Both the position numbers and the translations under genes were made by a program. DNA of 64,000 nt from the NCBI RefSeq assembly GCF_001625445.1, contig NZ_LWHG01000032.1, forward strand, positions 124,001 to 188,000, written 5' to 3'. A model generated the notes under the pieces. It saw only the letters and a program-made list of their open reading frames with translations, had not been told where the DNA came from and ran no database searches. Each line of letters opens with the position of its first letter. Within the stretch, counting starts at the first letter, position 1. Source of the stretch: Haladaptatus sp. R4 (lineage in GTDB: Archaea; Halobacteriota; Halobacteria; Halobacteriales; Haladaptataceae). Shown piece after piece: positions 1-64,000 of the stretch.

Positions 1-318
1 GAAGCGCTGGGATTGACCGCACGCGCTGAGGATGGGTCGGTTTCGCCGGAAGCGACCTCGCGGTTGGAGGGTCGATGCGAGGACGAACCGGAGTTCGTCC
101 GCGAGAGAGCGGCGTTCGCGCTCGATGGGATCGATGATCCCGAGGCGGTCGACGAACCGAACGGCGAAATCGGGACGCTCGATGGGGTCCGCGAGACGAC
201 CGAGGCGGCCCTCGACGAACTCTCGTCGCCCGACGAGGAGAACGTGTGCCCGAACTGCGGACTCGCACTCCCGGACGCCGGGCCGCCGTTGTGTCCCGGC
301 TGTGGGATGCCCCGGTGA
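1..318 (+). CDS. C-terminal part of a HEAT-repeat-like protein with a zinc ribbon (left edge)
   Basis: The frame is open from the first base, so the N-terminus lies outside the window; 105 residues are visible. A helical segment around VRERAAFALDGIDDPEAV resembles the PBS-lyase/HEAT-like repeats common in haloarchaea. The last 30 residues hold a four-cysteine zinc ribbon (CPNCG then CPGCG, 14 residues between the pairs). Zinc ribbons of this kind usually mediate protein or nucleic-acid contact; the exact job cannot be told. A TTG at 13 could serve as a start but has no support. The stop is 42 bases before the first iron box. Confidence 0.6.
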   Translation, partial: EALGLTARAEDGSVSPEATSRLEGRCEDEPEFVRERAAFALDGIDDPEAVDEPNGEIGTLDGVRETTEAALDELSSPDEENVCPNCGLALPDAGPPLCPGCGMPR

Positions 319-359
319 GCGGAACGAGAGACGTCTCGGAATCCGAAAACGCTTTACTG

Positions 360-377
360 TTTTAGGCGAGCCTAAAA
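360..377. promoter_or_regulatory. DtxR/IdeR-type iron box in front of the FAD oxidoreductase
   Basis: Perfect dyad of two 8-base arms, TTTTAGGC and GCCTAAAA, around a GA centre. This matches the general DtxR-family operator architecture (TTAGGC-n2-GCCTAA); haloarchaea carry DtxR-type iron regulators (Idr/SirR). It ends two bases before an ATG at 380, so a bound repressor would cover the transcription start. The binding protein is inferred. Confidence 0.8.
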
Positions 378-379
378 AC

Positions 380-1371
380 ATGGCTCGAAACGGGAGAGAC
401 GACGAGATCTCACGGATGGGACGGCAGAGGGCCCGATACGGTGATCATCGATGACGGCGACCGAGGGCGGAGAACGACGTCGTCGTCGTCGGCGGCGGCC
501 GACGGGCAGTGCCGTCGGGGTGTTCGCCGCGCGATACGGACTCGACGTCGTGGTGTTCGACCGCGGGAAATCCTCGCTCCGACGGTGCGGCCATCTGGAG
601 AACTACCTCGGATTTCCGGCGGGTATCGACATCCAAACGTTCTACGAGTTGATGCACGACCACGTCGAGAAAGCGGGCTGTGAACTCGTATCCGATTTGG
701 TCGAATCGGTGGAGGTAGTCGAGGAAGGGGAAGACGGGTTCGTCGTCGAAACGCAAGACGGACGCCGGATCACGAGTGATCGGGTGGTCGCCGCGACCCG
801 CTACGGCGGCGAGTATCTCTCATCGCTGGACGACGGGTCGATGTTCGAGACGTACGAGTACGACGGCGACGAGTACGAAAAGTTCAACAGGTCGTACGCC
901 GAGGACGACGGGACGACACAAATCGATGGCTTGTACGTCGCGGCACCCGCGGAGGCGGCGGATCGACAGACGCTCATGGCCGCCGGACGCGGTGCACGCG
1001 TCGGTATCACGCTTCTCGAAGACGTTCGGGAGGAACGCGGCTATCCCGAAACGATCGCAAGCCAGTACGATTGGATACGACGCGAGGCGGGGAGAACCGG
1101 CGAGTGGAGCGACCGTGACCGATGGCGTGAATGGTTCGCCGAGCAGACACCCGACGACTACGATCTCGACGAGGACGGGCGAACCGAACTCCGCGAGCGG
1201 GAAATCGACCGGCGGTTCGAGGCGTATCTGCCCGACGAGGAAATCGAACGTCGGCGTCGGCAGGGACACGAAACCCTCCTCGAACACATCGACGACGAAC
1301 TCATCCTCGAAGCCGCCCGCGAAATCAGGGACGAACGTGGAACCGAGGGAAGCGACGAACGAGTGGAGTGA
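380..1371 (+). CDS. NAD(P)/FAD-dependent oxidoreductase of the iron locus, damaged N-terminus
   Basis: The continuous open frame begins with ATG at 451 and gives 306 residues, but its start reads eight arginines in a row. Reading the neighbouring frame across 470-508 turns this into ENDVVVVGGG, which joins PTGSAVGVFAARYG after one inserted base: the normal Rossmann dinucleotide-binding motif. Two compensating indels (about 468 and 508) are therefore likely, and the real start may be the ATG at 380 just behind the iron box, with a further lesion near 410-452. Downstream features fit a thioredoxin-reductase-like FAD protein: DGLYVAAPAEAADRQ followed by a GRGARV helix near residue 175. The last 100 residues are hydrophilic and charged. 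Position under an iron box and upstream of three siderophore-binding lipoproteins suggests a role in siderophore or iron redox chemistry; the substrate is unknown. Confidence 0.65.
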
Positions 1372-1389
1372 CGTTTCTTTCACGGCCTC

Positions 1390-1407
1390 TTTTAGGCTAG
1401 CCTAAAA
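1390..1407. promoter_or_regulatory. Iron box, distal copy before the lipoprotein genes
   Basis: Perfect TTTTAGGC-TA-GCCTAAAA dyad in the 75-base gap after the oxidoreductase. Its centre lies 37 bases from that of the next copy, so two repressor dimers could occupy the promoter of the lipoprotein operon. Confidence 0.8.
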
Positions 1408-1426
1408 AATCGAAGTAGTTATCAGT

Positions 1427-1444
1427 TGTTAGGCTAGCCTAAAA
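1427..1444. promoter_or_regulatory. Iron box, proximal copy, abutting the lipoprotein start codon
   Basis: The 14-base core TTAGGCTAGCCTAA is a perfect palindrome; one mismatch appears when the arms are lengthened to 8 bases. It ends two bases before the ATG at 1447, the same geometry as at 360-380 (both read CCTAAAAACATGG). This supports leaderless or near-leaderless transcripts and the choice of both start codons. Confidence 0.8.
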
Positions 1445-1446
1445 AC

Positions 1447-2652
1447 ATGGCAAGAGACGGTGGAAGCCACGAAATGCCGACACGACGCGACTACGTCAAG
1501 TACGGTGGCGTCGTCATCGGCGGCGGGTTGTTGGCGGGATGTGCAAACAAAACGGAAACGGAAGCATCATCGACGACACGGACGACGACCACATCGAAGT
1601 CGTCCGACGGGTCGACGGAGACGGAAGACGAGTCCTATTCGGTTTCGATGGCACGACCGGGAAGGTCACGTTCGAGTCGGTACCCGGTCGATGGGTCGCA
1701 TACGACGGCGGTTATGCGGACATGGGCGTCGCGCTGGGGAAGGCCGATGGGATGACGGGTATCGGTAGTCCGGACCGGTACTACACCGGCGTCTACGACG
1801 AACTGCCCGGCGTGAGCGTCGACCGAAAGACGCTCGAAAAGAACGATTTCGGCAAAGCCGGGATGTCCAAAGAACTGTTCTACGAACTCGACAACGACGT
1901 GCACGTCATGGACCCGAAGATGCTCGTCAACTGGTTCGACTGGAGCGAGAAGGACGTCGAAGAGATCACGACGAAGGTCGGACCGTTCGTCGGGAACGTG
2001 ATTTTCCGCCGCGAGGACGAGTGGCACGACTATCGGTACTACACACTCTACGAGGCGTTCGAAAAGATAGCCGAACTCTTCCAGGAACGGGAACGGTACG
2101 AGGCGTTCGAAACACTCCACGACGAGTTCATCGCCGATATTCAAGCCAAACTCCCACCGGCCGACGAGCGTCCGAACGTGTTGCTCGTGTACGAAGGGAG
2201 CAACGAACCAGTGAAGTTCTCGCCGTATCGGATCAACGACAAGGGGACCAGCAAGAAGCAGTGGCACGATCTCGGCGTCAGCGACGCGCTCGCCAGCAGC
2301 GGAATCGACGGCATCAGCACCACCGACCGCGGGCGAATCGACTACGAGACGATGCTCGAAATCGACCCCGACGTGATACTGCTGCGCGCTCATGAGCGAC
2401 AGTCAGCGACCGAATTCCGGAACACGGTCCTCGAATTCATGCGGAACCACCCCGTCGCGAGCAAACTAACCGCCGTGAAGAACGGGCGGGTCTATCGCGG
2501 TGGCTACCTCTATCAGGGACCGATTCAGAACCTCTTCCTGACCGAGCGCGCGGCGAAACAACTGTATCCAGATACGTTCGGCGAGGTAACGAACGACGAA
2601 CAACTGTTCGACCGTCAAGCGGGTTGCGGACATCATCAAGGGAGAGTTCTGA
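1447..2652 (+). CDS. Iron/siderophore ABC transporter substrate-binding lipoprotein, copy 1 (frameshifted)
   Basis: Tat-type lipoprotein signal: twin arginine in PTRRDYVKYGG, then lipobox LLAGC with the acylated cysteine at residue 32, followed by a Ser/Thr-rich linker. The body matches the two copies downstream (FESVPGRW, periplasmic-binding fold of the FepB/BtuF type, COG0614). Two lesions: one missing C near 1653 (between YSVSM and TGKVTFESV) and one extra base near 2625 (after LFDRQ). Repairing both gives an ending like copy 2 and a TGA at 2650-2652, directly followed by the ATG of copy 2. The protein should sit on the outer membrane face and hand ferric siderophore or haem-like ligand to an ABC importer, which is not encoded here. 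Expression is probably iron-repressed. Confidence 0.8.
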
Positions 2653-3861
2653 ATGCGCGACGGGAGCGACGGATCGACGCGACGCGAGTACGTCAAATAC
2701 GGCGGCGTCGTCATCGGCGGCGGACTGTTGGCGGGGTGTACGAGCGATTCGACGCCCGAAGACGGGAAAACGAAGGCGACGAGCGAACCGACGGACGGGT
2801 CCGACGCTGAAACGGTGAAAACGACCGACGCCGACGGGTCGTACACGGTCACGATGGAGCCAGTCGGGGCGGTCGAATTCGAGTCGGTGCCCGAACGCTG
2901 GTCGAACCCCGGCGGTCCCGCGTACCTCGATATGGGCATCGCGCTCGGACAACTGGACGGGGTCGTCGCCACCGGATTCGGGTTGTTCCCGGCCGTGGCG
3001 TTCGAAGCGACGGGAATATCCATCGACGTGAACCCCGACGAAATCCCCGTCATCTGGCAGGACGGCGGCTTCGACAAGGAGATATTCTACGAAGCGGACT
3101 CCGACGTGCACTTCGCCGACCCGAACTACCTGCAGGCGTACGGCATGTCGGAGAAGGACATCGAGGAGGTATCGAAGAACGTCGGCCCGTTCTTCGGCGC
3201 GTACGGTGCCCGGCCGTACGACTGGAACAGCGACTACATGCCGTCGCTGTACGACCTCTTCGACAAGGTTGCCGAAGTGTTCCGCGAGCAGGCCCGCGGG
3301 AAACAGTTCAGACAGTTACACGCGGAGATGCTCGACGACATCGAGGGCCGATTGCCCGCCGAGAGCGACCGGCCGACCGTCGGCGTCCTCTTCGTCGGGT
3401 CGAACCCCTCGAAGGGATCGTTTCAGCTCATTCAACTCAGAGACGAGGGGTTCCGGCAGATGCACTACCGCGATGCCGGTTTCGAGGACGCGTGGGCGTC
3501 GATGGACGTCGAGGCCGGGGAGTATCCGACGGTCGGATACGAGACGCTGCTGGACGTGGACCCCGACGTGCTCATCTACGACGCACAGATTCCGTCGGCG
3601 ATGGATTCGACCGAACTCCGCGGGACCGACGAGTGGCGTCGTACCTACGTCGAACCCATGCGAGACCACACCGTCGGGGAGAAACTCACGGCCGTCAAAG
3701 ACGACGCCGTCTACCCCGGCGGACCGCCACAGGCGGGACCGCTTCTCAACCTGTTCAACACCGAGCGGACGGTCAAGCAGGTGTATCCGGACGAGTTCGG
3801 CGCGGACGAGAAACTGTTCGACAGACAACGAGTGAGGGACATCGTCAACGGAGCGTTTTGA
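2653..3861 (+). CDS. Iron/siderophore ABC transporter substrate-binding lipoprotein, copy 2
   Basis: Intact, 402 residues. Twin-arginine signal STRREYVKYGG and lipobox LLAGC (Cys29), then an acidic linker and the binding domain starting near VTMEPVGAVEFESVPERW. The end, LFDRQRVRDIVNGAF, is shared with copies 1 and 3. Its ATG follows the TGA of copy 1 without a gap, so translation is probably coupled. Roughly the same length as copy 1. Ligand class (iron-siderophore) is inferred from the COG0614-like fold and the iron boxes upstream; no permease or ATPase is adjacent, so it must share one encoded elsewhere. Confidence 0.85.
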   Translation: MRDGSDGSTRREYVKYGGVVIGGGLLAGCTSDSTPEDGKTKATSEPTDGSDAETVKTTDADGSYTVTMEPVGAVEFESVPERWSNPGGPAYLDMGIALGQLDGVVATGFGLFPAVAFEATGISIDVNPDEIPVIWQDGGFDKEIFYEADSDVHFADPNYLQAYGMSEKDIEEVSKNVGPFFGAYGARPYDWNSDYMPSLYDLFDKVAEVFREQARGKQFRQLHAEMLDDIEGRLPAESDRPTVGVLFVGSNPSKGSFQLIQLRDEGFRQMHYRDAGFEDAWASMDVEAGEYPTVGYETLLDVDPDVLIYDAQIPSAMDSTELRGTDEWRRTYVEPMRDHTVGEKLTAVKDDAVYPGGPPQAGPLLNLFNTERTVKQVYPDEFGADEKLFDRQRVRDIVNGAF

Positions 3862-3863
3862 AC

Positions 3864-5142
3864 ATGACAGACAACAACGGCAGTAGGACCGGCGTACCGA
3901 CGCGAAGGCAGTACCTGAAATACGGCGGCGCAGTCGTCACCGGCGGCGTGCTAGCGGGCTGTTCGAGCAGCGGAGGCGAACAGACGTCCGGGAACACCTC
4001 GACCGAGGGGACGAGTTCCACGGACGAAACGAGCGGGACGAGCGAGACGAGCAAAACGACGGACCAAGGTGGCGAGGACGGGCCGTACTCGGTGACGATG
4101 TCGCCGGTCGGCGAGGTCGAGTTCGAGAGCGTCCCGGAGAACGTGATGATCTACAGCCTGCTGTACGCCGACGCGGCGGTGGCGTACGGACACGGCGACG
4201 CGGTGAACTCCCTCGGCTTCGACTCCGAGGCCGGTGGAAACACGCTGGATGCGTACTACGAACGCCTCGATGGCGTCTCCTTCGACCGGGACGGGTTGAC
4301 CCAACTCAACAGCGGGACGGGAGGCGTCAACATCGATAAGGAACTGTTCTACAAGCTCGACTCCGACCTCCACATGATCGACCCGGCGCTCGTGGTCTCG
4401 TTCAAGGGGTGGGAGAAATCCGATATCGAGGAGATTCGGAAGAACGTCGCACCGTGGTTCGGCAACAACTACAGCCGTCGGAACAGCCAACCGCCGAAGG
4501 CGTACCGGGACGATTACCAGTACTACACGCTGTGGGAAATCGCGGAGAAGGTCGCGGCCGTCTTCCGGGAAGAGGACCGGCACGCGAAACTCGCGTCAGT
4601 TCACGACGACCTCATCGACAGGATACAATCGAACCTGCCGCCGGAGGACGAGCGACCGACCGTCGGCTCCGTGATTTTCATGGACGGAAAGTTCTACCCC
4701 GGGAAGATAAACACCGAAGGCTTCGCCAACGCCCACATCAGGCCGCTCGGCGCGACGGACGCGTTCACGGACAGTAACGTGACGTACCAGACGACGTACG
4801 ACTACGAGACGATGCTGAAGGTCGATCCCGACATCATCCTCGAACGGTACGGAATCGCCTCGTACTACGACGTGGAGAAAATCCGGACGCAGATGGGGAA
4901 CGACCCGGTCGGGAGTAAACTCACCGCGGTCAAAAACGACGCCGTCTATCCGTCCGGAAACCCGGTTCAGGGTCCGCTTATGAACCTCTTCCAGTTGGAG
5001 ATGACGGCGAAGCAGCTGTATCCCGAGCAGTTCGGCGAGTGGCCCGGATACACGAACGGCGACCCCTATCCCGAAATTCCGGCAGGACGAACGACTGTTC
5101 GACCGGGGCCGGGTATCGGACATCGTCACGGGCGGTAACTGA
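3864..5142 (+). CDS. Iron/siderophore ABC transporter substrate-binding lipoprotein, copy 3 (3' frameshift)
   Basis: Third tandem paralogue, starting two bases after copy 2. Signal PTRRQYLKYGG and lipobox LAGC (Cys33), then an unusually long Ser/Thr/Gly/Glu linker of about 45 residues. The binding domain carries the same landmarks as copies 1 and 2 (VEFESVPENV, KELFYKLDSDLHMIDP, GSKLTAVKNDAVYPSG). Near 5085 the frame slips by one; in the other frame the end is DERLFDRGRVSDIVTGGN with TGA at 5140-5142, matching its siblings. As written, translation ends at 5138. Last gene of the predicted iron-regulated operon. Confidence 0.8.
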
Positions 5143-5252
5143 GTCCGCGACCCGTTTCGAAGGGACGACCTATCGATGGTAGGATCCCTTTACTTCGGGT
5201 ATCGCGCCGCATAACAAAGGACGAATCGGTCGCCGAAAGAGACGAGGAAATC

Positions 5253-5324
5253 ATGTTCCGAACTCACAATCGCGGCCGATTCAGCATCGTATCCGACCTG
5301 CACGCGGCCAGCGGGGGCGCGTGA
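5253..5324 (+). CDS. Possible 23-residue leader-like ORF
   Basis: ATG at 5253 opens a frame of 23 codons (begins MFRTHNRGRF) whose TGA ends one base before the ATG of the next small gene. There is no recognised domain. The tight spacing to 5326 is the only support; it may be a leader peptide or chance. Confidence 0.2.
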   Translation: MFRTHNRGRFSIVSDLHAASGGA

Positions 5325-5325
5325 G

Positions 5326-5484
5326 ATGTCCGTCGAGGACAACGAGACGACGGACGATGCACCGTCGTCGGACGCCGAGTACGAGATGTTGTTCTGTGAT
5401 AACGGCTGGGTTGAGTTACGGAACCCCGACGATTCGGACGCTCAATGGTTGATGGCGAGCACGAGCATGGAAATACGCCAGTGA
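5326..5484 (+). CDS. Small acidic haloarchaeal protein (DUF7331-like)
   Basis: 52 residues starting MSVEDNETTDDAP. An acidic, disordered N-terminus is followed by a compact segment (YEMLFCDNGWVELRNPDDS, then AQWLMASTSMEI). The pattern of an acidic lead followed by a short strand-rich end with W and a terminal hydrophobic strand recalls the small haloarchaeal family DUF7331; that assignment is from memory and tentative. Its TGA overlaps the ATG of a further 15-codon ORF (5484-5531, begins MRRRNGYS) of doubtful reality. Confidence 0.5.
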   Translation: MSVEDNETTDDAPSSDAEYEMLFCDNGWVELRNPDDSDAQWLMASTSMEIRQ

Positions 5485-5741
5485 TGCGTCGTCGGAACGG
5501 CTACTCGCAGTGGAACGAGAGCACGATATAAGCTCAGAAGAAAAGGGACTGGCGTTTTTCTACCGAAGAATATTAGGTTGAGATGGCGATGGAGTTTCGA
5601 GACCCACATCGGTGACGGCCATTTAGATCGAATCCGGCGTTACAGAGTCTGAGTCAGGCGATCAGTCGGGCGAAACGGGACACCGGAGGATTTTCCCCTT
5701 TAGCCGCAACTGTAGAAAACCTCGATGCCGTACTAGTTTCC
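5485..5741. other. Intergenic region before the permease gene
   Basis: 257 bases with no convincing gene. An AT-richer patch around 5560-5580 (AATATTAGG) and the stretch before 5742 could carry the permease promoter, but no clear TATA/BRE pair stands out. Confidence 0.4.
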
Positions 5742-6980
5742 ATGAACATCGCAGGAAGCCTGACCGACGCCGCCACGTTCTTCGGGGAGATGACGTGGAA
5801 GACGTGGTGGGCGCTCGTCCTCGGATTCACGATTTCGGGAGCGGTGCAGGCGTTCGTGAGCGAAGAGCGGATGACGAACCTGCTGGGCGGGCGTGGGTTG
5901 CGGGAGATCACCATCGGGAGTTTCTTCGGGATGATCTCGTCCAGTTGCTCGTTCGGGGCCGTCGCGACGACGAAATCGCTGTTCGAGAAGGGCGCATCGC
6001 CGGAAGCCTCGTTCGCCGGGTTTCAGTTCGCCAGCACGAACCTCGTCATCGAAATCGGACTGGTGATGTGGATCCTGCTCGGGTGGCAGTTCGTCGCCGC
6101 CGACGTATTCGGCGGGATTCTGATGATCCTGTTGCTCGCCGCCATCACGAAGTACGTCGTCCCGGACTCGTGGTTCGACGCGGCCCGCGACCACGTTCGG
6201 TCGAACGAGGAGGAGAGCGGTACCGTCCGTGACCCCGTCTGTGGCATGGAAGTGGATCCGAACGACGACGACACGCTCAGCGTCGAGACGGACGAGGGAA
6301 CCGAATACTTCTGCTCACAGTCCTGCAAGGAGACGTTCGTCAATCAGCAGGAGGACGCGACGTGGAAGGACAAACTGCTCACCGTCTCGGGGTGGAAGAA
6401 CGCCTTCCGGAACGCCATCGGCGAGTGGCAGATGCTGTGGGACGACCTTGTCGTCGGGTTCATCGTCGCCTCGCTCCTCGCGGCGTTCATCCCCAGAGCG
6501 TGGTGGGCGCAACTGTTCACGCTCGTTCCGGAGGGAACCGTCGGGTGGGTCGTCCTCGGGTCGGCCATCGGCGTCCTCGTGGGTATCATCACGTTCGTCT
6601 GCTCGGTGGCGAACGTCCCCTTCGCGCTCGTGCTGTGGAACGCGGGCATCCCGTTCGGCGGCGTCATGTCGTTCATCTACGCCGACCTCATCGTCCCGAA
6701 CATCGTGGACATGTACCGGAAATACTACGGGAAGCGGATGGCGGCGGTGCTGTTCGTCTCCATCTTCGTCGTAGCGACCGTGGCCGGTATCGTCACCCAC
6801 TACGCGTGGGCCGCCGGTGGATTGATTCCGAAGCACAACGCGACGGGCGGATCGGTCCCGCACGCCTACACGACGGTGCTCGACGTGATTTTCACCGTCG
6901 TCTTCGCCGCGCAGTTGTACGTCACCTACTTCGAATCGAGCGGCGAAGGGGAAGAAGAGATGGCCGCCCACGCGGACTAA
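5742..6980 (+). CDS. DUF318/ArsP-type permease with an embedded YHS metal-binding domain
   Basis: Intact, 412 residues. The two halves (residues about 20-140 and 225-400) each hold about four membrane helices and the paired signatures of the YraQ/ArsP permease family: SFFGMISSSCSFGAVA in the first half and GIITFVCSVANVPFALVLW in the second. Between them lies a YHS/TRASH-like domain (residues 163-200): DPVCGMEV, then YFCSQSCKETF, with Cys167, Cys191 and Cys195. Family members export organo-arsenicals, metals or small thiols. The cysteine domain, predicted to face the cytoplasm, could load or sense a soft metal ion (inference). No operon partner: the next gene is convergent. Confidence 0.8.
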   Translation: MNIAGSLTDAATFFGEMTWKTWWALVLGFTISGAVQAFVSEERMTNLLGGRGLREITIGSFFGMISSSCSFGAVATTKSLFEKGASPEASFAGFQFASTNLVIEIGLVMWILLGWQFVAADVFGGILMILLLAAITKYVVPDSWFDAARDHVRSNEEESGTVRDPVCGMEVDPNDDDTLSVETDEGTEYFCSQSCKETFVNQQEDATWKDKLLTVSGWKNAFRNAIGEWQMLWDDLVVGFIVASLLAAFIPRAWWAQLFTLVPEGTVGWVVLGSAIGVLVGIITFVCSVANVPFALVLWNAGIPFGGVMSFIYADLIVPNIVDMYRKYYGKRMAAVLFVSIFVVATVAGIVTHYAWAAGGLIPKHNATGGSVPHAYTTVLDVIFTVVFAAQLYVTYFESSGEGEEEMAAHAD

Positions 6981-7040
6981 ATTCCCACATCCTCGGTTTC
7001 CCACGTCCTCGGTTTTCTCACGTTCTTCTCACATCCCCAG

Positions 7041-8314
7041 TTACTCGTCCGAAACCGAGTTTCGCTCGGCGGTTCGCGGCCGTTCGTACTCGCCGAGCGT
7101 CGGGTGTGTCTCGCGCATCGAGACGAAAACGATGACTCCGGAAACGAACATCGCGTATGCGGTCACGTAGAACGCGTCCTGAATGGAGAACACGTCGGCC
7201 GTGATTCCGATGACGACCGCCCCGAACCCGTATCCAGCATCGCGCCACATCCGATACACGCCGAGTCCGGTCGCCCGCCACGACGGATGTGCGGCATCGC
7301 CGACGACCGTGATGAGGTTGGGATAACCAACAGCGCCATCCCGACGCCCGTCACGCCCGCCGTGACGACCCACGACGAAAATCCGGAGACGAGGGTGGTG
7401 GCCAGCACGCCCGCACCGGCGACGAACATTCCGGCGACGACCGGCGGCCGACGACCGATCGTATCGGCGAGTCGGCCGGTCCACAGTTGGAGTACGCCCC
7501 AGACGCCGCCGTAGACGCCGACGACGAGCCCGATTTGGGCGACGCCGAGGCCGGACGCCGAGAGATACAGCGGAAACGCGATCCAGACGAGAACGTCGAC
7601 GAACTTCTCCACGCTGCCCGCCTGTGCCGCCGCGAACAGCGTCTGATCGCCGTACGTCGCTCGTTTGACGACCTCGGAAAACGACAGGTCGGCGTCCGTC
7701 TCGTCCCCGTCGAACTCGGCCCGTGCGTACGGGAGCGTCTCCTCCACGAAGAGGACGGAGACGAGACCTGCGAGGACGACGACGCCGAGCAGGCCGTAGA
7801 ACGGTTCGGGCCGGAGGCCGTACTGAGCCGCGACGACCCCGGTAACCAACGACCCAACTGCGACGCCGCCGTAGCCGAACGCCTCGTCCAATCCCACCGC
7901 GAGTCCGCGTGCCTCGCTTCCCGCGAGGTCGATCTTGGCGTTGACGCTCATACTCCACGCGAGGCCTTGGTTCACGCCCAGTAGCACGTTCGCCCCGGTT
8001 ATCCACCACCAGTTGGGCGCGTAGATGAGGACGAACGGAATCGGCAGCGCCACGAGCCATCCGGCGATGAGCACGCGCCGACGACCGAACTCCTCGGCCC
8101 ACTTGCCGCCGTAGAGGTTCAAAATCGCTTTGACGAAGCCGAAACTGACGACGAACGACCCGATGACGAGGAGCGACTCGACGCCGAGAACGTCGCGGCC
8201 GAGGACCGGAACGACGGTCCGTTCCGACCCGATGGTGAGTCCGACGGCGAACACGACGAACAACTGAAGGGCGAACTGCCGCCAGTTGCGTCGGATACCC
8301 TGTGTGTAGTTCAT
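7041..8314 (-). CDS. MFS transporter (frameshifted)
   Basis: Twelve-helix major facilitator with the typical loop after helix 2 (GGKWAEEFGRRRVLIAGW) and a repeat of it in the second half (TGRLADTIGRRPPVVAG). The frame breaks near 7321 after GVGMALLV. Restoring one T gives YPNLITVVGDAAHPSWRAT and runs to a stop at 7041. The start MNYTQGIRRNW at 8314 is preceded by 73 bases up to the stop of the next gene upstream on the same strand. Substrate unknown; the neighbours suggest sulfur compounds or metals. Confidence 0.75.
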
Positions 8315-8387
8315 TCGAAGGGGGATTCGGAGGTCAGTTTCCGAAGAGGGGGTGAATCGAGTTCAGCTTTCGAACGGAGAGCCGGGT

Positions 8388-9493
8388 TCAGTTCGACGCG
8401 CAGTTGTTGGGGCCGAGTTCGAGCGTTTCGGCTTCCGCCGTAGCCCGTTCTTTGCCGGTGTTCACCCGCTTGATTCGGTTGTAGTTCGCGGGCGTGTCCG
8501 GCAGGTCTTCGAGGATCGTTTCGACGAATGCCGACTTCGTGTCCATGCCGAACAGTTCGTTGTTCGCTTCGAGGTGCTCGATGGTCGCGCCGAGCGGCCG
8601 TATCTCCTCGTCGCTGAAGTGTCCGGGGGGACGACGGTGTCGTCCGAGAGGTCGGCGAGTCGGTCCAAACTGTCGAAGAGAAGCGTCGCACCCTCACGGG
8701 CGACGTCGCTCCCGCCTTCGAGGTCGGGGCGCCCGACGCTTCGAACGAACAGGGTGTCGCCGCTCAGGAGGGCGTCACCGACGAGGAAGGAGATGCTTCC
8801 GTGGGTGTGGCCCGGCGTGAACAGGATTTCGACGTCGTAGCTTCCGACCGAAATCTCGTCGCCGTCTCCGACCGCGGTGTACCGGTCGAGTTCGCGCGCG
8901 TCCTTCTCGTGGAGGTAATACGGAACGTCCTCCGCCGCGGCGAGGTCGCGCCCGCCGCTGATGTGGTCGGCGTGAGCGTGCGTGTCCGCGACGGCCACGA
9001 TGTCGAGGTCACGCGTGTCGGCGAGGTTCTGATACACTTCGGTGTGCTGACCGGGGTCGACGACGAGCGCTTCGCCGCCGTCCGCGACGAGGTACGAGAG
9101 ACAACCGGTACCGGGGCGGACGACCTGTGTGACGGCGTCCGCGTCCGTCACGTCATAGGCCTGATACACCATCGCCCAGCCACGCATGCCACCTTGCATC
9201 GATTTGGCGTCGTAGCCGTTGTTTCGGAGCACCTGTGCGGCCCGCTGTGAGATGACGCCAGCGACACAGACGGTTGCGACTTCCGCGTCGTGGGGGATTT
9301 CATCGAGCGACTGTTCGAGTCCGATGGCGTTCCCGCCGGATAGCTGGTCGTAGACGGGGACGTTGTGGCTTCCGTCGATGTTCCACTCCTCGTAGTCGTC
9401 CTCGTTTCGAACGTCGAGGACGTACAGGTCGTTGTCACCGTCTCGGAGCCGTGCAGCGACTTCCGTCGGGCTGATATTGGTATTGCTCGTCAT
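8388..9493 (-). CDS. Rhodanese plus metallo-beta-lactamase-fold hydrolase (frameshifted)
   Basis: Residues 1-115 form a rhodanese domain with catalytic Cys76 in ATVCVAGVISQRAA. Residues 120-280 form a metallo-beta-lactamase domain: metal ligands in HAHADH (172-177), then TPGHTHGS and SGDTLF. This is the architecture of persulfide dioxygenase/sulfurtransferase-related proteins handling glutathione- or cysteine-persulfide-like thiols. The frame breaks at a run of six G at 8625-8630: a seventh G gives PPGHFSDEEIRPLG, completing the domain, with TGA at 8388-8390. ATG at 9493 is preferred over TTG at 9499 because an inverted repeat ends just upstream. Probably handles sulfane sulfur in the cytoplasm. 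Confidence 0.8.
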
Positions 9494-9496
9494 ACA

Positions 9497-9519
9497 CAAT
9501 ACTATGAAATACAGTATTG
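9497..9519. promoter_or_regulatory. Inverted repeat, likely operator of the rhodanese/MBL gene
   Basis: Seven-base arms CAATACT and AGTATTG separated by nine bases, three bases upstream of the ATG at 9493 (minus strand). Dyads of the form ATACT-n-AGTAT resemble ArsR-type sulfur- or metal-responsive operators. Position over the start site suggests repression. Confidence 0.5.
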
Positions 9520-9592
9520 ATAAACCTGTGGATTTCCGCGTTCGTTGCCCGCTTCGACGATTCGAGGCAGAACAACCGATGAAAAGACGACG

Positions 9593-9745
9593 TTATCGCT
9601 CCCGCTCCGGGTTCGAACCGACGATTCCCCGTACTTTTCGCGCGATTCGTTTCACGAACAGCGCGTACTGTTCGACGGGGGACGTGCGGCAGTTCGGTCC
9701 GTCGTCGATGGTACACACATCGCCTGAATCGGTTCGTTGGGTCAT
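9593..9745 (-). CDS. Possible small protein, 50 residues
   Basis: ATG at 9745 opens a 50-codon frame beginning MTQRTDSGDVCTIDDGP and ending KVRGIVGSNPERER. It has haloarchaeal composition, two cysteines nine residues apart and a basic helix in the second half. No family recognised. It lies in an otherwise empty 400-base gap, upstream of and on the same strand as the rhodanese/MBL gene. Confidence 0.35.
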   Translation of the reverse strand: MTQRTDSGDVCTIDDGPNCRTSPVEQYALFVKRIARKVRGIVGSNPERER

Positions 9746-9910
9746 GGTTCTCTGTTATCGACGTTCATCGTGGTAGTCGTCCCGACGCAGGGGGACGACG
9801 AACGCTACAGGTGAAGCTAGGTGCTACAGCCACTTGTATTGTTTCATCATTGCAAGACAAGCTGGCCGAAACCTCAACTACTAACATCCCCGACGCCGTA
9901 GGGAAAGCCG

Positions 9911-10307
9911 ATGACGTACTACGAAAAGCGGCAGGTGGACGGCGAATTCGACGAGGTCGTCGAGCGAACGACCGATGCGCTGGCCGACGAGGGGTTCGGC
10001 ATCCTCTCGGACATCGACGTGAGCGAGGCGTTCGCGAAGAAACTGGACATCGAGGACTACCCGAACTACCGGATTCTCGGCGCGTGCAATCCGCCGCTGG
10101 CGAAGCAGGGACTCGACGCCGAATCCGACCTCGGCACCCTGCTCCCCTGCAACGTCGTCGTCTACGAGACCGGACGACGACGTGGTCGTCAGCATGGTTG
10201 ACCCCGAAACGATGCTCTCGGTCGTGGACAGTCCGGAACTGGACGGCATCGCGGACGACGACAAAAGTCGGTTCGACCGCGTGCTGGCCTCGCTTTCCGA
10301 CGAGTAA
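9911..10307 (+). CDS. DUF302 protein (frameshifted)
   Basis: The first 87 residues are a DUF302 domain (COG3439): MTYYEKRQ, then EDYPNYRILGACNPPLAKQ and LGTLLPCNVVVYE. Near 10173 the frame slips by one. The other frame gives DDDVVVSMVDPETML and ends SRFDRVLASLSDE with TAA at 10305-10307, the usual C-terminus of the family. DUF302 proteins are often near sulfur-oxidation or redox genes; the molecular role is unknown. The gene converges on the flavodoxin gene with two bases between stops. Confidence 0.75.
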
Positions 10308-10309
10308 TA

Positions 10310-10864
10310 TTACCTCGCGGACGATTTCTCCAACGAACCGACGAAGTCGGTCGTGAAGCTCTCGACGTCCGTCCAGTCCGTGTACTCGTACTCCCGCGAC
10401 GTGTCGCTGTCCTCGCTCGTCCGTTTCGCGACCTGTTTCATGACGAACCGCTTGAGCGTGCCGTACTGTCTGTATTTGAGCGCCCCCGGGACGACGGCGG
10501 TTTCGTCCGGATTCCACCCCGTCTCCGCGAGGAACGCCGCGACGTATCGACGGGCGCGGTCCCGCGCCTCGTCGGTGTCCTCGGCGGCGGTAAGGCTCAC
10601 GGAGAAGAACGCGGACGGTAGCCGATTCAACTCGTCCACCTGTTTTTTCACGTAGCGTGTGACGTACCGCTGGTGTTTCCCGCCGTGAACCGACGCGCCG
10701 ACGATGATCGCGTCGTAGTCCGTGAGTCGGAGCGACTCGGGCCGGTACAGGACGTGCGTGACGGTCGGGTCGTGGCCCGCCGCTTCGAGCACGTCGCCGA
10801 TTCGCTCAGCGACAGTCTCGGTCTGTCCTTCGGACGTACCGTACAACACGAGTACGCGCGTCAT
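10310..10864 (-). CDS. Flavodoxin-domain protein, HemG-like
   Basis: Intact, 184 residues. The N-terminus VLVLYGTSEGQTETVAERI is the FMN phosphate-binding loop (T/S-x-T/E-G-x-T), and the middle reads IIVGASVHGGKHQRYV. The length and the segment LPSAFFSVSLTAAEDTDEARDRA fit HemG-type (menaquinone-dependent protoporphyrinogen oxidase-like) flavodoxins, though haem synthesis is not implied in this organism. Probably an FMN electron carrier or oxidase. Confidence 0.75.
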   Translation of the reverse strand: MTRVLVLYGTSEGQTETVAERIGDVLEAAGHDPTVTHVLYRPESLRLTDYDAIIVGASVHGGKHQRYVTRYVKKQVDELNRLPSAFFSVSLTAAEDTDEARDRARRYVAAFLAETGWNPDETAVVPGALKYRQYGTLKRFVMKQVAKRTSEDSDTSREYEYTDWTDVESFTTDFVGSLEKSSAR

Positions 10865-10974
10865 TACTGACTCCCCCCGTTCGAATCCGTCGCATCAACG
10901 GCGACGAGAAATTCCATTCCCGATTGCATCTCCCATTCCCCCCATACAGTGTCGCCCGCCGCCGCCGTAAACCG

Positions 10975-11034
10975 TGTGGCCGGACGCTATGATCGGGTTT
11001 TACTTGTGGCCGGACGCTATGATCGGGTTTTACT
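10975..11034. repeat. Perfect tandem duplication of a 30-base unit
   Basis: Two identical units (10975-11004 and 11005-11034) beginning TGTGGCCGGACGCTATGATC and ending GGGTTTTACT. The right-hand copy contains the stop codon (11030-11032) of the sulfatase on the minus strand, so the duplication arose from the gene's end and 3' flank and repeats the terminal Gln-stop sequence downstream. Confidence 0.95.
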
Positions 11035-12417
11035 GATACCCGAGAGCCTTCAACCGGTCCGTGATTTCCTCCGGCGGGGCGTCCCCGTCCTCGTCGCTTC
11101 GATTTTCGTCGTCGGACCCCCCAGACACCATCGCGGCGATTCGTTCCTCGACGGCCTCGTGAAGGCCCTCGGGGACCGCGAGTCCTCGTCGCCGGAGAGC
11201 AGGTCGTTCGATTCCTTGGGGTCCTCACGGCGGTCGTACAGTTCGCGTTTTTCGGATTCCGTGTGGTAGATGTACGTCCACTCCCGCGTCCTGGCGCTCA
11301 CGAGTAGTTCGCCGTCGTCCAATCGCCGCGGAATCGGCTGATACGTGACGTTCGGCCCGCGAACGGCGACGGACGTGACCGGCGTGGAGACCGATTGCCG
11401 GTCCAGCAAACTCTCGCCGTCGAAGTCGTGTTCGACCCCCATCGCATCGCAAATCGTCGGCGGAATCGCGTCGAGACCGACGGCCTGTTCGACGGTGTCG
11501 GCATCGGTGTCGCCGCCAGGATGCGAGACGAGGAGCGGGACGTGTATCAACTCCTCGTACAGTTTCGGGTAGTGAGCGAGGTGGCCGTGTTCCATGAACT
11601 CCTCGCCGTGGTCGCCCGCGAAGACGAGGAACGCATCGTCCCGTAGCCCCCGCTTCGAGAGCGCCGAGAGGACGCGCCCGACGCTCTCGTCGACCTGCCG
11701 AATCGCGGCGCGGTAGAGCGACTGGAGGTTGTCCAGCGTCTCGCCGCTGACCTCCCGACCGAGTCCCGCCTGGGCGTGCGCCTTGAGCATCTTCAGCGAC
11801 CCGACGTTGACCCCGGTTTCGTCGCGGACGAACTTCGGCGCGGGGACGTACGGGGTGTGAACGTCCATGTAGTGCACCCAGAGGAAGAAGGGCGGTTCCG
11901 CGCGCTCGATGAAGTCGATGGCGTGACGCTCCACGTCTTGCATCCGGGAGACGTTTCGTGCTCCACCGTCGCCGCCGAGCAGTCGTCGGAACGGCGACGC
12001 CGCGACTTGGAGCCACGCCTGAACGGTCGGATGGGCGGTGAGGTATTTGCTGTAAAACGAGTCGGTCGTGCTCGACGTGAACGTCTCGAACGCCTCGAAG
12101 CCACGGTCGTAGCCCCAATGGTCGGTCAGGAATCCGTTCGCGCCGTTGAACCCCGCAGTCGGAATTCCTGCGTCTCGAAGCGTTTCGGCGAGCGTCGGTC
12201 TATCGGAAAGTCCGATGTCGCTCGAATCGGTGAAAACGTGGTCACCGCCGAGAATCGAGGGGAAGGAAAACGGCGTCCAGTTGCCGTGTGCGAAGGCGTT
12301 TTCGAATGTGGTTCCCCGTCGTTCGAGGTCGGCAATCTCGCCGTCCTTCGGCAGGGCGTCCGCTCGAAGCGAATCGACGGTGAACAGGACGGTAATGGGA
12401 ATATCGTTCGTGTTCAT
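11030..12417 (-). CDS. Sulfatase / alkaline-phosphatase superfamily hydrolase (3' frameshift)
   Basis: Type I sulfatase fold: metal-site TVDSLRADAL at residues 10-19, a FSFPSILGG segment where the formylglycine motif lies in the family (Ser in place of Cys), and VFAGDHGEEF. A lesion near 11191 (one missing C) breaks the frame after SGDED. The restored end LAVPEGLHEAVEERI leads to ITDRLKALGYQ, the standard C-terminal signature of these enzymes. Start ATG at 12417 (MNTNDIPITVLF) is preferred to an upstream one at 12468. Acts on sulfate, phosphate or phosphonate esters of surface glycans; the substrate is unknown. Confidence 0.8.
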
Positions 12418-12544
12418 CTGTCGCGGTGAGTGATGGTTCGCTACGTGAGAATTCGGTAGCGCAGTCAAATAGCTTGCGAGACGGTGACTCTATTGCCGCT
12501 ATAGTTCACGATAGGACTCGTGAGACGCGGCGGCCAATGGTTCC

Positions 12545-13879
12545 TTATTCGACGGGTTCGAGTTCCGCGCTGAAGTGACGCAGTTCCTCCATCGGCGGTT
12601 CCCAGACGATTTCCAAGCCCGAGAGTTGGTCGCGCTTCTCGCCGACCGCTTCGAAGGTTTCGGCGATGTGTTCCAGATGCTCGCGGAAGTAGGTCCGGCG
12701 GGGGAGACAGAGCCGGACGAGTTGCGGGCGGTCCTCGCCGGGGAACGCGAACTCGCCGAGTTCGACGGCGCGAACGCCGCCCTCGCGGTACAGTTCGCCG
12801 ACGAGAACCTGTCCGGGATACTGCTCGCGCGGGATTTCCGGCAGGAACTCCTCCGCGTCCACGTACACCGCGTGGCCGCCGGTGGGACTGTAAATCGGAA
12901 CGTCCGCTTCGAGGAGCAGGTCGCCGAGTTCGGCGACCTGCTCGACGCGTGACTCGATGTAGGGCTGAGTGACCGCTTCACGAAGACCGACCGCCATCGC
13001 CTCCAGGTCGCGTCCGGCAAGTCCACCGTAGGTGGTGAACCCCTCGTAGAGGATGCCGCGCTGTTTCGCGTGTTCGAACAGGTCGTCGTCGCGCACGCCG
13101 AAGCGAACCCGCCGATGTTGGCGAGCGCGTCCTTCTTCCCGCTCATGACGATGGCGTCGGCGTAGGAAAGTTCCTCGCGGGCGATGTCGGCCACGCTCCT
13201 CCCCCTCGAACTCGGCTTCGCGCTGTTGGACGAAGTACGCGTTCTCCGCGAATCGGCAGGCGTCGATGACCAGCAGGGCGTCGAGTTCGTCGGCCACCTC
13301 GCGCGCCTCGCGGATGTTTGCGACGCTCACGGGTTGGCCCGCCATCGAGTTGTTCGTGATGGTGACGAGGACAGCGGGGATGTTCTCCGCTCCGACCTCG
13401 TCGGCCAACTCGCGGACCTTGTCGGGGTCGAGGTTACCCTGGAAGGGGTCGTCCGGCGCGACGTCCACGGGACAATCGACCGGTTTCCCGCCGTTGTTGA
13501 CGACGTGTGCCCGCGTCGTGTCGAAGTGGGTGTTGTTCGGGACGTAATCGCCCTCGGAGACGGTGACGCCGTAAAGGACGTTCTCCGCGCCGCGGCCCTG
13601 ATGGGCCGGGACGATTTTGTCGAAGCCCATCACGTCCGAAACGCTCTCCTGGAGGCGTTTGAAGCTGTCACTGCCCGCGTACGCCTCGTCGCCGCGCATC
13701 ATGGCGGCCCACTGTGCATCGCTCATCGTTCCCGTCCCGCTGTCGGTCAGCAGGTCGATGAACACGTCCTCGGAGTCGAGGTTGAAAACGTTGTAGCCCG
13801 CCGCTTCGATGTTCGCGACGCGCTCGTCGCGGTCGGGGAGGTGAATCGGTTCGACGACTTTGGCCCGGTAGGCTCGCAT
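12545..13879 (-). CDS. tnaA: Tryptophanase / tyrosine phenol-lyase family (two compensating frameshifts)
   Basis: PLP-dependent beta-eliminating lyase, about 444 residues, near the family length. Landmarks: QGRGAENVL, ITNNSMAGQPVS, LVIDACRFAENAYF, SPTGGHAVYVDA. From about 13096 to 13192 the correct frame lies one over: there the text is VADIAREELSYADAIVMSGKKDALANIGGF, which holds the PLP-binding lysine (MSGKKD). In the continuous frame this becomes arginine-rich noise, so the enzyme as written would be dead. Two indels that cancel out are the simplest explanation. Would cleave tryptophan to indole, pyruvate and ammonia, or tyrosine analogously. Confidence 0.8.
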   Translation of the reverse strand: MRAYRAKVVEPIHLPDRDERVANIEAAGYNVFNLDSEDVFIDLLTDSGTGTMSDAQWAAMMRGDEAYAGSDSFKRLQESVSDVMGFDKIVPAHQGRGAENVLYGVTVSEGDYVPNNTHFDTTRAHVVNNGGKPVDCPVDVAPDDPFQGNLDPDKVRELADEVGAENIPAVLVTITNNSMAGQPVSVANIREAREVADELDALLVIDACRFAENAYFVQQREAEFEGEERGRHRPRGTFLRRRHRHEREEGRARQHRRVRFGVRDDDLFEHAKQRGILYEGFTTYGGLAGRDLEAMAVGLREAVTQPYIESRVEQVAELGDLLLEADVPIYSPTGGHAVYVDAEEFLPEIPREQYPGQVLVGELYREGGVRAVELGEFAFPGEDRPQLVRLCLPRRTYFREHLEHIAETFEAVGEKRDQLSGLEIVWEPPMEELRHFSAELEPVE

Positions 13880-14365
13880 ATCCGAATAGGAGGAGTCCGA
13901 GTTCTTAACGTTGCTGAGAAATCATCGGTGGAAAACGGGCGTATCCGGGTGTCAAACCCCGGATCTGCACATCGCTACGTTCCATAGTCCATCCGTGTTG
14001 TGATGCTCCCCGAGTCGTGTCGTTCGCCGGTCCCGCGACCGTCGATGGGACGATCACGAGGGCGGATGCTGTCGTGGCAGTGAACTGACCGCGTGACGAA
14101 AAATCACTTCGGAAAATACTTCATTTCATTTGTAGAGATCGAAAGTCCTGTAATCGGGAAACGGTGAGTTCCACGACAAGTAAGATGAAAGCGGACGAAC
14201 AGAGTGAAAACCGATAGTCGAGATCGGCATCGGATCAGAACACGACTAGTAAATCAACATCTAGTCTCCCACATATGTTCAATTATTTCTCTGCAAAAGA
14301 TAAAATAAATAATTTGTCGTCAGATAATATTATGTGCGAATGGCCAACTGTTTTCTCATGCAGCG
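13880..14365. other. Intergenic region between divergent tnaA and the secreted-protein gene
   Basis: 486 bases without a supportable gene. A 7-base-arm inverted repeat (ATCCGGG / CCCGGAT, 13943-13964, 8-base loop) lies 64 bases upstream of tnaA and could be its operator. From 14090 to 14365 the DNA is clearly AT-rich compared with the rest of the window (for example AAATAAATAATTTG near 14305), and the promoter of the secreted protein must lie here. Confidence 0.6.
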
Positions 14366-15145
14366 ATGAAAGACGGAAACGAAAAAGCAGCCGAAACGGA
14401 GGACAGTGGGATAAATCGCCGGAACGTTATCAAGAAGGGATCCCTCGCCGGGCTCGGCGCGCTCGGAGTCGGAGGGCTTTCAGCGACCACGTTTTCCGCC
14501 CCAGCGGATGCGGCAAACATATGCGCAACCGGTGTCGAAGCACAGTGTGGTGGCGGCGGCGGCGACGGAACGTTCGTGCAGAACCACGATACGGACAGCT
14601 ATGGCGACATCGCCGGTATAGAACTTGCCACCGGCGGGCCGATCAGTTCCAACGCGACGACCATCGAACAAGGTCTCAGTTGGGGGCTGAACTCCACCAC
14701 GTATTACACGCTCGACAACCTCGAACTCACGTTCCGTCAGGCGTCGGGTCCGGCCGATATCGCCGTCTCGGACATACAGTACTACGACCAAGGCAGCGAG
14801 ACCATACCGACGGTGGTTCGGTACGCGCTCGATACCCTGTGGTCGTTGTCCGAAATTCCTGCACCGAGTCCACTCAGTTTGGCCCCCAAGGATAACAACC
14901 CGATTTCGAGACTGAGCGACAAGGACGGGTTCACCGCAACCTATCCCGAGCTTCGGGTGGACAAGACGTGTGGGACGGACATGTTGATCGATTTCGGCAC
15001 GGACGGAGACTGCCAAACGGGAACCTACGAGTTCGACGTGGAACTTACCGCGGACGTGATGTACAATCCCGCAAGTGCCCCTGCGGACAAGAAAGACTCG
15101 CTCTCCTGCGATGCGAGCTTCAGCATCGATCTGACCAGCTGTTGA
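14366..15145 (+). CDS. Tat-exported cysteine-containing protein of unknown function
   Basis: Intact, 259 residues. Tat signal INRRNVIKKGSLAGLGALG with a likely cleavage after SAPADA (about residue 49). The mature part has six cysteines in three pairs: ICATGVEAQC near the N-terminus, CGTDMLIDFGTDGDC, and CDASFSIDLTSC at the very end, which suits disulfides outside the cell. A glycine run (GGGGG) follows the first pair. The rest is rich in T, S, D and Y and looks beta-stranded. I recognise no family. It stands alone, flanked by opposite-strand genes, behind an AT-rich region, which hints at acquired DNA. Confidence 0.7.
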   Translation: MKDGNEKAAETEDSGINRRNVIKKGSLAGLGALGVGGLSATTFSAPADAANICATGVEAQCGGGGGDGTFVQNHDTDSYGDIAGIELATGGPISSNATTIEQGLSWGLNSTTYYTLDNLELTFRQASGPADIAVSDIQYYDQGSETIPTVVRYALDTLWSLSEIPAPSPLSLAPKDNNPISRLSDKDGFTATYPELRVDKTCGTDMLIDFGTDGDCQTGTYEFDVELTADVMYNPASAPADKKDSLSCDASFSIDLTSC

Positions 15146-15273
15146 GATACCTATCGACTTTTATCCGTACGGTAGAACCGTATCACGACACCTCTCGTTA
15201 CTAAATTTCATCGTTTTCAGTCGGATGAGCGGGTCGTAGACGCCCACGAAATCCAGCGCGGTCACGACTCGTT

Positions 15274-16511
15274 CTACTCGTACCGCAACGCGTCGATGGG
15301 GTCCACCCGCGCGGCGTTCCACGCCGGGTAGAGACCGGTGACCATTCCGACGAGGATACCGACCCCGATGGCGAGGGGGACGACTTCGTACGCGAAGACG
15401 AGCGGCAGACCGACGTACTGCGTGGCGATGTAGCCACCGACGGCACCGAGTGCGACGCCGAAGATAGAACCGACGACGCCGAGCAGGACGGCCTGCATCA
15501 GAAACAGTTGGAGCACGTCGCGGTTCCCCGCGCCGACGGCTTTCATGATACCGATCTCGCGGGTGCGTTCGGTCACGCTCACCAGCATGATGTTGGCGAT
15601 GCCGATGGCCCCGCGACGACGAGCGAGATGACCGCGATGCTCGTGATGAACGTCGTCAGCGTCGTGAGCACGTCCTTCAGCCGATTCACGAGGTCCTGGT
15701 CGGTTCGCACCCGAATGGCGTACTTGTCGGGCGTGAGTCGGACCGCGTCGGAATTGGAGTGAAGGTAGGCTTTCACCGCCCGCTTGCTTTGAGGAATCGT
15801 CGCGTGGTTCTTTGCGACCACCGTCAGGAGCGGGTAGACGCGCTCGTCGGTACCCTGCGTCGGACTCTTCACCGTCGAACTGTAGAACGGCCGTGTCGGG
15901 ACGTACACCTGCGGGAGCGACCCGCCGCTGTCGAACTGGCCGTTCCCGTTCGAGTGGCGTAACACGCCGACGACGCGGGCGCGCACGGTACTGCCGTCGC
16001 TCGTTCTGATCTCGACGCTGTCACCGACGCGGAGGGTGTCGTCGAACATCGTCGCCGCCGCCGGGTTCACCACGACTTCGCGTTTTCCCTGCCGAAACGA
16101 CTCGCCGTGAGCGAATTTTCGGGTTCGGAACTGCGCCGGCGTCGTCGCCACGATCTGATTTTGGCTCACCGTCTGGCCGCCGTGGGAGAGCGCGATGACG
16201 GGGAGGATACCTCTCGGAACCACCGTCGCGACGCCGTCGATGTGGCGGAGTCGGTCGACGTCGTGGGCGGTGAAGACGGGTTGTGCACCGAATCCGGCTT
16301 GGCCGCCGGGCGGACCCGCCCAGACGTACACGTTCGGCGCGTGGCCGCCGGTGAACTCGTGGAGGATATCGACGCGAAGGCTGGTGCCGAGCGTGACGAG
16401 CGTGATGACGGCGGCGATGCCGATGACGACGCCGAACGCCGAAAGCGAGGAGCGAACGCGATGGCTTCGGATCGCCCTGAGGCTCATTCGGAGCGTTTCG
16501 CGGAACTCCAT
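15274..16511 (-). CDS. MacB/FtsX-type ABC transporter permease (frameshifted)
   Basis: N-terminal helix followed by a large extracytoplasmic MacB-PCD domain (residues about 45-270) and three C-terminal helices with FtsX signature IMLVSVTERTREIGIMKAVGA. A lesion at a run of four C (15613-15616) breaks the frame after AVISLVVAG; one more base restores GAIGIANIMLVS. The stop is at 15274. Eight bases downstream of its ATPase partner, so the two form an operon. Likely exports a lipoprotein, peptide or lipid rather than importing a nutrient. Confidence 0.8.
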
Positions 16512-16519
16512 TTGTCTCG

Positions 16520-17265
16520 CTACCGCGTCCCTTCGACCCGCCGCCGCGAATCGATTTCCTCCACCCGTTCGACGGTGCCGTCGAGGATGTGAACCACGCG
16601 CTCGGCGTGTTCGGCGATGTGGCGCTCGTGCGTCACCATCAGTACGGTGTTCCCCTCGTCGTTGAGTTCCTCGAACAGGGCCATTATCTGCTGACCCGTC
16701 TCGCTGTCGAGGTTGCCGGTTGGCTCGTCGGCGAGGATGATGGCCGGATCGTTCGCCAGCGCGCGGGCGATGGCCACGCGCTGGCGTTGGCCACCCGATA
16801 GTTCGTTCGGCCGGTGGTCCTCCCGGCCGCGAAGGCCCCCCCGGTACAGCAAGTCGTCGGCCCGCTCCCGGCGGTCGTTCGTGAGACGCCGCGAAACACG
16901 AGCGGAAGCGCGACGTTCTCGCGGGCGGTGAGACGCGGCATCAGGTTGAATGTCTGGAAGACGAAACCTATCTCCTCGCCACGAACCCTCGTCCGCTCTT
17001 TGTCCGACAGATCGGTGACGTCACGTCCGTTGATGGAGATGCGTCCCTCGGTCGGCGTGTCGAGACACCCAATGAGGTTGAGGAGGGTGCTCTTTCCCGA
17101 CCCACTCGGTCCCATCACTGCCGTGTACGCCCCCCGGGGAATCGACAGGTTCACACCGTCGAGTGCGTGAACCGGCTCCCCCAGAAAGTACGTTTTTCGA
17201 ACGTCCGCCAGTGTCACCGCATTTCTCTGCCCCTCGTCGGAACTCGCCGAGTGGCTGGCTGCCAT
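16520..17265 (-). CDS. LolD/MacB-type ABC transporter ATP-binding protein (frameshifted)
   Basis: Walker [11 protein letters not shown]-loop [17 protein letters not shown], signature [15 protein letters not shown], Walker [17 protein letters not shown] and the H-loop [14 protein letters not shown]: the classic LolD subfamily. A lesion near 16888 interrupts the frame between VFRGVSR and [14 protein letters not shown]; one base restores it. Pairs with the permease gene just downstream on the same strand. Confidence 0.85.
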
Positions 17266-17460
17266 AGTACAGGTTACTATCCCGACAGTCTAAACCCTAC
17301 TCCATAACACGATACCGGGGATGGGAAAAATAACGACGGAGCGGGGTTACACTCATCGTCGCCGGTTCGGAACGTGAAACGTCTCAGGTACCGGGCATTT
17401 CCGTCTCCACAATCGCGGGTTATTCGGTCGTCGGGGGCGTATATCGTCGGTGAATTTCCG

Positions 17461-17913
17461 ATGACCGAACTATCAGGCGAGTGGTCGAAGGACGAACTGA
17501 TCGGGTACTTCGAGCGGACGACCGTTCCGCTTCGGTTGGCCTGTAGGACCCCGTCGGGGAACCTGTGGATGGTATCGCTCTGGTACCTGTACGACGGCGA
17601 CGCCCTCCGGTGTGCGACCGCCGCGAGCGCGGACATCGTCGGCCTGCTTCGGAAGAATCCGTCCGTCGCCTTCGAGGTGTCAACGAACGACCCGCCGTAC
17701 ACCGGGGTACGAGGGAACGGAACCGCGAGCGTGGAACCCGATCCGGGGAAGGAACTGCTTCGGGAGTTGGTGACTCGGTATCTCGGGGACGCCGATTCAC
17801 GACTCGCCCGGGAGTTGCTGTCGGACGACCGAACCGAGGTGACCGTCCGGATCGAACCGAACCGCCTGCACAGTTGGGATTTCACCGCTCGAATGGGCGA
17901 GCAATCTCCATGA
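17461..17913 (+). CDS. Pyridoxamine 5'-phosphate oxidase-like FMN/F420-binding protein
   Basis: 150 residues starting MTELSGEWSKDELIGYF. Split-barrel fold typical of the PPOX/FMN-binding superfamily: PLRLACRTPSGNLWMVSLWYLYDGDALRCATA, then VAFEVSTNDPPYTGVRGNGTA. ATG at 17461 is chosen because the family begins there; upstream codons read as noise. Flavin or deazaflavin reductase or oxidase activity is expected; the substrate cannot be told. Confidence 0.75.
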   Translation: MTELSGEWSKDELIGYFERTTVPLRLACRTPSGNLWMVSLWYLYDGDALRCATAASADIVGLLRKNPSVAFEVSTNDPPYTGVRGNGTASVEPDPGKELLRELVTRYLGDADSRLARELLSDDRTEVTVRIEPNRLHSWDFTARMGEQSP

Positions 17914-17989
17914 CGTGACGACGGGGGACTTCCGGCAGTTCATACCGCCCACCCCGACCTACTTGTGGCGCGCGGACGACACGGAACGC

Positions 17990-19223
17990 ATGAGAATCGA
18001 CCGGGACCGACTGCGAAAGGACATCGAGGCGAACGCCGAATTCGGCGCGCTGGACGACGCCGAACACGGGCGAACCGTCCTGACTGGAACGGAAGCGAAC
18101 CGGCGGGCGCGGGAGTACTTCGTGGAGCGACTGGAGGACGCCGGATTGGACGTTCGCGTGGACGCCGTCGGCAACATCGCGGGGCGGTGGACGCCCGAAA
18201 GCGCCGACCCGGACGCCGCACCGGTGGCGGCCGGGAGCCACCTCGACTCGGTGCCGGAGGGCGGCATCTTCGATGGCCCGCTTGGCGTGTATTCGGCGTT
18301 GGAAGCCGTACGGGCGATGCAGGATTCGGGAATCGAACCGACCGTCCGGACGACGTCGTCTCGTTCACCGAGGAGGAAGGCCAGCGGTTCGCCAGCGGCC
18401 TGCTCGGGTCCTCGGTCGCCGTCGGCGAGCGGTCGGTCGATGACGCGCTGGCGCTGACGACGGGCGGACGACGTTGGCCGACGCGCTCGATTCGATGGGA
18501 TTCCGGGGGGAGGGACGACTCGATGCGAGCGAATGGGACTCGTGGCTCGAACTCCACGTCGAACAGAGCCGACGCCTTGAACGGGCCGACGTGTCGGTCG
18601 GCGTCGTGACGACGATCACGGGATCACGCACTGCGACGTGGAAGTTCGAGGCGAGGCGAACCACGCCGGGGCGACCCCGATGGCGGAGCGAACGGACGCG
18701 CTCGTCGCGTCAGGCGAGTTCGTTCAAGACGTGGAACGGGCCGCGAACGAAGTCAGCGAGACGGCCGTCGGGACCGTCGGAAAGATCGATGCGCGACCGA
18801 ACGCGACGAACGTCGTCCCCGGAACGGTCACGATGGGCGTCGATATTCGGGACGTGGAGTACGAGTCGATGACGAACTGGTCTCGCGCGCGGAGGAGTCG
18901 CTCACGATTCTCGAATCGGAGCGCGGCGTCGAGGACGGCCCTCTCCCGCGACTTCGACCTCGAACCGACGGACATGAGCGAGCGCTGTCGGGAAGCGGTG
19001 CACGAAGCGGGCGAAAAGTCGGAAATCGAGACGCTCGACCTCCACTCGGGGGCGGCCCACGACACGATGCACGTCGCGGACGTGACGGACGCGGCGATGT
19101 TGTTCGCGCCGTCGCGCGACGGGATTTCGCACAACCCCGCCGAATGGACCGACTGGGAGGACTGTGCGCTCGACGCGAGTGCTCGCTGGCGGACTCACAT
19201 CGCTAGCCGGAAATCAGTCCTGA
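17990..19223 (+). CDS. M20-family amidohydrolase (allantoate / N-carbamoyl amino acid hydrolase type), many frameshifts
   Basis: Pieces in three frames line up along one M20 amidase. MRIDRDRLRKDIEANAEFG starts it; metal site AGSHLDSVPEGGIFDGPLG; then VVSFTEEEGQRFASGLLGS; LELHVEQSRRLERADVSVGVV; GEANHAGATPMAERTDALV; NATNVVPGTVTMGVDIRDVE; and LHSGAAHDTMHVADVT with ISHNPAEWTDWEDCA. Lesions lie near 18344, 18466, 18614, 18869, 18936 and 19160; the first four fit single missing bases. The restored end is TRVLAGGLTSLAGNQS with TGA at 19221-19223, overlapping the end of the convergent DUF502 gene. With six lesions this gene could be a true pseudogene, but the family residues are all preserved. Hydrolyses carbamoyl or ureido amides. 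Confidence 0.7.
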
Positions 19224-19915
19224 TACCGAGCCACGTCTTGCCCCGTCAGACGTCGGAGTTGGTCTTCGCTCAGCCCCTCCGTACTGGCTCCCATCTCGTC
19301 CAGTCCGACGCCGCTGGTGACGAGGGCGCGGAACGCGACTTCCAGTGGAATATCGACGTCCAGGAGGTCGTCGTTGGGAACGTTGACGACGAACCCGCCC
19401 ATCACCGGGTTCGGAGCCATCGGCAGGAAGACGGTGGTCATCTTCTCCTCGCCGGTCGCTTTTCGCACCTCGTCCGGCGTCTCCGCCGTGACGAACGCGA
19501 ACGTGTACGTGTCGTCGGTCGGGAATTCGAGCAGTTTCACGTCCCGAAAGTGGTCCTCGTCGCTCTCGATCATCGCGTCCCCCATCCGGCGGAAACTCCG
19601 ATAGACGGTGCCGAGTCCGGGAATCTGGCTGATAGCGTAATCGAAGTTATCGATGGCGCGCTCGCCGACCGGCGAGTGGGCGACGAACCCGACCATCAAT
19701 ATCATGGACACGATGACCAGTACCGCGATGCCACCGAGGACGAATATGGAGCCGACGGGAACGAGCCCCAAGAGCGGAATCAGCATGTTCCTGACGAACT
19801 TGAGCAAAACGACGACGACGTACAACGTAATGAGAAGGGGAACGACGACGGTAATACCAGTGAGCGCCGTCTCCCGTAGTTTATCCAATAGTGACAAATC
19901 GTCCGAAGTAGCCAT
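19214..19915 (-). CDS. DUF502 membrane protein
   Basis: Intact, 233 residues from ATG at 19915 (MATSDDLSLLDKLRE). Two membrane helices (about residues 20-45 and 60-85) followed by a soluble beta-rich domain with the family patterns GLGTVYRSFRRMGDAM and FLPMAPNPVMGGFVVNVP (COG2928). Function unknown; often involved in membrane processes. Overlaps the 3' end of the amidohydrolase by ten bases. Confidence 0.8.
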   Translation of the reverse strand: MATSDDLSLLDKLRETALTGITVVVPLLITLYVVVVLLKFVRNMLIPLLGLVPVGSIFVLGGIAVLVIVSMILMVGFVAHSPVGERAIDNFDYAISQIPGLGTVYRSFRRMGDAMIESDEDHFRDVKLLEFPTDDTYTFAFVTAETPDEVRKATGEEKMTTVFLPMAPNPVMGGFVVNVPNDDLLDVDIPLEVAFRALVTSGVGLDEMGASTEGLSEDQLRRLTGQDVARYQD

Positions 19916-20026
19916 CGTACAGCACACTCGGGCGGGGGCTAAAGAGCGTACTGGCTGAATATTCCAGCAGGGAAATTCATCAGCCGCCAGCAGAGTAATC
20001 CCTCGGAAGCGCCTAGCTCTACCTCC

Positions 20027-20695
20027 ATGAGTACAATCGCCATCGTGCGACTCCCGGCATCGGAGTTCGCACTGGAGGCGACACTCGAACGGGTTCCGGG
20101 CGTTACGTTCGAAGTCGAACGTGTCGTCGCACCCGAAGCCGAGCGGGTAATGCCCTACGTCTGGGCGACGGCAGACCCGGACCAGTTCGACGCCCTCCAC
20201 GCCGCCCTCGAAGACGACCCGACAACCGACGATATAGAGCTTCTCGCTGATTTGGACGACGAGTGGCTGTTTCGTATGGAGTGGGTCGGGAAAACCAGAT
20301 TCGTCATCCACGTCCTCGTCGAGGAGAGCGGAACGATAATCGACGCGAACGGTAACGGCGACGAGTGGAAACTACGCATCCTGTTTCCCACTCGGGACGC
20401 ACTGGGCGTGACGTACCAGTACTGCGAAGAACACGACATTCCGCTCGAAATCGAGCAGATATATCGACTCGACGAATCCCCTCGACGGGGACAGTACGGA
20501 CTCACGAAGGAGCAGTACGACACCCTCGTCGCCGCGCTGGAGGAGGGCTACTACGACATCCCGCGGACGATTTCGGGCGAGGAACTCTCCCGGGACCTCG
20601 GAATCTCACACCAAGCCCTCTCCGAACGACTCCGTCGTGCGTACACGAACCTGATAGCGAACGCGCTCGTCATCGGCGAAGGCGAACTGGAATAG
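20027..20695 (+). CDS. HTH_10-type (bacterio-opsin activator-like) transcription regulator
   Basis: Intact, 222 residues. N-terminal beta-rich ligand or GAF-like segment (1-150), then the HTH_10 domain LTKEQYDTLVAALEEGYYDIPRTISGEELSRDLGISHQALSERLRRAY, with the recognition helix in SHQALSERLRR. These are haloarchaeal one-component regulators. The AEC transporter gene follows on the same strand after 166 bases and could be a target (inference). Confidence 0.8.
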   Translation: MSTIAIVRLPASEFALEATLERVPGVTFEVERVVAPEAERVMPYVWATADPDQFDALHAALEDDPTTDDIELLADLDDEWLFRMEWVGKTRFVIHVLVEESGTIIDANGNGDEWKLRILFPTRDALGVTYQYCEEHDIPLEIEQIYRLDESPRRGQYGLTKEQYDTLVAALEEGYYDIPRTISGEELSRDLGISHQALSERLRRAYTNLIANALVIGEGELE

Positions 20696-20861
20696 TCGTT
20701 TGTCGTCGATCCAGCTTCGGTTGAACCATCCTTATCCATCATAAAATATAACGATTATCCAAATATATGCGGAATTGACCGCAGAACGTGGCTTTAATTC
20801 GGTCGTCAGTAGAGTATCGTTCGATGGCCTACGAGACGATAGCCGATGCGAGGGGCAGTCG

Positions 20862-21817
20862 ATGAGTGCGGTATCCGCGTTCACCTCCGCGATTCTCCCG
20901 ATCATCGCCATCGCGGGCGTCGGATACGTCATCGGGTGGCGAACCGGCATCTCGGTCGATCAACTCAACACGGTCGCGCTGAACTTCTTCCTCCCGGCGC
21001 TCGTCTTCCACGGAATCGTCACCACCGATTTGAGCGGCAAGACGGTGCTCAACCTTGGTCTCGCCGTCTTCGCGTACACGCTCGTCATGATGGGCGTCGC
21101 GTACCTCAGCGGACGAACGCTCGACCTGCCGGACGCCGCCCTGCCCGGCGTCGTGTTGGCGAGCGCGTTCCCGAACTCCGGGTTCGTCGGAATCCCGCTC
21201 ACGGAGTTCGTCTTCGGCGACGTCGGGCGGACCACGGCGACGCTGTTTCTCACGATACAGAGCGTCATCCTCTACACGGTCGGCGTCTACGTCGTCTCCG
21301 CGAGCAGCGATAACACCGCGGGCGTGCGAAGTGCGGTCCGAGAAGTGTTTCGACTGCCGCTCGTCTACGCCGTCGTCCTCGCGGCGCTCGTCCGTTTTCT
21401 GGGTCTCGTTCCGCCCGTCGATGGAACGTTCATGACGACGCTCGATAGCGTCGGGTCGGCGTCCGTCCCGTTGATGCTCACCGTCGTCGGCATCCAACTG
21501 GCGGAGGTGGACCTCGGCGGACTGCACCGAATCGCGCTCCCGACGCGCTCAAACTCGTCGTCGCGCCGGTTCTGGGGGCGGGTATCGCGGTCGTCGTCGG
21601 GTTCACGCGACCGCACGTGGGCAACATCTTCATCCTCGAATGTGCGACGCCCGCCGCCGTCACTCCGCTCGCCCTCACCATCGCCTACAGCGACCACGAC
21701 GGGGAGTCGCTCTCGACCGCCGAGTACATGAGCACCGTCATCTTCGTCACGACGGTCCTCAGCGTCGTCATCCTGACCGCGCTCGTGGTCGCCATTCAGG
21801 GTGGCTATCTCTTTTAA
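20862..21817 (+). CDS. AEC-family transporter (auxin efflux carrier type), frameshifted
   Basis: Ten-helix carrier starting MSAVSAFTSAILPIIAIAGVGYVIG, with LNFFLPALVFHGI and SAFPNSGFVGIPL, typical of helices 2 and 4. A lesion near 21541 (after HRIALP) is repaired by one base, giving DALKLVVAPVLGAG and then LECATPAAVTPLALTIAY and a stop at 21817. AEC proteins move organic anions such as malate or other carboxylates. Four bases before the convergent AI-2E gene. Confidence 0.8.
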
Positions 21818-21820
21818 TCA

Positions 21821-22912
21821 TCAACCGTCATTCGATTCCGGAGATCCGGGCCACGACAACGTCGGAAACACGACCCAGAGGAACTGCACCACGACGACCA
21901 TGATGAACGGGCCGAGGAAGATACCGTACCAGCCGAAAATCGGCGGGCCGAGGAGATAGGCGAACACGATGAGGCTCGTCGGGAACAACCGTCCCGAGAG
22001 AACCGGACGGATGTAGGTCCGGACGACGTTGTCGAACGCGATTTCCATGATGAGCAGGAGCAGGATCGGAAACCAGAGCCGAACGGGGTCAGTTTCGAAC
22101 GCGACGATGGCGAGGTAGGCGACGACGAAGAAGTAGACGATGGAGCGCCCGACGAGCGGGACGATGGTGGCGAGGCCGGTCGCAACCGCCACGAGCATCG
22201 TCTGGGGAATCACCATGCTCGGCGGCGCGACGAGGTTGAGCAGGTTGTAGATGACCGCGGACAGGACGATGATGACGAAGATGGTCAGGGTGTAGCCGAA
22301 GAACACGGAGTTCAGCCCCTGATCGACGGCTTGCAGGTACCGATAGGTGCTCGTTTCCTCGTCCGCGACCGTCCGCCGGAACCACCCCGTCATCGTCGCC
22401 TCGTCGCGCACGAGGAAGAAGACGAAGATGAGCGTGAGAAACAGGTTGTACGATTGGGCCGCGAACGTCCCCACGAACCCGCGAATCCGGAAGAGAAACG
22501 AACGAATCGATGGGTTCGTAAGCAGTTCCGAAACCGAGTCGTACAGCCTTTCGGGCGTCGTCGGAATCGTTCCGAAGTCGAAGCCCGGAAAGAGGGTTCG
22601 AACCAGCCGTTCGACGTCGGCGGCGCGGACGGCCGAAAGTTGACCGAACGCGATCACGGCTATCGCCGCGAGCAGCGCGATGAACGGCAGGATGATGAGC
22701 GCCAGCGTCAGAATCGTGGCGATTCCTGACGGCACTCCCCGCTCCTGGAGCCATCTTGAGATTGGCCGGGCGACGTAGTACAAAAAGAGGCCGAACACGA
22801 ACCAGCCGAGATACGAATCGAGCGACGTGACGAGCACGACGGCCAACGCGGCGGCGAACACCCACCAACCGAGTTCGGTCGAACTCGTGCCATCGTCGCG
22901 CTCGAATTTCAT
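21821..22912 (-). CDS. AI-2E family transporter
   Basis: Intact, 363 residues. About seven to eight membrane helices with the family features LFLYYVARPISRWLQERGVPSGIATILTL near the start and PLVGRSIVYFFVVAYL, DNVVRTYIRPVLSGRLFPTSL in the second half. Members are putative exporters, including TqsA and Na+/H+ antiporter-like proteins; a signalling role is not implied in archaea. Start MKFERDDGTSS at 22912. Confidence 0.8.
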   Translation of the reverse strand: MKFERDDGTSSTELGWWVFAAALAVVLVTSLDSYLGWFVFGLFLYYVARPISRWLQERGVPSGIATILTLALIILPFIALLAAIAVIAFGQLSAVRAADVERLVRTLFPGFDFGTIPTTPERLYDSVSELLTNPSIRSFLFRIRGFVGTFAAQSYNLFLTLIFVFFLVRDEATMTGWFRRTVADEETSTYRYLQAVDQGLNSVFFGYTLTIFVIIVLSAVIYNLLNLVAPPSMVIPQTMLVAVATGLATIVPLVGRSIVYFFVVAYLAIVAFETDPVRLWFPILLLLIMEIAFDNVVRTYIRPVLSGRLFPTSLIVFAYLLGPPIFGWYGIFLGPFIMVVVVQFLWVVFPTLSWPGSPESNDG

Positions 22913-22964
22913 GAACTCCTCCGGATACGGGGGGATACATCGAGAAGGATGTTAGTTTGGTGGG

Positions 22965-23153
22965 TCATTCCGACCGGTCGTCGTCCGGGAGAAGGGTGAT
23001 CAATTGACTACCGAACGCGATCAGACCGATGAACAAGCCGCCGAAGGCTATCAAATCGCCATGAGTTCCGGGAACGGCGTAATCGAGAGTCATCCAGATG
23101 GCAATCAGCACGAGCAGAATGGCGAACAGCAGGATGTCAGTCGTTCGACTCAT
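22965..23153 (-). CDS. Small two-helix membrane protein
   Basis: 62 residues, beginning MSRTTDILLFAILLVLIAIW. Two hydrophobic helices (7-27 and 35-55) separated by DYAVPGTHGDL and an acidic tail DDDRSE. Conserved-looking haloarchaeal small membrane protein; function unknown. Upstream of and on the same strand as the AI-2E gene (52-base gap). Confidence 0.6.
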   Translation of the reverse strand: MSRTTDILLFAILLVLIAIWMTLDYAVPGTHGDLIAFGGLFIGLIAFGSQLITLLPDDDRSE

Positions 23154-23208
23154 ACACTTTCCTTCCGTTATTTTCAGATAATCGTTTCGAATTCATGACA
23201 GCAGTGCG

Positions 23209-24924
23209 TCACCGCTCCCGCTCCCACTCGTCGATGACCGTCACGACGCGCTCTCGTTGAGCGGCACGTCGCCGAACGGTTTCGTGGAATCGATGGCGGC
23301 GAGGGTGTCCCGAACCGGGCCGTCGGCCTCGGCCAATCGAAAGTCGATACCGCGCTTATCGAGGTCCTCGGCCAGCGATACGAGCATGTCGGCGGCGGTG
23401 AGGTCGCCGTCGCGACGAGCGCATGTCGAGGACGACGAGCGAGACGGGGCGCTCGCGGGTATCGACCTCGTCCATGACCGCCGCACGGATTGTCGGCGCG
23501 TTGGCGAAGAACAACTCGGCGTCCACGCGGTACACCAGCACGCCCGGAACGCGTTCGTTTTCCGGATGACGCGTCAGGTCGCTGAACTCGTCCGACCCCG
23601 GAACCCTGCCCATCGTAGCCGTGTGCGGGTAGGTTGCCCGCGCCACGACGACGAGGATCGAGACGAGGACGCCGATGAACACGCCGACAGCATCCCGAAG
23701 AAGAGGACGCCGAGAACGCGGACGCGGCCGTGGCGAACTCCGGCTTGTCGATGCGGTAGATGCGCTTGAGTTCCGACACGTCGACGAGTCCCGAGACGGC
23801 GACGACGACGACGGAGCGCGAGGACGGTTTCGGGAAGCGTCGCGAACAAGTCGGTCAAAAACAGGAGGACGAGGGTGATAGCAACCGCCGCGACGCCGCT
23901 CGTGAGTTGTGTCTTTCCGCCGACTTCGTCGTTGAGCGCGCTTCGGGACATGCTCCCCCCGACGACGAAGCCGTGACCGATTCCCGCCGCGAGGTTCGTG
24001 AGACCGTCCGCGAGGAGTTCCTGATTCGCGTCCACGGAGTCGTCGTGTCGCCGGGCGAACGTCTCGACGGCGCTCATCCCCTCGACGTACGAGAGCAGGA
24101 AGAGCGCGAGCGCGACGGGGAGCAGGTCGGGGAGGGTTCCGGCGGTCAGCGTCGGAATCGAGAGCGGCGGCAAGCCGTTCGGAATGTTCCCGACGATTTC
24201 GACGCCCCGTTCCTCCAGATTCGTCACCGCCAGCAGACCGGTCGCGAGGAGGACCACAAGGAGCGCGGTCGGAAATCGCCTCGCGTAGCGTTCGCCGAGG
24301 ACGAGCAGGACGATGGCGGTCGACGCCGACGGCGAGCGTCGGCAGGTTCGTGGCTCCGAGGTGGGAGACGACGAACCCCAGTCGGTCGAAAAAGGTGCCG
24401 CTGGCCCGCGGAATCCCGAACAGTTTGTCGAGCTGAGTGGACGTGATGTACAGCGCCGCGCCCGCCGAGAAGCCGGTCAGAACGGATTCGGAGATGAAGT
24501 TCACGACGAAGCCGAGTCGGAACAGCCACGCGACGACGGAGATGAGACCGACGAGCAGCGTCGTCAGCGCCACGAGCGAGGCGTAGTCGGCCGGGGAACC
24601 GGAGGCCACCGAGCCGACACCCGAGGCGACGAGGATGGCGAGCGCGGACGTCGGACCGTAGATGACCTGTTTCGACGTGCCGACGAACACGTACGCGAGG
24701 AGGGCGAGGAGACTCGCGTACAGGCCTGTTTCCGGCGGTAGACCCGCCAGCGAGGCGTAAGCCATCCCCTCGGGAAGGATGGCGGCGGCAACCGTGATGC
24801 CCGCGAACAGGTCCGGACGGAACAACGACGCCTCGTAGCGGGGAAGCCAGCGAACGATCGGAAGGATCGATTCGATGGGGCCGTCGTCCGTATTTCCGTT
24901 CCGACGCGATGATTCCGGAGCCAT
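23209..24924 (-). CDS. SulP (SLC26) family anion permease with STAS domain, several frameshifts
   Basis: The N-terminal half is intact: PDLFAGITVAAAILPEGMAYASLAGLPPETGLYAS and QVIYGPTSALAILV, the SulP signature. It continues in other frames: LLPVALALFLLSYVEGMSAVETFA, MSRSALNDEVGGKTQL, VVVVAVSGLVDVSELKRIYRIDK, VLGVLFFGML, VGVFIGVLVSILVVVARATYPH, and a C-terminal STAS domain with VSLVVLDM and DLTAADMLVSLAEDLDKRG. Lesions lie near 24330, 23820, 23710, 23690, 23427 and 23240. Restoring the last gives VVTVIDEWERER with TGA at 23209-23211. Transports sulfate, bicarbonate or other anions across the cytoplasmic membrane. Confidence 0.75.
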
Positions 24925-24937
24925 TCGACGTCCTCGA

Positions 24938-25897
24938 CTACGACGGACTCTGTTCGGGCTGTTCGGTCGCCTGCTGGTACTTGTGGCGGTACCGCGAAAT
25001 CTTCCGGTAGAGGATCGCGAGGAAGATGCCGTCGTAAACGATGACGAAGGCGATGAACGTCACCCCCGTCAGCGGGAGGTACGTCACCAGCGTATCGTAG
25101 GTCGCGTGAATGAGCGCGGCGATGAGCAGGCCTTTGACGATGATGGGACCGCGATTTTCCGGGTTCCCCTTCGCCAAGCCGAGGTAGTAGCCCGCGAACG
25201 ACGCGTAGATGACGTGGCCCGGGCCGACGAACGACCGCTGTGCGGCGGTGCCGACCACGACGCTGACGAGCCTCGACATCGGAAGCTTACCCGCCGTGAA
25301 CAGCGCGTTCGTGATGTACGTGAAGTTTTCGATGGTCGCGAAGCCGAGTCCGGCGAACGCACCGAACACCGCGCCGTCGATGGCGGCGGAGAGGTACTCG
25401 GTTCGATAGGCGTACAACCGCGAAGCGAGCCACTTCGACGTCTCCTCGACCGGACCGACTTCCAGATAGAAGAACAGAATCGTTCCGACGACGGGAATCA
25501 GCTGGAAAACGGGTTGCAGCGCCGTGTTGAGCAGGGACGCGAACCCCGCGAACAACACACCCAGCAGGAACGTCACCGCGAGCGGCGCGAGCGGTTCCCG
25601 CTGCACGTCGTCGCCGTACCAGATGAGCGCCGCGAGGACGAACGCCGGAATCACCGACAGGAACGTCAACACCCCCAGCGCCGGTTCCACGAACAGGATG
25701 AACCCCGTGGCCGCGAGTTGCGCGACGAACAGCAACACCGCGAGCACGACGAATATCCGTTGCCAGTTGTTCGTGAGCCCACGGTAGATACCGACCGACA
25801 CCCGGTCGAGTACCGTCCGTTTCTCCCACGTGGTAACGTCGTACAGGTCTTCTTCCCGAAGCGATCTTTCTATCTGCTCGTCTTCACTCCCACCCAT
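24938..25897 (-). CDS. PrsW-family intramembrane metalloprotease
   Basis: Intact. About eight helices; the three family motifs are present: EETSKWLASRL (paired glutamates), GFATIENFTYI, and the histidine-bearing GPGHVIYASFAGYYLG and IHATYDTLV. These supply the metal site of the PrsW/Rce1-like (CPBP-related) protease fold. ATG at 25897 (MGGSEDEQ) is preferred to 25918. In bacteria PrsW cleaves an anti-sigma factor; archaeal substrates are unknown. Confidence 0.8.
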   Translation of the reverse strand: MGGSEDEQIERSLREEDLYDVTTWEKRTVLDRVSVGIYRGLTNNWQRIFVVLAVLLFVAQLAATGFILFVEPALGVLTFLSVIPAFVLAALIWYGDDVQREPLAPLAVTFLLGVLFAGFASLLNTALQPVFQLIPVVGTILFFYLEVGPVEETSKWLASRLYAYRTEYLSAAIDGAVFGAFAGLGFATIENFTYITNALFTAGKLPMSRLVSVVVGTAAQRSFVGPGHVIYASFAGYYLGLAKGNPENRGPIIVKGLLIAALIHATYDTLVTYLPLTGVTFIAFVIVYDGIFLAILYRKISRYRHKYQQATEQPEQSPS

Positions 25898-26119
25898 AAC
25901 CCGTAAACAACCCGACACGCCATAATCGTTGTTGGCAACGACGGGCGGTCCGCTACTTCGACCTTCGGACTGCGCGGGTCGTGTTGACGGGACAGAGGTT
26001 TATCCGAGGCGAACGTTTCTAGGGTCCGACGAAGAAGTTCTTCGGGGACGGGGGAAGGGTGAAGTTCGTACCATCGAACGCAGAGGGGAGAGGAACGAGC
26101 GAAGTGAACGGAGGGAGCC

Positions 26120-27727
26120 GTGGCTGAGGCGGACGCGGCGGACACGGAGGACGCGGTTTCGGTCTGGGAACCCTTGGGCGAACCCGTTTTCCGGGCGATG
26201 TGGACGGCGGCGTTGGTGTCGAACGTCGGAACGTGGATGCAGAACGTCGGCGCGGCGTGGCTGATGACCTCGCTGACCACCTCGGCGCTGTTGGTCGCGC
26301 TGGTGCAGACGGCGACGACGCTCCCGGTCGTGCTCGTGTCGCTTCCGGCGGGTGCCATCGGCGACATCGTGGACCGGCGTTGGCTGCTGTTGGTGGTGCA
26401 GGCGTGGATGCTGATCAGCGCCGTGATACTGAGCGGGCTGACGGCGGTCGGCGCGCGACGCCGTGGATACTGCTGTTGCTCACGTTCTCGCTCGGCTTCG
26501 GCACCGCGTTCCTGAACCCGACGTGGCAAGCGATTCAACCGGAGTTGGTCCCGCGAAGGGAGCTTCCGGCGGCGATTCGCTCGCGCGCAGTGGGATTCAA
26601 CATCGCCCGCGCGGTCGGTCCGGCGGTCGGCGGCCTCATCCTCGCGGCGACCGGCACGGCGACGGTGTTCTTCCTCAACGCGGTGTCGTTCGTCGCCGTC
26701 CTCGTCGTCGTGAATCGCTGGAAGCGCGAACCGACGACCTCGGAACTGCCGCCGGAGCGCCTGTCGGAGTCGATCTATCGCGGCGTGCGGTTCGTCCGGA
26801 CGCCCCGGCCCTGCGGTCGGTGCTGGCTCGAACGGTGCTGTTCATCGCCTTCGCCAGCGCGATTTGGGCGCTGTTGCCCCTGCTCGTCCGTAATCAACTC
26901 CACCTCGGTGCAGGCGGGTACGGCATCGTTCTCGGCGTCACGGGTCTCGGGTCGGCGGCCGGAATCACCGTCCTCGAACGGGCGCGAAAGCATTTCACGA
27001 CGAACCAAGTCGTCCTCGGGGCGTCGGCCCTGTTCGGCCTCGTGCTGGTGGTGCTGGGGACCGTTCACGTCGTCCTCGTCGCGCTGGTCGCGGTTGCGCT
27101 CGGCGGCCTCGCGTGGATTTCGGTCCTGTCGAGCCTGAACACCGCCGTGCAGACGCTCTCGCCCGAGTGGGTCCGTGCACGGACGCTGTCGGTGTACATG
27201 CTGTTCTTCCTCGGCGGAATGGCGGTCAGCAGCCTCGGGTGGGGCGCGTCGCCGACCACCTCGGCACGCCGATAGCGCTCGTCATCGCAGGAGTCGGGTT
27301 GGTCGTCGGCCTCGTCGGGGGGATTCACTGGCGAATTCCCGAGACGGACGACCTCGACCTGCGACCCTCCGCGGACTGGTTCGACCCCAGAACGGAGTTC
27401 GAACCGGACCCCGACACCGGCCCCGTGCTCGTGAGCGTCGAGTATCGAATCGACCCGGCGACGGCGGACGATTTTCTGGCGGCCGTGGAGAAATTGGGGC
27501 GCGTTCGGCGGCGGAACGGGGCGCGATACTGGAACGTGTTCCGCGACACCGAAACCGACGACCGTTACCTCGAAGTGTACTTCACGGGGACGTGGATGGC
27601 CCACCTCCGCGAACACGAGCGCGTGTCGGTAGCCGACCGGGAGATACAGAGCCGAGCGGTGTCGTTTCACGTCGGCGACGAACCGCCGCAGGTATCGCAC
27701 TTCATCTCGGGGACGGACGAATACTGA
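26120..27727 (+). CDS. MFS_3 (EntS-like) exporter with C-terminal soluble domain, frameshifted
   Basis: GTG at 26120 follows a purine-rich AGGGAG. MFS_3 landmarks: VSNVGTWMQNVGAAWLM, FLNPTWQAIQPELVPRRELPAAI, then LVRNQLHLGAGGYG and LNTAVQTLSPEWVRARTLSVYML. Lesions near 26456, 26805 and 27243, each mended by one base. After helix 12 comes a 130-residue soluble domain (VLVSVEYRIDPATADDFL, then YWNVFRDTETDDRYLEVYF) of the monooxygenase-like/ABM type that is standard for this family (PF05977). Enterobactin-exporter-like proteins export siderophores or other small molecules. Confidence 0.75.
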
Positions 27728-27836
27728 CGCCATTTTATCACGGTTGGTACCGAAGCCGTGGCCATGCACGTTGCAGACGAGCGGCCCTCCAATCGGGCGG
27801 GAAAAACGACGCGTCGGCGAGTGGAGATGATGACAC

Positions 27837-29092
27837 GTGGATGACGGCGACGATGGTTCCGACCTACGGAAAATCGCGGTCGAGCAGTTCGGCGACGGCG
27901 ACGAGGAATTCGTGCGGGCTTCCGCACCCGGCCGGTGAACCTCATCGGCGGACACACGGACTACAACGACGGCTTCGTGCTTCCCGTCGCGATCGATCGG
28001 CGAACCGAAATCGCGGTGCGCCCCCGCACCGGGACCCGCGTCAGTACCGACCGTACCGTCCGGGCGTACTCGACGAACTTCGACGAGAGTCGTGAGTTCT
28101 CCCTCGATTCGTCCCCGAGCGAGGGATCATCGTGGCTCGGCTACATCGAGGGAATCGCCCGGGAACTCGCCGAGGGAGCGCCGGGAGTTTCGGGGTTCGA
28201 CCTCGTCGTGGACGGCGACGTTCCGATGGGCAGCGGCCTCTCGTCGTCGGCCTCGCTCGAACTGGCGACCGCGACGGCGCTGAACGAGGCGTGGGACCTC
28301 GATTACACCCCGACCGAACTCGCGGACCTCGGTTGGCGGGTCGAACGGGAGTTCGTCGGCGTCGAGTGCGGCATCATGGACCAGTTCGTCGTCGCGCTCG
28401 GAGAGCGGGACCACGCGCTGTTTCTCGACTGCCGCACCCGAAACTACGAGCGCCACTCGCTGGACGGGGACGTTCGGGTCGTCGTGACGAACACGAACGT
28501 CGAACACGAGTTGGTCGATTCCGCGTACAACGAACGGGTCGCCCAGTGTGCGGAGGGCGTCGAACTGCTGGACGAGGCGCTCGGCGAGGACGTAAGCGCA
28601 CTGCGCGACGTGTCGGTCGCCGAGTTCGAGGCGGTCGGGGACGAACTTCCGGAGACGATACGAGAGCGGTGCGGACACGTCGTGTACGAGAACGAGCGCC
28701 GTTCGCGAGGCCGCGAACGCGCTCGAAACCGGCGAGATGGGACGCGTCGGGGAACTGATGAACGAATCCCACCGGGGCCATTCCGCGACTCCTACGAAGT
28801 CAGCTGCCCGGAACTGGATTTTGTGGTCGAGGTGGCGGGCGACATCGACGCCGAACTCGGTTCGCGGATGACCGGTGCTGGATTCGGCGGGTGTGTCGTG
28901 AGCCTCGTCCGGGAGGAATCCGTCGAATCCTTCGCGGAAACCGTTCGGGAGGCGTATCTCGCCGAAACCGGCATCGAACCCGACGTCTTCCCGTGCGCGT
29001 CGCCGACGGCGCACGGGTCGAAGCGGGACTTGAGGATTGAGGGGGTAACGGGGAGCGTTCGTCCCGATAGACCGTACCATCGATTCCGCTGA
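27837..29092 (+). CDS. Galactokinase-like GHMP kinase (frameshifted)
   Basis: GHMP kinase landmarks: ASAPGRVNLIGGHTDYND across a lesion near 27938 (one missing G), the ATP loop PMGSGLSSSASLELA, VGVECGIMDQFVVALG, and the third motif GSRMTGAGFGGCVVSL. GRVNLIGGHTDYN is the galactokinase signature. Two further compensating lesions near 28694 and 28780 scramble about 28 residues between YENER and SYEVSCPELDF. The N-terminus is uncertain: GTG at 27837 gives VDDGDDGSDLRK. Phosphorylates galactose or a related sugar. Confidence 0.75.
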
Positions 29093-29187
29093 TGAATCAC
29101 GTACCGGCGAACGCACCGCAGGTCGTGGTTGCCACACTGACCCGCATGATTTTACCAAACGACGATGTACGGAACGGAGAGTACATC

Positions 29188-30173
29188 ATGTCCGAATCCG
29201 ACCCGTTCGCTCCCGGACGGACCATCGCGCTCGAAGAACACTTCGCAACCCGACGATTCCTCGACGGTCCGGGCGAACACCTCGCCGAGAACTACGACGA
29301 GGCATTTCTCGACCGACTGTGTGACATCGGCGACGGACGAGTCGCGGCGATGGATTCGGCGGGCGTCGACGTCCAGGTCCTTTCGCTCGCCGCCCCTGGC
29401 ACCGAACAGCTCGACCCGGACGACGCCGTGGCCCTCGCGCGAGATACCAACGACCGTCTCGCCGCGGCGGTCGAGCGCCATCCAGACCGATTTGCCGGGT
29501 TCGCCGCCCTGCCGACTCCGGCTCCCGACGCCGCCGCCGACGAGTTGGAACGCGTGGTGTCCGACCACGACTTCGTCGCGGGGTGATCAACGGCCACGTC
29601 GGTGGGCGATATCTCGATGACGAGTTCTTCTGGTCGGTCTTCGACCGCGCGGAGTCACTCGACGTCCCGCTCTACATCCATCCCACGCCGCCGTCGGAGT
29701 TGGTGGTCGATACCCTCTACACCGGGAACTTCTCGACCGACGTGACCGACGTGCTGTCGACCGCAGGCTGGGGGTGGCACATCGATACCGCGACTCACGT
29801 CCTTCGATTGGTGCTCAGCGGCGTGTTCGACCGGTATCCCGACCTGGAAATCGTCATCGGCCACCTCGGAGAGGGACTCGCGTCGATGCTGGCGAGAATC
29901 GAATCCGTGTTCGACCGCGATTTGACGGGTCTCGACGAACCGGTCGGGCGGTACTTCCGGCGGAACCTCCATTACACCATCAGCGGGTTCAACACCGTCC
30001 CGACCTTCGAGAATTTGGTCTCGTTGGTGGGTGCCGACCGGATCACGTTCTCGGCCGACTACCCGTTCGCGTCGATGGAAGACGCCCGTGAATTTCTGGG
30101 CCGACTTCCGATAAGTCCCGCCGACAGGCGAAAAATTGCCCATAAAAACGCGGAGCGGTTGTTGGGACTGTGA
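29188..30173 (+). CDS. Amidohydrolase_2 family protein (ACMSD-like decarboxylase/hydrolase), frameshifted
   Basis: TIM-barrel amidohydrolase starting MSESDPFAPGRTIALEEHF. The family order is visible: EEHF near the start, VQVLSLAAPGTEQL, then, past a lesion at the G run near 29581 (one missing G restores AGVINGHVGG), DVPLYIHPTPP, EIVIGHLGEGLASMLARI and ITFSADYPFASMEDA. These match gamma-resorcylate decarboxylase and ACMSD relatives (PF04909). ATG at 29188 is preferred over 29092. The substrate is probably an aromatic acid or ring-cleavage product. Confidence 0.75.
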
Positions 30174-30364
30174 AGGATACGCGGAGTCGTCTGAAATCTC
30201 GGGCACGGATTGACACGTCCTGTCGGTTCGAAAGAAACCGGTCGTAAACCCCCTTCTTTCCGGGAATCTGGGTCACGACGTTGTTCCGAGGAGAAGGACC
30301 GAAACCGTACTTCATGGTGCACGCACCCACGAGAATTATCGTCCTTCCACGTGTAGGCCGTCGT

Positions 30365-31021
30365 ATGACGGAAATCCTTCCGGACGAGACGAAACGCTTC
30401 GTACGTGCCGCGGTCGCCGAACCGGACGAAACCCTGCAAGCGATGGAGGAGCGCGGCGAGGACTTCCCGACCGTCGGTCGGGAAGTCGGGCAGTTTCTGC
30501 GGTTGCTCGCGTACGCGGTGGACGCCGAGCGAATTTTCGAGTTCGGGTCGGGGTTCGGCTACTCGGCCTACTGGTTCGCCGAGGCGCTGCCGGAGGACGG
30601 AGAAATCGTCCTCACGGAGTACGACGCGGACGAACTCGACGAGGCCCGTGAGTACCTCGAAGCGGGCGGGTTCGCCGACCGCGCCACCTTCGAGAACGGC
30701 GACGCGAACGAAATCGTCGATCATCACGATGGCCCGTTCGACGTGGTGCTCATCGACCACAACAAGGATGGCTATCCCGAAGCGTGGGAGTCGATCCGAG
30801 AGAAAGTCGCACCCGGGGGTGTCGTCATCGCCGACAACGCGATGGTCGCCGGGCGGCAGGACTTCGACGCGATTCTCGACGCCATCGAAGGTGGAAACCC
30901 GGAAATGAACGAGAACACCCGCGGCATCGTGGAGTATCTGCTGGCGGTGCGCGACGACCCCGACTTCGAGACGAGCGCGATTCCACTGGGCGAGGGAATC
31001 GCCGTGAGTTATCGACGATAA
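30365..31021 (+). CDS. O-methyltransferase, class I SAM-dependent
   Basis: Intact, 218 residues from MTEILPDETKRF. SAM motif I FEFGSGFGYSAYWFA, acidic motif LTEYDADEL, FDVVLIDHNKDGYPEAWE (metal-site region of the catechol O-methyltransferase family) and GGVVIADNAMVAG. Family pattern of COG4122. Likely methylates a hydroxyl on a small aromatic or catechol-like substrate. Confidence 0.8.
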   Translation: MTEILPDETKRFVRAAVAEPDETLQAMEERGEDFPTVGREVGQFLRLLAYAVDAERIFEFGSGFGYSAYWFAEALPEDGEIVLTEYDADELDEAREYLEAGGFADRATFENGDANEIVDHHDGPFDVVLIDHNKDGYPEAWESIREKVAPGGVVIADNAMVAGRQDFDAILDAIEGGNPEMNENTRGIVEYLLAVRDDPDFETSAIPLGEGIAVSYRR

Positions 31022-31051
31022 CTCGGGAAGAGGTGGAGAGAAAAAGAAAGA

Positions 31052-31825
31052 TCAGAACAGCGCGAGTGCGAGTCCGGTGGCGACGAGTGACGCACCGAGC
31101 GCGAGTTTGAGTCGGGACGGTTCGACGCAGTGGGCGACCCGCCACCCGACGACGACACCGAGGAGTTCGGGGACGCCGACCGCGACGGCCAGCGGAACCG
31201 ACACGGCACCCTGCGTCAGGTAGGTCATCGCCGCGAACGCCGATAGGAACACCGACTGGACCTGCGCGGCCGCCAGCGCGTCGAGCATTGAGACGCCCAG
31301 CACGACGAGGACGGGGACGGCGATGACCGGACCGCCGACGCCGAGCAATCCACCCACAACGCCGATACAGAGGCCGATACCGCCGAATACCGCGACGCCG
31401 ACCGCCGAATCGTGGTCGAACGACCACTTCGAACCGAGGCCGCGTCGCTCCCGATAGACGATGGTGACGCCGACGAGGGCGGTGAACGCCGTCAGCATGG
31501 TGCCGAACGAACCAGCGGCGAGAATCGTGTTGGCGAACGCCCCGAGGACGGCACCGACGACGCTCGGAACCGTCACGAGAACCGCGAGTCGTCGTCCCGA
31601 GCGCGACCGGAGTTCGCCGGAACGGACGTACGTGAACGTTCCGAGGAGACCCGTGAACACGAACGTCGTCATCGCCGTCCCGGCGACGACGGACGACGAG
31701 ACGTCCGTGAGCGCGAACAGGGCGACCGTGATGAAGATTCCGCCGGGGCCGACGGCGGTGATACCGACGCCCGAGAGGAACGCGATGACGACGAGAATCG
31801 TCAGCGTCGTCGGTTCGGGGAGCAT
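31052..31825 (-). CDS. TauE/SafE-family anion exporter
   Basis: Intact, 257 residues, about eight helices. The two repeats show FLSGVGITAVGPGGIFITVAL and LCIGVVGGLLGVGGPVIAVPVL, the TauE/SafE signatures. Members export sulfite, sulfoacetate or related anions. The same-strand NRAMP gene starts upstream and ends 10 bases before this one, so co-transcription is likely. Confidence 0.8.
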   Translation of the reverse strand: MLPEPTTLTILVVIAFLSGVGITAVGPGGIFITVALFALTDVSSSVVAGTAMTTFVFTGLLGTFTYVRSGELRSRSGRRLAVLVTVPSVVGAVLGAFANTILAAGSFGTMLTAFTALVGVTIVYRERRGLGSKWSFDHDSAVGVAVFGGIGLCIGVVGGLLGVGGPVIAVPVLVVLGVSMLDALAAAQVQSVFLSAFAAMTYLTQGAVSVPLAVAVGVPELLGVVVGWRVAHCVEPSRLKLALGASLVATGLALALF

Positions 31826-31835
31826 CCGTCGGGAA

Positions 31836-33124
31836 TCAGAGCCCTCCCGACGTCAGCGCGTCGATGAAGCCGGGGAGCGAGGTCACTGCGAGGTAAATCG
31901 ACTGAGGACGAGCAGGACGTTCAGCCCGGCCATCACGATGCCGTTCTTGTGCTCGCCCATCGTCTTCCGGTCGTTGACCGCCCAGAACAGCACGAGGGCC
32001 GTGATCGGCAGACCGACGATGCCGTTGTACGCCGGGAACAGGAGTATCATGTCGATGATGCTCAGGCCCGCGAACTGGTGGACGAGCGGCGAGAGGCTAC
32101 CGAGACCGACGCCGACGGCGTAGATTATCTTGAACTCGCGGCTCGCGCTGTCGGCGACCGCCGCGCGCGTTCTGCAGGAGGTACGCCGGAGTCCACATTA
32201 TCGGCACGATACTGTTGAAGGCGGCGGCGACGGTGCCGATGAGGAAGACGTACATCGCCCACTTTCCGAACACGCCCGCCAGCGCCTTGCCGGGCGTGAT
32301 GAACGTGTCGAGTTGGGTGTAGCCCGCGGGACGCAACACGGCGGCCGCCACGACGACGATGGCGGCGTCGTCAATCCGCCGACGACGTAGCCGATGCCGA
32401 GGTCGCGGCGCATCTCCGGGACGTCGTCCTTGCCGACCCAGCCCTTCTCGGAGACGAGGTTCGATTCGAGGAAGAAGTTCGGCCACAGGGCGGTGGTTCC
32501 GATTGATGGACGCGGCGAGCGTCAGCGCGCCGACGGCCGGAAGCTTCGGGACGAACCCGCCCACGAGGTGGGTCACGGACGGAGTGCTCACGCCCGCAAC
32601 GGCCATGTAGACCACGAGCAGGATGAGCATCATCGCGGTCATGATCCGCTCGATACCGTCGTAGTTCATCACGCCGACGAGGATGGCGAGCACCCCGTCG
32701 CCAGCGCGAGCGGTTGCCAACCGATGGCACCGCCGAGCAGAATCGAGACTGCCTTGCCGACCGCGGCGGTGAGTTCGAGGGTCCACGCGACACAACCAAC
32801 CGAGAGGAGTACAGCCAGTACCGTCGCGCCGGTTCCCCCGATTTTCTTGCGGACGAACGACATCAACGGTTCGCCGAAAATCCCCAGCCGAGCGCTCATA
32901 TCCTGCGCCATGAACCCGAGGAACACCGCGCCCACGACCGCCCAGAGGAGACCGTAACCGTACCGAACCCCCGCGGAACTGGCGATGAACACCGACCCCG
33001 ACCCGAAGTAGCTCGCGACCATCACGAATCCGAGACCGTACTTCTGGAAGAAGCCGCTCGTGGCGTCGCGGAGGCCCTCCGAATACTGCGCTATCTTCGA
33101 CTGCCCACTGCTCTTCGTTGCCAT
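31836..33124 (-). CDS. NRAMP-family (SLC11) divalent metal transporter, several frameshifts
   Basis: The first 145 residues are intact: GLGFVMVASYFGSGSVFIASSAG (helix 1, the DPGN-equivalent), QDMSARLGIFGEPLMSFVRKK. Further pieces: VLAILVGVMNYDGIERIMTAMML, PNFFLESNLVSEKGWVGKDD, AMYVFLIGTVAAAFNSIVPIMWTPAYLL, SREFKIIYAVGVGLGSL, and the end SLPGFIDALTSGGL with TGA at 31836-31838. Lesions near 32697, 32505, 32368, 32160 and 31905. The canonical DPGN and MPH motifs are replaced, as in non-canonical NRAMP relatives, so iron or manganese specificity is not assured. Confidence 0.7.
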
Positions 33125-33286
33125 TCTGTCAGTATCGTGGGGCGTCGGCCGTTATTCCCCCATGGCTGTGTGTGCAAGGGGTATTTACGTCAAAAATCGG
33201 ATTGAAAGGTGTTCTGGCCACTAAAATATAAAATATAATCGCCATTCGAAATAGGGACGAACGAAGGACCAAGCGCATTCAAAAGG

Positions 33287-33592
33287 TCATCCGATTCGGC
33301 CGAGGGTGTCGAGGATGAGGTACGCGACAAGAACGGTTTCGATACCGGCGAGGGCGAGCAGATAGGTCGGCGCAGGTCGTTCGTTCCGCTCCGAATTGTC
33401 GATGTTACGATACGCCAACACTCCGGCGAGAATCGAGAATACGCCCAGAGCAGTTCCGCCCGCCGAACTCGCGGTCACGCCGTTTGTGAACGCTGTCACG
33501 GCGTTGTCGAGGACGAACCACAGGCCGAACAGTACGAAGTTGTACGCGTACACGTCGGCCCGACGAATCGCCGGGAATGGGGACGAAGACAT
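33287..33592 (-). CDS. Small membrane protein, three helices
   Basis: About 101 residues starting MSSSPFPAIRRADVYAYNF. Three hydrophobic helices (about 17-35, 43-62 and 78-97) with a charged NIDNSERNERPAP loop. No family recognised. ATG at 33604 or an upstream codon is also possible; I chose 33592 because the earlier residues (SCFRCHQKTDDW) look non-coding. Confidence 0.5.
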   Translation of the reverse strand: MSSSPFPAIRRADVYAYNFVLFGLWFVLDNAVTAFTNGVTASSAGGTALGVFSILAGVLAYRNIDNSERNERPAPTYLLALAGIETVLVAYLILDTLGRIG

Positions 33593-33878
33593 CCATGTAT
33601 CCATCCGCCACAGCCAGTCATCAGTTTTCTGGTGACATCGAAAGCACGAAACGAAGGTCACAACCCTGACCACGAGTTCTGGTGGCTGCCGACCTCGAAA
33701 AACCGAGCGTCGCCCGTCGAAGGAATTCGTCAGGAACAGAGCGTATCATCAGTATCGGAGTATATTTCTAGATAGCTATCCGGAAAGCTATCCAGGATTC
33801 TGTACAGAAATCCATCGGTGGACGGCACGAGAGACCAAACAACTGAAAAGTCGGGTCGTTCCGAACGAGGCCGGATTC

Positions 33879-34676
33879 TCAGTCCCGCCGACTGCCGGGT
33901 TGCGGGTCCACGTGCGGTTTCGCCATCAGGTCCGAAAAACGGGCGTCGTCCAACCAGTCGAGCAACTGCACCAACTGCTCAGTCGCCGCCTCGAAAATCT
34001 CGGCCCCTTTCTCGGGCGTCGCGTCGGTCTGGTCGCCGAACACGCCATTTTCGCTGTTGTCGATGGCGTCGTAGAAGTTCCGCGCGCCGTGCTTCGTGAG
34101 GTTTCCGGCCGAGATGTCCATCAATCCGTCGTCGCGGGCCTCCGCCAGTCGGTCCTCGTGCACGAGTTCCGGCGCGATGTGCATGATCATCGCCGTCTCC
34201 TTCGGACCGCCGTGCGGACCGTTGTGTTCGAAGATGCTGCTCACGAGTTCCGGAATCGATTCGTCCCACATCCACTCGACGGCGAAGGCGACTTCGTCCT
34301 GCCGCAGTCGCCGTCCGACCTCACGCAAGTGCTCCATGTTGCCGCCGTGGGCGTTGACGTAGACGATGCGGTCGATACCGTGGTAGGTGAGGTTGCGCGA
34401 AAAACTCTCGACGTAATCGCGGAACTGTGGCGGGTCCACCGACATCGTCCCGTGGAACTGCATGTGATGCGTGCTGACGCCGACGTTTATCGTCGGCGTG
34501 CAGAGGTAGCCCGCCCGGTCGGCCGCCTCGCGGGCCAACGCTTCGGCGATGAGGTGGTCGGTGGCGAGTGGGAGATGCGGGCCGTGCTGTTCGGTCGAAC
34601 CCAACGGGACGACGGCGACGGATTCCTCCGCGACGTAGTCCCCGAGGTCCGGCCACGCTTGGTCGGCGAGGTACAT
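33879..34676 (-). CDS. Creatininase-family amidohydrolase
   Basis: Intact from MYLADQAWPDLGDYV. Metal and catalytic signatures: VAVVPLGSTEQHGPHLPLATD and IVYVNAHGGNMEHL, then GPHGGPKETAMIMHIAPELV. Family members include creatinine amidohydrolase and the archaeal FAPy deformylase ArfB of flavin/F420 biosynthesis; which applies is not settled by sequence alone. ATG at 34676 is preferred over upstream codons that read as noise. Confidence 0.8.
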   Translation of the reverse strand: MYLADQAWPDLGDYVAEESVAVVPLGSTEQHGPHLPLATDHLIAEALAREAADRAGYLCTPTINVGVSTHHMQFHGTMSVDPPQFRDYVESFSRNLTYHGIDRIVYVNAHGGNMEHLREVGRRLRQDEVAFAVEWMWDESIPELVSSIFEHNGPHGGPKETAMIMHIAPELVHEDRLAEARDDGLMDISAGNLTKHGARNFYDAIDNSENGVFGDQTDATPEKGAEIFEAATEQLVQLLDWLDDARFSDLMAKPHVDPQPGSRRD

Positions 34677-34769
34677 ACGAGAGGGAGGGTGCCGAGAGGG
34701 CATAAATTTCAGCACGCCGGAAAACGATTCTCCTAGGACAGACAGTGACCGGCGAGCGAGAACCCACAA

Positions 34770-36102
34770 TCAGAACCGCTTTTCGATGGACTCGACCCCG
34801 GTCATGACTTCGTCGCGTTCGAAGTAGAGACCTTCGAGGAGGATCAGGGTGACGGCGATGCCGAAGACGAGGCAGAACACGCCGAACTCGGCGGTGTAGA
34901 GATGCCAGACGAAAATCGGGAGAAAGAGCGCCGTTCCAACCAATCCGACGAGCGGGATGACCGAGATCAGTTCGGAGCGTTGCGTGTAGGCGAGCGCGTT
35001 CATCGCGCCGAAGACGACGATGAACGACAGGGACGCGAACTCCGTGATTGCGGTGAGACTGCCGTACACCGTCAGCAGAATCGTCAGTCCGCCGATGACG
35101 AGCAGCGTCTTCGTCGGGACGCCCGCTTCCCGCGTCGGGGCGAGTCGGTCGGGAAGCAGGTCGTCGGTGCTCATCCCCTTCGCGAACAGCGCGGTGCTGA
35201 ACAGGGTCGCGTTGATGGCGCTGGCGGTCGAGAACCACCGCCGCGACGCCGATCAGGACATACCCGATCCTGCCGGAGAACTCCCGGGCGGCGATGGCGA
35301 GCGCGAGGTCGGGGCTGGCGATCACGGCCCGCTGGTTCGCCACGCTGAGCGCGACGAACGCGACGAGGATGTAGGAAAGCGCCGAAACGGGAATGGAGAT
35401 GTAGACCGCTTTTCGGATCGTCGCAACCGGGTTTCCGATGCTCTCCTGGTCGTAAAAGAGGAGTTGCCACCCTTCGAACGACACGAACGCGACTGCGGCC
35501 GCGAGAACGGGTGCATCCGGCTGTTTCAATGTCCGTTCGACCCCGAATTCGAGTTGGCCGTGGGTGTAGCCGTACCTGATGCCGAGGATGATGAACAACA
35601 GGACGATGAGGAGTTTGAGGGCGACGAGGAGGTCCTCCACCACGCCGGATTCGTGGACGCCGAGGAGGTTGACGCCGATGAAACCGACGATGACGAGGAG
35701 GGACAGGATGGGCCGTGACGGGAGGCCGAGAAACGGGAGTTCGGTGATGCCGAAGATGGCTCCGAAGTACGCACCGAACGCGTAGGCGTACATCGCCATC
35801 GTGCCGACGTACCCGACGATCAGCGTCCATCCGACCATCCCGGCCAGCGTCGGCCGGTCGAGAAAGACTTCGATGAAGGCGACCGCACCGCCGGACTCTT
35901 CGGTCATAGGAACCCGTTCGTTGAGTTTGACGTAGGAGTAGCCGGTCGCCATGACGACGATACCGGCGATGAGGTAGGCGACCCACGCAGTCGCCCCCGC
36001 GACCCGTGCCACGACGCCGAGGACGGCGAAAATCCCCCCGCCGATGATCCCACCGAGGGCGAACGAAACGGCTTCCGTGAGGCCGAGTCGCTCCGTCACC
36101 AT
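34770..36102 (-). CDS. APC-superfamily amino acid permease (frameshifted)
   Basis: Starts MVTERLGLTEAVSFALGGIIGGGIFAVLG, the first-helix GGGIF substrate motif. Twelve helices, with FIGVNLLGVHESGVVEDLLV typical of helix 6. A lesion near 35234 (after GVAAVV) moves to another frame that reads STASAINATLFSTALFAKGMSTDDLLPD and ends VESIEKRF at 34770. Restoring it needs one base removed or two added. Amino acid or polyamine uptake; the substrate is unknown. Confidence 0.8.
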
Positions 36103-36177
36103 CCGTCGTACGCGAGGACGCGACTGCTCGAATTGGGGCCTCGAATCGACCCGGAGTAGCCACACGACGGGACGCAC

Positions 36178-36594
36178 TTACGCATCGGCATCGACGGCCT
36201 CCCGTTCCCGTTTTCGAACCCGACAGAGCGTATAAATCACGTACACCGCGATGAACGTGACGAGACCACCGGCGATGACGTCGCTCCAGAGAACGTTGTC
36301 CGATACGAGACTGGAAACGGTCGAGATGCCGAAGACGATCAATCCCAACAGCGCGATCATCCATTCGCTCACGAAAGAAAGCGACCGGCTTCGGAGCAGT
36401 CCGACGACGTAGAGGCCAGCGAACAAAACTATCGCGAGGCCCAACAGTGCGTGATCCTCGACTCGAAACTCGGAGCGGAGCGTGAGCGGCGAGAACGTGA
36501 TCCACAGTCCGAGGAGAACGAGGAGACCGTGCAACCAGATGAGTCTCCGACGTTCGTGCTGGTCGAGTTGCGGGGCCACGGATGCAACGCTCAT
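36178..36594 (-). CDS. Four-helix membrane protein, SPW-repeat-like
   Basis: 138 residues from MSVASVAPQLDQHERR. Two similar halves: LIWLHGLLVLLGLWITFSPLTL then MIALLGLIVFGISTVSSLV, each with the G-x-W/F-x-x-x-S-P/S arrangement of the SPW repeat, and a basic tail. Function unknown. Directly upstream of and co-oriented with the APC permease (75 bases). Confidence 0.6.
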   Translation of the reverse strand: MSVASVAPQLDQHERRRLIWLHGLLVLLGLWITFSPLTLRSEFRVEDHALLGLAIVLFAGLYVVGLLRSRSLSFVSEWMIALLGLIVFGISTVSSLVSDNVLWSDVIAGGLVTFIAVYVIYTLCRVRKREREAVDADA

Positions 36595-36680
36595 AGCGAG
36601 GTCTGTTACCAGAGTAGGTCCTCGGCGGCGACGATAATAAGCGTATTCCACGTTGTCACGTTGGACCCGCGTTTCGAACG

Positions 36681-36766
36681 GTCCCGCCGAAAGTGAGCAT
36701 CGATCAGGAGTCCCGCCGGAAGTGGTCGTCGAGCAGGAATCCCACCGGAAGCGGGCGTCGGGTCGA
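36681..36766. repeat. Three imperfect tandem units of about 29 bases
   Basis: Units at 36681-36709, 36710-36738 and 36739-36766 begin GTCCCGCCGAAAGTG, GTCCCGCCGGAAGTG and ATCCCACCGGAAGCG. The first two end TCAGGA and GCAGGA. They lie just past the stop of the GNAT gene (minus strand). There are no spacers between units, so this is not a CRISPR array; a tandem duplication in a 3' region is the simplest reading. Confidence 0.75.
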
Positions 36767-36767
36767 A

Positions 36768-37235
36768 TTACAATCGTTTCGTCATTCGGTGGCGTTTGGT
36801 CACGTAGTCGTCGCGCCGGTAGAGCGACTGAGCGACGCGGTTTTCCGCGTGAACGTCGAGCGAGATGAACTCACACCCTTGCCGTCGGGCCCACGATTCG
36901 GCCCGCGAGAGGAGGGCGGTAGCGATCCCGTGCCGTCGGTGACTTCGGCGGACGAACAGGCCGTCGATGTAGCCCCGCGGCCCGCGGGCGAATACGGGCG
37001 GGGAATCCCGTTTTTCGACCGACACGTAGCCGATCAAGCCGTCGTCGTCCGCGACGAACGTGGCGATGCTCGCGTCGGAAAAACGGTCTTTCACGTACGA
37101 GAAGACGTTCGCCCTGACCCCGTGGTCGGCCAGCGTGTCGAAGTCGTCCATCTCCGCCATCTCGCGGGCGAACGGGACCCAGAGGTCGTCCACGAACCGG
37201 ACGAGTTCCCCCGCTCGCAGTCGTCGAATTCGCAT
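36768..37235 (-). CDS. GNAT-family N-acetyltransferase
   Basis: Intact, 155 residues starting MRIRRLRAGELVRF. Acetyl-CoA binding loop IDGLFVRRSHRRHGIATALLSRAESWA (Q/R-x-x-G-x-G/A pattern) and CEFISLDVHAENRVAQSLYRRDDY. The ATG at 37235 overlaps the TGA of trpS (TGATG), so the two are translationally coupled. Substrate unknown; a link to tRNA charging is only positional. Confidence 0.8.
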   Translation of the reverse strand: MRIRRLRAGELVRFVDDLWVPFAREMAEMDDFDTLADHGVRANVFSYVKDRFSDASIATFVADDDGLIGYVSVEKRDSPPVFARGPRGYIDGLFVRRSHRRHGIATALLSRAESWARRQGCEFISLDVHAENRVAQSLYRRDDYVTKRHRMTKRL

Positions 37236-38341
37236 CAAGTCGCCTCCCCGAACCCGTGTTCGGCGAGGTATCGCTCGACGTCCGGTCGTGCCGCCTCGCG
37301 TTTTTCCTGATGATCACGAAGGAAGGTTTCGAGGCGCTCCTTGGCGATTTGCTTCAGTTCGCCCGAGAGCATCGCGCCGGATTCGTACTTTCGCCGAATT
37401 CGTCCGAGTTCGTCGTCGTCCCGAACGAGGTGGAACGCGAGTAGTTCGAACACCATGTCGTCCTCGACGCTTCCACCCTTCTCGCGGTGTTCCTCGACGC
37501 TGGCGCGACCGCCAGTCTTCGCCGCGTCGATTTTCCGCTTCGCGTCCTCGACGGTATCCGTGAGTGCGATGTAACTCGCCGGGTCGGACGAACTCATCTT
37601 CCCCCCTTGTAGCCCGCGCATGAACCGATGGTACGTACTCGCGGGTTTTACGTACGCGGTCTCGCGGTAGCGCGAGGCGACGTCCCGCGTCAGGCGAACG
37701 TGCGGGTCCTGGTCGATACCGACCGGGACGACCGTCGGTTTCGGCCCGCCGTTCTCGGGTGCCTGCGGCCGGAGAATGTCGGCGTACTGGGTCAGCGCCG
37801 AGGATATCTTTCCGGGTGAGGTCGCGCCGTAGGTCGCCTCGAACTCGTTTTCCGTGATGTACCGCGAGAACAGTTTGCTCCGGGCGAGGTGGTCGTTGCC
37901 CGCCCGCGACTGGAAGTAAAAGTCCGTCCGGTCGAGATCGACCCCCGCCGCGGCGTAGTTGCAGAGATACTCCTCGATCACCAACTCGCGGGCGTCTTCG
38001 AGCGACACGTCGCGCGTCGCGTAGGCTTCGATGTCCGCCGCACAGAGGGTGACCTCGGCACCCATCTCCTGAAACATGCGGACCTGTTCGACCACGGCGA
38101 GGTGGCCGAAGTGGAACACGCCGGAGGGCATGAGGCCGGTCATGACGGCGAACGGGTCACCCCGGTCGCGGGCGTCGAGGACGGTTTCGAGGTCGCGCTG
38201 GCCGAAGACGATGCCGCGCCGGACGAGGCGATTATCGGGAAGACGGTCGGCGAGCGGGGCGATGGGTTCGATGCCGAACCCCTCCATCGTCGCCGAGTAG
38301 TCGGCGATTTCGACGTCGCCCCACGGGTCGATGTCGGTCAT
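37235..38341 (-). CDS. trpS: Tryptophan--tRNA ligase
   Basis: Intact, 368 residues. Class I synthetase signatures: GVFHFGHLAV with HFGH at residues 77-80 (the HIGH motif) and KMSSS at 248-252, plus VPVGIDQDPHVRLTRDVA between them, which is typical of archaeal TrpRS. Joins Trp to its tRNA in the cytoplasm. Forms an operon with the GNAT gene and diverges from the winged-helix gene across a region with an unusual palindrome. Confidence 0.9.
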   Translation of the reverse strand: MTDIDPWGDVEIADYSATMEGFGIEPIAPLADRLPDNRLVRRGIVFGQRDLETVLDARDRGDPFAVMTGLMPSGVFHFGHLAVVEQVRMFQEMGAEVTLCAADIEAYATRDVSLEDARELVIEEYLCNYAAAGVDLDRTDFYFQSRAGNDHLARSKLFSRYITENEFEATYGATSPGKISSALTQYADILRPQAPENGGPKPTVVPVGIDQDPHVRLTRDVASRYRETAYVKPASTYHRFMRGLQGGKMSSSDPASYIALTDTVEDAKRKIDAAKTGGRASVEEHREKGGSVEDDMVFELLAFHLVRDDDELGRIRRKYESGAMLSGELKQIAKERLETFLRDHQEKREAARPDVERYLAEHGFGEAT

Positions 38342-38518
38342 CGGCCATCACCGCCGAGCGAACCGCTGGTGGAGAACGGACTGTCGGTGAAACGATACGA
38401 CAGGATCAGTTGACTATGCCGTGGTCGGCCAAAATCGACCACCGGCAGTAGTGAACGAAGACATGCCGGTTGCTACTCCGTGAGTTGCGGGCAAAAGGGT
38501 TTCGCGGGCGTGAGAGAC

Positions 38519-38550
38519 GGTGACAAACGCGAGTGGTGACAAACGCGAGT
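38519..38550. repeat. Perfect tandem duplication of 16 bases
   Basis: GGTGACAAACGCGAGT occurs twice head to tail (38519-38534, 38535-38550), ten bases before the 30-base palindrome. Confidence 0.95.
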
Positions 38551-38560
38551 TGCCGAGCGA

Positions 38561-38590
38561 GCGATTCGGCCGCCATGGCGGCCGAATCGC
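38561..38590. promoter_or_regulatory. Perfect 30-base palindrome upstream of the winged-helix gene
   Basis: The half-site GCGATTCGGCCGCCA is followed immediately by its exact complement, with no loop base, centred at 38575/38576 and 31 bases before the ATG at 38622. A dyad without a spacer suits binding by a dimeric regulator or a recombinase better than a transcription terminator. It may be the operator of the winged-helix gene (inference). Confidence 0.7.
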
Positions 38591-38621
38591 AGTTGTCCGT
38601 GGCTGTCGTAGGGGAGCCATC

Positions 38622-38843
38622 ATGCCAACCGAGATCAGCGAAAAAGAGATCGTCGCCGCGATTCGAAACGCGCCAGCGCCGGTGGTGAACACGACGTATC
38701 TCGCGGACGAGTTGGCCGTCTCCCGTGAGCAACTCGGCGACCAACTCCGCGAGTTGGTCGCCGATGGCGTCCTCGAACACACGGAAGCGCGCGGCCGAGG
38801 CCACTGCTGGTGGCTCTCGGCCGCGCGCGAGTTGGACGAGTAG
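38622..38843 (+). CDS. Small winged helix-turn-helix protein
   Basis: 73 residues starting MPTEISEKEIVAAIRNAPAP. Helices and wing are clear: VVNTTYLADELAVSREQLGDQLRELVADGVLEHTEARGRGHCWWLSAARELDE, read in three short runs as the H1-H2 turn (TTYLADELAVS), recognition helix (REQLGDQLRELV) and wing ending in WW. Similar small wHTH proteins sense phase or bind operators. ATG at 38622 is preferred over 38520 because the earlier codons cover the palindrome. A PD-(D/E)XK gene follows after 61 bases. Confidence 0.7.
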   Translation: MPTEISEKEIVAAIRNAPAPVVNTTYLADELAVSREQLGDQLRELVADGVLEHTEARGRGHCWWLSAARELDE

Positions 38844-38904
38844 AACGGAATCGAAAGCGAGGACAACACAACGTTCTTGTGGGATTCGTCGTAATTCCAC
38901 TGCC

Positions 38905-40152
38905 ATGGCTAGCGCGGCGAGTGAACTGAGCGAACCGCACGTGCTCGCGCACGCGAAGCGTCACCTGTTTCCGGACGACGGGGCGGGAACGACGTATGCG
39001 GTCGTGGATACGCAGTTCACCTCCGAGCAGTGGCTGGCAGACGGAGCCATCACACCGGAAATAACGGAGACGCTCGCGCCGTTCAATCACGTCTGCATCG
39101 GGACGGGATACCCCGACCTCGTCGGGGTTCGCTCGCTGGACGACGAACTGGTGGCCGTGAACCGGCTCGGGAGTGACCCACCGCTGATAGCGATCGAGGC
39201 CAAGGGATACACGAAATCGGGGACTGTGGATGTCGAGCGCGGGGTCGTACAGGCGTACGACCGGTTGCACGAGGCGAACGTCGCGTACGTCACCGCGCCC
39301 AGCAGCGCGATTTCGGAATCCGCTCGGACGCTCGCCCGCGAGTTGAACGTCGGCGTCCTCGCCGTCGAACCGGGCGGCGCGGTAACGCCGCTCGAACTGC
39401 CCCGGGTCGTGGGCAACCGAACGACCACGGAGGCCGAAGCGATTCGATTTCAAGCGAGCGCCCAAGGCGTCGTGGACGACTCGTTCGGTCTCAATCATCC
39501 GAAGAACTACCTCGGATACCCGCTTGCCTACTACGCCGACGGCTCGACGGAAGAGCTGATGCGGGAAAACAAGGTCGTCCGAGAAATCGACAGTGCGAAA
39601 CGAGGTGCGATAGTGCTCGGACTCGTGAAAAAACGACCAAACGGCATTCGTCTCACCGCCCTCGGACGCGAAGTCGTCCGCTTCGCACTCGGCCGATACG
39701 GATCGGTCGAGCGGGCGCTGAACGAGTTTCAAAATTGGTACCGGAAATCGCGCTGTTTCTACGACCTCGCACCGGAGTGGGGGCTGCTCACCAGGCGAGT
39801 TGTGTTCGACTATCCGGCGACGCAGCTCATCGTGGAAGAATTGCAGCGGTTGCACGAAGATGGCGAGACCTACCCGAATCTCGTTCAGCTGGTCGAATAT
39901 CTGTACGAACTGCATCCCACGTTCACCATCGAGCTGTTCGTCCGCGGAACGGACGACGCGAGAAATCGAGTCCTGGGCCCTGAAGGAGAGCTTCGAATCA
40001 ACGCGCTGACGAACGGCAACGTCTACCACTCCCCGACCGTCTTCCAGTTCAAGGCGATACTGTACCACGCCGGAATCCTGACCGAGCGGGGCGCGGAGCC
40101 GTCGAATCTCGACCCGAGAGCAGATACATGGGCGCTTCGGAACTCGTTGTGA
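38905..40152 (+). CDS. PD-(D/E)XK nuclease-superfamily-like protein
   Basis: Intact, 415 residues. The segment IGTGYPDLVGV (Asp71) - LIAIEAKGYT (Glu98, Lys100) - GVVQAYDRL (Gln116) gives the D-(n)-ExK-(n)-Q pattern of the PD-(D/E)XK fold, as in restriction-type endonucleases and Holliday-junction-like enzymes. A second domain from about residue 190 has a winged-helix-like run (GLVKKRPNGIRLTALGREVV) and helices to the end. No methyltransferase is adjacent, so it is not a standard restriction system. It may cut, nick or only bind DNA. Probably transcribed with the small wHTH gene. Confidence 0.65.
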   Translation: MASAASELSEPHVLAHAKRHLFPDDGAGTTYAVVDTQFTSEQWLADGAITPEITETLAPFNHVCIGTGYPDLVGVRSLDDELVAVNRLGSDPPLIAIEAKGYTKSGTVDVERGVVQAYDRLHEANVAYVTAPSSAISESARTLARELNVGVLAVEPGGAVTPLELPRVVGNRTTTEAEAIRFQASAQGVVDDSFGLNHPKNYLGYPLAYYADGSTEELMRENKVVREIDSAKRGAIVLGLVKKRPNGIRLTALGREVVRFALGRYGSVERALNEFQNWYRKSRCFYDLAPEWGLLTRRVVFDYPATQLIVEELQRLHEDGETYPNLVQLVEYLYELHPTFTIELFVRGTDDARNRVLGPEGELRINALTNGNVYHSPTVFQFKAILYHAGILTERGAEPSNLDPRADTWALRNSL

Positions 40153-40180
40153 GAAAGGAGTCAGTTTTCACCCGTTCCAC

Positions 40181-40819
40181 TCAGTTTGTAATCATCGGAG
40201 CCTCGCCGACCCATCTATCCGTCTCCGCCGCTCGAACCATGAACGCCGCAACGTTGGCTCGTGAGACCGTTGACAAGGCGGTGAGTCTGAGGTAGCCAGT
40301 TCGATAGTCACGAGTGCGTGGACCGCTCCTGATCCACGGCGGTCTGACCATGACCCATTCGTAATCGCTCGCCGCGAGCGTTCTCATGAGTCGTTCTCCT
40401 CCCCCGGTGAGATCGCCTGCGACGAGGTCCACCGCGAACGAGAGAACACGTCCCGAAACGGAGAACGGGTCTTTTGGATGGGAAATAACTCTGCCGCCGA
40501 GGATCACGACCCGTGGAACGTCGTGTGCTTGCATCGCAGCGAGGATGTTCTCCCCGCCGCGAATCGCCACGTCGATAGGGGAACCGTCTGCGGGGCCGAG
40601 CGCGCTGAGGACGGCATCGGTTCCCTGCACGGCGCGTTCGACCGCATCAGTGTCGAGAGCATCACCCTCGACGATCGACAGATGGCTGTTGTCGCGGTGG
40701 ATCGGATCAACTTTCTCCGGGCTTCGAACGAACGCCCGTACTTCGTGCTCCCGTAACAGCGCGGTATCCACGACGTGCCGACCGACCCTGCCCGTCGCTC
40801 CGAACACGACGACCTCCAT
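40181..40819 (-). CDS. NAD(P)-binding SDR-like oxidoreductase (NmrA/atypical SDR type)
   Basis: Intact, 212 residues. The N-terminal nucleotide motif GATGRVGRHV and the acidic region VEGDALDTDAVERAV are typical of atypical SDRs that bind NAD(P) and act on flavin, quinone or biliverdin-like substrates. Starts two bases after the end of the quinone oxidoreductase gene, so they form an operon. Confidence 0.75.
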   Translation of the reverse strand: MEVVVFGATGRVGRHVVDTALLREHEVRAFVRSPEKVDPIHRDNSHLSIVEGDALDTDAVERAVQGTDAVLSALGPADGSPIDVAIRGGENILAAMQAHDVPRVVILGGRVISHPKDPFSVSGRVLSFAVDLVAGDLTGGGERLMRTLAASDYEWVMVRPPWIRSGPRTRDYRTGYLRLTALSTVSRANVAAFMVRAAETDRWVGEAPMITN

Positions 40820-40820
40820 T

Positions 40821-41767
40821 TCAGTTCCCGTCCCCTTCGCTCGTCGTGAGAATGATCTTCCCGCAGAGGTGGCCGCCCTCGCTCAGTTCGTGTGCCTGTT
40901 GTGCTTCGGCCAGCGGGAACACCGTATCGAGCGTCGGCGCGACGGTGCCGTCTTCGAGAAGTTCGGTAATCTCGTCGAGCCATTCCCGGTCGAAGGTGTC
41001 CGACCGTTCGACGCGAACGCCGTGCTCGTCCGCCGCCTCCTCCTGTTCCGGCGTGAGGTTCAGCGGGAGATTGTCGATGACCCCGCCCTCCTTCGTGATT
41101 TCGAGCGAGCGGGTGAAGGTATCGCCACCGATCGCGTCGATCGCCACATCGACCGGTTCGATGGCGTCCTCGAAGCGCTCCTCGCGGTAGTTGACGAATT
41201 CGTCCACGCCCAAATCTCGGAGGTACTCCTCGTTCGAACCGGAGGCGGTACCGACGACGTGGGCACCGCGCCACTTTGCAAATTGGACGGCGAAGTGGCC
41301 CACGCCGCCCGCGCGGCGTGAATCAGCACCCGCTGCCCCGGTTGCAAGTCGGTCAGGTGCATGGACCGCCACGCGGTGAGTCCCGCCATCGGAACACCGG
41401 CCGCCTCCTCGAACGACAGCGACGCCGGTTTCTGACCGAGTTTTCCCTCCGTAGGCGAAACCGCGACCGCTTCCGCGTACGCACCACCGTCGCCTGGAAA
41501 CGGCAGTACCCCGTACACTTCGTCGCCTGGTTCGAACTCGCTCACGTCCGTCCCGACCTCGTCAACGACACCGGCGATGTCCCATCCCGGAATCCACGGG
41601 AGGTCGATGGGGAATGGGGCACCTTGCCGAATTTTACAATCGGCAGGGTTTACACCGGCCGCGTGAATTCGGACGCGGACCTCGCCGTCTGCTGGTTCCG
41701 GAGTCTCTATCTCCTCGTACCGGAGGTTCGATGCGTCGCCAAACTCGTGAATACGTACTGCTTTCAT
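40821..41767 (-). CDS. Zinc-independent NADPH:quinone oxidoreductase-like enzyme (frameshifted)
   Basis: Medium-chain reductase: MKAVRIHEFGDASNLRYEEIETPEPADGEV, GVNPADCKIRQG, PWIPGWDIAGVV, then QRVLIHAA. A lesion near 41322 is mended by one base to GGVGHFAVQFAKWRGAHVVGTAS (the NADPH loop) and continues to a stop at 40821. The zinc ligands of alcohol dehydrogenase are absent, fitting the zeta-crystallin/QOR type. Forms an operon with the SDR-like gene downstream. Confidence 0.8.
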
Positions 41768-41822
41768 CCGTGATTTCTCCTGAATTCGTGGTATCTGATT
41801 CGCCCGTGATCGGACAGCGAAC

Positions 41823-42626
41823 TCATTCTATGAGATTGTAGCCGCCGTCAATGGGAAACACCTGACCGGTGACCCAGTCGGAACAGGAATCCGCCAACCG
41901 GACGATCCATTCGGCGATTTCTTCGGGTTCGGCGCTCCGACCGAGCGGAACCGTCTGTTGCTCTTGCATTCGTTCCAGTTGCTCCTCGGATAGGCCCGCC
42001 CGTTCGAGTGCGCCGGTAGCAGTCGGTCCCGGAGCGACCGCGTTCACGCGAACCTCCGGTGCGAGTTCGACCGCCCAGTAACGAGTCAGGTGTTCCATCG
42101 CCCGCTTCGAGACGCCGAACGTGCTGCTGTGCGGTCTCGGTCGAATGTCGCTGCCAGCGACGTTGACTATCGTCCCACCCTGCTCACGAAGATCCGCGAC
42201 GGTTCTTCCTCAGAAGCAGCGATGGGCCGATGACGTTCGTCTCGTAAATCCGACGGACGAGTTTCGGAGATTGCTCGCCTATCGGTCCGAAACCGGCCGC
42301 TGCGGCGTTGTTGACGAGGACCGAGACCGGTCCCCAGTGATCGTTCGCCCGCTGGACGACCCGTTTCAGTGCCTCGAAATCGGTCATGTCGGTCGACGAT
42401 TCCGTCGATATTCGGGGCCCCTTCGGCGGCCGCCTCCAACCGCTCGCGGTTCCGGCCGGTAATCAGAACGTTCGCTCCTGCCGCGGCGAGTCGCAAGGCG
42501 GTGGCCTCGCCGATTCCGCTGTTTCCACCAGTGACGATGGCTACCTCACCATCGAGGTCGCCGTCGTCGAGAGTCGCCGTGCTGTATCGCGCTGTGCGCG
42601 TTTTTCGTCCGTGCCGTCGGACGCAT
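41823..42626 (-). CDS. Short-chain dehydrogenase/reductase, several frameshifts, Phe at the catalytic Tyr
   Basis: Pieces in order: [40 protein letters not shown] (nucleotide motif), [74 protein letters not shown], and [12 protein letters not shown], ending [12 protein letters not shown]. The catalytic YxxxK position reads FGVSK, so Tyr is Phe here. Lesions near 42590, 42405, 42390 and 42195. The start is uncertain: ATG at 42626 needs a further one-base change. The divergent HTH_10 regulator suggests local control. Confidence 0.65.
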
Positions 42627-42767
42627 CGTGTTGCTGTCTGACCACACCGAACGCTACGTTTTCCCGGCGGATGCACCGACTGCCCCGAAAATGGGGCAGT
42701 ATTTAAGGTAATGTCGCATGAGTAGTAGCACGGTAGGCGACCAAAGCGGACAGGATACCGATACTGC

Positions 42768-43418
42768 ATGAGAACGATAACGTTCACCATCACTCGACCT
42801 GACGGATTTCACCCGACTGCCTACGAACTGCACACTAGCGAATCCTCCGCTGGCCGAAAATCGATCCTCCACTTCAACGTGCTGGACGACGGAACGATGG
42901 TCATGTTGGCTCACGTCCATGGAAATTCCGACCGCATGCGCCGACTGATCGGGCAAAACCCGGACGTGATCGACTACAGCGTTTCGGACGAAGGGGATGG
43001 TACCGGACTCATGTATCTGCACAGTCAGCTTCCGGACTCGATGCGCGGAATTCTCCGGCCGCTCGACGAGCACGAGGTGTTCTTCGAGTCCATCGAATAC
43101 ATCTCCGAGGAGGAAATCCGCGTGACCATGATCGGCGAGACTAACGAAGTGTTACAGCGAGCGCTCGCAGAAATTCCCGACGAAATCAACATCACAGTCG
43201 AGCGAATCGGCGTGTACTCTCCAGGGACGAGCGATCTCACCGGATTGTTGACCGACCGCCAACAGGAGATTTTGGACATCGCGATGGAACTCGGCTACTA
43301 CGAGAACCCGCGCCGTTCCACCCACGGGGAAATCGCCGAGCGCGTCGGAATCGATGCAAGCACGGTCAGCGAACACATGCGAAAGATCGAAGCCCGAGCG
43401 TTCGCGTTCCTCGCTTGA
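42768..43418 (+). CDS. HTH_10-type transcription regulator
   Basis: Intact, 216 residues starting [20 protein letters not shown]-terminal domain (about 1-155), then HTH_10: [54 protein letters not shown]-like TATTTAA lies near 42700. Divergent from the SDR gene and likely to control it, the oxidoreductase pair, or both (inference). Confidence 0.8.
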
Positions 43419-43455
43419 AATTCGATATGAGAGCGGAAGAGAGGAGTATTCGTTC

Positions 43456-44727
43456 TTACTCGTTCGGCAACAGCGCGTACAGACCGAGCGCCACCGCCGA
43501 CAGCACGCCCAGAATGATGAACGCGAGATTCAATTCGTTCGCGTCGGCGAAGACCCCCATAAACGTCGAACCGAGCGAACCGACGAGGAAGAAACCGGTT
43601 CTGATGAATCCCCACGCCGAGCCTTGAAGGTGGTCGGGGAGCGCGCCGACGATGAAGGAGTTCGTGACGGCGTTGACCGCCATGCGCGTACCGAGAATAC
43701 CGACGACGACCGCTATCGCGAGTTTTCCGGAGACGAGCGTCAGTGCGATGGGAGCGACGACGCCGATGGCGGTGACGACGAGGAGGACGGGTTTGATGCC
43801 GATTCGGTCGGCGGCGCTGCCCGCGACGATTTGGGACGCCGCGCCGACGACGAACATGAACCCGAACAGCAGGGCGGCGGTTCCCTGACTCAGCCCCTTC
43901 GTCTGGAGATACGTCGGGAGGAACGCGGTGATCCCCTGATAGGCGAAGAGCAGAATCGCCACCGAGAGGGTCGCGAGCAGGATGGAGCGGTCCGAGAGCG
44001 TCCCGACGAGTTCGCCGAACTCCGGTAGCGTGGAGGACGAAGCCGTGTCGGATTCACCGCCGTCGGAGACGGCGTCGGTGTCCCGACCGGTCGTCGCTCG
44101 GACGGTCGTTCTCGGCGGGACGTTCGGGGACGACGTTCCACGCCAATACGGACATGACGAAGAACGGGACCGCCAATCCGGCGAGGATGGCCCGCCAGCC
44201 AACATCGGTCACGACGGCCGCCGCGATGTTCGGGAGGAACGCGGACCCGAGGCTACCGATGGCCAACGTGATGCCGAACGCCGCGCCCGCGTTCCGCGTG
44301 AACGTCCGCGAGAGGACCGTCCCTCGACTCGGGCCGTAGAGGCCGGACGTGAGTCCGTAGGCCGCGCTACCGAGGAAGAAGACGCCGAAAGCCGGTGCGA
44401 ACCCGAGGAGGAGCATGCTGAATCCGGACAGACCGAGGCTCGCGGTCAACAACCGTCGCTCCCCGAGACGGTTGACCAACACCCCCGCCGGGAACTGCAT
44501 CAAGGCGTAACCGATCCAGAGGGCGGTGATGGCTCGACGGCGAGCGAGTCGGAGATGTGGAGATTCGATTCGATCTGGGGCAACAGCGTCGGGAGGATAA
44601 ACCGCATACCGAGCGTGAACGCCCACCCGATTGCGACGGTGACGAGCAGCCAGCCCCGGCCGTCACCGCGGAGGCCGCGAACCGTCTCCCGTAACTGTCG
44701 AGATAGCGAACGATAGCGAGCGGACAT
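43456..44727 (-). CDS. MFS transporter (frameshifted)
   Basis: Starts MSARYRSLSRQLRETVRGL. First helix WLLVTVAIGWAFTLGMRFILPTLLPQIESNL; the helix-2/3 loop (GVLVNRLGERRLLTASLGL); then AAYGLTSGLYGPSRGTVLSRTFTRNAGAAFG and the second half LPTYLQTKGLSQGTAALLFGFMFVVGAASQIVAGSAADRIGIKPV. Lesions near 44538 and 44110, each repaired by one base. Family of nitrate/OFA-like antiporters; substrate unknown. Confidence 0.8.
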
Positions 44728-44866
44728 CTGGTAGTTCGAGGATGGTTCGGCGGCCGGTTAAATGGGCGGATGTCACCCAATCTTCACCGGTATTCCGCCG
44801 TCACGACGATACCCGGCCCCCCTCGCCGGAGTGGTTTTGTCGATAGAGGTCGTCATCGCTCGGACG

Positions 44867-45855
44867 ATGGGGACGATGGAAACGGAATCGGAACCGGTTC
44901 GGGGACTCGTGGACGTGGACGTACAACCGTCGTCGGCGTTGCGTGAGCGCGTGGGGGAGCGCATCGAACTCACCGTCGGCGCGACCCCGACGAGGACGCG
45001 CTCGTCGACGAATTGGCCGACGTGGACGTGGTGTTCACCACATCCCGCCTGCCGATTTCGCGGCGAGTTCTGAAAGCGACGGACCTCTCGGTGGTCGCCA
45101 AGTTCGGCACCGGCCTCGACAACGTCGACGTCGAAGCGGCGAACGACCACGGAATCCCGGTGACGTACACGCCCGGACTCAACGCGCTCTCCGTGGCCGA
45201 ACACGCGCTCGGCCTCCTGCTGGCGACGCTCCGACGAACGGTTCACGCCCAGCGCGTCCTCGAATCCGGCGGCTGGCGGGACGAAACGCCCATCGGTCGG
45301 CAACTCTCGGGGAAGACGGTCGGAATCGTCGGCTACGGTCGAATCGGCCAGCGGTTCGCCACGCTGCTCGACGGGTTCCACGCCGAGACGCTCGCGTTCG
45401 ATCCGTACGTGGACCAGGAGGACGCGGAACTGACGGGTACGGCGATGGCGACGCTCGATTCCCTGCTGGAACGGAGCGACGCCGTCGTGGTCACCACCGA
45501 GTTGACCGACGAGACGCGCGGCATGCTCGACGAAGCGGCGTTCGCCGCGATGAAGCCGTCGGCAGTCGTCGTCAACGTCGCACGGGGGGCGGTCATCGAC
45601 AAGTCGGCACTCGTCGGGGCGCTCCGCGACGAAACCATCGCCGGTGCCGGACTCGACGTGTTCGAGACGGAACCGCTGACCCCTGATTCGCCGCTCCACG
45701 GGTTCGAAACGGTCACGCTGACGCCCCACATCGCGGCGCGAACCGAGGAGGCGAGCGTGGCCTGCATCGACCGTTTGGCGACGAACGCGCTCGCCCTGCT
45801 CGACGGGCGGACGGTTCCCGACCGCTATCTGGCGACGGGGTCGGAGGTACGATGA
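44867..45855 (+). CDS. D-2-hydroxyacid dehydrogenase (SerA/GyaR family), 5' frameshift
   Basis: Starts [19 protein letters not shown]; a lesion at a C run near 44987 shifts from GATP to [16 protein letters not shown]. The rest is intact: [34 protein letters not shown] loop [48 protein letters not shown]. The usual Arg, Glu and His residues are present. Reduces a 2-oxo acid. The stop abuts the 3' end of the convergent copper ATPase. Confidence 0.8.
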
Positions 45856-47910
45856 TCAGACCGACAGGTCGGCCCCTCGCAATCGACGGGCGTTGACGGC
45901 GACGACGACCGTGCTCGCGGACATGAGCACGCGCCGACGGCGGGCGAGAGCAGGATGCCGAACGGCGCGAGGACGCCCGCCGCGAGCGGGAGCGCGAAGA
46001 CGTTGTACCCCGTCGCCCAGACGAGGTTCTCCTGCATCTTCCGGTAACTCGCACGGCTGAGGCGGATCAGTTTCACCACGTCGAGCGGGTCGTTCTCCAC
46101 GAGGACGATGTCGGCGGATTCGATGGCGACGTCGGTGCCGCTCCGATGGCGATGCCGACGTCCGCGCGCGTCAACGCCGGTGCGTCGTTCACGCCGTCGC
46201 CGACCATCGCCACGCGCTCGCCGCCCGCCGTGAGGTCCGTGACTCGCTCGTCCTTCTCCTCCGGCAGCACCTCAGCGAAGTAGGTGTCGATACCCAGTTC
46301 GTCGGCCACGGAACGGGCGACGGCCTCGCTGTCGCCCGTCAGCATGGCGACTTCGATTCCCATCCCGTGGAGCGCATCGACGGTCCGCTTGCTCGCCTCC
46401 CGAACCACGTCCGCCAACGCGAATCCGGCGACGACGTTCCCGTCGGAGACGAGGTAAACGACGGTCTGGCCCTTCTCACCAGCGGTTCGAGCGAAGTCAG
46501 AAATGTTCTCGGGGAGAGCGGCATCGAGGGAATCGAGCAGGTTCGGCCCGCCGACGAGCGTCTCTCGGGTCTCGACCGTCGCGCGAACGCCGCGTCCCTT
46601 GATGTTCTCGAAGTCGCTCGCGGGCGGGATAGACGCGTCCTCGTCGTTCGCGTGGCGACGGATGGCTTCGGCGATGGGGTGTTCGGAGTCGGTTTCGACG
46701 GCGGCCGCGACGGCCGATGCCCGCCGGTCGTTCCACCCGTCCGCCGTCTCGACGCCGACGACGCCCTGTTTGCCTTCCGTGAGCGTCCCCGTCTTGTCGA
46801 ACATGACGATATCGAGGTTTCTGGCGTCCTCCATCGCGGTGCGGTCGCGGACGAGGACGCCGTTCGTCGCGGCCATCGAGGTGGTGATGGCGACGACGAG
46901 CGGGACCGCCAATCCGAGCGCGTGCGGGCAGGCGATGACCAACACCGTGACGACGCGTTCGACCACGTCGAGGCCGAACCCCGTGGCGAGAATCCACGCG
47001 ACCGCCGTGACGGCGGCGACGCCCAGCGCGACGTAGAACAGCCATCCGGCGGCCCTGTCGGCCAGCAGTTGCGTTCCGGATTTGCTCCCCTGTGCCTCCT
47101 CGACGAGTCGCACGATACCGGCGAGGGCCGTCTCGTCGCCGGTCGCACCGACTCGGACGCGGAGACTTCCGTCCCCGCTGTTGACCGTTCCGCCGATGAC
47201 GTCGTCGCCGGGGTGTTTCCCCACCGGGCGCGACTCGCCGGTGATCATGGCCTCGTCGGCGACGACTCGCCGTCCTCGACCGTGCCGTCCGCGGGGATGC
47301 TCGCCCCCGGTCGAACGAGCACTCGGTCGCCGACCTGCAAGTCGGCGACCGGAACTTCGTCCGTCGTTCCGTCGTCCGCGATTCGCTCCGCCGTATCCGG
47401 CATCAGTCGGGCCAGTTCGTCCAGCGCACCGGAGGCCTGCCGGACGCTCCGCATCTCCATCCAGTGGCCCAACAGCATGACGTCGATGAGCGTCACGAGT
47501 TCCCAGAAGAAGCCCATCGTCCCGGGGAGGACGAACACCGCCGCGATGCTGTAGACGAACGCGACCGTGATGGCGAGCGAGACGAGCATCATCATCGCGG
47601 GTTGGCGGTTTTCGAACTCGACCCGCGCCATCGAGAGGAAGGGAACCCCGCCGTACGCGAAGACTATCACGGCGAAAACCGGCGTTACCCACTCGCTCCC
47701 CGGAAATCCGATCGCGGTGTAGCCGAGCGTCGATTGAACGAACTCGCTGAAGTAGAGCACCGGCACCGAGAGGACGAGACAGACCCAAAACCGACGTCGG
47801 AACATCCCCTCGTGCCCGTGATGGTCTATCCGTGCCGGACGGTCGTCGCGGGACGACGGTGTTTCGGCGTCGTGTGGTTCCCCTGGACTGTCCGAACTGA
47901 CGTGTGACAT
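45856..47910 (-). CDS. CopB-type (P1B-3) copper-transporting ATPase, frameshifted
   Basis: Soft-metal P-type ATPase: phosphorylation site [11 protein letters not shown], actuator motif [10 protein letters not shown], hinge [18 protein letters not shown]. Helix 6 reads [10 protein letters not shown], the CPH signature of the P1B-3 subgroup (CopB), and helix 8 holds [12 protein letters not shown]. The N-terminus is short and histidine-rich (IDHHGHEG) instead of a heavy-metal-associated domain, also as in CopB. Lesions near 47262, 46140 and 45930, each repairable by one base, with TGA at 45856-45858. ATG at 47910 (MSHVSSD) or 47916. Probably exports Cu2+ or Cu+. Confidence 0.85.
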
Positions 47911-48107
47911 CTTCACCCACCCTGGAGAGGGATACGCCGGTGAGAATCATCAACCTGTCCACAAGTATGCGTTCTGAACACGAGATAACCGTCTGTAGAG
48001 GCGTTGAGATTGGAGAATTTATTTATTATGAACGATTCCGATAATCGTCCTGTCGTGTAATTCTTTGGCCAATAGCGTTTTGGATGCCATCTCCCTGATG
48101 GGTAGCA

Positions 48108-49550
48108 ATGGCAGCGAACGCCCCTCCAGCATCCCGCGCTCGAAACGTCCTCCTGATCTGTCTCGATACCGTTCGGGCGGACTTCTTCGCCGAGTACGCG
48201 AAGCGCCTCCAACGACTCTCGGACGTGACGTTCACCGGGTGTCGCGCCGCGAGTTCGTGGACGGTCCCGAGCCACGCGAGCATGTTTACCGGGGAGCTAC
48301 CGTCCAAACACGGCGTCCACACGTACAACCGCAGGTTCGATACCATCGACCGCGACGAGACGTTCCTGTCGGAGTTGGACGGCTACACGACGTTCGGCGT
48401 GAGCGCAAACGCCTTCGTCAGCCCGACGTACGGCTTCGATTCGTGGTTCGACGAGTTCGCCGCTGTCGAACCGAAACACCGCTATCCGGAGGCGACGAGC
48501 CTCAACGAGGTCGGTCAGGAAACCGACGGCACCGAGAAGTACACGGAGTTCCTTCGGGCGGCGATGGCGGACGACCACCCAATAGAGAGCCTGAAAAACA
48601 CGGCCTACGGCGTGCTCCACCAGACGACGAAGACGGGACCCGTCCCGAAACTGGTGGACAACGGTGGGTCGGCGGTGCTCGACGCGACGAAACGGCGGGC
48701 CAACGATGCCGACGAACCGTTCTTCGGGTTCTGTAACCTGATGGACGCGCACACGCCGCTTCAGCCGTGCCGGGTGTACGACTCGGAGTTACTTCGTGGC
48801 GTGCCGAACTCGTGGACCTCGGAACAGTACGGCGTCTGGGAGCTGATGAACGGGAAAGACGAACACGAGGACTACTGGCGCGTCCGTCGGCAGGTGTACG
48901 GCGCGACGATCGAGTACATAGATCGACTCCTCTCGACGTTCGTCCACGAAGTGCTCGATTCGTCGCGGCGCGAGACGACGATCATCGTCACGGCGGACCA
49001 CGGTGAGAACCACGCCGAGGAAGCCGACGACTACCTTGCAAACCACAAGAGCAGTCTCTCGGAAGGGCTGTTGCACGTGCCCCTCTGCATCATCAACCCA
49101 CCGGCGGGCTACGAACCGGAGGAGACCGGGTACGTCTCGCAACTCGAACTCGGCCGTCTCGTCACCGGGCTTGCGAACGGCGAGACGCCCGACGTCTCGC
49201 ACGACGAAATCCCGGCCGAACTGGTCGGGCTGAGCGCCGGACCGGAACCGCCGGAAAACCGGGAGTACTGGGACCGGATGATGCGCTGCGTGTACGAGGA
49301 AGGGGAAAAGACGGTCTGGGATTCGCTCGGGACGCGAACCGAGTACGAACTCGACCCGAGTCGGCTATCGTGGCAGCGGAAGGTCGAATCGGACGAGGGC
49401 GGAGCGGACGGACCGGACGACGAATCCCCGTTCTTCGCGGACGCCATCGCCGAGGCGAAAGCGACGGCCCAAAACGAAGATTCGAACGAATCGAGCGACG
49501 AAATCGACGCATCGACCGAGTCGCGCCTGCGGGAGCTAGGGTATCTGTGA
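48108..49550 (+). CDS. Sulfatase / alkaline-phosphatase superfamily hydrolase
   Basis: Intact, 480 residues starting MAANAPPASRARNVLL. Metal site LLICLDTVRADFF, SSWTVPSHASMFTGELPSKHGV (Ser where the formylglycine Cys would be), IVTADHGENHAEEADDY, and an acidic 60-residue tail that ends RLRELGYL. No signal peptide, so the enzyme acts on cytoplasmic or lipid-linked substrates, or with a partner. The flippase follows after 105 bases on the same strand, so both probably serve surface glycan synthesis. Confidence 0.8.
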   Translation: MAANAPPASRARNVLLICLDTVRADFFAEYAKRLQRLSDVTFTGCRAASSWTVPSHASMFTGELPSKHGVHTYNRRFDTIDRDETFLSELDGYTTFGVSANAFVSPTYGFDSWFDEFAAVEPKHRYPEATSLNEVGQETDGTEKYTEFLRAAMADDHPIESLKNTAYGVLHQTTKTGPVPKLVDNGGSAVLDATKRRANDADEPFFGFCNLMDAHTPLQPCRVYDSELLRGVPNSWTSEQYGVWELMNGKDEHEDYWRVRRQVYGATIEYIDRLLSTFVHEVLDSSRRETTIIVTADHGENHAEEADDYLANHKSSLSEGLLHVPLCIINPPAGYEPEETGYVSQLELGRLVTGLANGETPDVSHDEIPAELVGLSAGPEPPENREYWDRMMRCVYEEGEKTVWDSLGTRTEYELDPSRLSWQRKVESDEGGADGPDDESPFFADAIAEAKATAQNEDSNESSDEIDASTESRLRELGYL

Positions 49551-49655
49551 ACGGGTCCCGCATCCTTCCGAGGAGAGGGACACCGACGGTCCGAGGGCGG
49601 ACCGACGAAACACAAGAAATAACCACCGACGGTCGGATACCAACAGCAGACGCCA

Positions 49656-51203
49656 ATGGCTGACGACTCCTCGGACTCATACTCGCCGCTGAAATCTATC
49701 TCCCGTGGCGCGTCCTTCTTCATGGTCGGAAAAGGGCTCGACAGCGGGCTTCGATTTCTGTTGAGCATCGTGCTGGCACGTGGACTCACCACGGGCGGAA
49801 ACGCTGTCATGTTCAGCGTCTACACCTTCGGGTTCGTTGTTATCCAGTTCGTGGAGGTGCTGGCAAACCTCGGCACCGACCAGTCCATCCTGAAGTTCGT
49901 CCCCCAGTACGAGGATCAACCGGGGAAACGGCGGCGGATGGTCGGACTGGCGTATCTCACGTCGCTGATCGCCGGTTGCGCCGTCGGCCTGGGACTCTAC
50001 ATCGGGGCACCAGTCATCACGGGAATCGCGGCCGAGTCCTTTCGGCCGTACCTGACCGACGTGCTTCGAGTCCTCGCCGTCATCGTGCCGTTTTTCACGC
50101 TCACGAGTTGTATCAAGAGCGTCTTCAAGAGCCTCGAACTGCCGGAGTATCAGGTGTTCATCATGAACGTCCTGACGCCGGTGGTGCGGTTCGCCCTCGT
50201 CGGTGTCGCGCTGCTCCTCGGGTACGAACTCGTCGGCGTGACGGCCGCGACGGTCGTCGCCACGATTCTCGTCTTCGCCGCGGCGGCGTGGCTCGTGTGG
50301 TCGAAGACCGACCTCGTGCCGTCGTTCCGAGCGTCGAAGGGAGAAATCAAGGAGTTCTACAACTTCTCGCTGCCGTTGACGCTGAATCAGGCCGGGTACG
50401 TCCTCTCGAACCGCGTCGATATCATCATGATCGGCATCTTCGTCACGTCGATGTCGGACGCCGCGGGAATCTACCGGGCCGCCGCCGTACTGGCCGGACT
50501 GCTCATTCTGCCGCTGAGCGCGTTCAGCCAACTGTTTCCCCCAATCGCCTCCCGACTGTACAGCAACGGGAAGATGGACGACCTCGAATCGCTGTATCGA
50601 CGGGTCACGCGCTGGACGTTCACGATGGCGCTGTTTCCGGCGGTCGGGGCAATCGTCTTCGCCCACCAACTGCTCCTCCTGTACGGTAACGCGTTCACGC
50701 AGGGAGAAGCGATTCTGTTCCTGCTCGTTATCGCGCAACTGGCGAACGCGAGCGTCGGCCCGAGCGGTTACGTGCTGATGATGACCGACAACCAGTACCT
50801 CGCGCTCGCGAACCAGTGGATTCTGGGGGTCTGCAACGTGGTTCTCAACTACGTCTTCATCCAGCAGTTCGGCCTCATCGGGGCCGCCATCGCCACGGCG
50901 ACGGTCATCATCTCGGTCAACACACTCCGCGTCGTCGAGGTGTGGCACTTCGTCGGTCTCTTCCCGTACTCACGAAAGTACGCCAAGCCGATAATCGCGG
51001 GCGTCCTGTCCGCGGTCTCCATGCTCGGCGTGAAGGCCGCCGTCGGCGGACCGCTCTCGGCACACCTCCCGACGACCGCGGCCGCGCTCGCACAGGGTGT
51101 GGTCGGCGGCGTCGTCGGCCTCGCCGTCTTCGCCGGGGTGCTCTACCTGCTCGGCATCGAGCGGGAGGACCGGGAGTTCGTCTCCGAAAATGTCCCGCTG
51201 TGA
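49656..51203 (+). CDS. Polysaccharide flippase (Wzx/MATE-like, MVF superfamily)
   Basis: Intact, 515 residues, 14 predicted helices. Starts MADDSSDSYSPLKSISRGASFFMVGKGLDS; GNAVMFSVYTFGFV; LNQAGYVLSNRVDIIMIGIF is the typical mid-protein motif of oligosaccharide flippases; FQ-like QTFGLIGAAIATATV-type region near helix 12. Moves a lipid-linked glycan across the membrane for S-layer or exopolysaccharide assembly. Confidence 0.8.
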   Translation: MADDSSDSYSPLKSISRGASFFMVGKGLDSGLRFLLSIVLARGLTTGGNAVMFSVYTFGFVVIQFVEVLANLGTDQSILKFVPQYEDQPGKRRRMVGLAYLTSLIAGCAVGLGLYIGAPVITGIAAESFRPYLTDVLRVLAVIVPFFTLTSCIKSVFKSLELPEYQVFIMNVLTPVVRFALVGVALLLGYELVGVTAATVVATILVFAAAAWLVWSKTDLVPSFRASKGEIKEFYNFSLPLTLNQAGYVLSNRVDIIMIGIFVTSMSDAAGIYRAAAVLAGLLILPLSAFSQLFPPIASRLYSNGKMDDLESLYRRVTRWTFTMALFPAVGAIVFAHQLLLLYGNAFTQGEAILFLLVIAQLANASVGPSGYVLMMTDNQYLALANQWILGVCNVVLNYVFIQQFGLIGAAIATATVIISVNTLRVVEVWHFVGLFPYSRKYAKPIIAGVLSAVSMLGVKAAVGGPLSAHLPTTAAALAQGVVGGVVGLAVFAGVLYLLGIEREDREFVSENVPL

Positions 51204-51275
51204 GGTTCGTCGAGCGTTTTGACGTATGTATCGCGAAGACAGCGGGAGTCCCGAATGAGAATCTCGAGTGAGAGT

Positions 51276-51306
51276 CCCGAGCACGCGGCGACGCCGCGTG
51301 CTCGGG
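51276..51306. terminator. Strong hairpin between convergent genes
   Basis: Arms of 14 bases, CCCGAGCACGCGGC and its complement, around a GAC loop. It lies 73 bases past the flippase stop and 89 bases before the GH81 stop on the other strand, so it can serve both directions as a terminator or RNA 3' end stabiliser. No T run follows on the plus strand. Confidence 0.65.
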
Positions 51307-51318
51307 TGGTAACGGCGG

Positions 51319-51378
51319 TCCGGTTTTCCGCGGTTCGGTTTTCAGCGATCCGGTTTTCCGCGGTTCGACCTTCCGGTG
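51319..51378. repeat. Four tandem units of 15 bases
   Basis: Units TCCGGTTTTCCGCGG, TTCGGTTTTCAGCGA, TCCGGTTTTCCGCGG, TTCGACCTTCCGGTG (51319-51378). The first and third are identical. They lie in the gap after the hairpin and are not inside a gene. Origin by slippage is likely. Confidence 0.8.
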
Positions 51379-51394
51379 ACTCTCGGCTTTCGTC

Positions 51395-54389
51395 TCAGTA
51401 GGTGAGGCTGAAGTGCTGGGAGTCGTTGCCGGTGCCGCCGTTCTCGTAGGTGAAGTAGTAGTCGATGGCGTCGCCGGACGAGAAGTCGCCGACCACGTAG
51501 TCGGGGGTGGTTTCGAGCGTGTGGGTGTCGCCGCTCTTGTTCATCCGGTAGTTGTACTGTGACCCGCCGTTGACGGTGTAGTGAACGTCCACCCAGTTCG
51601 ACCCGACGTTCGAGACGAACGTGAACGACAGTTCGTCGACGGTTGAGTCGCTGTCCGACCCGTCGATGCGGGAGACGCTTTGGTTGAAGTCGCCGCTGCC
51701 CGACGAGTTCGTCGTGACGCTCACGGTGTTGGACGCGCTCGACTCGTTGCCAGCGCCGTCCACGGCCGTCACGGAAAAGTCGTAGGTCGTCCCGCCGGAG
51801 AGTCCGGAGACCGTCGTGGACGTGGTACCCGCCGAAACGGTCCCGTTCTGCGAACCGTTCACGTAGACCGCGTAGTGGTCGAGTCCCGACCCGCCGGTGT
51901 CGCTCGCGGCGCTCCAATCGAGATCGACCGACGACGTGGTGTGGCCGGACGACGAGAAGTTCGACGGTGCCGACGGTGCGGTCGAGTCTCCCGAACCGCC
52001 ACCGCTGGCTCCCGCCGGTGCTCGAATTCATCGAGTTGGCTCCGACGGAGAGCGACGTACCGTCCGAGAAGTTCACCGTGATCGCCGCGTTCCCGCCGTT
52101 GTAGGCGACGTAGGTCTTGTCGCTCCCGCTCCCGAAGACGTACGCCAGCGGATAGTCCGCCGTGACCGACGGGTTGGGGTTGCCCATGCCGTCGATGGCG
52201 TAAATCCAGTGGTACGTGTGCGCTTTCGTCTCGCCCGATTCCGGCGTGTAGGAGCCCTTCTTGGCTTGGAACATGCTCTTGGCGTCGCTCGGGTTCGAGA
52301 ACACGCGGTAGTTCCACATGATGTCGGGCCAGAGGTTCCAAGCGCCGCCGTTGTCGTCGTTGGCCACCGCCTCGGAGTAGTTTCGCTCGGCCAAGTCGGC
52401 GTCCCAGCCGAGGTACAGCGAGTGACCGGCGTACGGCAGGTAGTTGATGCCGTGCACCGCCTCGGCGTCGGCGTTGAACCACGTCGCGTAGGAGTACTTG
52501 TCGCTCCAGACGATACCCGCCGTGTCGTGACCCCAGGCGTCGGGTTGGTTCCCGTCGTCCACGTCGAACCAGTACTCCATCGCGGAGATGACCTCGTGGG
52601 TGTAGAGGTAGGCCGCCCAGTTCAGCATCTCGTCGTTGTCGGTGTACACCGCCCACTCGACCATCGCCCCGTAGGCGTTGATGGCCTCCGAGGACGATTC
52701 CTGGTCGTTGCCGTCCGCGAATTCCGCGGTACCGGCGGCCCACGAGTGGCCGCCGAACGGGCTGAAGTTCCGCAGGAACGGGAACGAATCGGCGGGATTG
52801 GTTGCGGGTTCCTGTGCGTTGGCGCGGTTCGGCCGCTCCCAGTTGGCGAAGTCGCGGACGATGAGGTCGACCATTCCGCCCCAGTTGCCGTCGTCGCCCC
52901 ACGAGTCGTCGGTTCGCGAGAGGGCGGCGGCACCGCGGACGAAGTAGCCGTAGTGGAAGTGGTGGTCGTTGAGGCCCGACGCCGACCCGTACGAGTCGGG
53001 GTAGCCGATGAATGTGCCCCAACTGTCGTCGTAGTAGAACAGGTTCGAACTCTCGCCGCTTCCGGCGACCAACCAGTCTTCCATCCGCGACTGGATGGCG
53101 TCGTACAGCGCGTCGCGTTTGCTCGTGTTACCGACCTGATCGGCGATGGGTGCGGCCGCGGCCGCCCGACCGAACTCCTTTCCGGTCGAGTAGGTGTCGC
53201 TGCCGCCGAGGCTAGACGACACGTCACCCACGTAGCCCGAGAGTTCCGATTCGTCGTACGTGCCTCGGTCGGGCAGGTACGGGAGGACGCCGCGGAACGG
53301 GTGGGTCGTCGTGAACGACGACCCGCTGGTCGTCTTCATCGTCCCGCGAGGGCACACGTACGTGTCGCTCAGCAGCGCCTCGTCCGTGTACTTGTGCTGG
53401 TGCGGATACAGTCCCGTGATCGTCCCGCTGGCCTGACTCTCGGCCTTGTCGTCCGTATTGAACGAGTAGGTCGTTCGGACCTCGCTCGCGGACTGGTCGT
53501 AGGTCGGACTGACGCGCGTCGCGTCACCGGCCCCGGTGTCCATGACGAAGTTGTAGGCGTACTCCTCGAACGTATCGAGGGTCGAGGTGTTACCGTCGGG
53601 GAGGATCGCTATCGACAGATAACCGCCCGACAGTCCGTTGGTCAGCGTGGCCGAACCGGTGCCGGACCAGTCGTCGCCCGACGGCGCGAACAGGCCGTAG
53701 TGGTTGCCGTTGTGGGTTACGCCGAAGACGTTCCCGCGGTCGGCCCAGACGTTCGGTGCCGCCGGGAAGTCCAGTTCCGCGCCGCCGCCCGTGTACTCAC
53801 AGAAGACGAAGGGCAACCCCGTCGTCAGCGACGCCCTGAGGGTCGTCCCCGTTCCGCTTCCCCACTTCAGCGTCACGGACCAGTCGCTGTGGCCGTCGAC
53901 GCGCGCGTCGGAAAACGACGAGGTGGCGGTGTGTCCCAGCGTGAAGTCGCTGCTGACGTCCATTATCGCGGCAGTGTCAGAGGTCGTCCACGTCGACGGG
54001 TTGCCGACTTCGAGACCGGCCTCCACGGCCTGTCCGTATCCGGGGTCGAAAAAGAGGTTCTCCGAATACCCCTCGACCAGTGCCGACGTCCACCAATCGT
54101 TCGATGGAAGCGGCGCTTGGACGTTCCCGGTCGTATACAGCGTCGAAGGCGGCCCGTCCTCGCCCGATGGTTTCGTCCCGGCGTAACTTCCGTTGCCGAC
54201 GCCGTGAACGTCGCTTGCCGCCATCGCCGGTGCGGGAATTCCCGCTGCACCGGCCAGTCCGGCGGCCCCGAACGCCTTGAAATACGTGCGCCGCGAGAGT
54301 GATAGCCCGTCGTTCGATTCGACTGGTTCGTCCGATTCGTCCGTCCGACTCTGCCGTTCGTCGGCAGAATTGTGAGTTGGTTCGTGCAT
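51395..54389 (-). CDS. Tat-exported GH81 endo-beta-1,3-glucanase with FN3 and C-terminal carbohydrate-binding domains (one frameshift)
   Basis: Tat signal LSRRTYFKAFGAAGLAGA with cleavage near PAPAMA. A GH81 catalytic region spans about residues 60-790: LPSNDWWTSALVEGYSENLFFDP, FCEYTGG, the family's NDHHFHYGYFVRGAAALSR, and ESSSEAINAYGAMVEWAVYT (residues equivalent to the catalytic acids lie in these two blocks). Then, past a lesion near 52007, a Ser/Gly linker (GGGSGDSTAPSAPSNF), an FN3 domain (VDLDWSAASDTGG, TTYDFSVTAVDGAGN) and an end domain (WVDVHYTVNGGSQYNYRMN, then DYYFTYENG) typical of CBM modules, ending FSLTY. Degrades laminarin or other beta-1,3-glucans outside the cell. Confidence 0.85.
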
Positions 54390-54740
54390 ATGTCGTGTCC
54401 TGCTATGCGATTAACCCCAGATCAATCGCAATAAAATACTACTTATCCAGTAGTTATAATTATTACTCAAAAATTTGAATTATTAACGGGTAGCCACCAT
54501 ACTAATAATTATTTGATACGAGTGGTGACGAGTGAACCCGAATCCGGGACTCGTCGATCAGCACCCGTTATCGTCCATTGCCATCTATCTTCGTCCATCG
54601 TCAATCATCGTCATCCATTACCACCCATCATCGCTCATCACAATCGACGTCTGGACCACGCTCACAGCGGACGGTCGATCACGCGTGAGGTTCGGGAAAG
54701 CGAGTGAAACGGCGGTCGAAGGCGGAGTGAACGTGAGCGG
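54390..54740. other. AT-rich promoter region and low-complexity stretch upstream of GH81
   Basis: 351 bases with no supportable gene. 54420-54515 is AT-rich and holds an inverted repeat ACTACT-n5-AGTAGT (54438-54454), a candidate GH81 operator. 54565-54650 is low-complexity DNA built of variants of ATCGTCCATC. 54700-54740 is the 3' flank of the HdeD gene. Confidence 0.5.
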
Positions 54741-55337
54741 TTAGCCGGTCTCCGCCCGCGTTTCCGTCGCTTTCTTTACCGCTTCGCGGCCGCCCATCGC
54801 GGCCGCGACCATCGAGAGGCCGCTCGTAAAGAGGCCGATACCGAACAGGAGTCCGACGGCCCACGTCGCGGAACTCGGGTACGACAGCCAGACGAAGAAG
54901 GCGACGAGGATCGACGCGATTCCGCTGATGGCGATCCATAGCCATCCGCGCTCCGGTCGGAGTCGGAACCCCATTGCCAACTCGACGGCCCCTTCGACGA
55001 GGAAGAAGATGACGAGCAGGATGGTTAGCGCCGTGAGTCCGACCAGCGGGTTCAGGAGGAACGCGATACCGCCGATGGCGAAGATGATCGCCAACAGCAG
55101 TTGAAAGACGAATCCCGTCCACCCGCGCCCCGAAAACGCGTGGACGAAGTGGGCGACCGCACCGATCACGAGGTACACGCCGAACAGAAACGACAGCGTG
55201 ATTCCCGTGAAGAACGGCGTCAGGATCGCCAGTAAGCCGACGATAGTGAGTACGACACCGACACCCATGAGGAGTCGCCACGTATCTTGAATCGTGTTTG
55301 CCAGTCGTTCCTTGTCGTACGTCTCCGCGGTTGTCAT
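54741..55337 (-). CDS. HdeD-family (DUF308) membrane protein
   Basis: Intact, 198 residues from MTTAETYDKERLANTIQ. Six helices in two repeats: LLMGVGVVLTIVGLLAILTPF and WLWIAISGIASILVAFFVWL, with the small-residue LNPLVGLTALTILLVIFFLVEG between. Conserved in acid- and stress-resistance proteins; the function in haloarchaea is unclear. Confidence 0.8.
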   Translation of the reverse strand: MTTAETYDKERLANTIQDTWRLLMGVGVVLTIVGLLAILTPFFTGITLSFLFGVYLVIGAVAHFVHAFSGRGWTGFVFQLLLAIIFAIGGIAFLLNPLVGLTALTILLVIFFLVEGAVELAMGFRLRPERGWLWIAISGIASILVAFFVWLSYPSSATWAVGLLFGIGLFTSGLSMVAAAMGGREAVKKATETRAETG

Positions 55338-55511
55338 CCTTGAAATCCCCCGGACCGTGTACGACGGTCTCCGGAATAAAAGGATGCACAAACGTGCAGC
55401 GGTATCGGGGTGAAAATTTTTGGAAAGTACGCGTGGTAGCGCTCGACCTGTCGCTCGAACGGGCGATAAACCGGACGAACGCATAAATGGGTTGGGTGGG
55501 TAAGTGGGAGC

Positions 55512-56064
55512 ATGACGAACCGGGTAACGGTGTCGCTGGACGACGAGGCACAGGTCGCGCTGGACGAACTCGTGAGTCGGGACGGAAAACCCCAGAGCGA
55601 ACTCGTCAGGCAGGCGCTCGTCTTCTACGCCGCGAACTACGACGCCGCCACGACCCAAGCGGGACCGAGCCTCGAAGCGTACCATCAAATGCTGGCGAGC
55701 GGCGAACACGTCCTGCTCGACGTGGACTTCCTCCACTGCTTCTTGGAGTACGTGGAGGACGAAGACGGCGAACCGGACGCGGCGTTTCTCGAACTGGCCG
55801 ACAGCGTCTCGAACTACCACGCCCGCGAGTACGAACACCGGATTCGAAACGCTCGGGGAACTGCTCGACTGGCTTTCGTTCTGTGGTTTCCTGACCGTTC
55901 GCGGAACGCAGGGCGACACGTATCACGTCGTGTTCCCGACCGAATCCGTCAAATGGTTCATGACGCGGTTCGTCGAGCGAAGCAGTGCCCGGCTTCCCTT
56001 CGAAATCGAACTGGAGGAAGGCGTCTCCAAGGTGCTGATGACGGAAGTCGACCCCGAACACTGA
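55512..56064 (+). CDS. Ribbon-helix-helix (CopG-like) regulator (frameshifted)
   Basis: The N-terminal 45 residues are a ribbon-helix-helix domain: TNRVTVSLDDEAQVALDELVSRDGKPQSELVRQALVFYA. A longer C-terminal domain follows; a lesion near 55843 breaks it after YEHR, and the other frame reads FETLGELLDWLSFCGFLTVRG, ending LMTEVDPEH at 56062-56064. This is a known haloarchaeal architecture of unknown ligand. It may act as an autoregulator; the upstream HdeD gene is divergent. Confidence 0.7.
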
Positions 56065-56242
56065 TCCGTTCGCCATTCCGTCAGTCATCGGTATTCGTCA
56101 GCATTCGTTGATATTCGTCGGAATTCGCCCTCCGTTCATACTCCTTCATACGATTTCATACGGCGAGAGACGGCGATACACACCGTTCTCAACAGGATTT
56201 ATCTTCGGTCCATGGGTTGAGACATCATAGCACACCACAACC

Positions 56243-57459
56243 ATGAATATCAGTGAACGACTACGCTCTATCGGACCCGGCGCGATGGTGGCCGCCGCCT
56301 TCATCGGCCCCGGAACGGTGACGACCGCCAGCGTGACCGGCGCGGAGTTCGGCTACGCGCTCGTCTGGACTATCGTCTTCTCGATCATCGCCACCATCGT
56401 CCTCCAGGAGATGAGCGCCCGCCTCGGCGTCGTCTCCCGGGAGGGACTCGGCGAAGCGCTTCGGGAACAGTTCGACAGCCCCCTGCTTTCGACCCTCAGC
56501 ATCGCGTCGTCGTGAGCGCCATCGGCATCGGGACGGCCGCCTACGAGACGGGGAACATCCTCGGCGGTGCCGCCGGGTTAGCGGGCATTACCGGCATCAG
56601 CGCGCATATCTGGGGTCCGGCCATGGGTCTCTTCGCGGCCGCGCTCCTCTGGACCGGACGCTACAAACTCATCGAGAGGGCGCTCGTCGCGTTGGTGGCT
56701 ATCATGGCGCTCTCGTTCGTCATCGACGCCATCCTCATCGGTCCCGACCTCGGCGCGCTCGCGGCGGGATTCGTCCCGAGCGTCCCTACCGGTTCGACGT
56801 TCCTCATCACGGGACTCATCGGGACGACCGTCGTCGGCTACAACCTGTTCCTGCACGCCGGAAGCGTGCAGGAACGCTGGTCGGGACCGGGTGAGTTACC
56901 CGAGTCGCGCGCCGACACGATACTCTCCATCATCATCGGCGGCGCAATCACCATCGCCATCCTCGTCACCGCGGCCGCGGCGTTCCCCGTCGGAACCCAG
57001 ATCAGCGACGTGAGCAGGATGGCCGACCAGATACGACCGCTCGCCGGACCCTACGCGACGGTTCTGTTCAGTATCGGCCTGTTCGCGGCCGGTTTCACGA
57101 GCGCGACCACGGCACCGCTCGCCGGGGCGTACGCGACTGCGGGAGCATTCGGATGGGACACCGACCTCAAATCGTCCAAGTTTCGAGCAGTTTGGGCCGT
57201 CATCCTATTCATCGGTGTCGTGTTCTCCGCGGCCGGTTACCAACCGGTGCAGGCCATCGTCTTCGCGCAGGTGGCGAACGGAATCCTGCTGCCTATCGTC
57301 GCGCTCTTCCTCATCTACATCATGAACGACAGGGACATCCTGGGAGAGTACGTGAACGACACGACGCAGAACGTCCTCGGAATTGCCGTCACGCTCGTCG
57401 TGGTCTGGCTCGGAGTACGTGCGCTCTACACCGTTCTACAGGACTTGGGGGTTTTCTGA
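56243..57459 (+). CDS. NRAMP-family (SLC11) transporter heading the hydantoinase operon (frameshifted)
   Basis: Starts MNISERLRSIGPGAMVAAAFIGPGTVTTASV, the helix-1 region where canonical NRAMP has DPGN. QEMSARLGVVSREGLGEAL follows. A lesion near 56508 (missing base after IAS) rejoins VSAIGIGTAAYETGN and runs intact to GVRALYTVLQDLGVF at 57459. The MPH motif is replaced by FLHAGS. NRAMP-like proteins lacking DPGN/MPH may move other divalent ions or organic substrates. Its stop abuts the HyuA ATG. Confidence 0.75.
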
Positions 57460-59469
57460 ATGGACGAGAACACCCGAACCCGCGTCGGCGTGGACGTCGG
57501 CGGGACGTTCACCGACGTCGTCCTCCTCCTGCCGGACGACGAACTCGTGACTGCGAAGGTACCAAGCACACGGACGACCAGAGCGTTGGCGTCGTGCAAG
57601 GAATCGGGAAAGCCTGCGAGGAGGCGGGCATCGATCCGACGGACGTGGACGCGTTCACCCACGCGATGACGGTTTCGGTGAACGCCCTGCTCGAAGAGAA
57701 CGGCGCGAAGACGGCCCTCGTGACCACCGAAGGGTTCCGCGACGTACTCGAAATCGGACGACAGGCCCGACCGGACCTCTACGACGTGAACGTCGACAAA
57801 CCCGCGCCGCTCGTCCCGCGACGGCGGCGGTTCGAAGTCGCCGAGCGGACGGGCGTCGACGGCGTCCTGACGGAACCCGACGAGGACGAAGTGCGCGAAC
57901 TGGCGGGAGAGATCCGTAACAGTGGTGCCGAAAGCGTCGCCGTCTCCCTGTTACACGCGTATCAGCACCCCGAGAACGAACGCCGGGTCGCCGAGGTTCT
58001 CCGCGAGGAACTGAACGTCCCGGTCTCGGTTTCCCACGAGGTGCTCGCGGAGTTCCGCGAATTCGAACGAACGTCCACGACGGTCGTGGACGCCTACGTG
58101 ACGCCAGCAATCGACGCCTACATCGGTCGCTTGGAGGAACGCGCCGGGAACCGGGGCGTTCCGGAACCGCGGATCATGCAAGCCAACGGCGGCATCGCGT
58201 CGGCGAAAACCGTCCGCGAACACGCGGTGACGACGACGATGTCCGGGCCAGCGGGCGGGGTCGTCGGCGCGGCGGAGACCGCCGCTGCCGACGACGTGGA
58301 CGGCCTCGTCACCTTCGACATGGGCGGCACGTCGAGCGACGTGAGCCTCGTCCGGGACGGCGAGGTGGAACGGACGACGGACGCAGAAATCAACGGCCGA
58401 CCCATCAAGACGCCGATGGTGGACGTGAACACGGTCGGCGCTGGCGGTGGCTCCATCGCGTGGGTGGACGCCGGAAACGCCCTCCGCGTCGGGCCGCGGT
58501 CCGCCGGTGCGAACCCCGGCCCCGCCTGCTACGGACGCGGCGGAACGGAGCCGACGGTGACGGACGCGAACGTCGTCCTCGGCTACATCGGCGGGAGTTC
58601 GCACTCGGCGGCGAACTCGAACTCGACGTGGACGCGGCCCACGAGGCGCTCTCGAAACTCGCGGACGAAGCCGGCTTGGACGACGCCCTCGCCGCCGCTC
58701 GGGGCGTCTTCCGGGTCGCGAACGCGAACATGGCGCGGGCGATTCGCGCCGTCACGGTCGAACGCGGCCACGACCCGCGTGGATTCGGACTCGTGGCGTT
58801 CGGCGGCGCGGGACCGATGCACGCCGCCGCCATCGCCGAGAGTTTGGACATGGATCGACTCGTGATTCCGCACGCCTGCGGCGTGCTGTCGGCCTATGGT
58901 CTGCTCGCGGCGGACGAGAAACACGACTCGGTTCGAACACTGAGAAATCCGTTGGCGGACGTTTCGCTGGACGAGGTCGAATCCGCCTACGACGACCTCA
59001 CGGACGAGGTACTCTCGGACGTGGAGAATCGGGATGCGGCGGCGGTCCAGCGGGCCGCGACCTGCGGTTCGTCGGCCAGAGCTTCGAACTCACGGTTCCC
59101 GTAGACGAGGCGTTCGACGCCGAAACGGTCGCGAAGCGATTCGAGGACGCCCACGAGAGCGCCTACGGTTACGTCATGGACGACCCCATCGAACTCGTGA
59201 ACCTTCGGACGACGGCGGTCGTCGGCCGCGAGTCGCCATCGGTTTCGTATCGAACCGCGGGCGACGCCGAAAAGGGACGCCGCGAGGCGTTTTTCGATGG
59301 CGAGTTCCACGAGACGCCGGTGTTCGACCGAACCGGACTCGGGGAATCCGATTCGGTTTCCGGCCCCGCAATCCTCGAACAGGACGAAAGTACGGTCGTC
59401 GTGCCGCCGGGATGGTCCGGGACGACGAACGCGGACGGAACGCTGGTGCTCGGGAGGGAGGAAGAATGA
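57460..59469 (+). CDS. hyuA: Hydantoinase/oxoprolinase subunit A (HyuA), frameshifted
   Basis: Starts MDENTRTRVGVDVGGTFTDVVLLLP, the actin-like ATP-binding P-loop; the second phosphate loop is FDMGGTSSDVSLV, with GAGGGSIAWVD and NPGPACYGRGG. Lesions near 57554, 58592 and 59056 are each repaired by one base; the ends then join as GGELELDVDAAHEAL and RFVGQSFELTVPVDEAF. About 669 residues, normal for the family. ATP-dependent hydrolysis of a hydantoin, oxoproline or related cyclic amide, with HyuB. Confidence 0.85.
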
Positions 59470-61110
59470 GCCACGACGATTCGAATTCGAACTCTGACAC
59501 GGACATCGACGCGGTAACGCTCGAAATCATGCGAAATCAGTTCGAGGGTGTCTCCGAGGAGATGGGACAAGTGCTCATCACCTCGTCGTACTCGCCGAAC
59601 ATCAAGGAGCGACGCGACTGCTCGACGGCGCTGTTCGACGCCGAAGGGCGACTGGTCGCGCAGGCCGAACACATCCCGGTGCATCTCGGCGCGATGCCCG
59701 AGGCCGTGGACACGGTACTCGACTACGACCCGGAACCGGGCGACGTGTTCGTCCTGAACGACCCGTTCGAGGGCGGCACCCACTTACCGGACGTGACGAT
59801 GGTGTCGCCGGTTACGGTCGAGGACGAAATCCTCGGGTACGCCGTCTCTCCCGCGCTCACCACGCCGACGTCGGGGGGATGGACGCCGGGAAGCATGCCC
59901 GCCGGGGCACAGGAGATCTATCAGGAGGGGATTCGACTGCCGCCGGTTCGCCTCGTGAAGCGTGGCGAAGTCAACGACGACGTGATGAGCCTCCTGCTCG
60001 CCAACGTCAGGAACCCCGGCGAGCGACGGGCGGACATCCGCGCACAGATCGCCGCGAACGAACGGGCCGAAGAACGACTCGGCGACCTCGTGGAAGAACA
60101 CGGTCGGGAGCGCGTCGTCTCGGCGTTCGACGCGGTGATTTCGTACTCGCGGGATCGACTGCTCGCCGAACTCGACGACCTTCCGAACGGAACGTACAGC
60201 GCCCACGACGTGATGGAAGGGGACGGCATCTCGGACGACGAGATACCCATCGAGGTTTCCGTGACGGTCGGCGACGAGGAAATCGAGGTGGATTTCTCCG
60301 GAACCGCTCCGCAGGTTCCGGGCAACGTCAACGCGCCGCTCGCGGTGGCGAAGAGCGCCGTCTACTTCGTGATTCGCTGTGTAACGGACCCCGAAATCCC
60401 GCCGAGCGAGGGCTGTTACGACCCGGTTTCCGTCTCGGTCCCGGACGGGTCGCTGTTGAATCCTCAACCGCCAGCGGCCGTGGTCGGCGGCAACGTCGAA
60501 ACCAGCCAGCGAGTGACGGACGTCGTGTTTTCCGCGCTCGCCGAGGCGGCCCTGGACCGCGTTCCAGCGCAGGGGCAGGGAACGATGAACAACCTCACCA
60601 TCGGGAGCAGGGGCGGCGGCGACGACGGCTTCACCTACTACGAGACCATCGCGGGTGGCTTCGGCGGTCGCCCCACGAAGGACGGGATGGACGGCGTACA
60701 GGTCCCGGGATGACGAACACGCTGAACACGCCCGTCGAGTCCCTCGAAGCCGAATACCCGCTGTTCGTCGAACGGTACGGACTCCGCGAGAACAGCGGCG
60801 GACACGGGCAGTTCCGTGGCGGCCTCGGCGTGGTGCGTTCCGTCAGCGTCGAAACGGACGCGACCGTCTCCCTGTTGACCGAACGGCGACGCGTCGCTCC
60901 GCACGGAATCGACGGCGGAGCGGACGGACGGTGCGGCCGTAACGAAATCGACGGGGAACGCGTTCGGCGAAGACCACCCGCGACGTGGAGTCGGGGACGA
61001 CCATCACGGTGTTCACGCCGGGCGGCGGCGGGCACGGTCCAGCGGAAGAGCGCGACCCCGACGCCATCGAGATGGACAGGGACGACGGGAAGATGGAGTG
61101 GGAAGAATGA
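59466..61110 (+). CDS. hyuB: Hydantoinase/oxoprolinase subunit B (HyuB), frameshifted
   Basis: The ATG overlaps the HyuA stop (ATGA). Landmarks: [105 protein letters not shown] lesion near 60706 rejoins [30 protein letters not shown], and a second near 60966 rejoins [23 protein letters not shown]. The restored end is KMEWEE at 61108-61110. Together with HyuA forms a two-subunit ATP-dependent amidohydrolase. Confidence 0.85.
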
Positions 61111-61859
61111 TCGCCCCGGAGAGCGACGACACGAGCGGGGTGGCCGTAATGTTCGGATGGCGCGGCCGTCTCGGCGTCGTCGTCCCGTCCTCGAACACGA
61201 CGGTGGAGGGCGAATTCGGGCGGGTGCTTCCGGAGGGCGTGAGCCTCCACACAGCCCGAATGCCGCTCGAATCGGTCACCGTGGACGAATTGGACACGAT
61301 GGCTGACGATGCCGTGGGCTGTGCGGAGCGATTGTCCCACGCGGACGTCGATGCCATCGCCTACGCCTGTACGACGGGAAGCCTCCTCCACGGCCCGGGG
61401 TTCGACGCGGAACTCGAAGACGCGTTGGCCGAGGCCGCGGGCGTTCCGGCGGTGGCGACGGCCCTGTCGGTCAAGCGGGCGCTCTCCGCCCTCGACGCGA
61501 CGCGAATCGTCGTCGTGACGCCGTACACCGCCGAGTTGAACGACCGCGAGGAGTCGTATCTGAACGACGCCGGGTTCGAGGTGGTCGAACTCGACGGGCA
61601 CGGCATCACGGCGAACACGGACATCGGGTCGTTGTCAGCGGACGACGCGTACCGACAGGTCCGGAAAACAGTCTCGGACCCGAGTACCGTCGACGCCGTG
61701 TTCGTCTCGTGTACGAACTACCGAACGCTTCCCGCCATCGAACCCCTCGAATCGGACCTCGGGATTCCGGTGGTGACGAGCAATCAAGCGACGCTGTGGG
61801 ATGCACTCGGTCGAGTGAGCGTTTCGGCGGACGTGCCGGGAGCGGTTGGAGAACGATGA
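61107..61859 (+). CDS. Asp/Glu racemase / maleate cis-trans isomerase superfamily protein
   Basis: Intact, 250 residues from ATG at 61107, which overlaps the HyuB stop. RLGVVVPSSNTTVEGEF near the start, first catalytic cysteine in AYACTTGSLLHGPG, second in VFVSCTNYRTLPA: the two-cysteine racemase/isomerase arrangement, closest to maleate isomerase and hydantoin racemase. In an oxoprolinase-type operon a hydantoin or amino acid racemase that supplies the right stereoisomer is the logical role (inference). Confidence 0.75.
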   Translation: MIAPESDDTSGVAVMFGWRGRLGVVVPSSNTTVEGEFGRVLPEGVSLHTARMPLESVTVDELDTMADDAVGCAERLSHADVDAIAYACTTGSLLHGPGFDAELEDALAEAAGVPAVATALSVKRALSALDATRIVVVTPYTAELNDREESYLNDAGFEVVELDGHGITANTDIGSLSADDAYRQVRKTVSDPSTVDAVFVSCTNYRTLPAIEPLESDLGIPVVTSNQATLWDALGRVSVSADVPGAVGER

Positions 61860-61925
61860 GGGAACCGACAGAACCCCGTCTGCCGGTTTGTAAACGCTTT
61901 CCCCTTCCCCCACGAGGAAGGTGAC

Positions 61926-63241
61926 ATGACGAACGCGAACGGCGGAGCGGACGGAGGAGAAACACGAGAGAGCGAGGCGAGCACGGGCGATCCGTCTCTC
62001 GTCGAACTACGCCGCGATTTGCACGCCCACCCCGAGGCCGGATGGAAGGAGTTCCGGACGACGGCGCTCGTCGCGGCGGAACTCGACGAACGGGGATTCA
62101 CGCTCCATCTCGGAGCGGACGCCGTCGACGTTGACGCACGCCTCGGCGTGCCGAGCGACGACGAAATCGCGGGCGCGAAAGCCCGAGCGCGTGAGGAAGG
62201 TGCACCAGAGCGGTATCTGGAGCGAATGGGCGACGTGACGGGACTCGTCGCCGAGAAGACGTGGGGAACCGGCGACGGGCCGACCGTCGGTGTCCGAATC
62301 GACATGGACGCGCTCGAACTGACCGAGTCGAGCGACGACGCCACCGACCCGCACGGGAGGGGTTCGTGAGCCGTCATCCTGGAGAGATGCACGCTTGCGG
62401 TCACGACGGACACACGACCATCGGCGTCGGAATTGCCCGTGAACTCGACGCCACCGGCGGATTCGATGGACACCTCAAACTGTTCTTCCAGCCAGCCGAG
62501 GAGGGCGGGCGTGGCGGCGTTCCGATGAGTAAGACGGACCACCTCGCCGACCTCGACCACTTCCTCGCGCTCCACCTCGGCCTCGACAACGAGACGGGGA
62601 AGGTCATCGCCGCCTACGAACACCCCTTGTCGAACGCGAAGCTAGACGTGACCTTCCACGGGGAAGCCGCACACGCCGGAAAAGCGCCGAACCAAGGCCG
62701 GAACGCGCTTCAGGCGATGACGACGGCCATCGGAAACCTGTACACGATTCCGCGACACGCGGACGGGGCGACGCGGATCAACGTCGGACAGGTTCACTCC
62801 CCGAACGCACAGAACGTCATCGCCGAGGAGGCGAAAATGCGCATCGAAGTCCGCGGCGAGACCGCCGAACTCAACGACTACATGCTCTCCCGAGCGCGGC
62901 GAATCGTGAAACACGCCGCCGCGATGCACGACGTGGAGTTCGAAACGTCGCTCTACGGGAAGACGACGACGTTCACCGCCGACGACGGGATGGTTACGGC
63001 CGTCGCCCAAGCCGCAGAGGGAGTCGAGGGTGTCGATACCGTCGTCGAGCGAGCGCCCATCGGCGCGAGCGAGGACGCCTCGTTCCTCATCGAACGGGTA
63101 CAGGAGGAAGGTGGCGTGGGGACCTACGTCGGAATCGGTGCGAGCAACCCGTTCGGACACCACACGTCGAAGTTCGACATCGACGAGGACGCGCTGAAAA
63201 TCGGTGTCGACGTCGTCGTTGAGACGATTCGGTCGCTGTAG
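61926..63241 (+). CDS. M20D-family amidohydrolase (AbgA/IAA-amino-acid hydrolase type), frameshifted
   Basis: Starts MTNANGGADGGET; LRRDLHAHPEAGWKEFRTTALV is the family opening. DGPTVGVRIDMDALELTES comes before a lesion near 62350; one base restores HPGEMHACGHDGHTTIG, the metal site, followed by FQPAEEGGRGG, GEAAHAGKAPNQGRNA, and a stop at 63241. About 438 residues. Hydrolyses an N-acyl or N-carbamoyl amino acid, a plausible last step after HyuAB. The 66-base gap to the racemase suggests the same transcript. Confidence 0.8.
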
Positions 63242-63582
63242 CGAAGAGACTCATCAGGAACTCACGAGGGGGCACACACAAAAACGGTCTTCGGCGGAGG
63301 CGGCGACGTTGTCGCCGCCTCCGGTACCGTCTCTACCATCGAAATCATCCCCACTACTTCCGTTGTCATCGCTCCGACTGCTACCGTTTTCTCCGTTTCC
63401 GACTTCATCACTACAATTTCCGCTGTCCTGGGTACTGACAGCCCAGTCACCGAGTCGGAATTCACTCGCCAGCGTTGTCAAACAACCTCGTCCGAAGGAA
63501 CCAAATCCCGAATTGTCACGGAGTTTTCGCACGACGGGACGCCGAGGAATAGATTGTTAATCCTCGAAATCCGATGGATGGT
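63242..63582. other. Intergenic region with a hairpin, after the hydantoinase operon
   Basis: 341 bases. Apart from the hairpin at 63295-63323 I see nothing certain. Pyrimidine-rich DNA (about 63340-63430) gives a low-complexity appearance. Confidence 0.5.
63295..63323. terminator. Hairpin past the M20D gene, likely 3' end of the operon
   Basis: 13-base perfect arms CGGAGGCGGCGAC and complement around a GTT loop, 53 bases past the stop at 63241. No trailing T run, so in archaea it is more an RNA 3' structure than a proven terminator. Confidence 0.55.
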
Positions 63583-64000
63583 ATGAGCAGACGAGTTGGT
63601 CGCCGTCAGTTCCTCTCCGGTATCGGAGCAACTGTCGGGCTCTCCAGTGTCCCCGCTGCGGGTAGCGTCCGCACCGTCGGTCACAACGCACAGACGAACA
63701 GACGACGGGATCTGAACCTCCCACCGAAAACCGACGCTCCAGTGGACGTCCGCGGCGCGATTTACCTCCCAGCGCGCGCGTTCAACCGGTATCAGATGTG
63801 GGACGATTACGATCCGGACGTCATCGAACGGGACATGGGCTACGCCGCGAGTCTCAATCTCAACGCGATTCGAACGTGGCTGAGCTACGAATATTGGCTC
63901 GTCGAACCGGAAGACCACAAGGAGTCGCTCGAACACCTATTGGACACCGCCGACAAACACGGGATCCGCGTCCTGCTCGGTCTGTTCGACAGCGTCGGAC
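63583..64000 (+). CDS. Start of a Tat-exported glycoside-hydrolase-like protein (right edge)
   Basis: ATG at 63583 opens a frame that stays open to the end of the window (139 codons). Tat signal MSRRVGRRQFLSGIGATVG, cleavage near SVPAAG, then a mature start VDVRGAIYLPARAFNRYQMW. YAASLNLNAIRTWLSYEYW and EHLLDTADKHGIRVLLGLFD match the early strands and helices of (beta/alpha)8 glycosidases of the cellulase/mannanase (GH5-like) clan. The catalytic glutamates lie outside the window. Another sugar-polymer enzyme, about 9 kb from the GH81 gene. Confidence 0.6.
   Translation, partial: MSRRVGRRQFLSGIGATVGLSSVPAAGSVRTVGHNAQTNRRRDLNLPPKTDAPVDVRGAIYLPARAFNRYQMWDDYDPDVIERDMGYAASLNLNAIRTWLSYEYWLVEPEDHKESLEHLLDTADKHGIRVLLGLFDSVG

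Follow-up and report, generated by a model that had tools for sequence, protein, structure and literature searches.

A stretch of 64,000 nucleotides from Haladaptatus sp. R4 (hereafter the window) carries, next to trpS, a tandem 16-mer, a spacer-free 30-base palindrome, a gene for a 73-residue winged-helix (wHTH) protein and a gene for a 415-residue protein with a PD-(D/E)XK pattern. The question raised by this locus is whether the four features make up one self-controlled cassette, as a preliminary description had proposed. All four were confirmed in position, and the genome of the window (G000) was compared with those of eight other genus members (G001 to G008). We conclude that the locus probably consists of two independent adjacent units, a genus-specific, putatively autoregulated small winged-helix regulator and a solitary restriction-like or DNA-processing nuclease-fold protein. 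A tempting false association of palindrome and nuclease as a defence cassette is thereby removed, and two testable objects take its place: a regulator whose conserved site occurs once per genome, and an as yet unnamed family of nuclease-fold proteins that is found in about two thirds of haloarchaea and listed by none of four libraries (Pfam, NCBIfam, PADLOC and PHROGs).

The palindrome and the small winged-helix gene

The wHTH gene (38622-38843, plus strand) has an ATG start with a GGGG/GGAG Shine-Dalgarno-like sequence immediately 5′, and its divergent neighbour is trpS, encoding tryptophan-tRNA ligase (37235-38341, minus strand), which was found in 9 of 9 genus members examined. The two genes adjoin each other in this orientation in G000, G002, G003, G005, G006 and G008. 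An AlphaFold2 model of the 73-residue protein (pLDDT 73.5) places helices at residues 7-15, 24-31 and 35-47 and strands at 21-23, 51-56 and 60-65, the H1-S1-H2-H3-S2-S3 order of a winged helix, in agreement with the earlier assignment. Orthologues (54-78% identity) are present in seven of the eight other genus members. Like the autoregulated small MarR/ArsR-like winged-helix repressors of haloarchaea, the protein has a winged-helix fold and its gene a symmetric site 30 bp 5′ of the start codon; unlike them, it falls under every Pfam and NCBIfam family cut-off, with no assignment to a named family (MarR, ArsR or GntR), and among the 59 genomes searched its orthologues are confined to the genus, with weak paralogues only elsewhere. 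Two strong inverted repeats lie within its reading frame (38734-38764 and 38787-38828, with 14- and 13-base arms, respectively), and they are shortened or missing in relatives.

The palindrome (GCGATTCGGCCGCCATGGCGGCCGAATCGC, 38561-38590) has arms of 15 and 15 bases without a spacer. The window holds only one other perfect inverted repeat with 15-base arms and a spacer of at most 8 bases, and 100 shuffles gave no match to the palindrome within three mismatches. The six species with adjoining trpS and wHTH genes all have an inverted repeat with perfect arms of 12-16 bases a few tens of bases 5′ of the wHTH start, and the palindrome's conservation upstream of this gene, which the preliminary description had proposed to check, is borne out, down to complementary changes in its arms. 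Among the nine genus members searched, every site found with the core TTCGGCCG-N6/7-CGGCCGAA stands between trpS and the wHTH gene. There is one such locus per genome in G000, G002, G003, G005 and G008, and there are two in G006, corresponding to a duplicated trpS-wHTH locus. Genome-wide searches found no core in G001, G004 and G007, all of which are without the trpS-wHTH adjacency, the wHTH gene being displaced or lost there. These sequence comparisons mark the palindrome as conserved and specific to the small wHTH gene. The view that it is the symmetric element of the small DNA-binding gene itself is thus sustained, with binding as a prediction. A repeated mobile element was considered as an explanation of the palindrome and rejected, since there is one locus per genome.

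Several observations stand beside these. The two copies of the trpS-wHTH-palindrome locus in G006 (L141 and L142) share a contig, with about 550 kb between them; the contamination listed for this genome is 16%. Similar cores are present in other genomes of the family, and these genomes have no clear wHTH orthologue. The window's other perfect inverted repeat with 15-base arms, which has a 1-base loop (51276-51306), is flanked by the ends of two convergent ORFs and resembles a terminator-type hairpin.

The palindrome could act as a DNA operator or, within the 5′ untranslated region of the wHTH mRNA, as an RNA hairpin, and the pattern of conservation bears on both. Each arm has a core of 8 bp that is invariant in 6 of 6 species, and the flanking and inner positions vary while staying complementary. 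The invariant core favours a protein half-site; the covarying flanks favour a hairpin, which accounts for the complementary arms no less well than an operator would. Five base pairs have changed on both sides, giving a covariation score, modest with six sequences only, of 0.222 that was matched by 0 of 500 shuffles and that collapses once the partner is slid. RNA folding of the region gives z values of -3.4 to -5.5 across all six species, and the Shine-Dalgarno-like sequence between the palindrome and the start codon suggests a leadered mRNA. A hairpin controlling translation or stability is therefore a possibility that we hold tentatively; against it stand the half-site-like invariance of the core amid variable flanks, and the fact that a dimer site would likewise show perfect symmetry. 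That the palindrome is the predicted operator of the small wHTH protein has, in our estimate, about an even chance. Under the operator reading, a dimer of the 73-residue protein would most likely bind both TTCGGCCG half-sites and, once bound, would repress its own transcription and possibly that of trpS.

The tandem 16-mer consists of two perfect abutting copies of GGTGACAAACGCGAGT (38519-38534 and 38535-38550), with the palindrome 10 bases further on. A genome search gave no second occurrence of the full tandem sequence. A single degenerate copy is present in the nearest relative, with a gap in the other aligned genus members, from which we take the tandem to be a recent duplication private to this genome; it therefore offers no evidence of function and was rejected as a functional element. 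On the trpS side, an inverted repeat, GTGGTCGGCCAAAATCGACCAC (38421-38442), is kept 5′ of trpS in 9 of 9 genus members, with one or two substitutions in some, and even where the wHTH gene is absent. In the trpS sense it forms a hairpin, a possible leader or promoter element of trpS. Close matches to it (2 mismatches) elsewhere in the class look scattered.

Fold and likely activity of the 415-residue protein

The gene for the 415-residue protein (38905-40152, plus strand, ATG start) begins 61 bp beyond the wHTH gene on the same strand. The D71-E98xK100-Q116 pattern proposed from the single sequence is borne out by conservation: D71, E98 and K100 show no variation across 50 relatives and Q116 is kept in at least 90%, and the first three align with the same motif in distant relatives. 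No match to the protein was found in Pfam, NCBIfam, PADLOC or PHROGs, including no PADLOC model at E values up to 1, and a PDB sequence profile search returned nothing, NucS included. An AlphaFold2 model built from a 50-sequence alignment (pLDDT 87) has an order of strands and helices that fits the PD-(D/E)XK core. Foldseek gave no match to this model in the PDB at E < 0.001.

Usable structural matches came from VIA-align only, with scores near the level that the tool grades as middling. Residues 9-157 superimpose on NucS (2vld) with Z 8.0 and an rmsd of 2.7 Å over 97 residues, and residues 9-165 (38929-39399), which hold D71, E98, K100 and Q116, match PD-(D/E)XK domains including 2vld, 5gke, 7bdv and 1y88 at Z 7-8, with NucS, Can2, Cdn1 and AF1548 among the matches. 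Residues 197-282 (39493-39750) match winged helices, and residues 290-415 (39772-40149) weakly match the Orc1 winged-helix domain (Z 5-6). The top row, PaqCI, covers most of the model with a large rmsd. The protein as modelled is thus a PD-(D/E)XK domain with two winged-helix-like domains, in keeping with the nuclease fold and further winged-helix-like domain predicted for it earlier.

The type IIS enzyme PaqCI, NucS/EndoMS and Can2/Cdn1 share with the 415-residue protein a PD-(D/E)XK domain with attached winged-helix modules, and as in proteins of this kind D71 and E98-x-K100 sit at the expected strands, with Q116 on the following helix. The protein differs from them in having no sequence similarity, in its middling Z scores, and in that no methyltransferase, CARF or NucS N-terminal domain was seen in it. 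The PD-(D/E)XK domain would cut DNA picked by the winged-helix domains, in the way of a restriction enzyme that works alone (type IV or type II-like) or of a DNA-processing nuclease.

Members of the family occur in 193 of 292 sampled near-complete halobacterial genomes and in 61 of 76 genera, a distribution that is wide but patchy. They are mostly single copy and full length, with roughly vertical identities, and no relatives were found in phages. Their copy number, length and identities, together with NucS being the closest compact fold match, would suit a house-keeping DNA repair nuclease of haloarchaea resembling NucS/EndoMS. We regard that reading as somewhat unlikely, given that in one genus searches recovered the gene from only two of nine species, and that the protein has no NucS sequence match, carries extra winged-helix domains and reaches only a middling Z.

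Linkage of regulator and nuclease

Searches of named genomes found 101 relatives of the nuclease, and 80 loci were kept. In 0 of these 80 does the wHTH gene or trpS stand beside the nuclease gene, and ORF clustering across 89 loci found no conserved neighbour. A divergent ORF in 26 loci was considered as a partner and rejected, as in a sample of these loci it proved to occur in a subset only or to be an antisense reading.

The nuclease gene also has a candidate promoter that recurs in the family. In the regions preceding 76 orthologues, A+T content has a sharp maximum at -33 to -25 relative to the start codon, a position that suits a nearly leaderless haloarchaeal promoter; this peak we take to be a TATA-type box. 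A matrix built from 72 orthologues outside the genus scores highest, 12.0, at position -40 relative to the nuclease gene of the window; the orthologue median is 12.5, and the best scores per 200 bp across the window have a 99th percentile of 11.1. Before the wHTH gene the score is at most 3.8. The corresponding box in the window, AACACAACGTTCTTGT (38865-38880, plus strand; family consensus GCCAGAACATTATTGA, about -38 to -23 relative to the start codon), lies between the two genes. The matrix site and the A+T peak thus point to a promoter of the nuclease gene's own, from which it would be transcribed nearly leaderless.

Within the genus, the two genes have had different fates. Directly behind the wHTH gene of G008, an in-frame scar joins nuclease residues 1-26 to about 379-415, and in G001 the nuclease gene has a different location but still faces the MFS gene that other species carry after wHTH. 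On the strength of this scar and this junction, the order trpS-wHTH-nuclease-MFS is probably ancestral in the genus. No intact nuclease copy was found in the six species other than G000, G001 and G008, and the wHTH gene and palindrome persist without an intact nuclease in five congeners (G002, G003, G005, G006 and G008). The nuclease has probably been lost repeatedly within the genus, with the regulator and palindrome mostly retained.

A single self-controlled cassette, with the wHTH protein acting at the palindrome to control the nuclease in one operon in the manner of a restriction controller protein, would account for the short gap and shared strand, and the ancestral adjacency, preserved here, would permit read-through from the wHTH transcript. 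We nevertheless consider it very unlikely, in view of the five species that keep the wHTH gene and palindrome without an intact nuclease, the nuclease without the wHTH gene in 80 of 80 loci checked, and the nuclease gene's own promoter box. C protein-regulated restriction systems likewise place a small HTH gene and an operator-like site before a nuclease gene, but here none of the neighbours identified, whether in the window or at the loci, was recognised as a methyltransferase gene, the nuclease has its own promoter, and the regulator is kept without it; the lasting linkage of regulator, site and nuclease expected of a self-controlled restriction-type cassette was not seen. The grouping of the four features into one unit is hence the part of the preliminary description that did not hold. 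A search for the pair across Halobacteria, which it had proposed, showed no co-occurrence of the two genes in the 80 loci and an ancestral adjacency within the genus only. Absence of co-occurrence in other haloarchaea, which it had named as evidence against a cassette, is what was found, because the nuclease is widespread without the wHTH gene and the wHTH gene and palindrome are kept without an intact nuclease.

Distant relatives in Dpd gene clusters

A cyanobacterial plasmid protein with 26% identity leads to a second branch of the nuclease, which aligns full-length with the family of the 415-residue protein (hhalign probability 99.8 over 359 columns). Three of five distant plasmid relatives, from Allocoleopsis, Natronosalvus and Natronorubrum, are encoded inside clusters for DpdA-type 7-deazaguanine DNA modification (L187:4872-6080, L186:27273-28460 and L168:3831-5021). 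In the Allocoleopsis and Natronorubrum aibiense clusters the relative accompanies DpdA, a DpdJ-like helicase and PLD-type genes, and in that of Natronosalvus rutilus it accompanies DpdA, a large helicase and preQ0-pathway genes. The Halocatena relative is not in a DpdA cluster. The fifth relative, from Natronococcus, is a fragment; its neighbours are hypothetical, Csa3, ATPase and helicase genes, with no DpdA annotated among them. From its sequence and setting, the distant branch is an unnamed component of some Dpd-like systems. Should this link be functional, it would suggest an unstudied nuclease acting on, or together with, modified DNA.

The resemblance to Dpd gene clusters, in which full-length relatives are members in one cyanobacterium and on two haloarchaeal plasmids, does not extend to the window, where the genome has no DpdA and the nuclease gene is solitary, as it is at the orthologue loci examined. 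Six DpdA loci of relatives also held no member of the nuclease family in the DNA examined (on one contig the sequence stopped 2 kb beyond the gene), and so the Dpd link is real for some clusters and not general. Pathways for 7-deazaguanine occur in haloviruses (PMC8651126). With the three plasmid clusters, this could suggest that the 415-residue protein is a modification-dependent (type IV-like) nuclease directed against halovirus 7-deazaguanine DNA, or is otherwise functionally tied to Dpd. We judge this unlikely for the reasons just given, and because the solitary clade was never in a Dpd cluster among the loci read. The broader proposal is quite unlikely: that the protein is the founding member of a family of solitary modification-sensing nucleases, so far undescribed and spread across the haloarchaeal class, with one branch recruited into Dpd clusters, and that it would protect two thirds of haloarchaea from modified viral DNA. 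On a plasmid of Halalkalicoccus jeotgali, a DUF6884 gene (L167:3537-3893) lies directly 5′ of a relative of the nuclease.

Follow-up and report, generated by a model that had tools for sequence, protein, structure and literature searches.

What does an NRAMP-related protein carry when its gene stands at the head of an operon for an ATP-dependent enzyme of the hydantoinase/oxoprolinase family? The question is raised by a locus of Haladaptatus sp. R4, contained in a stretch of 64,000 nucleotides that was analysed as a whole and is referred to here as the window. The forward strand of the window encodes an NRAMP-related carrier (56243–57459), the ATP-binding subunit HyuA (57460–59469) and the metal-binding subunit HyuB (59466–61110) of that enzyme family, a two-cysteine protein resembling Asp/Glu racemases or maleate isomerases (61107–61859) and an M20D amidohydrolase (61926–63241). 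All five genes of the original prediction, running in one orientation from 56243 to 63241, were thus recovered, and Pfam agrees with every gene call: NRAMP (PF01566) for the carrier, Hydant_A_N, Hydantoinase_A and Hydant_A_C (PF05378, PF01968, PF19278) for HyuA, Hydantoinase_B (PF02538, 507.9 and 98.6 bits) for HyuB, Amdase and Asp_Glu_race (PF17645, 131.6 bits; PF01177, 45.1 bits) for the racemase, and Peptidase_M20 for the amidohydrolase, which also scores 207 bits under TIGR01891 (cut-off 153.75). The tight junctions were borne out as well, since the carrier gene and hyuA abut (57459/57460) and ATGA overlaps join hyuA to hyuB (59466–59469) and hyuB to the racemase gene (61107–61110). A hairpin with perfect 13-nt arms and a 3-nt loop, a possible terminator, indeed follows the last gene at 63295–63323.

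The conserved unit across haloarchaea is somewhat different from these five genes. It consists of a ribbon-helix-helix (RHH) regulator, an array of TTCATAC repeats, the NRAMP-like carrier and hyuA and hyuB, to which the two-cysteine racemase is usually added. The order NRAMP-hyuA-hyuB is kept in all 15 loci from related genomes (L025–L039) and the racemase follows hyuB in 13 of them, which makes it a frequent member of the set, as had been proposed. The M20D gene is present at none of the 15 loci, and its orthologues (74–79%) are located elsewhere in genomes of the genus; a five-gene operon that includes M20D is thereby rejected, and the path that had been proposed loses its final step, the amidohydrolase. 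The carrier-HyuAB core and the frequent racemase of the original prediction stand, but it counted one gene too many (M20D) and one too few (the RHH regulator). The prediction had also staked itself on conservation of the NRAMP-hyuAB adjacency. It survives this test: of 391 haloarchaeal genomes, 112 carry this NRAMP clade, from 37 of 86 genera, and the adjacency is found in 108 of the 112. By coordinates, hyuB lies 3–4 kb downstream of the NRAMP gene on the same strand in 92 genomes; among the other 20, 18 were inspected and hyuAB adjoins the carrier gene in 16, of which one is rearranged and another is truncated by a contig end. The exceptions are two divergent NRAMPs without hyuAB and two more genomes in which the locus is split across contig ends. 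An orthologue of the racemase, counted as a match at E below 1e-100, occurs in 13 of 15 NRAMP-bearing relatives versus none of 44 other relatives (Fisher p 3e-11, with relatedness not corrected for).

Upstream of the carrier lie a regulator gene and a repeat array that the earlier reading had missed. The gene (55512–56064, forward strand, ~183 aa) encodes an RHH (CopG-type) protein, probably a dedicated regulator, and precedes NRAMP in nearly all haloarchaeal loci; almost all of the 21 matches to this protein in a plasmid collection adjoin this NRAMP as well. By its N-terminal domain, the congener copy belongs to the RHH/CopG family (PF01402, 32.0 bits, cut-off 20.5), and the window copy matches the congener in two frames at 80% and 91% identity. 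The C-terminal domain matched no Pfam family, and its weak model (pLDDT 66, two sequences) gave no PDB match under E 0.001. Between this gene and NRAMP, three direct repeats of TTCATAC with an exact 10-bp period form a putative operator (56135–56161, forward strand). The array is exact in the window, no chance match to it arose in 100 shuffles, and it is the only such site in the 4.9-Mb genome when up to 2 mismatches are allowed. Most of the loci tested, distant families included, have a recognisable array approximately 110–120 nt ahead of NRAMP (21 of 21 positions in L109; 20 of 21 in L036 and L117); it is absent or weak in L037, L039, L105 and L113. A conserved stretch of the TTTTAA/TTTATC type in the intergenic alignment may be a TATA-like promoter element (56197–56204, forward strand). 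The RHH protein presumably binds the TTCATAC repeats.

Only the racemase gene is an unbroken open frame among the five, a fact that the earlier reading left unreported. Alignment with congeners L025 and L026 places a single break in the NRAMP gene (56506, −1), three in hyuA (57567, +2; 58600, −1; 59058, −1) and four indels in hyuB (59845, +2; 59881, +1; 60704, +2; 60964, −1), and the M20D gene (near 62340–62366) and the upstream regulator gene (near 55843) have one break each. The hyuB pair at 59845 and 59881 is net in frame but replaces a metal-ligand segment of 10 residues. With the regulator, NRAMP, hyuA, hyuB and M20D all broken and the HyuB metal-ligand segment replaced through one indel pair, the cluster could be taken for pseudogenes decaying in this strain. 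A codon-frame scan, a rough method that also scores several switches at some other loci, counted 27 frame switches in the window as a whole, a density of 4.7 per 10 kb coding, where most congener loci have 0–1; in the same genome, contig C29 has a similar density and contigs C21 and C5 have none. Breaks throughout the window rule out decay specific to the operon. Because the breaks span the whole window and the congener copies of these genes are intact, they are most likely sequence errors in a contig of poor quality, and decay of the cluster is very unlikely. Since the congener copies are intact, the operon is treated here as functional.

The carrier has an NRAMP-like fold but not an NRAMP metal site. 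It scores 334.9 bits under PF01566 (cut-off 29.8), and the AlphaFold model of a haloarchaeal copy (L178, pLDDT 80) adopts the NRAMP (LeuT-like) fold, with 6d91 as its best PDB match (TM 0.86) and with both TM1 and TM6 interrupted where the motifs are altered. The canonical NRAMP/Slc11 motifs DPGN (TM1) and MPH (TM6) are missing: TM1 has GPGT in place of DPGN and TM6 has VGY in place of MPH, in the window and in all 14 operon copies, and the longer TM6 stretch of the window copy reads GTTVVGY. At the ligand positions of DraNramp, D56 is replaced by G, N59 by T and M230 by V, together with A227 by T and H232 by Y, and all of these changes are fixed in the clade. Similar proteins have been listed previously. 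The substitutions given for an “orphan” Slc11 outgroup match the carrier (TM6 V..Y, T at the Ala position, TM3 Y..GN), and this outgroup and the “G-motif” groups share with it the PF01566 fold and a G replacing the TM1 Asp (PMC10606218; PMC12873925); the placement of the carrier in such a group is by motif rather than by a published tree. The only functions given for the outgroup and G-motif groups are those of the magnesium transporter EleNRMT and of MntG (YcsG), a hypothesised Mn importer (PMC10606218; PMC12873925), and the lineage falls among NRAMP-related groups that, except for the NRMT-like and MntG groups, a 2026 study describes as entirely uncharacterised (PMC12873925).

An NRAMP-type carrier beside a 5-oxoprolinase is already known. 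In pxpTABC of Corynebacterium glutamicum and ycsF-ycsG-kipIA of Bacillus subtilis, as in the haloarchaeal operon, an NRAMP-family gene accompanies an ATP-dependent lactam-opening enzyme, and PxpT, another NRAMP-family protein, is required for growth of C. glutamicum on 5-oxoproline (PMC13274462). The metal motif is also missing from a pxp-linked NRAMP copy of Klebsiella (GPGF, GGY). YcsG, which is NRAMP-related and outside the clades with canonical metal motifs, was reported to raise cellular Mn and has been assigned to Mn import (PMC10448178); according to the discussion in PMC13274462, others have assigned it 5-oxoproline uptake. This dispute carries over to the haloarchaeal carrier. The systems differ in other respects: the bacterial enzyme is PxpABC, which is unrelated to HyuAB, the regulator is GntR (PxpR) or KipR rather than an RHH protein, and the haloarchaeal carrier belongs to another NRAMP-related lineage than YcsG (21% identity to the YcsG model 9a52 over the structural alignment). 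No Pxp matches were found near the haloarchaeal NRAMP loci searched, so these loci lack the pxpA, pxpB and pxpC of a PxpTABC system. The HyuAB pairing, this carrier clade, the RHH regulator and the TTCATAC operator appear to be new.

The original prediction offered hydantoin, oxoproline or a divalent cation needed by the amidohydrolases as the cargo, and bacterial relatives of the carrier help to choose among them. A subfamily scan with one genome per species yielded 80 loci, which come from Pseudomonadota, Bacteroidota, Bacillota, Actinomycetota and Planctomycetota as well as from two haloarchaea; because the TM1 and TM6 motifs are part of the scan patterns, motif uniformity among the loci is partly due to selection, and the neighbours were unselected. 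Bacterial members share 46–60% identity with a haloarchaeal copy. The 5-oxoprolinase genes pxpABC adjoin NRAMP in 33 of the 80 loci, on the same strand in 32 of these 33 and within 200 bp in 30, and two Bacteroidetes members have a fused HyuA-HyuB enzyme of 1252 aa in place of pxpABC. Because one type of carrier pairs with enzymes that are unrelated but share their chemistry, the element that they share would be the substrate, 5-oxoproline, and this alternating partnership is the main argument in favour of oxoproline as the cargo. Some observations count against it: in 43 of the 80 loci the surroundings contain no pxp or hyu genes, and the architecture of the fused Bacteroidetes enzyme is common to eukaryotic 5-oxoprolinase and the solved N-methylhydantoinase. 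In a tree of the carriers, the haloarchaeal copies cluster with pxp-linked ones from Bacillota (SH-aLRT 86–90) and the hyu-linked Bacteroidetes pair falls among pxp-linked Bacteroidetes (SH-aLRT 92). These placements do no more than suggest that the hyu link arose twice, as a single origin comes close to rejection without reaching it (AU p = 0.053).

We consider it probable that the RHH protein, carrier, HyuA, HyuB and racemase constitute an operon that scavenges 5-oxoproline (pyroglutamate). The proposal builds on the observed gene order and its conservation, the loss of metal-site residues, the alternating partnership with pxpABC and the association of regulator and operator. The NRAMP-related protein, lacking a metal site, would import 5-oxoproline, HyuA would phosphorylate the lactam using ATP, and HyuB with its bound metal would complete ring opening to glutamate. 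The racemase would probably make D-5-oxoproline or D-glutamate usable to the cell, and the RHH protein would control the operon via its three TTCATAC repeats. Both the substrate and the inward direction of transport are predictions. The sequence of the HyuA/HyuB family cannot by itself separate lactam substrates; from the carrier shared with pxpABC, we infer that HyuAB is a 5-oxoprolinase that converts 5-oxoproline to glutamate in an ATP-dependent reaction.

The enzymes are in keeping with such a role. Phosphate, adenosine and Asp-His-Asp-His metal-ligand motifs were defined for caprolactamase (PMC8453981), and the ATP-dependent family that shares them includes caprolactamase CapAB (6yra) and N-methylhydantoinase (7hk5), for which the available parts of the sources describe no NRAMP partner. 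The congener L025 has all of them (P1 DxGGTxTD, P2 DxGGT, adenosine GxxPGP and the four ligands), which places its proteins in the HyuA/HyuB family. HyuA of the window retains DVGGTFTD, DMGGT and GANPGP, and the last His of the HyuB metal tetrad lies in the segment garbled by two indels. HyuA and HyuB score under the CapA and CapB equivalog cut-offs (514 of 1000 and 274 of 1000 bits). The racemase has a 100-bit PDB match and shares its fold family with maleate isomerase, arylmalonate decarboxylase and EutA; it scores under the EutA and arylmalonate decarboxylase equivalog cut-offs and keeps both catalytic cysteines. These cysteines (CTTGS, SCTNY) are invariant in 13 sequences, which places the protein in the Asp/Glu/hydantoin racemase superfamily. 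Arylmalonate decarboxylase is a one-cysteine enzyme, and the two invariant cysteines argue against that function.

The same architecture could serve another ring, with the carrier and HyuAB handling hydantoin or some other lactam and the racemase acting as a hydantoin racemase. The nearest PDB relative of both HyuA and HyuB is N-methylhydantoinase, with caprolactamase second, the racemase family includes hydantoin racemases, and some genomes of the genus already have pxpA, so that HyuAB could be redundant there or serve another lactam or ring. These points favour a different ring, but the same carrier subfamily is paired repeatedly with PxpABC, a dedicated 5-oxoprolinase, and HyuB retains the last His of the metal tetrad, which is missing from the aligned HyuB part of N-methylhydantoinase. 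Hydantoin as the cargo found no specific support: in one congener, where pxpABC lies beside an NCS1-type “cytosine permease”, the hydantoinase/carbamoylase-like genes accompany that permease. We regard another ring as unlikely. Alternatively, the NRAMP-like protein might supply Mn2+ or another divalent cation to the metal-binding HyuB, whose homologues bind a divalent metal (PMC8453981); in B. subtilis, cellular Mn rose when YcsG was overproduced (PMC10448178). Metal delivery is disfavoured by the loss of the metal ligands, with all five DraNramp positions substituted throughout the clade, and by two canonical NRAMPs that the same genome encodes on contigs C21 and C5 with DPGN and MPH intact. 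The partners of the subfamily are moreover 5-oxoprolinase genes and not metal enzymes generally, and a role in metal supply is quite improbable. None of five other NRAMP loci of the same genome has hyu or pxp genes nearby.

5-oxoproline uptake may extend beyond this operon. The “orphan” NRAMP-related clade, near the root of the metal NRAMPs, might consist of carriers for 5-oxoproline or related lactams with three enzyme partners (PxpABC, split HyuAB and fused HyuAB), a suggestion that we advance tentatively and hold to be a little short of probable. If it is true, NRAMP metal transport stands beside, or derives from, transport of small organic molecules. Genome annotations label proteins of the clade “Nramp family divalent metal transporter”, which would be wrong for hundreds of loci if the oxoproline reading is right. 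A clade without metal ligands also offers a direct test of whether the NRAMP-like partners of 5-oxoprolinases carry oxoproline, as proposed for PxpT, or Mn, as proposed for YcsG/MntG. A role is likewise proposed for haloarchaeal HyuAB, which almost every genome possesses (370 of 391) and whose usual annotation goes no further than hydantoinase/oxoprolinase family. Most of these hyuAB copies occur without NRAMP, which counts against the oxoproline reading; in 20 genomes picked for NRAMP absence, the solo hyuAB loci have neither NRAMP nor the racemase, and a search for a dedicated alternative transporter nearby found none that recurs. The neighbours of some solo hyuAB loci are a MATE-like protein, or cofE- and mer-like genes.

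The operon is located on plasmids of 0.3-0.6 Mb in named strains of Haladaptatus, Haloferax and Haloarcula (loci L121, L117 and L118, together with plasmid-collection records), and it is therefore probably an accessory, movable trait. One congener genome carries two copies of the whole operon on the same contig (loci L028 and L029 of G006:C1), which are separated by approximately 550 kb and have identical match scores.

Divergent members of the NRAMP loci (L112/L119 and L113) occur without hyuAB. An RHH-NRAMP arrangement without hyuAB is found in Natrononativus, where it adjoins enoyl-CoA hydratase and thiolase genes, and genome G119 has the NRAMP-racemase pair with hyuAB absent beside it. There are also hyuAB loci without NRAMP (L079, L080, L081, L090 and L093), in which hyuAB is followed by genes that, judged from sequence, resemble cofE, the gene for F420-0 glutamyl ligase, and mer. 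On a Neorhizobium plasmid (L122, 4810-7197), a further NRAMP-related protein adjoins a dihydrodipicolinate-synthase-family gene. This protein has the motif GPGN and lacks MPH, and is possibly another non-metal NRAMP.

A frame scan of the entire window (1-64000) detected approximately 27 frame switches spread over its length, which suggests that the contig carrying it is low-quality sequence. Contig C29 of the same genome gives a similar picture, whereas contigs C21 and C5 appear clean. The second NRAMP-family gene in the window (32148-32980, minus strand) is likewise frame-broken, into three pieces.
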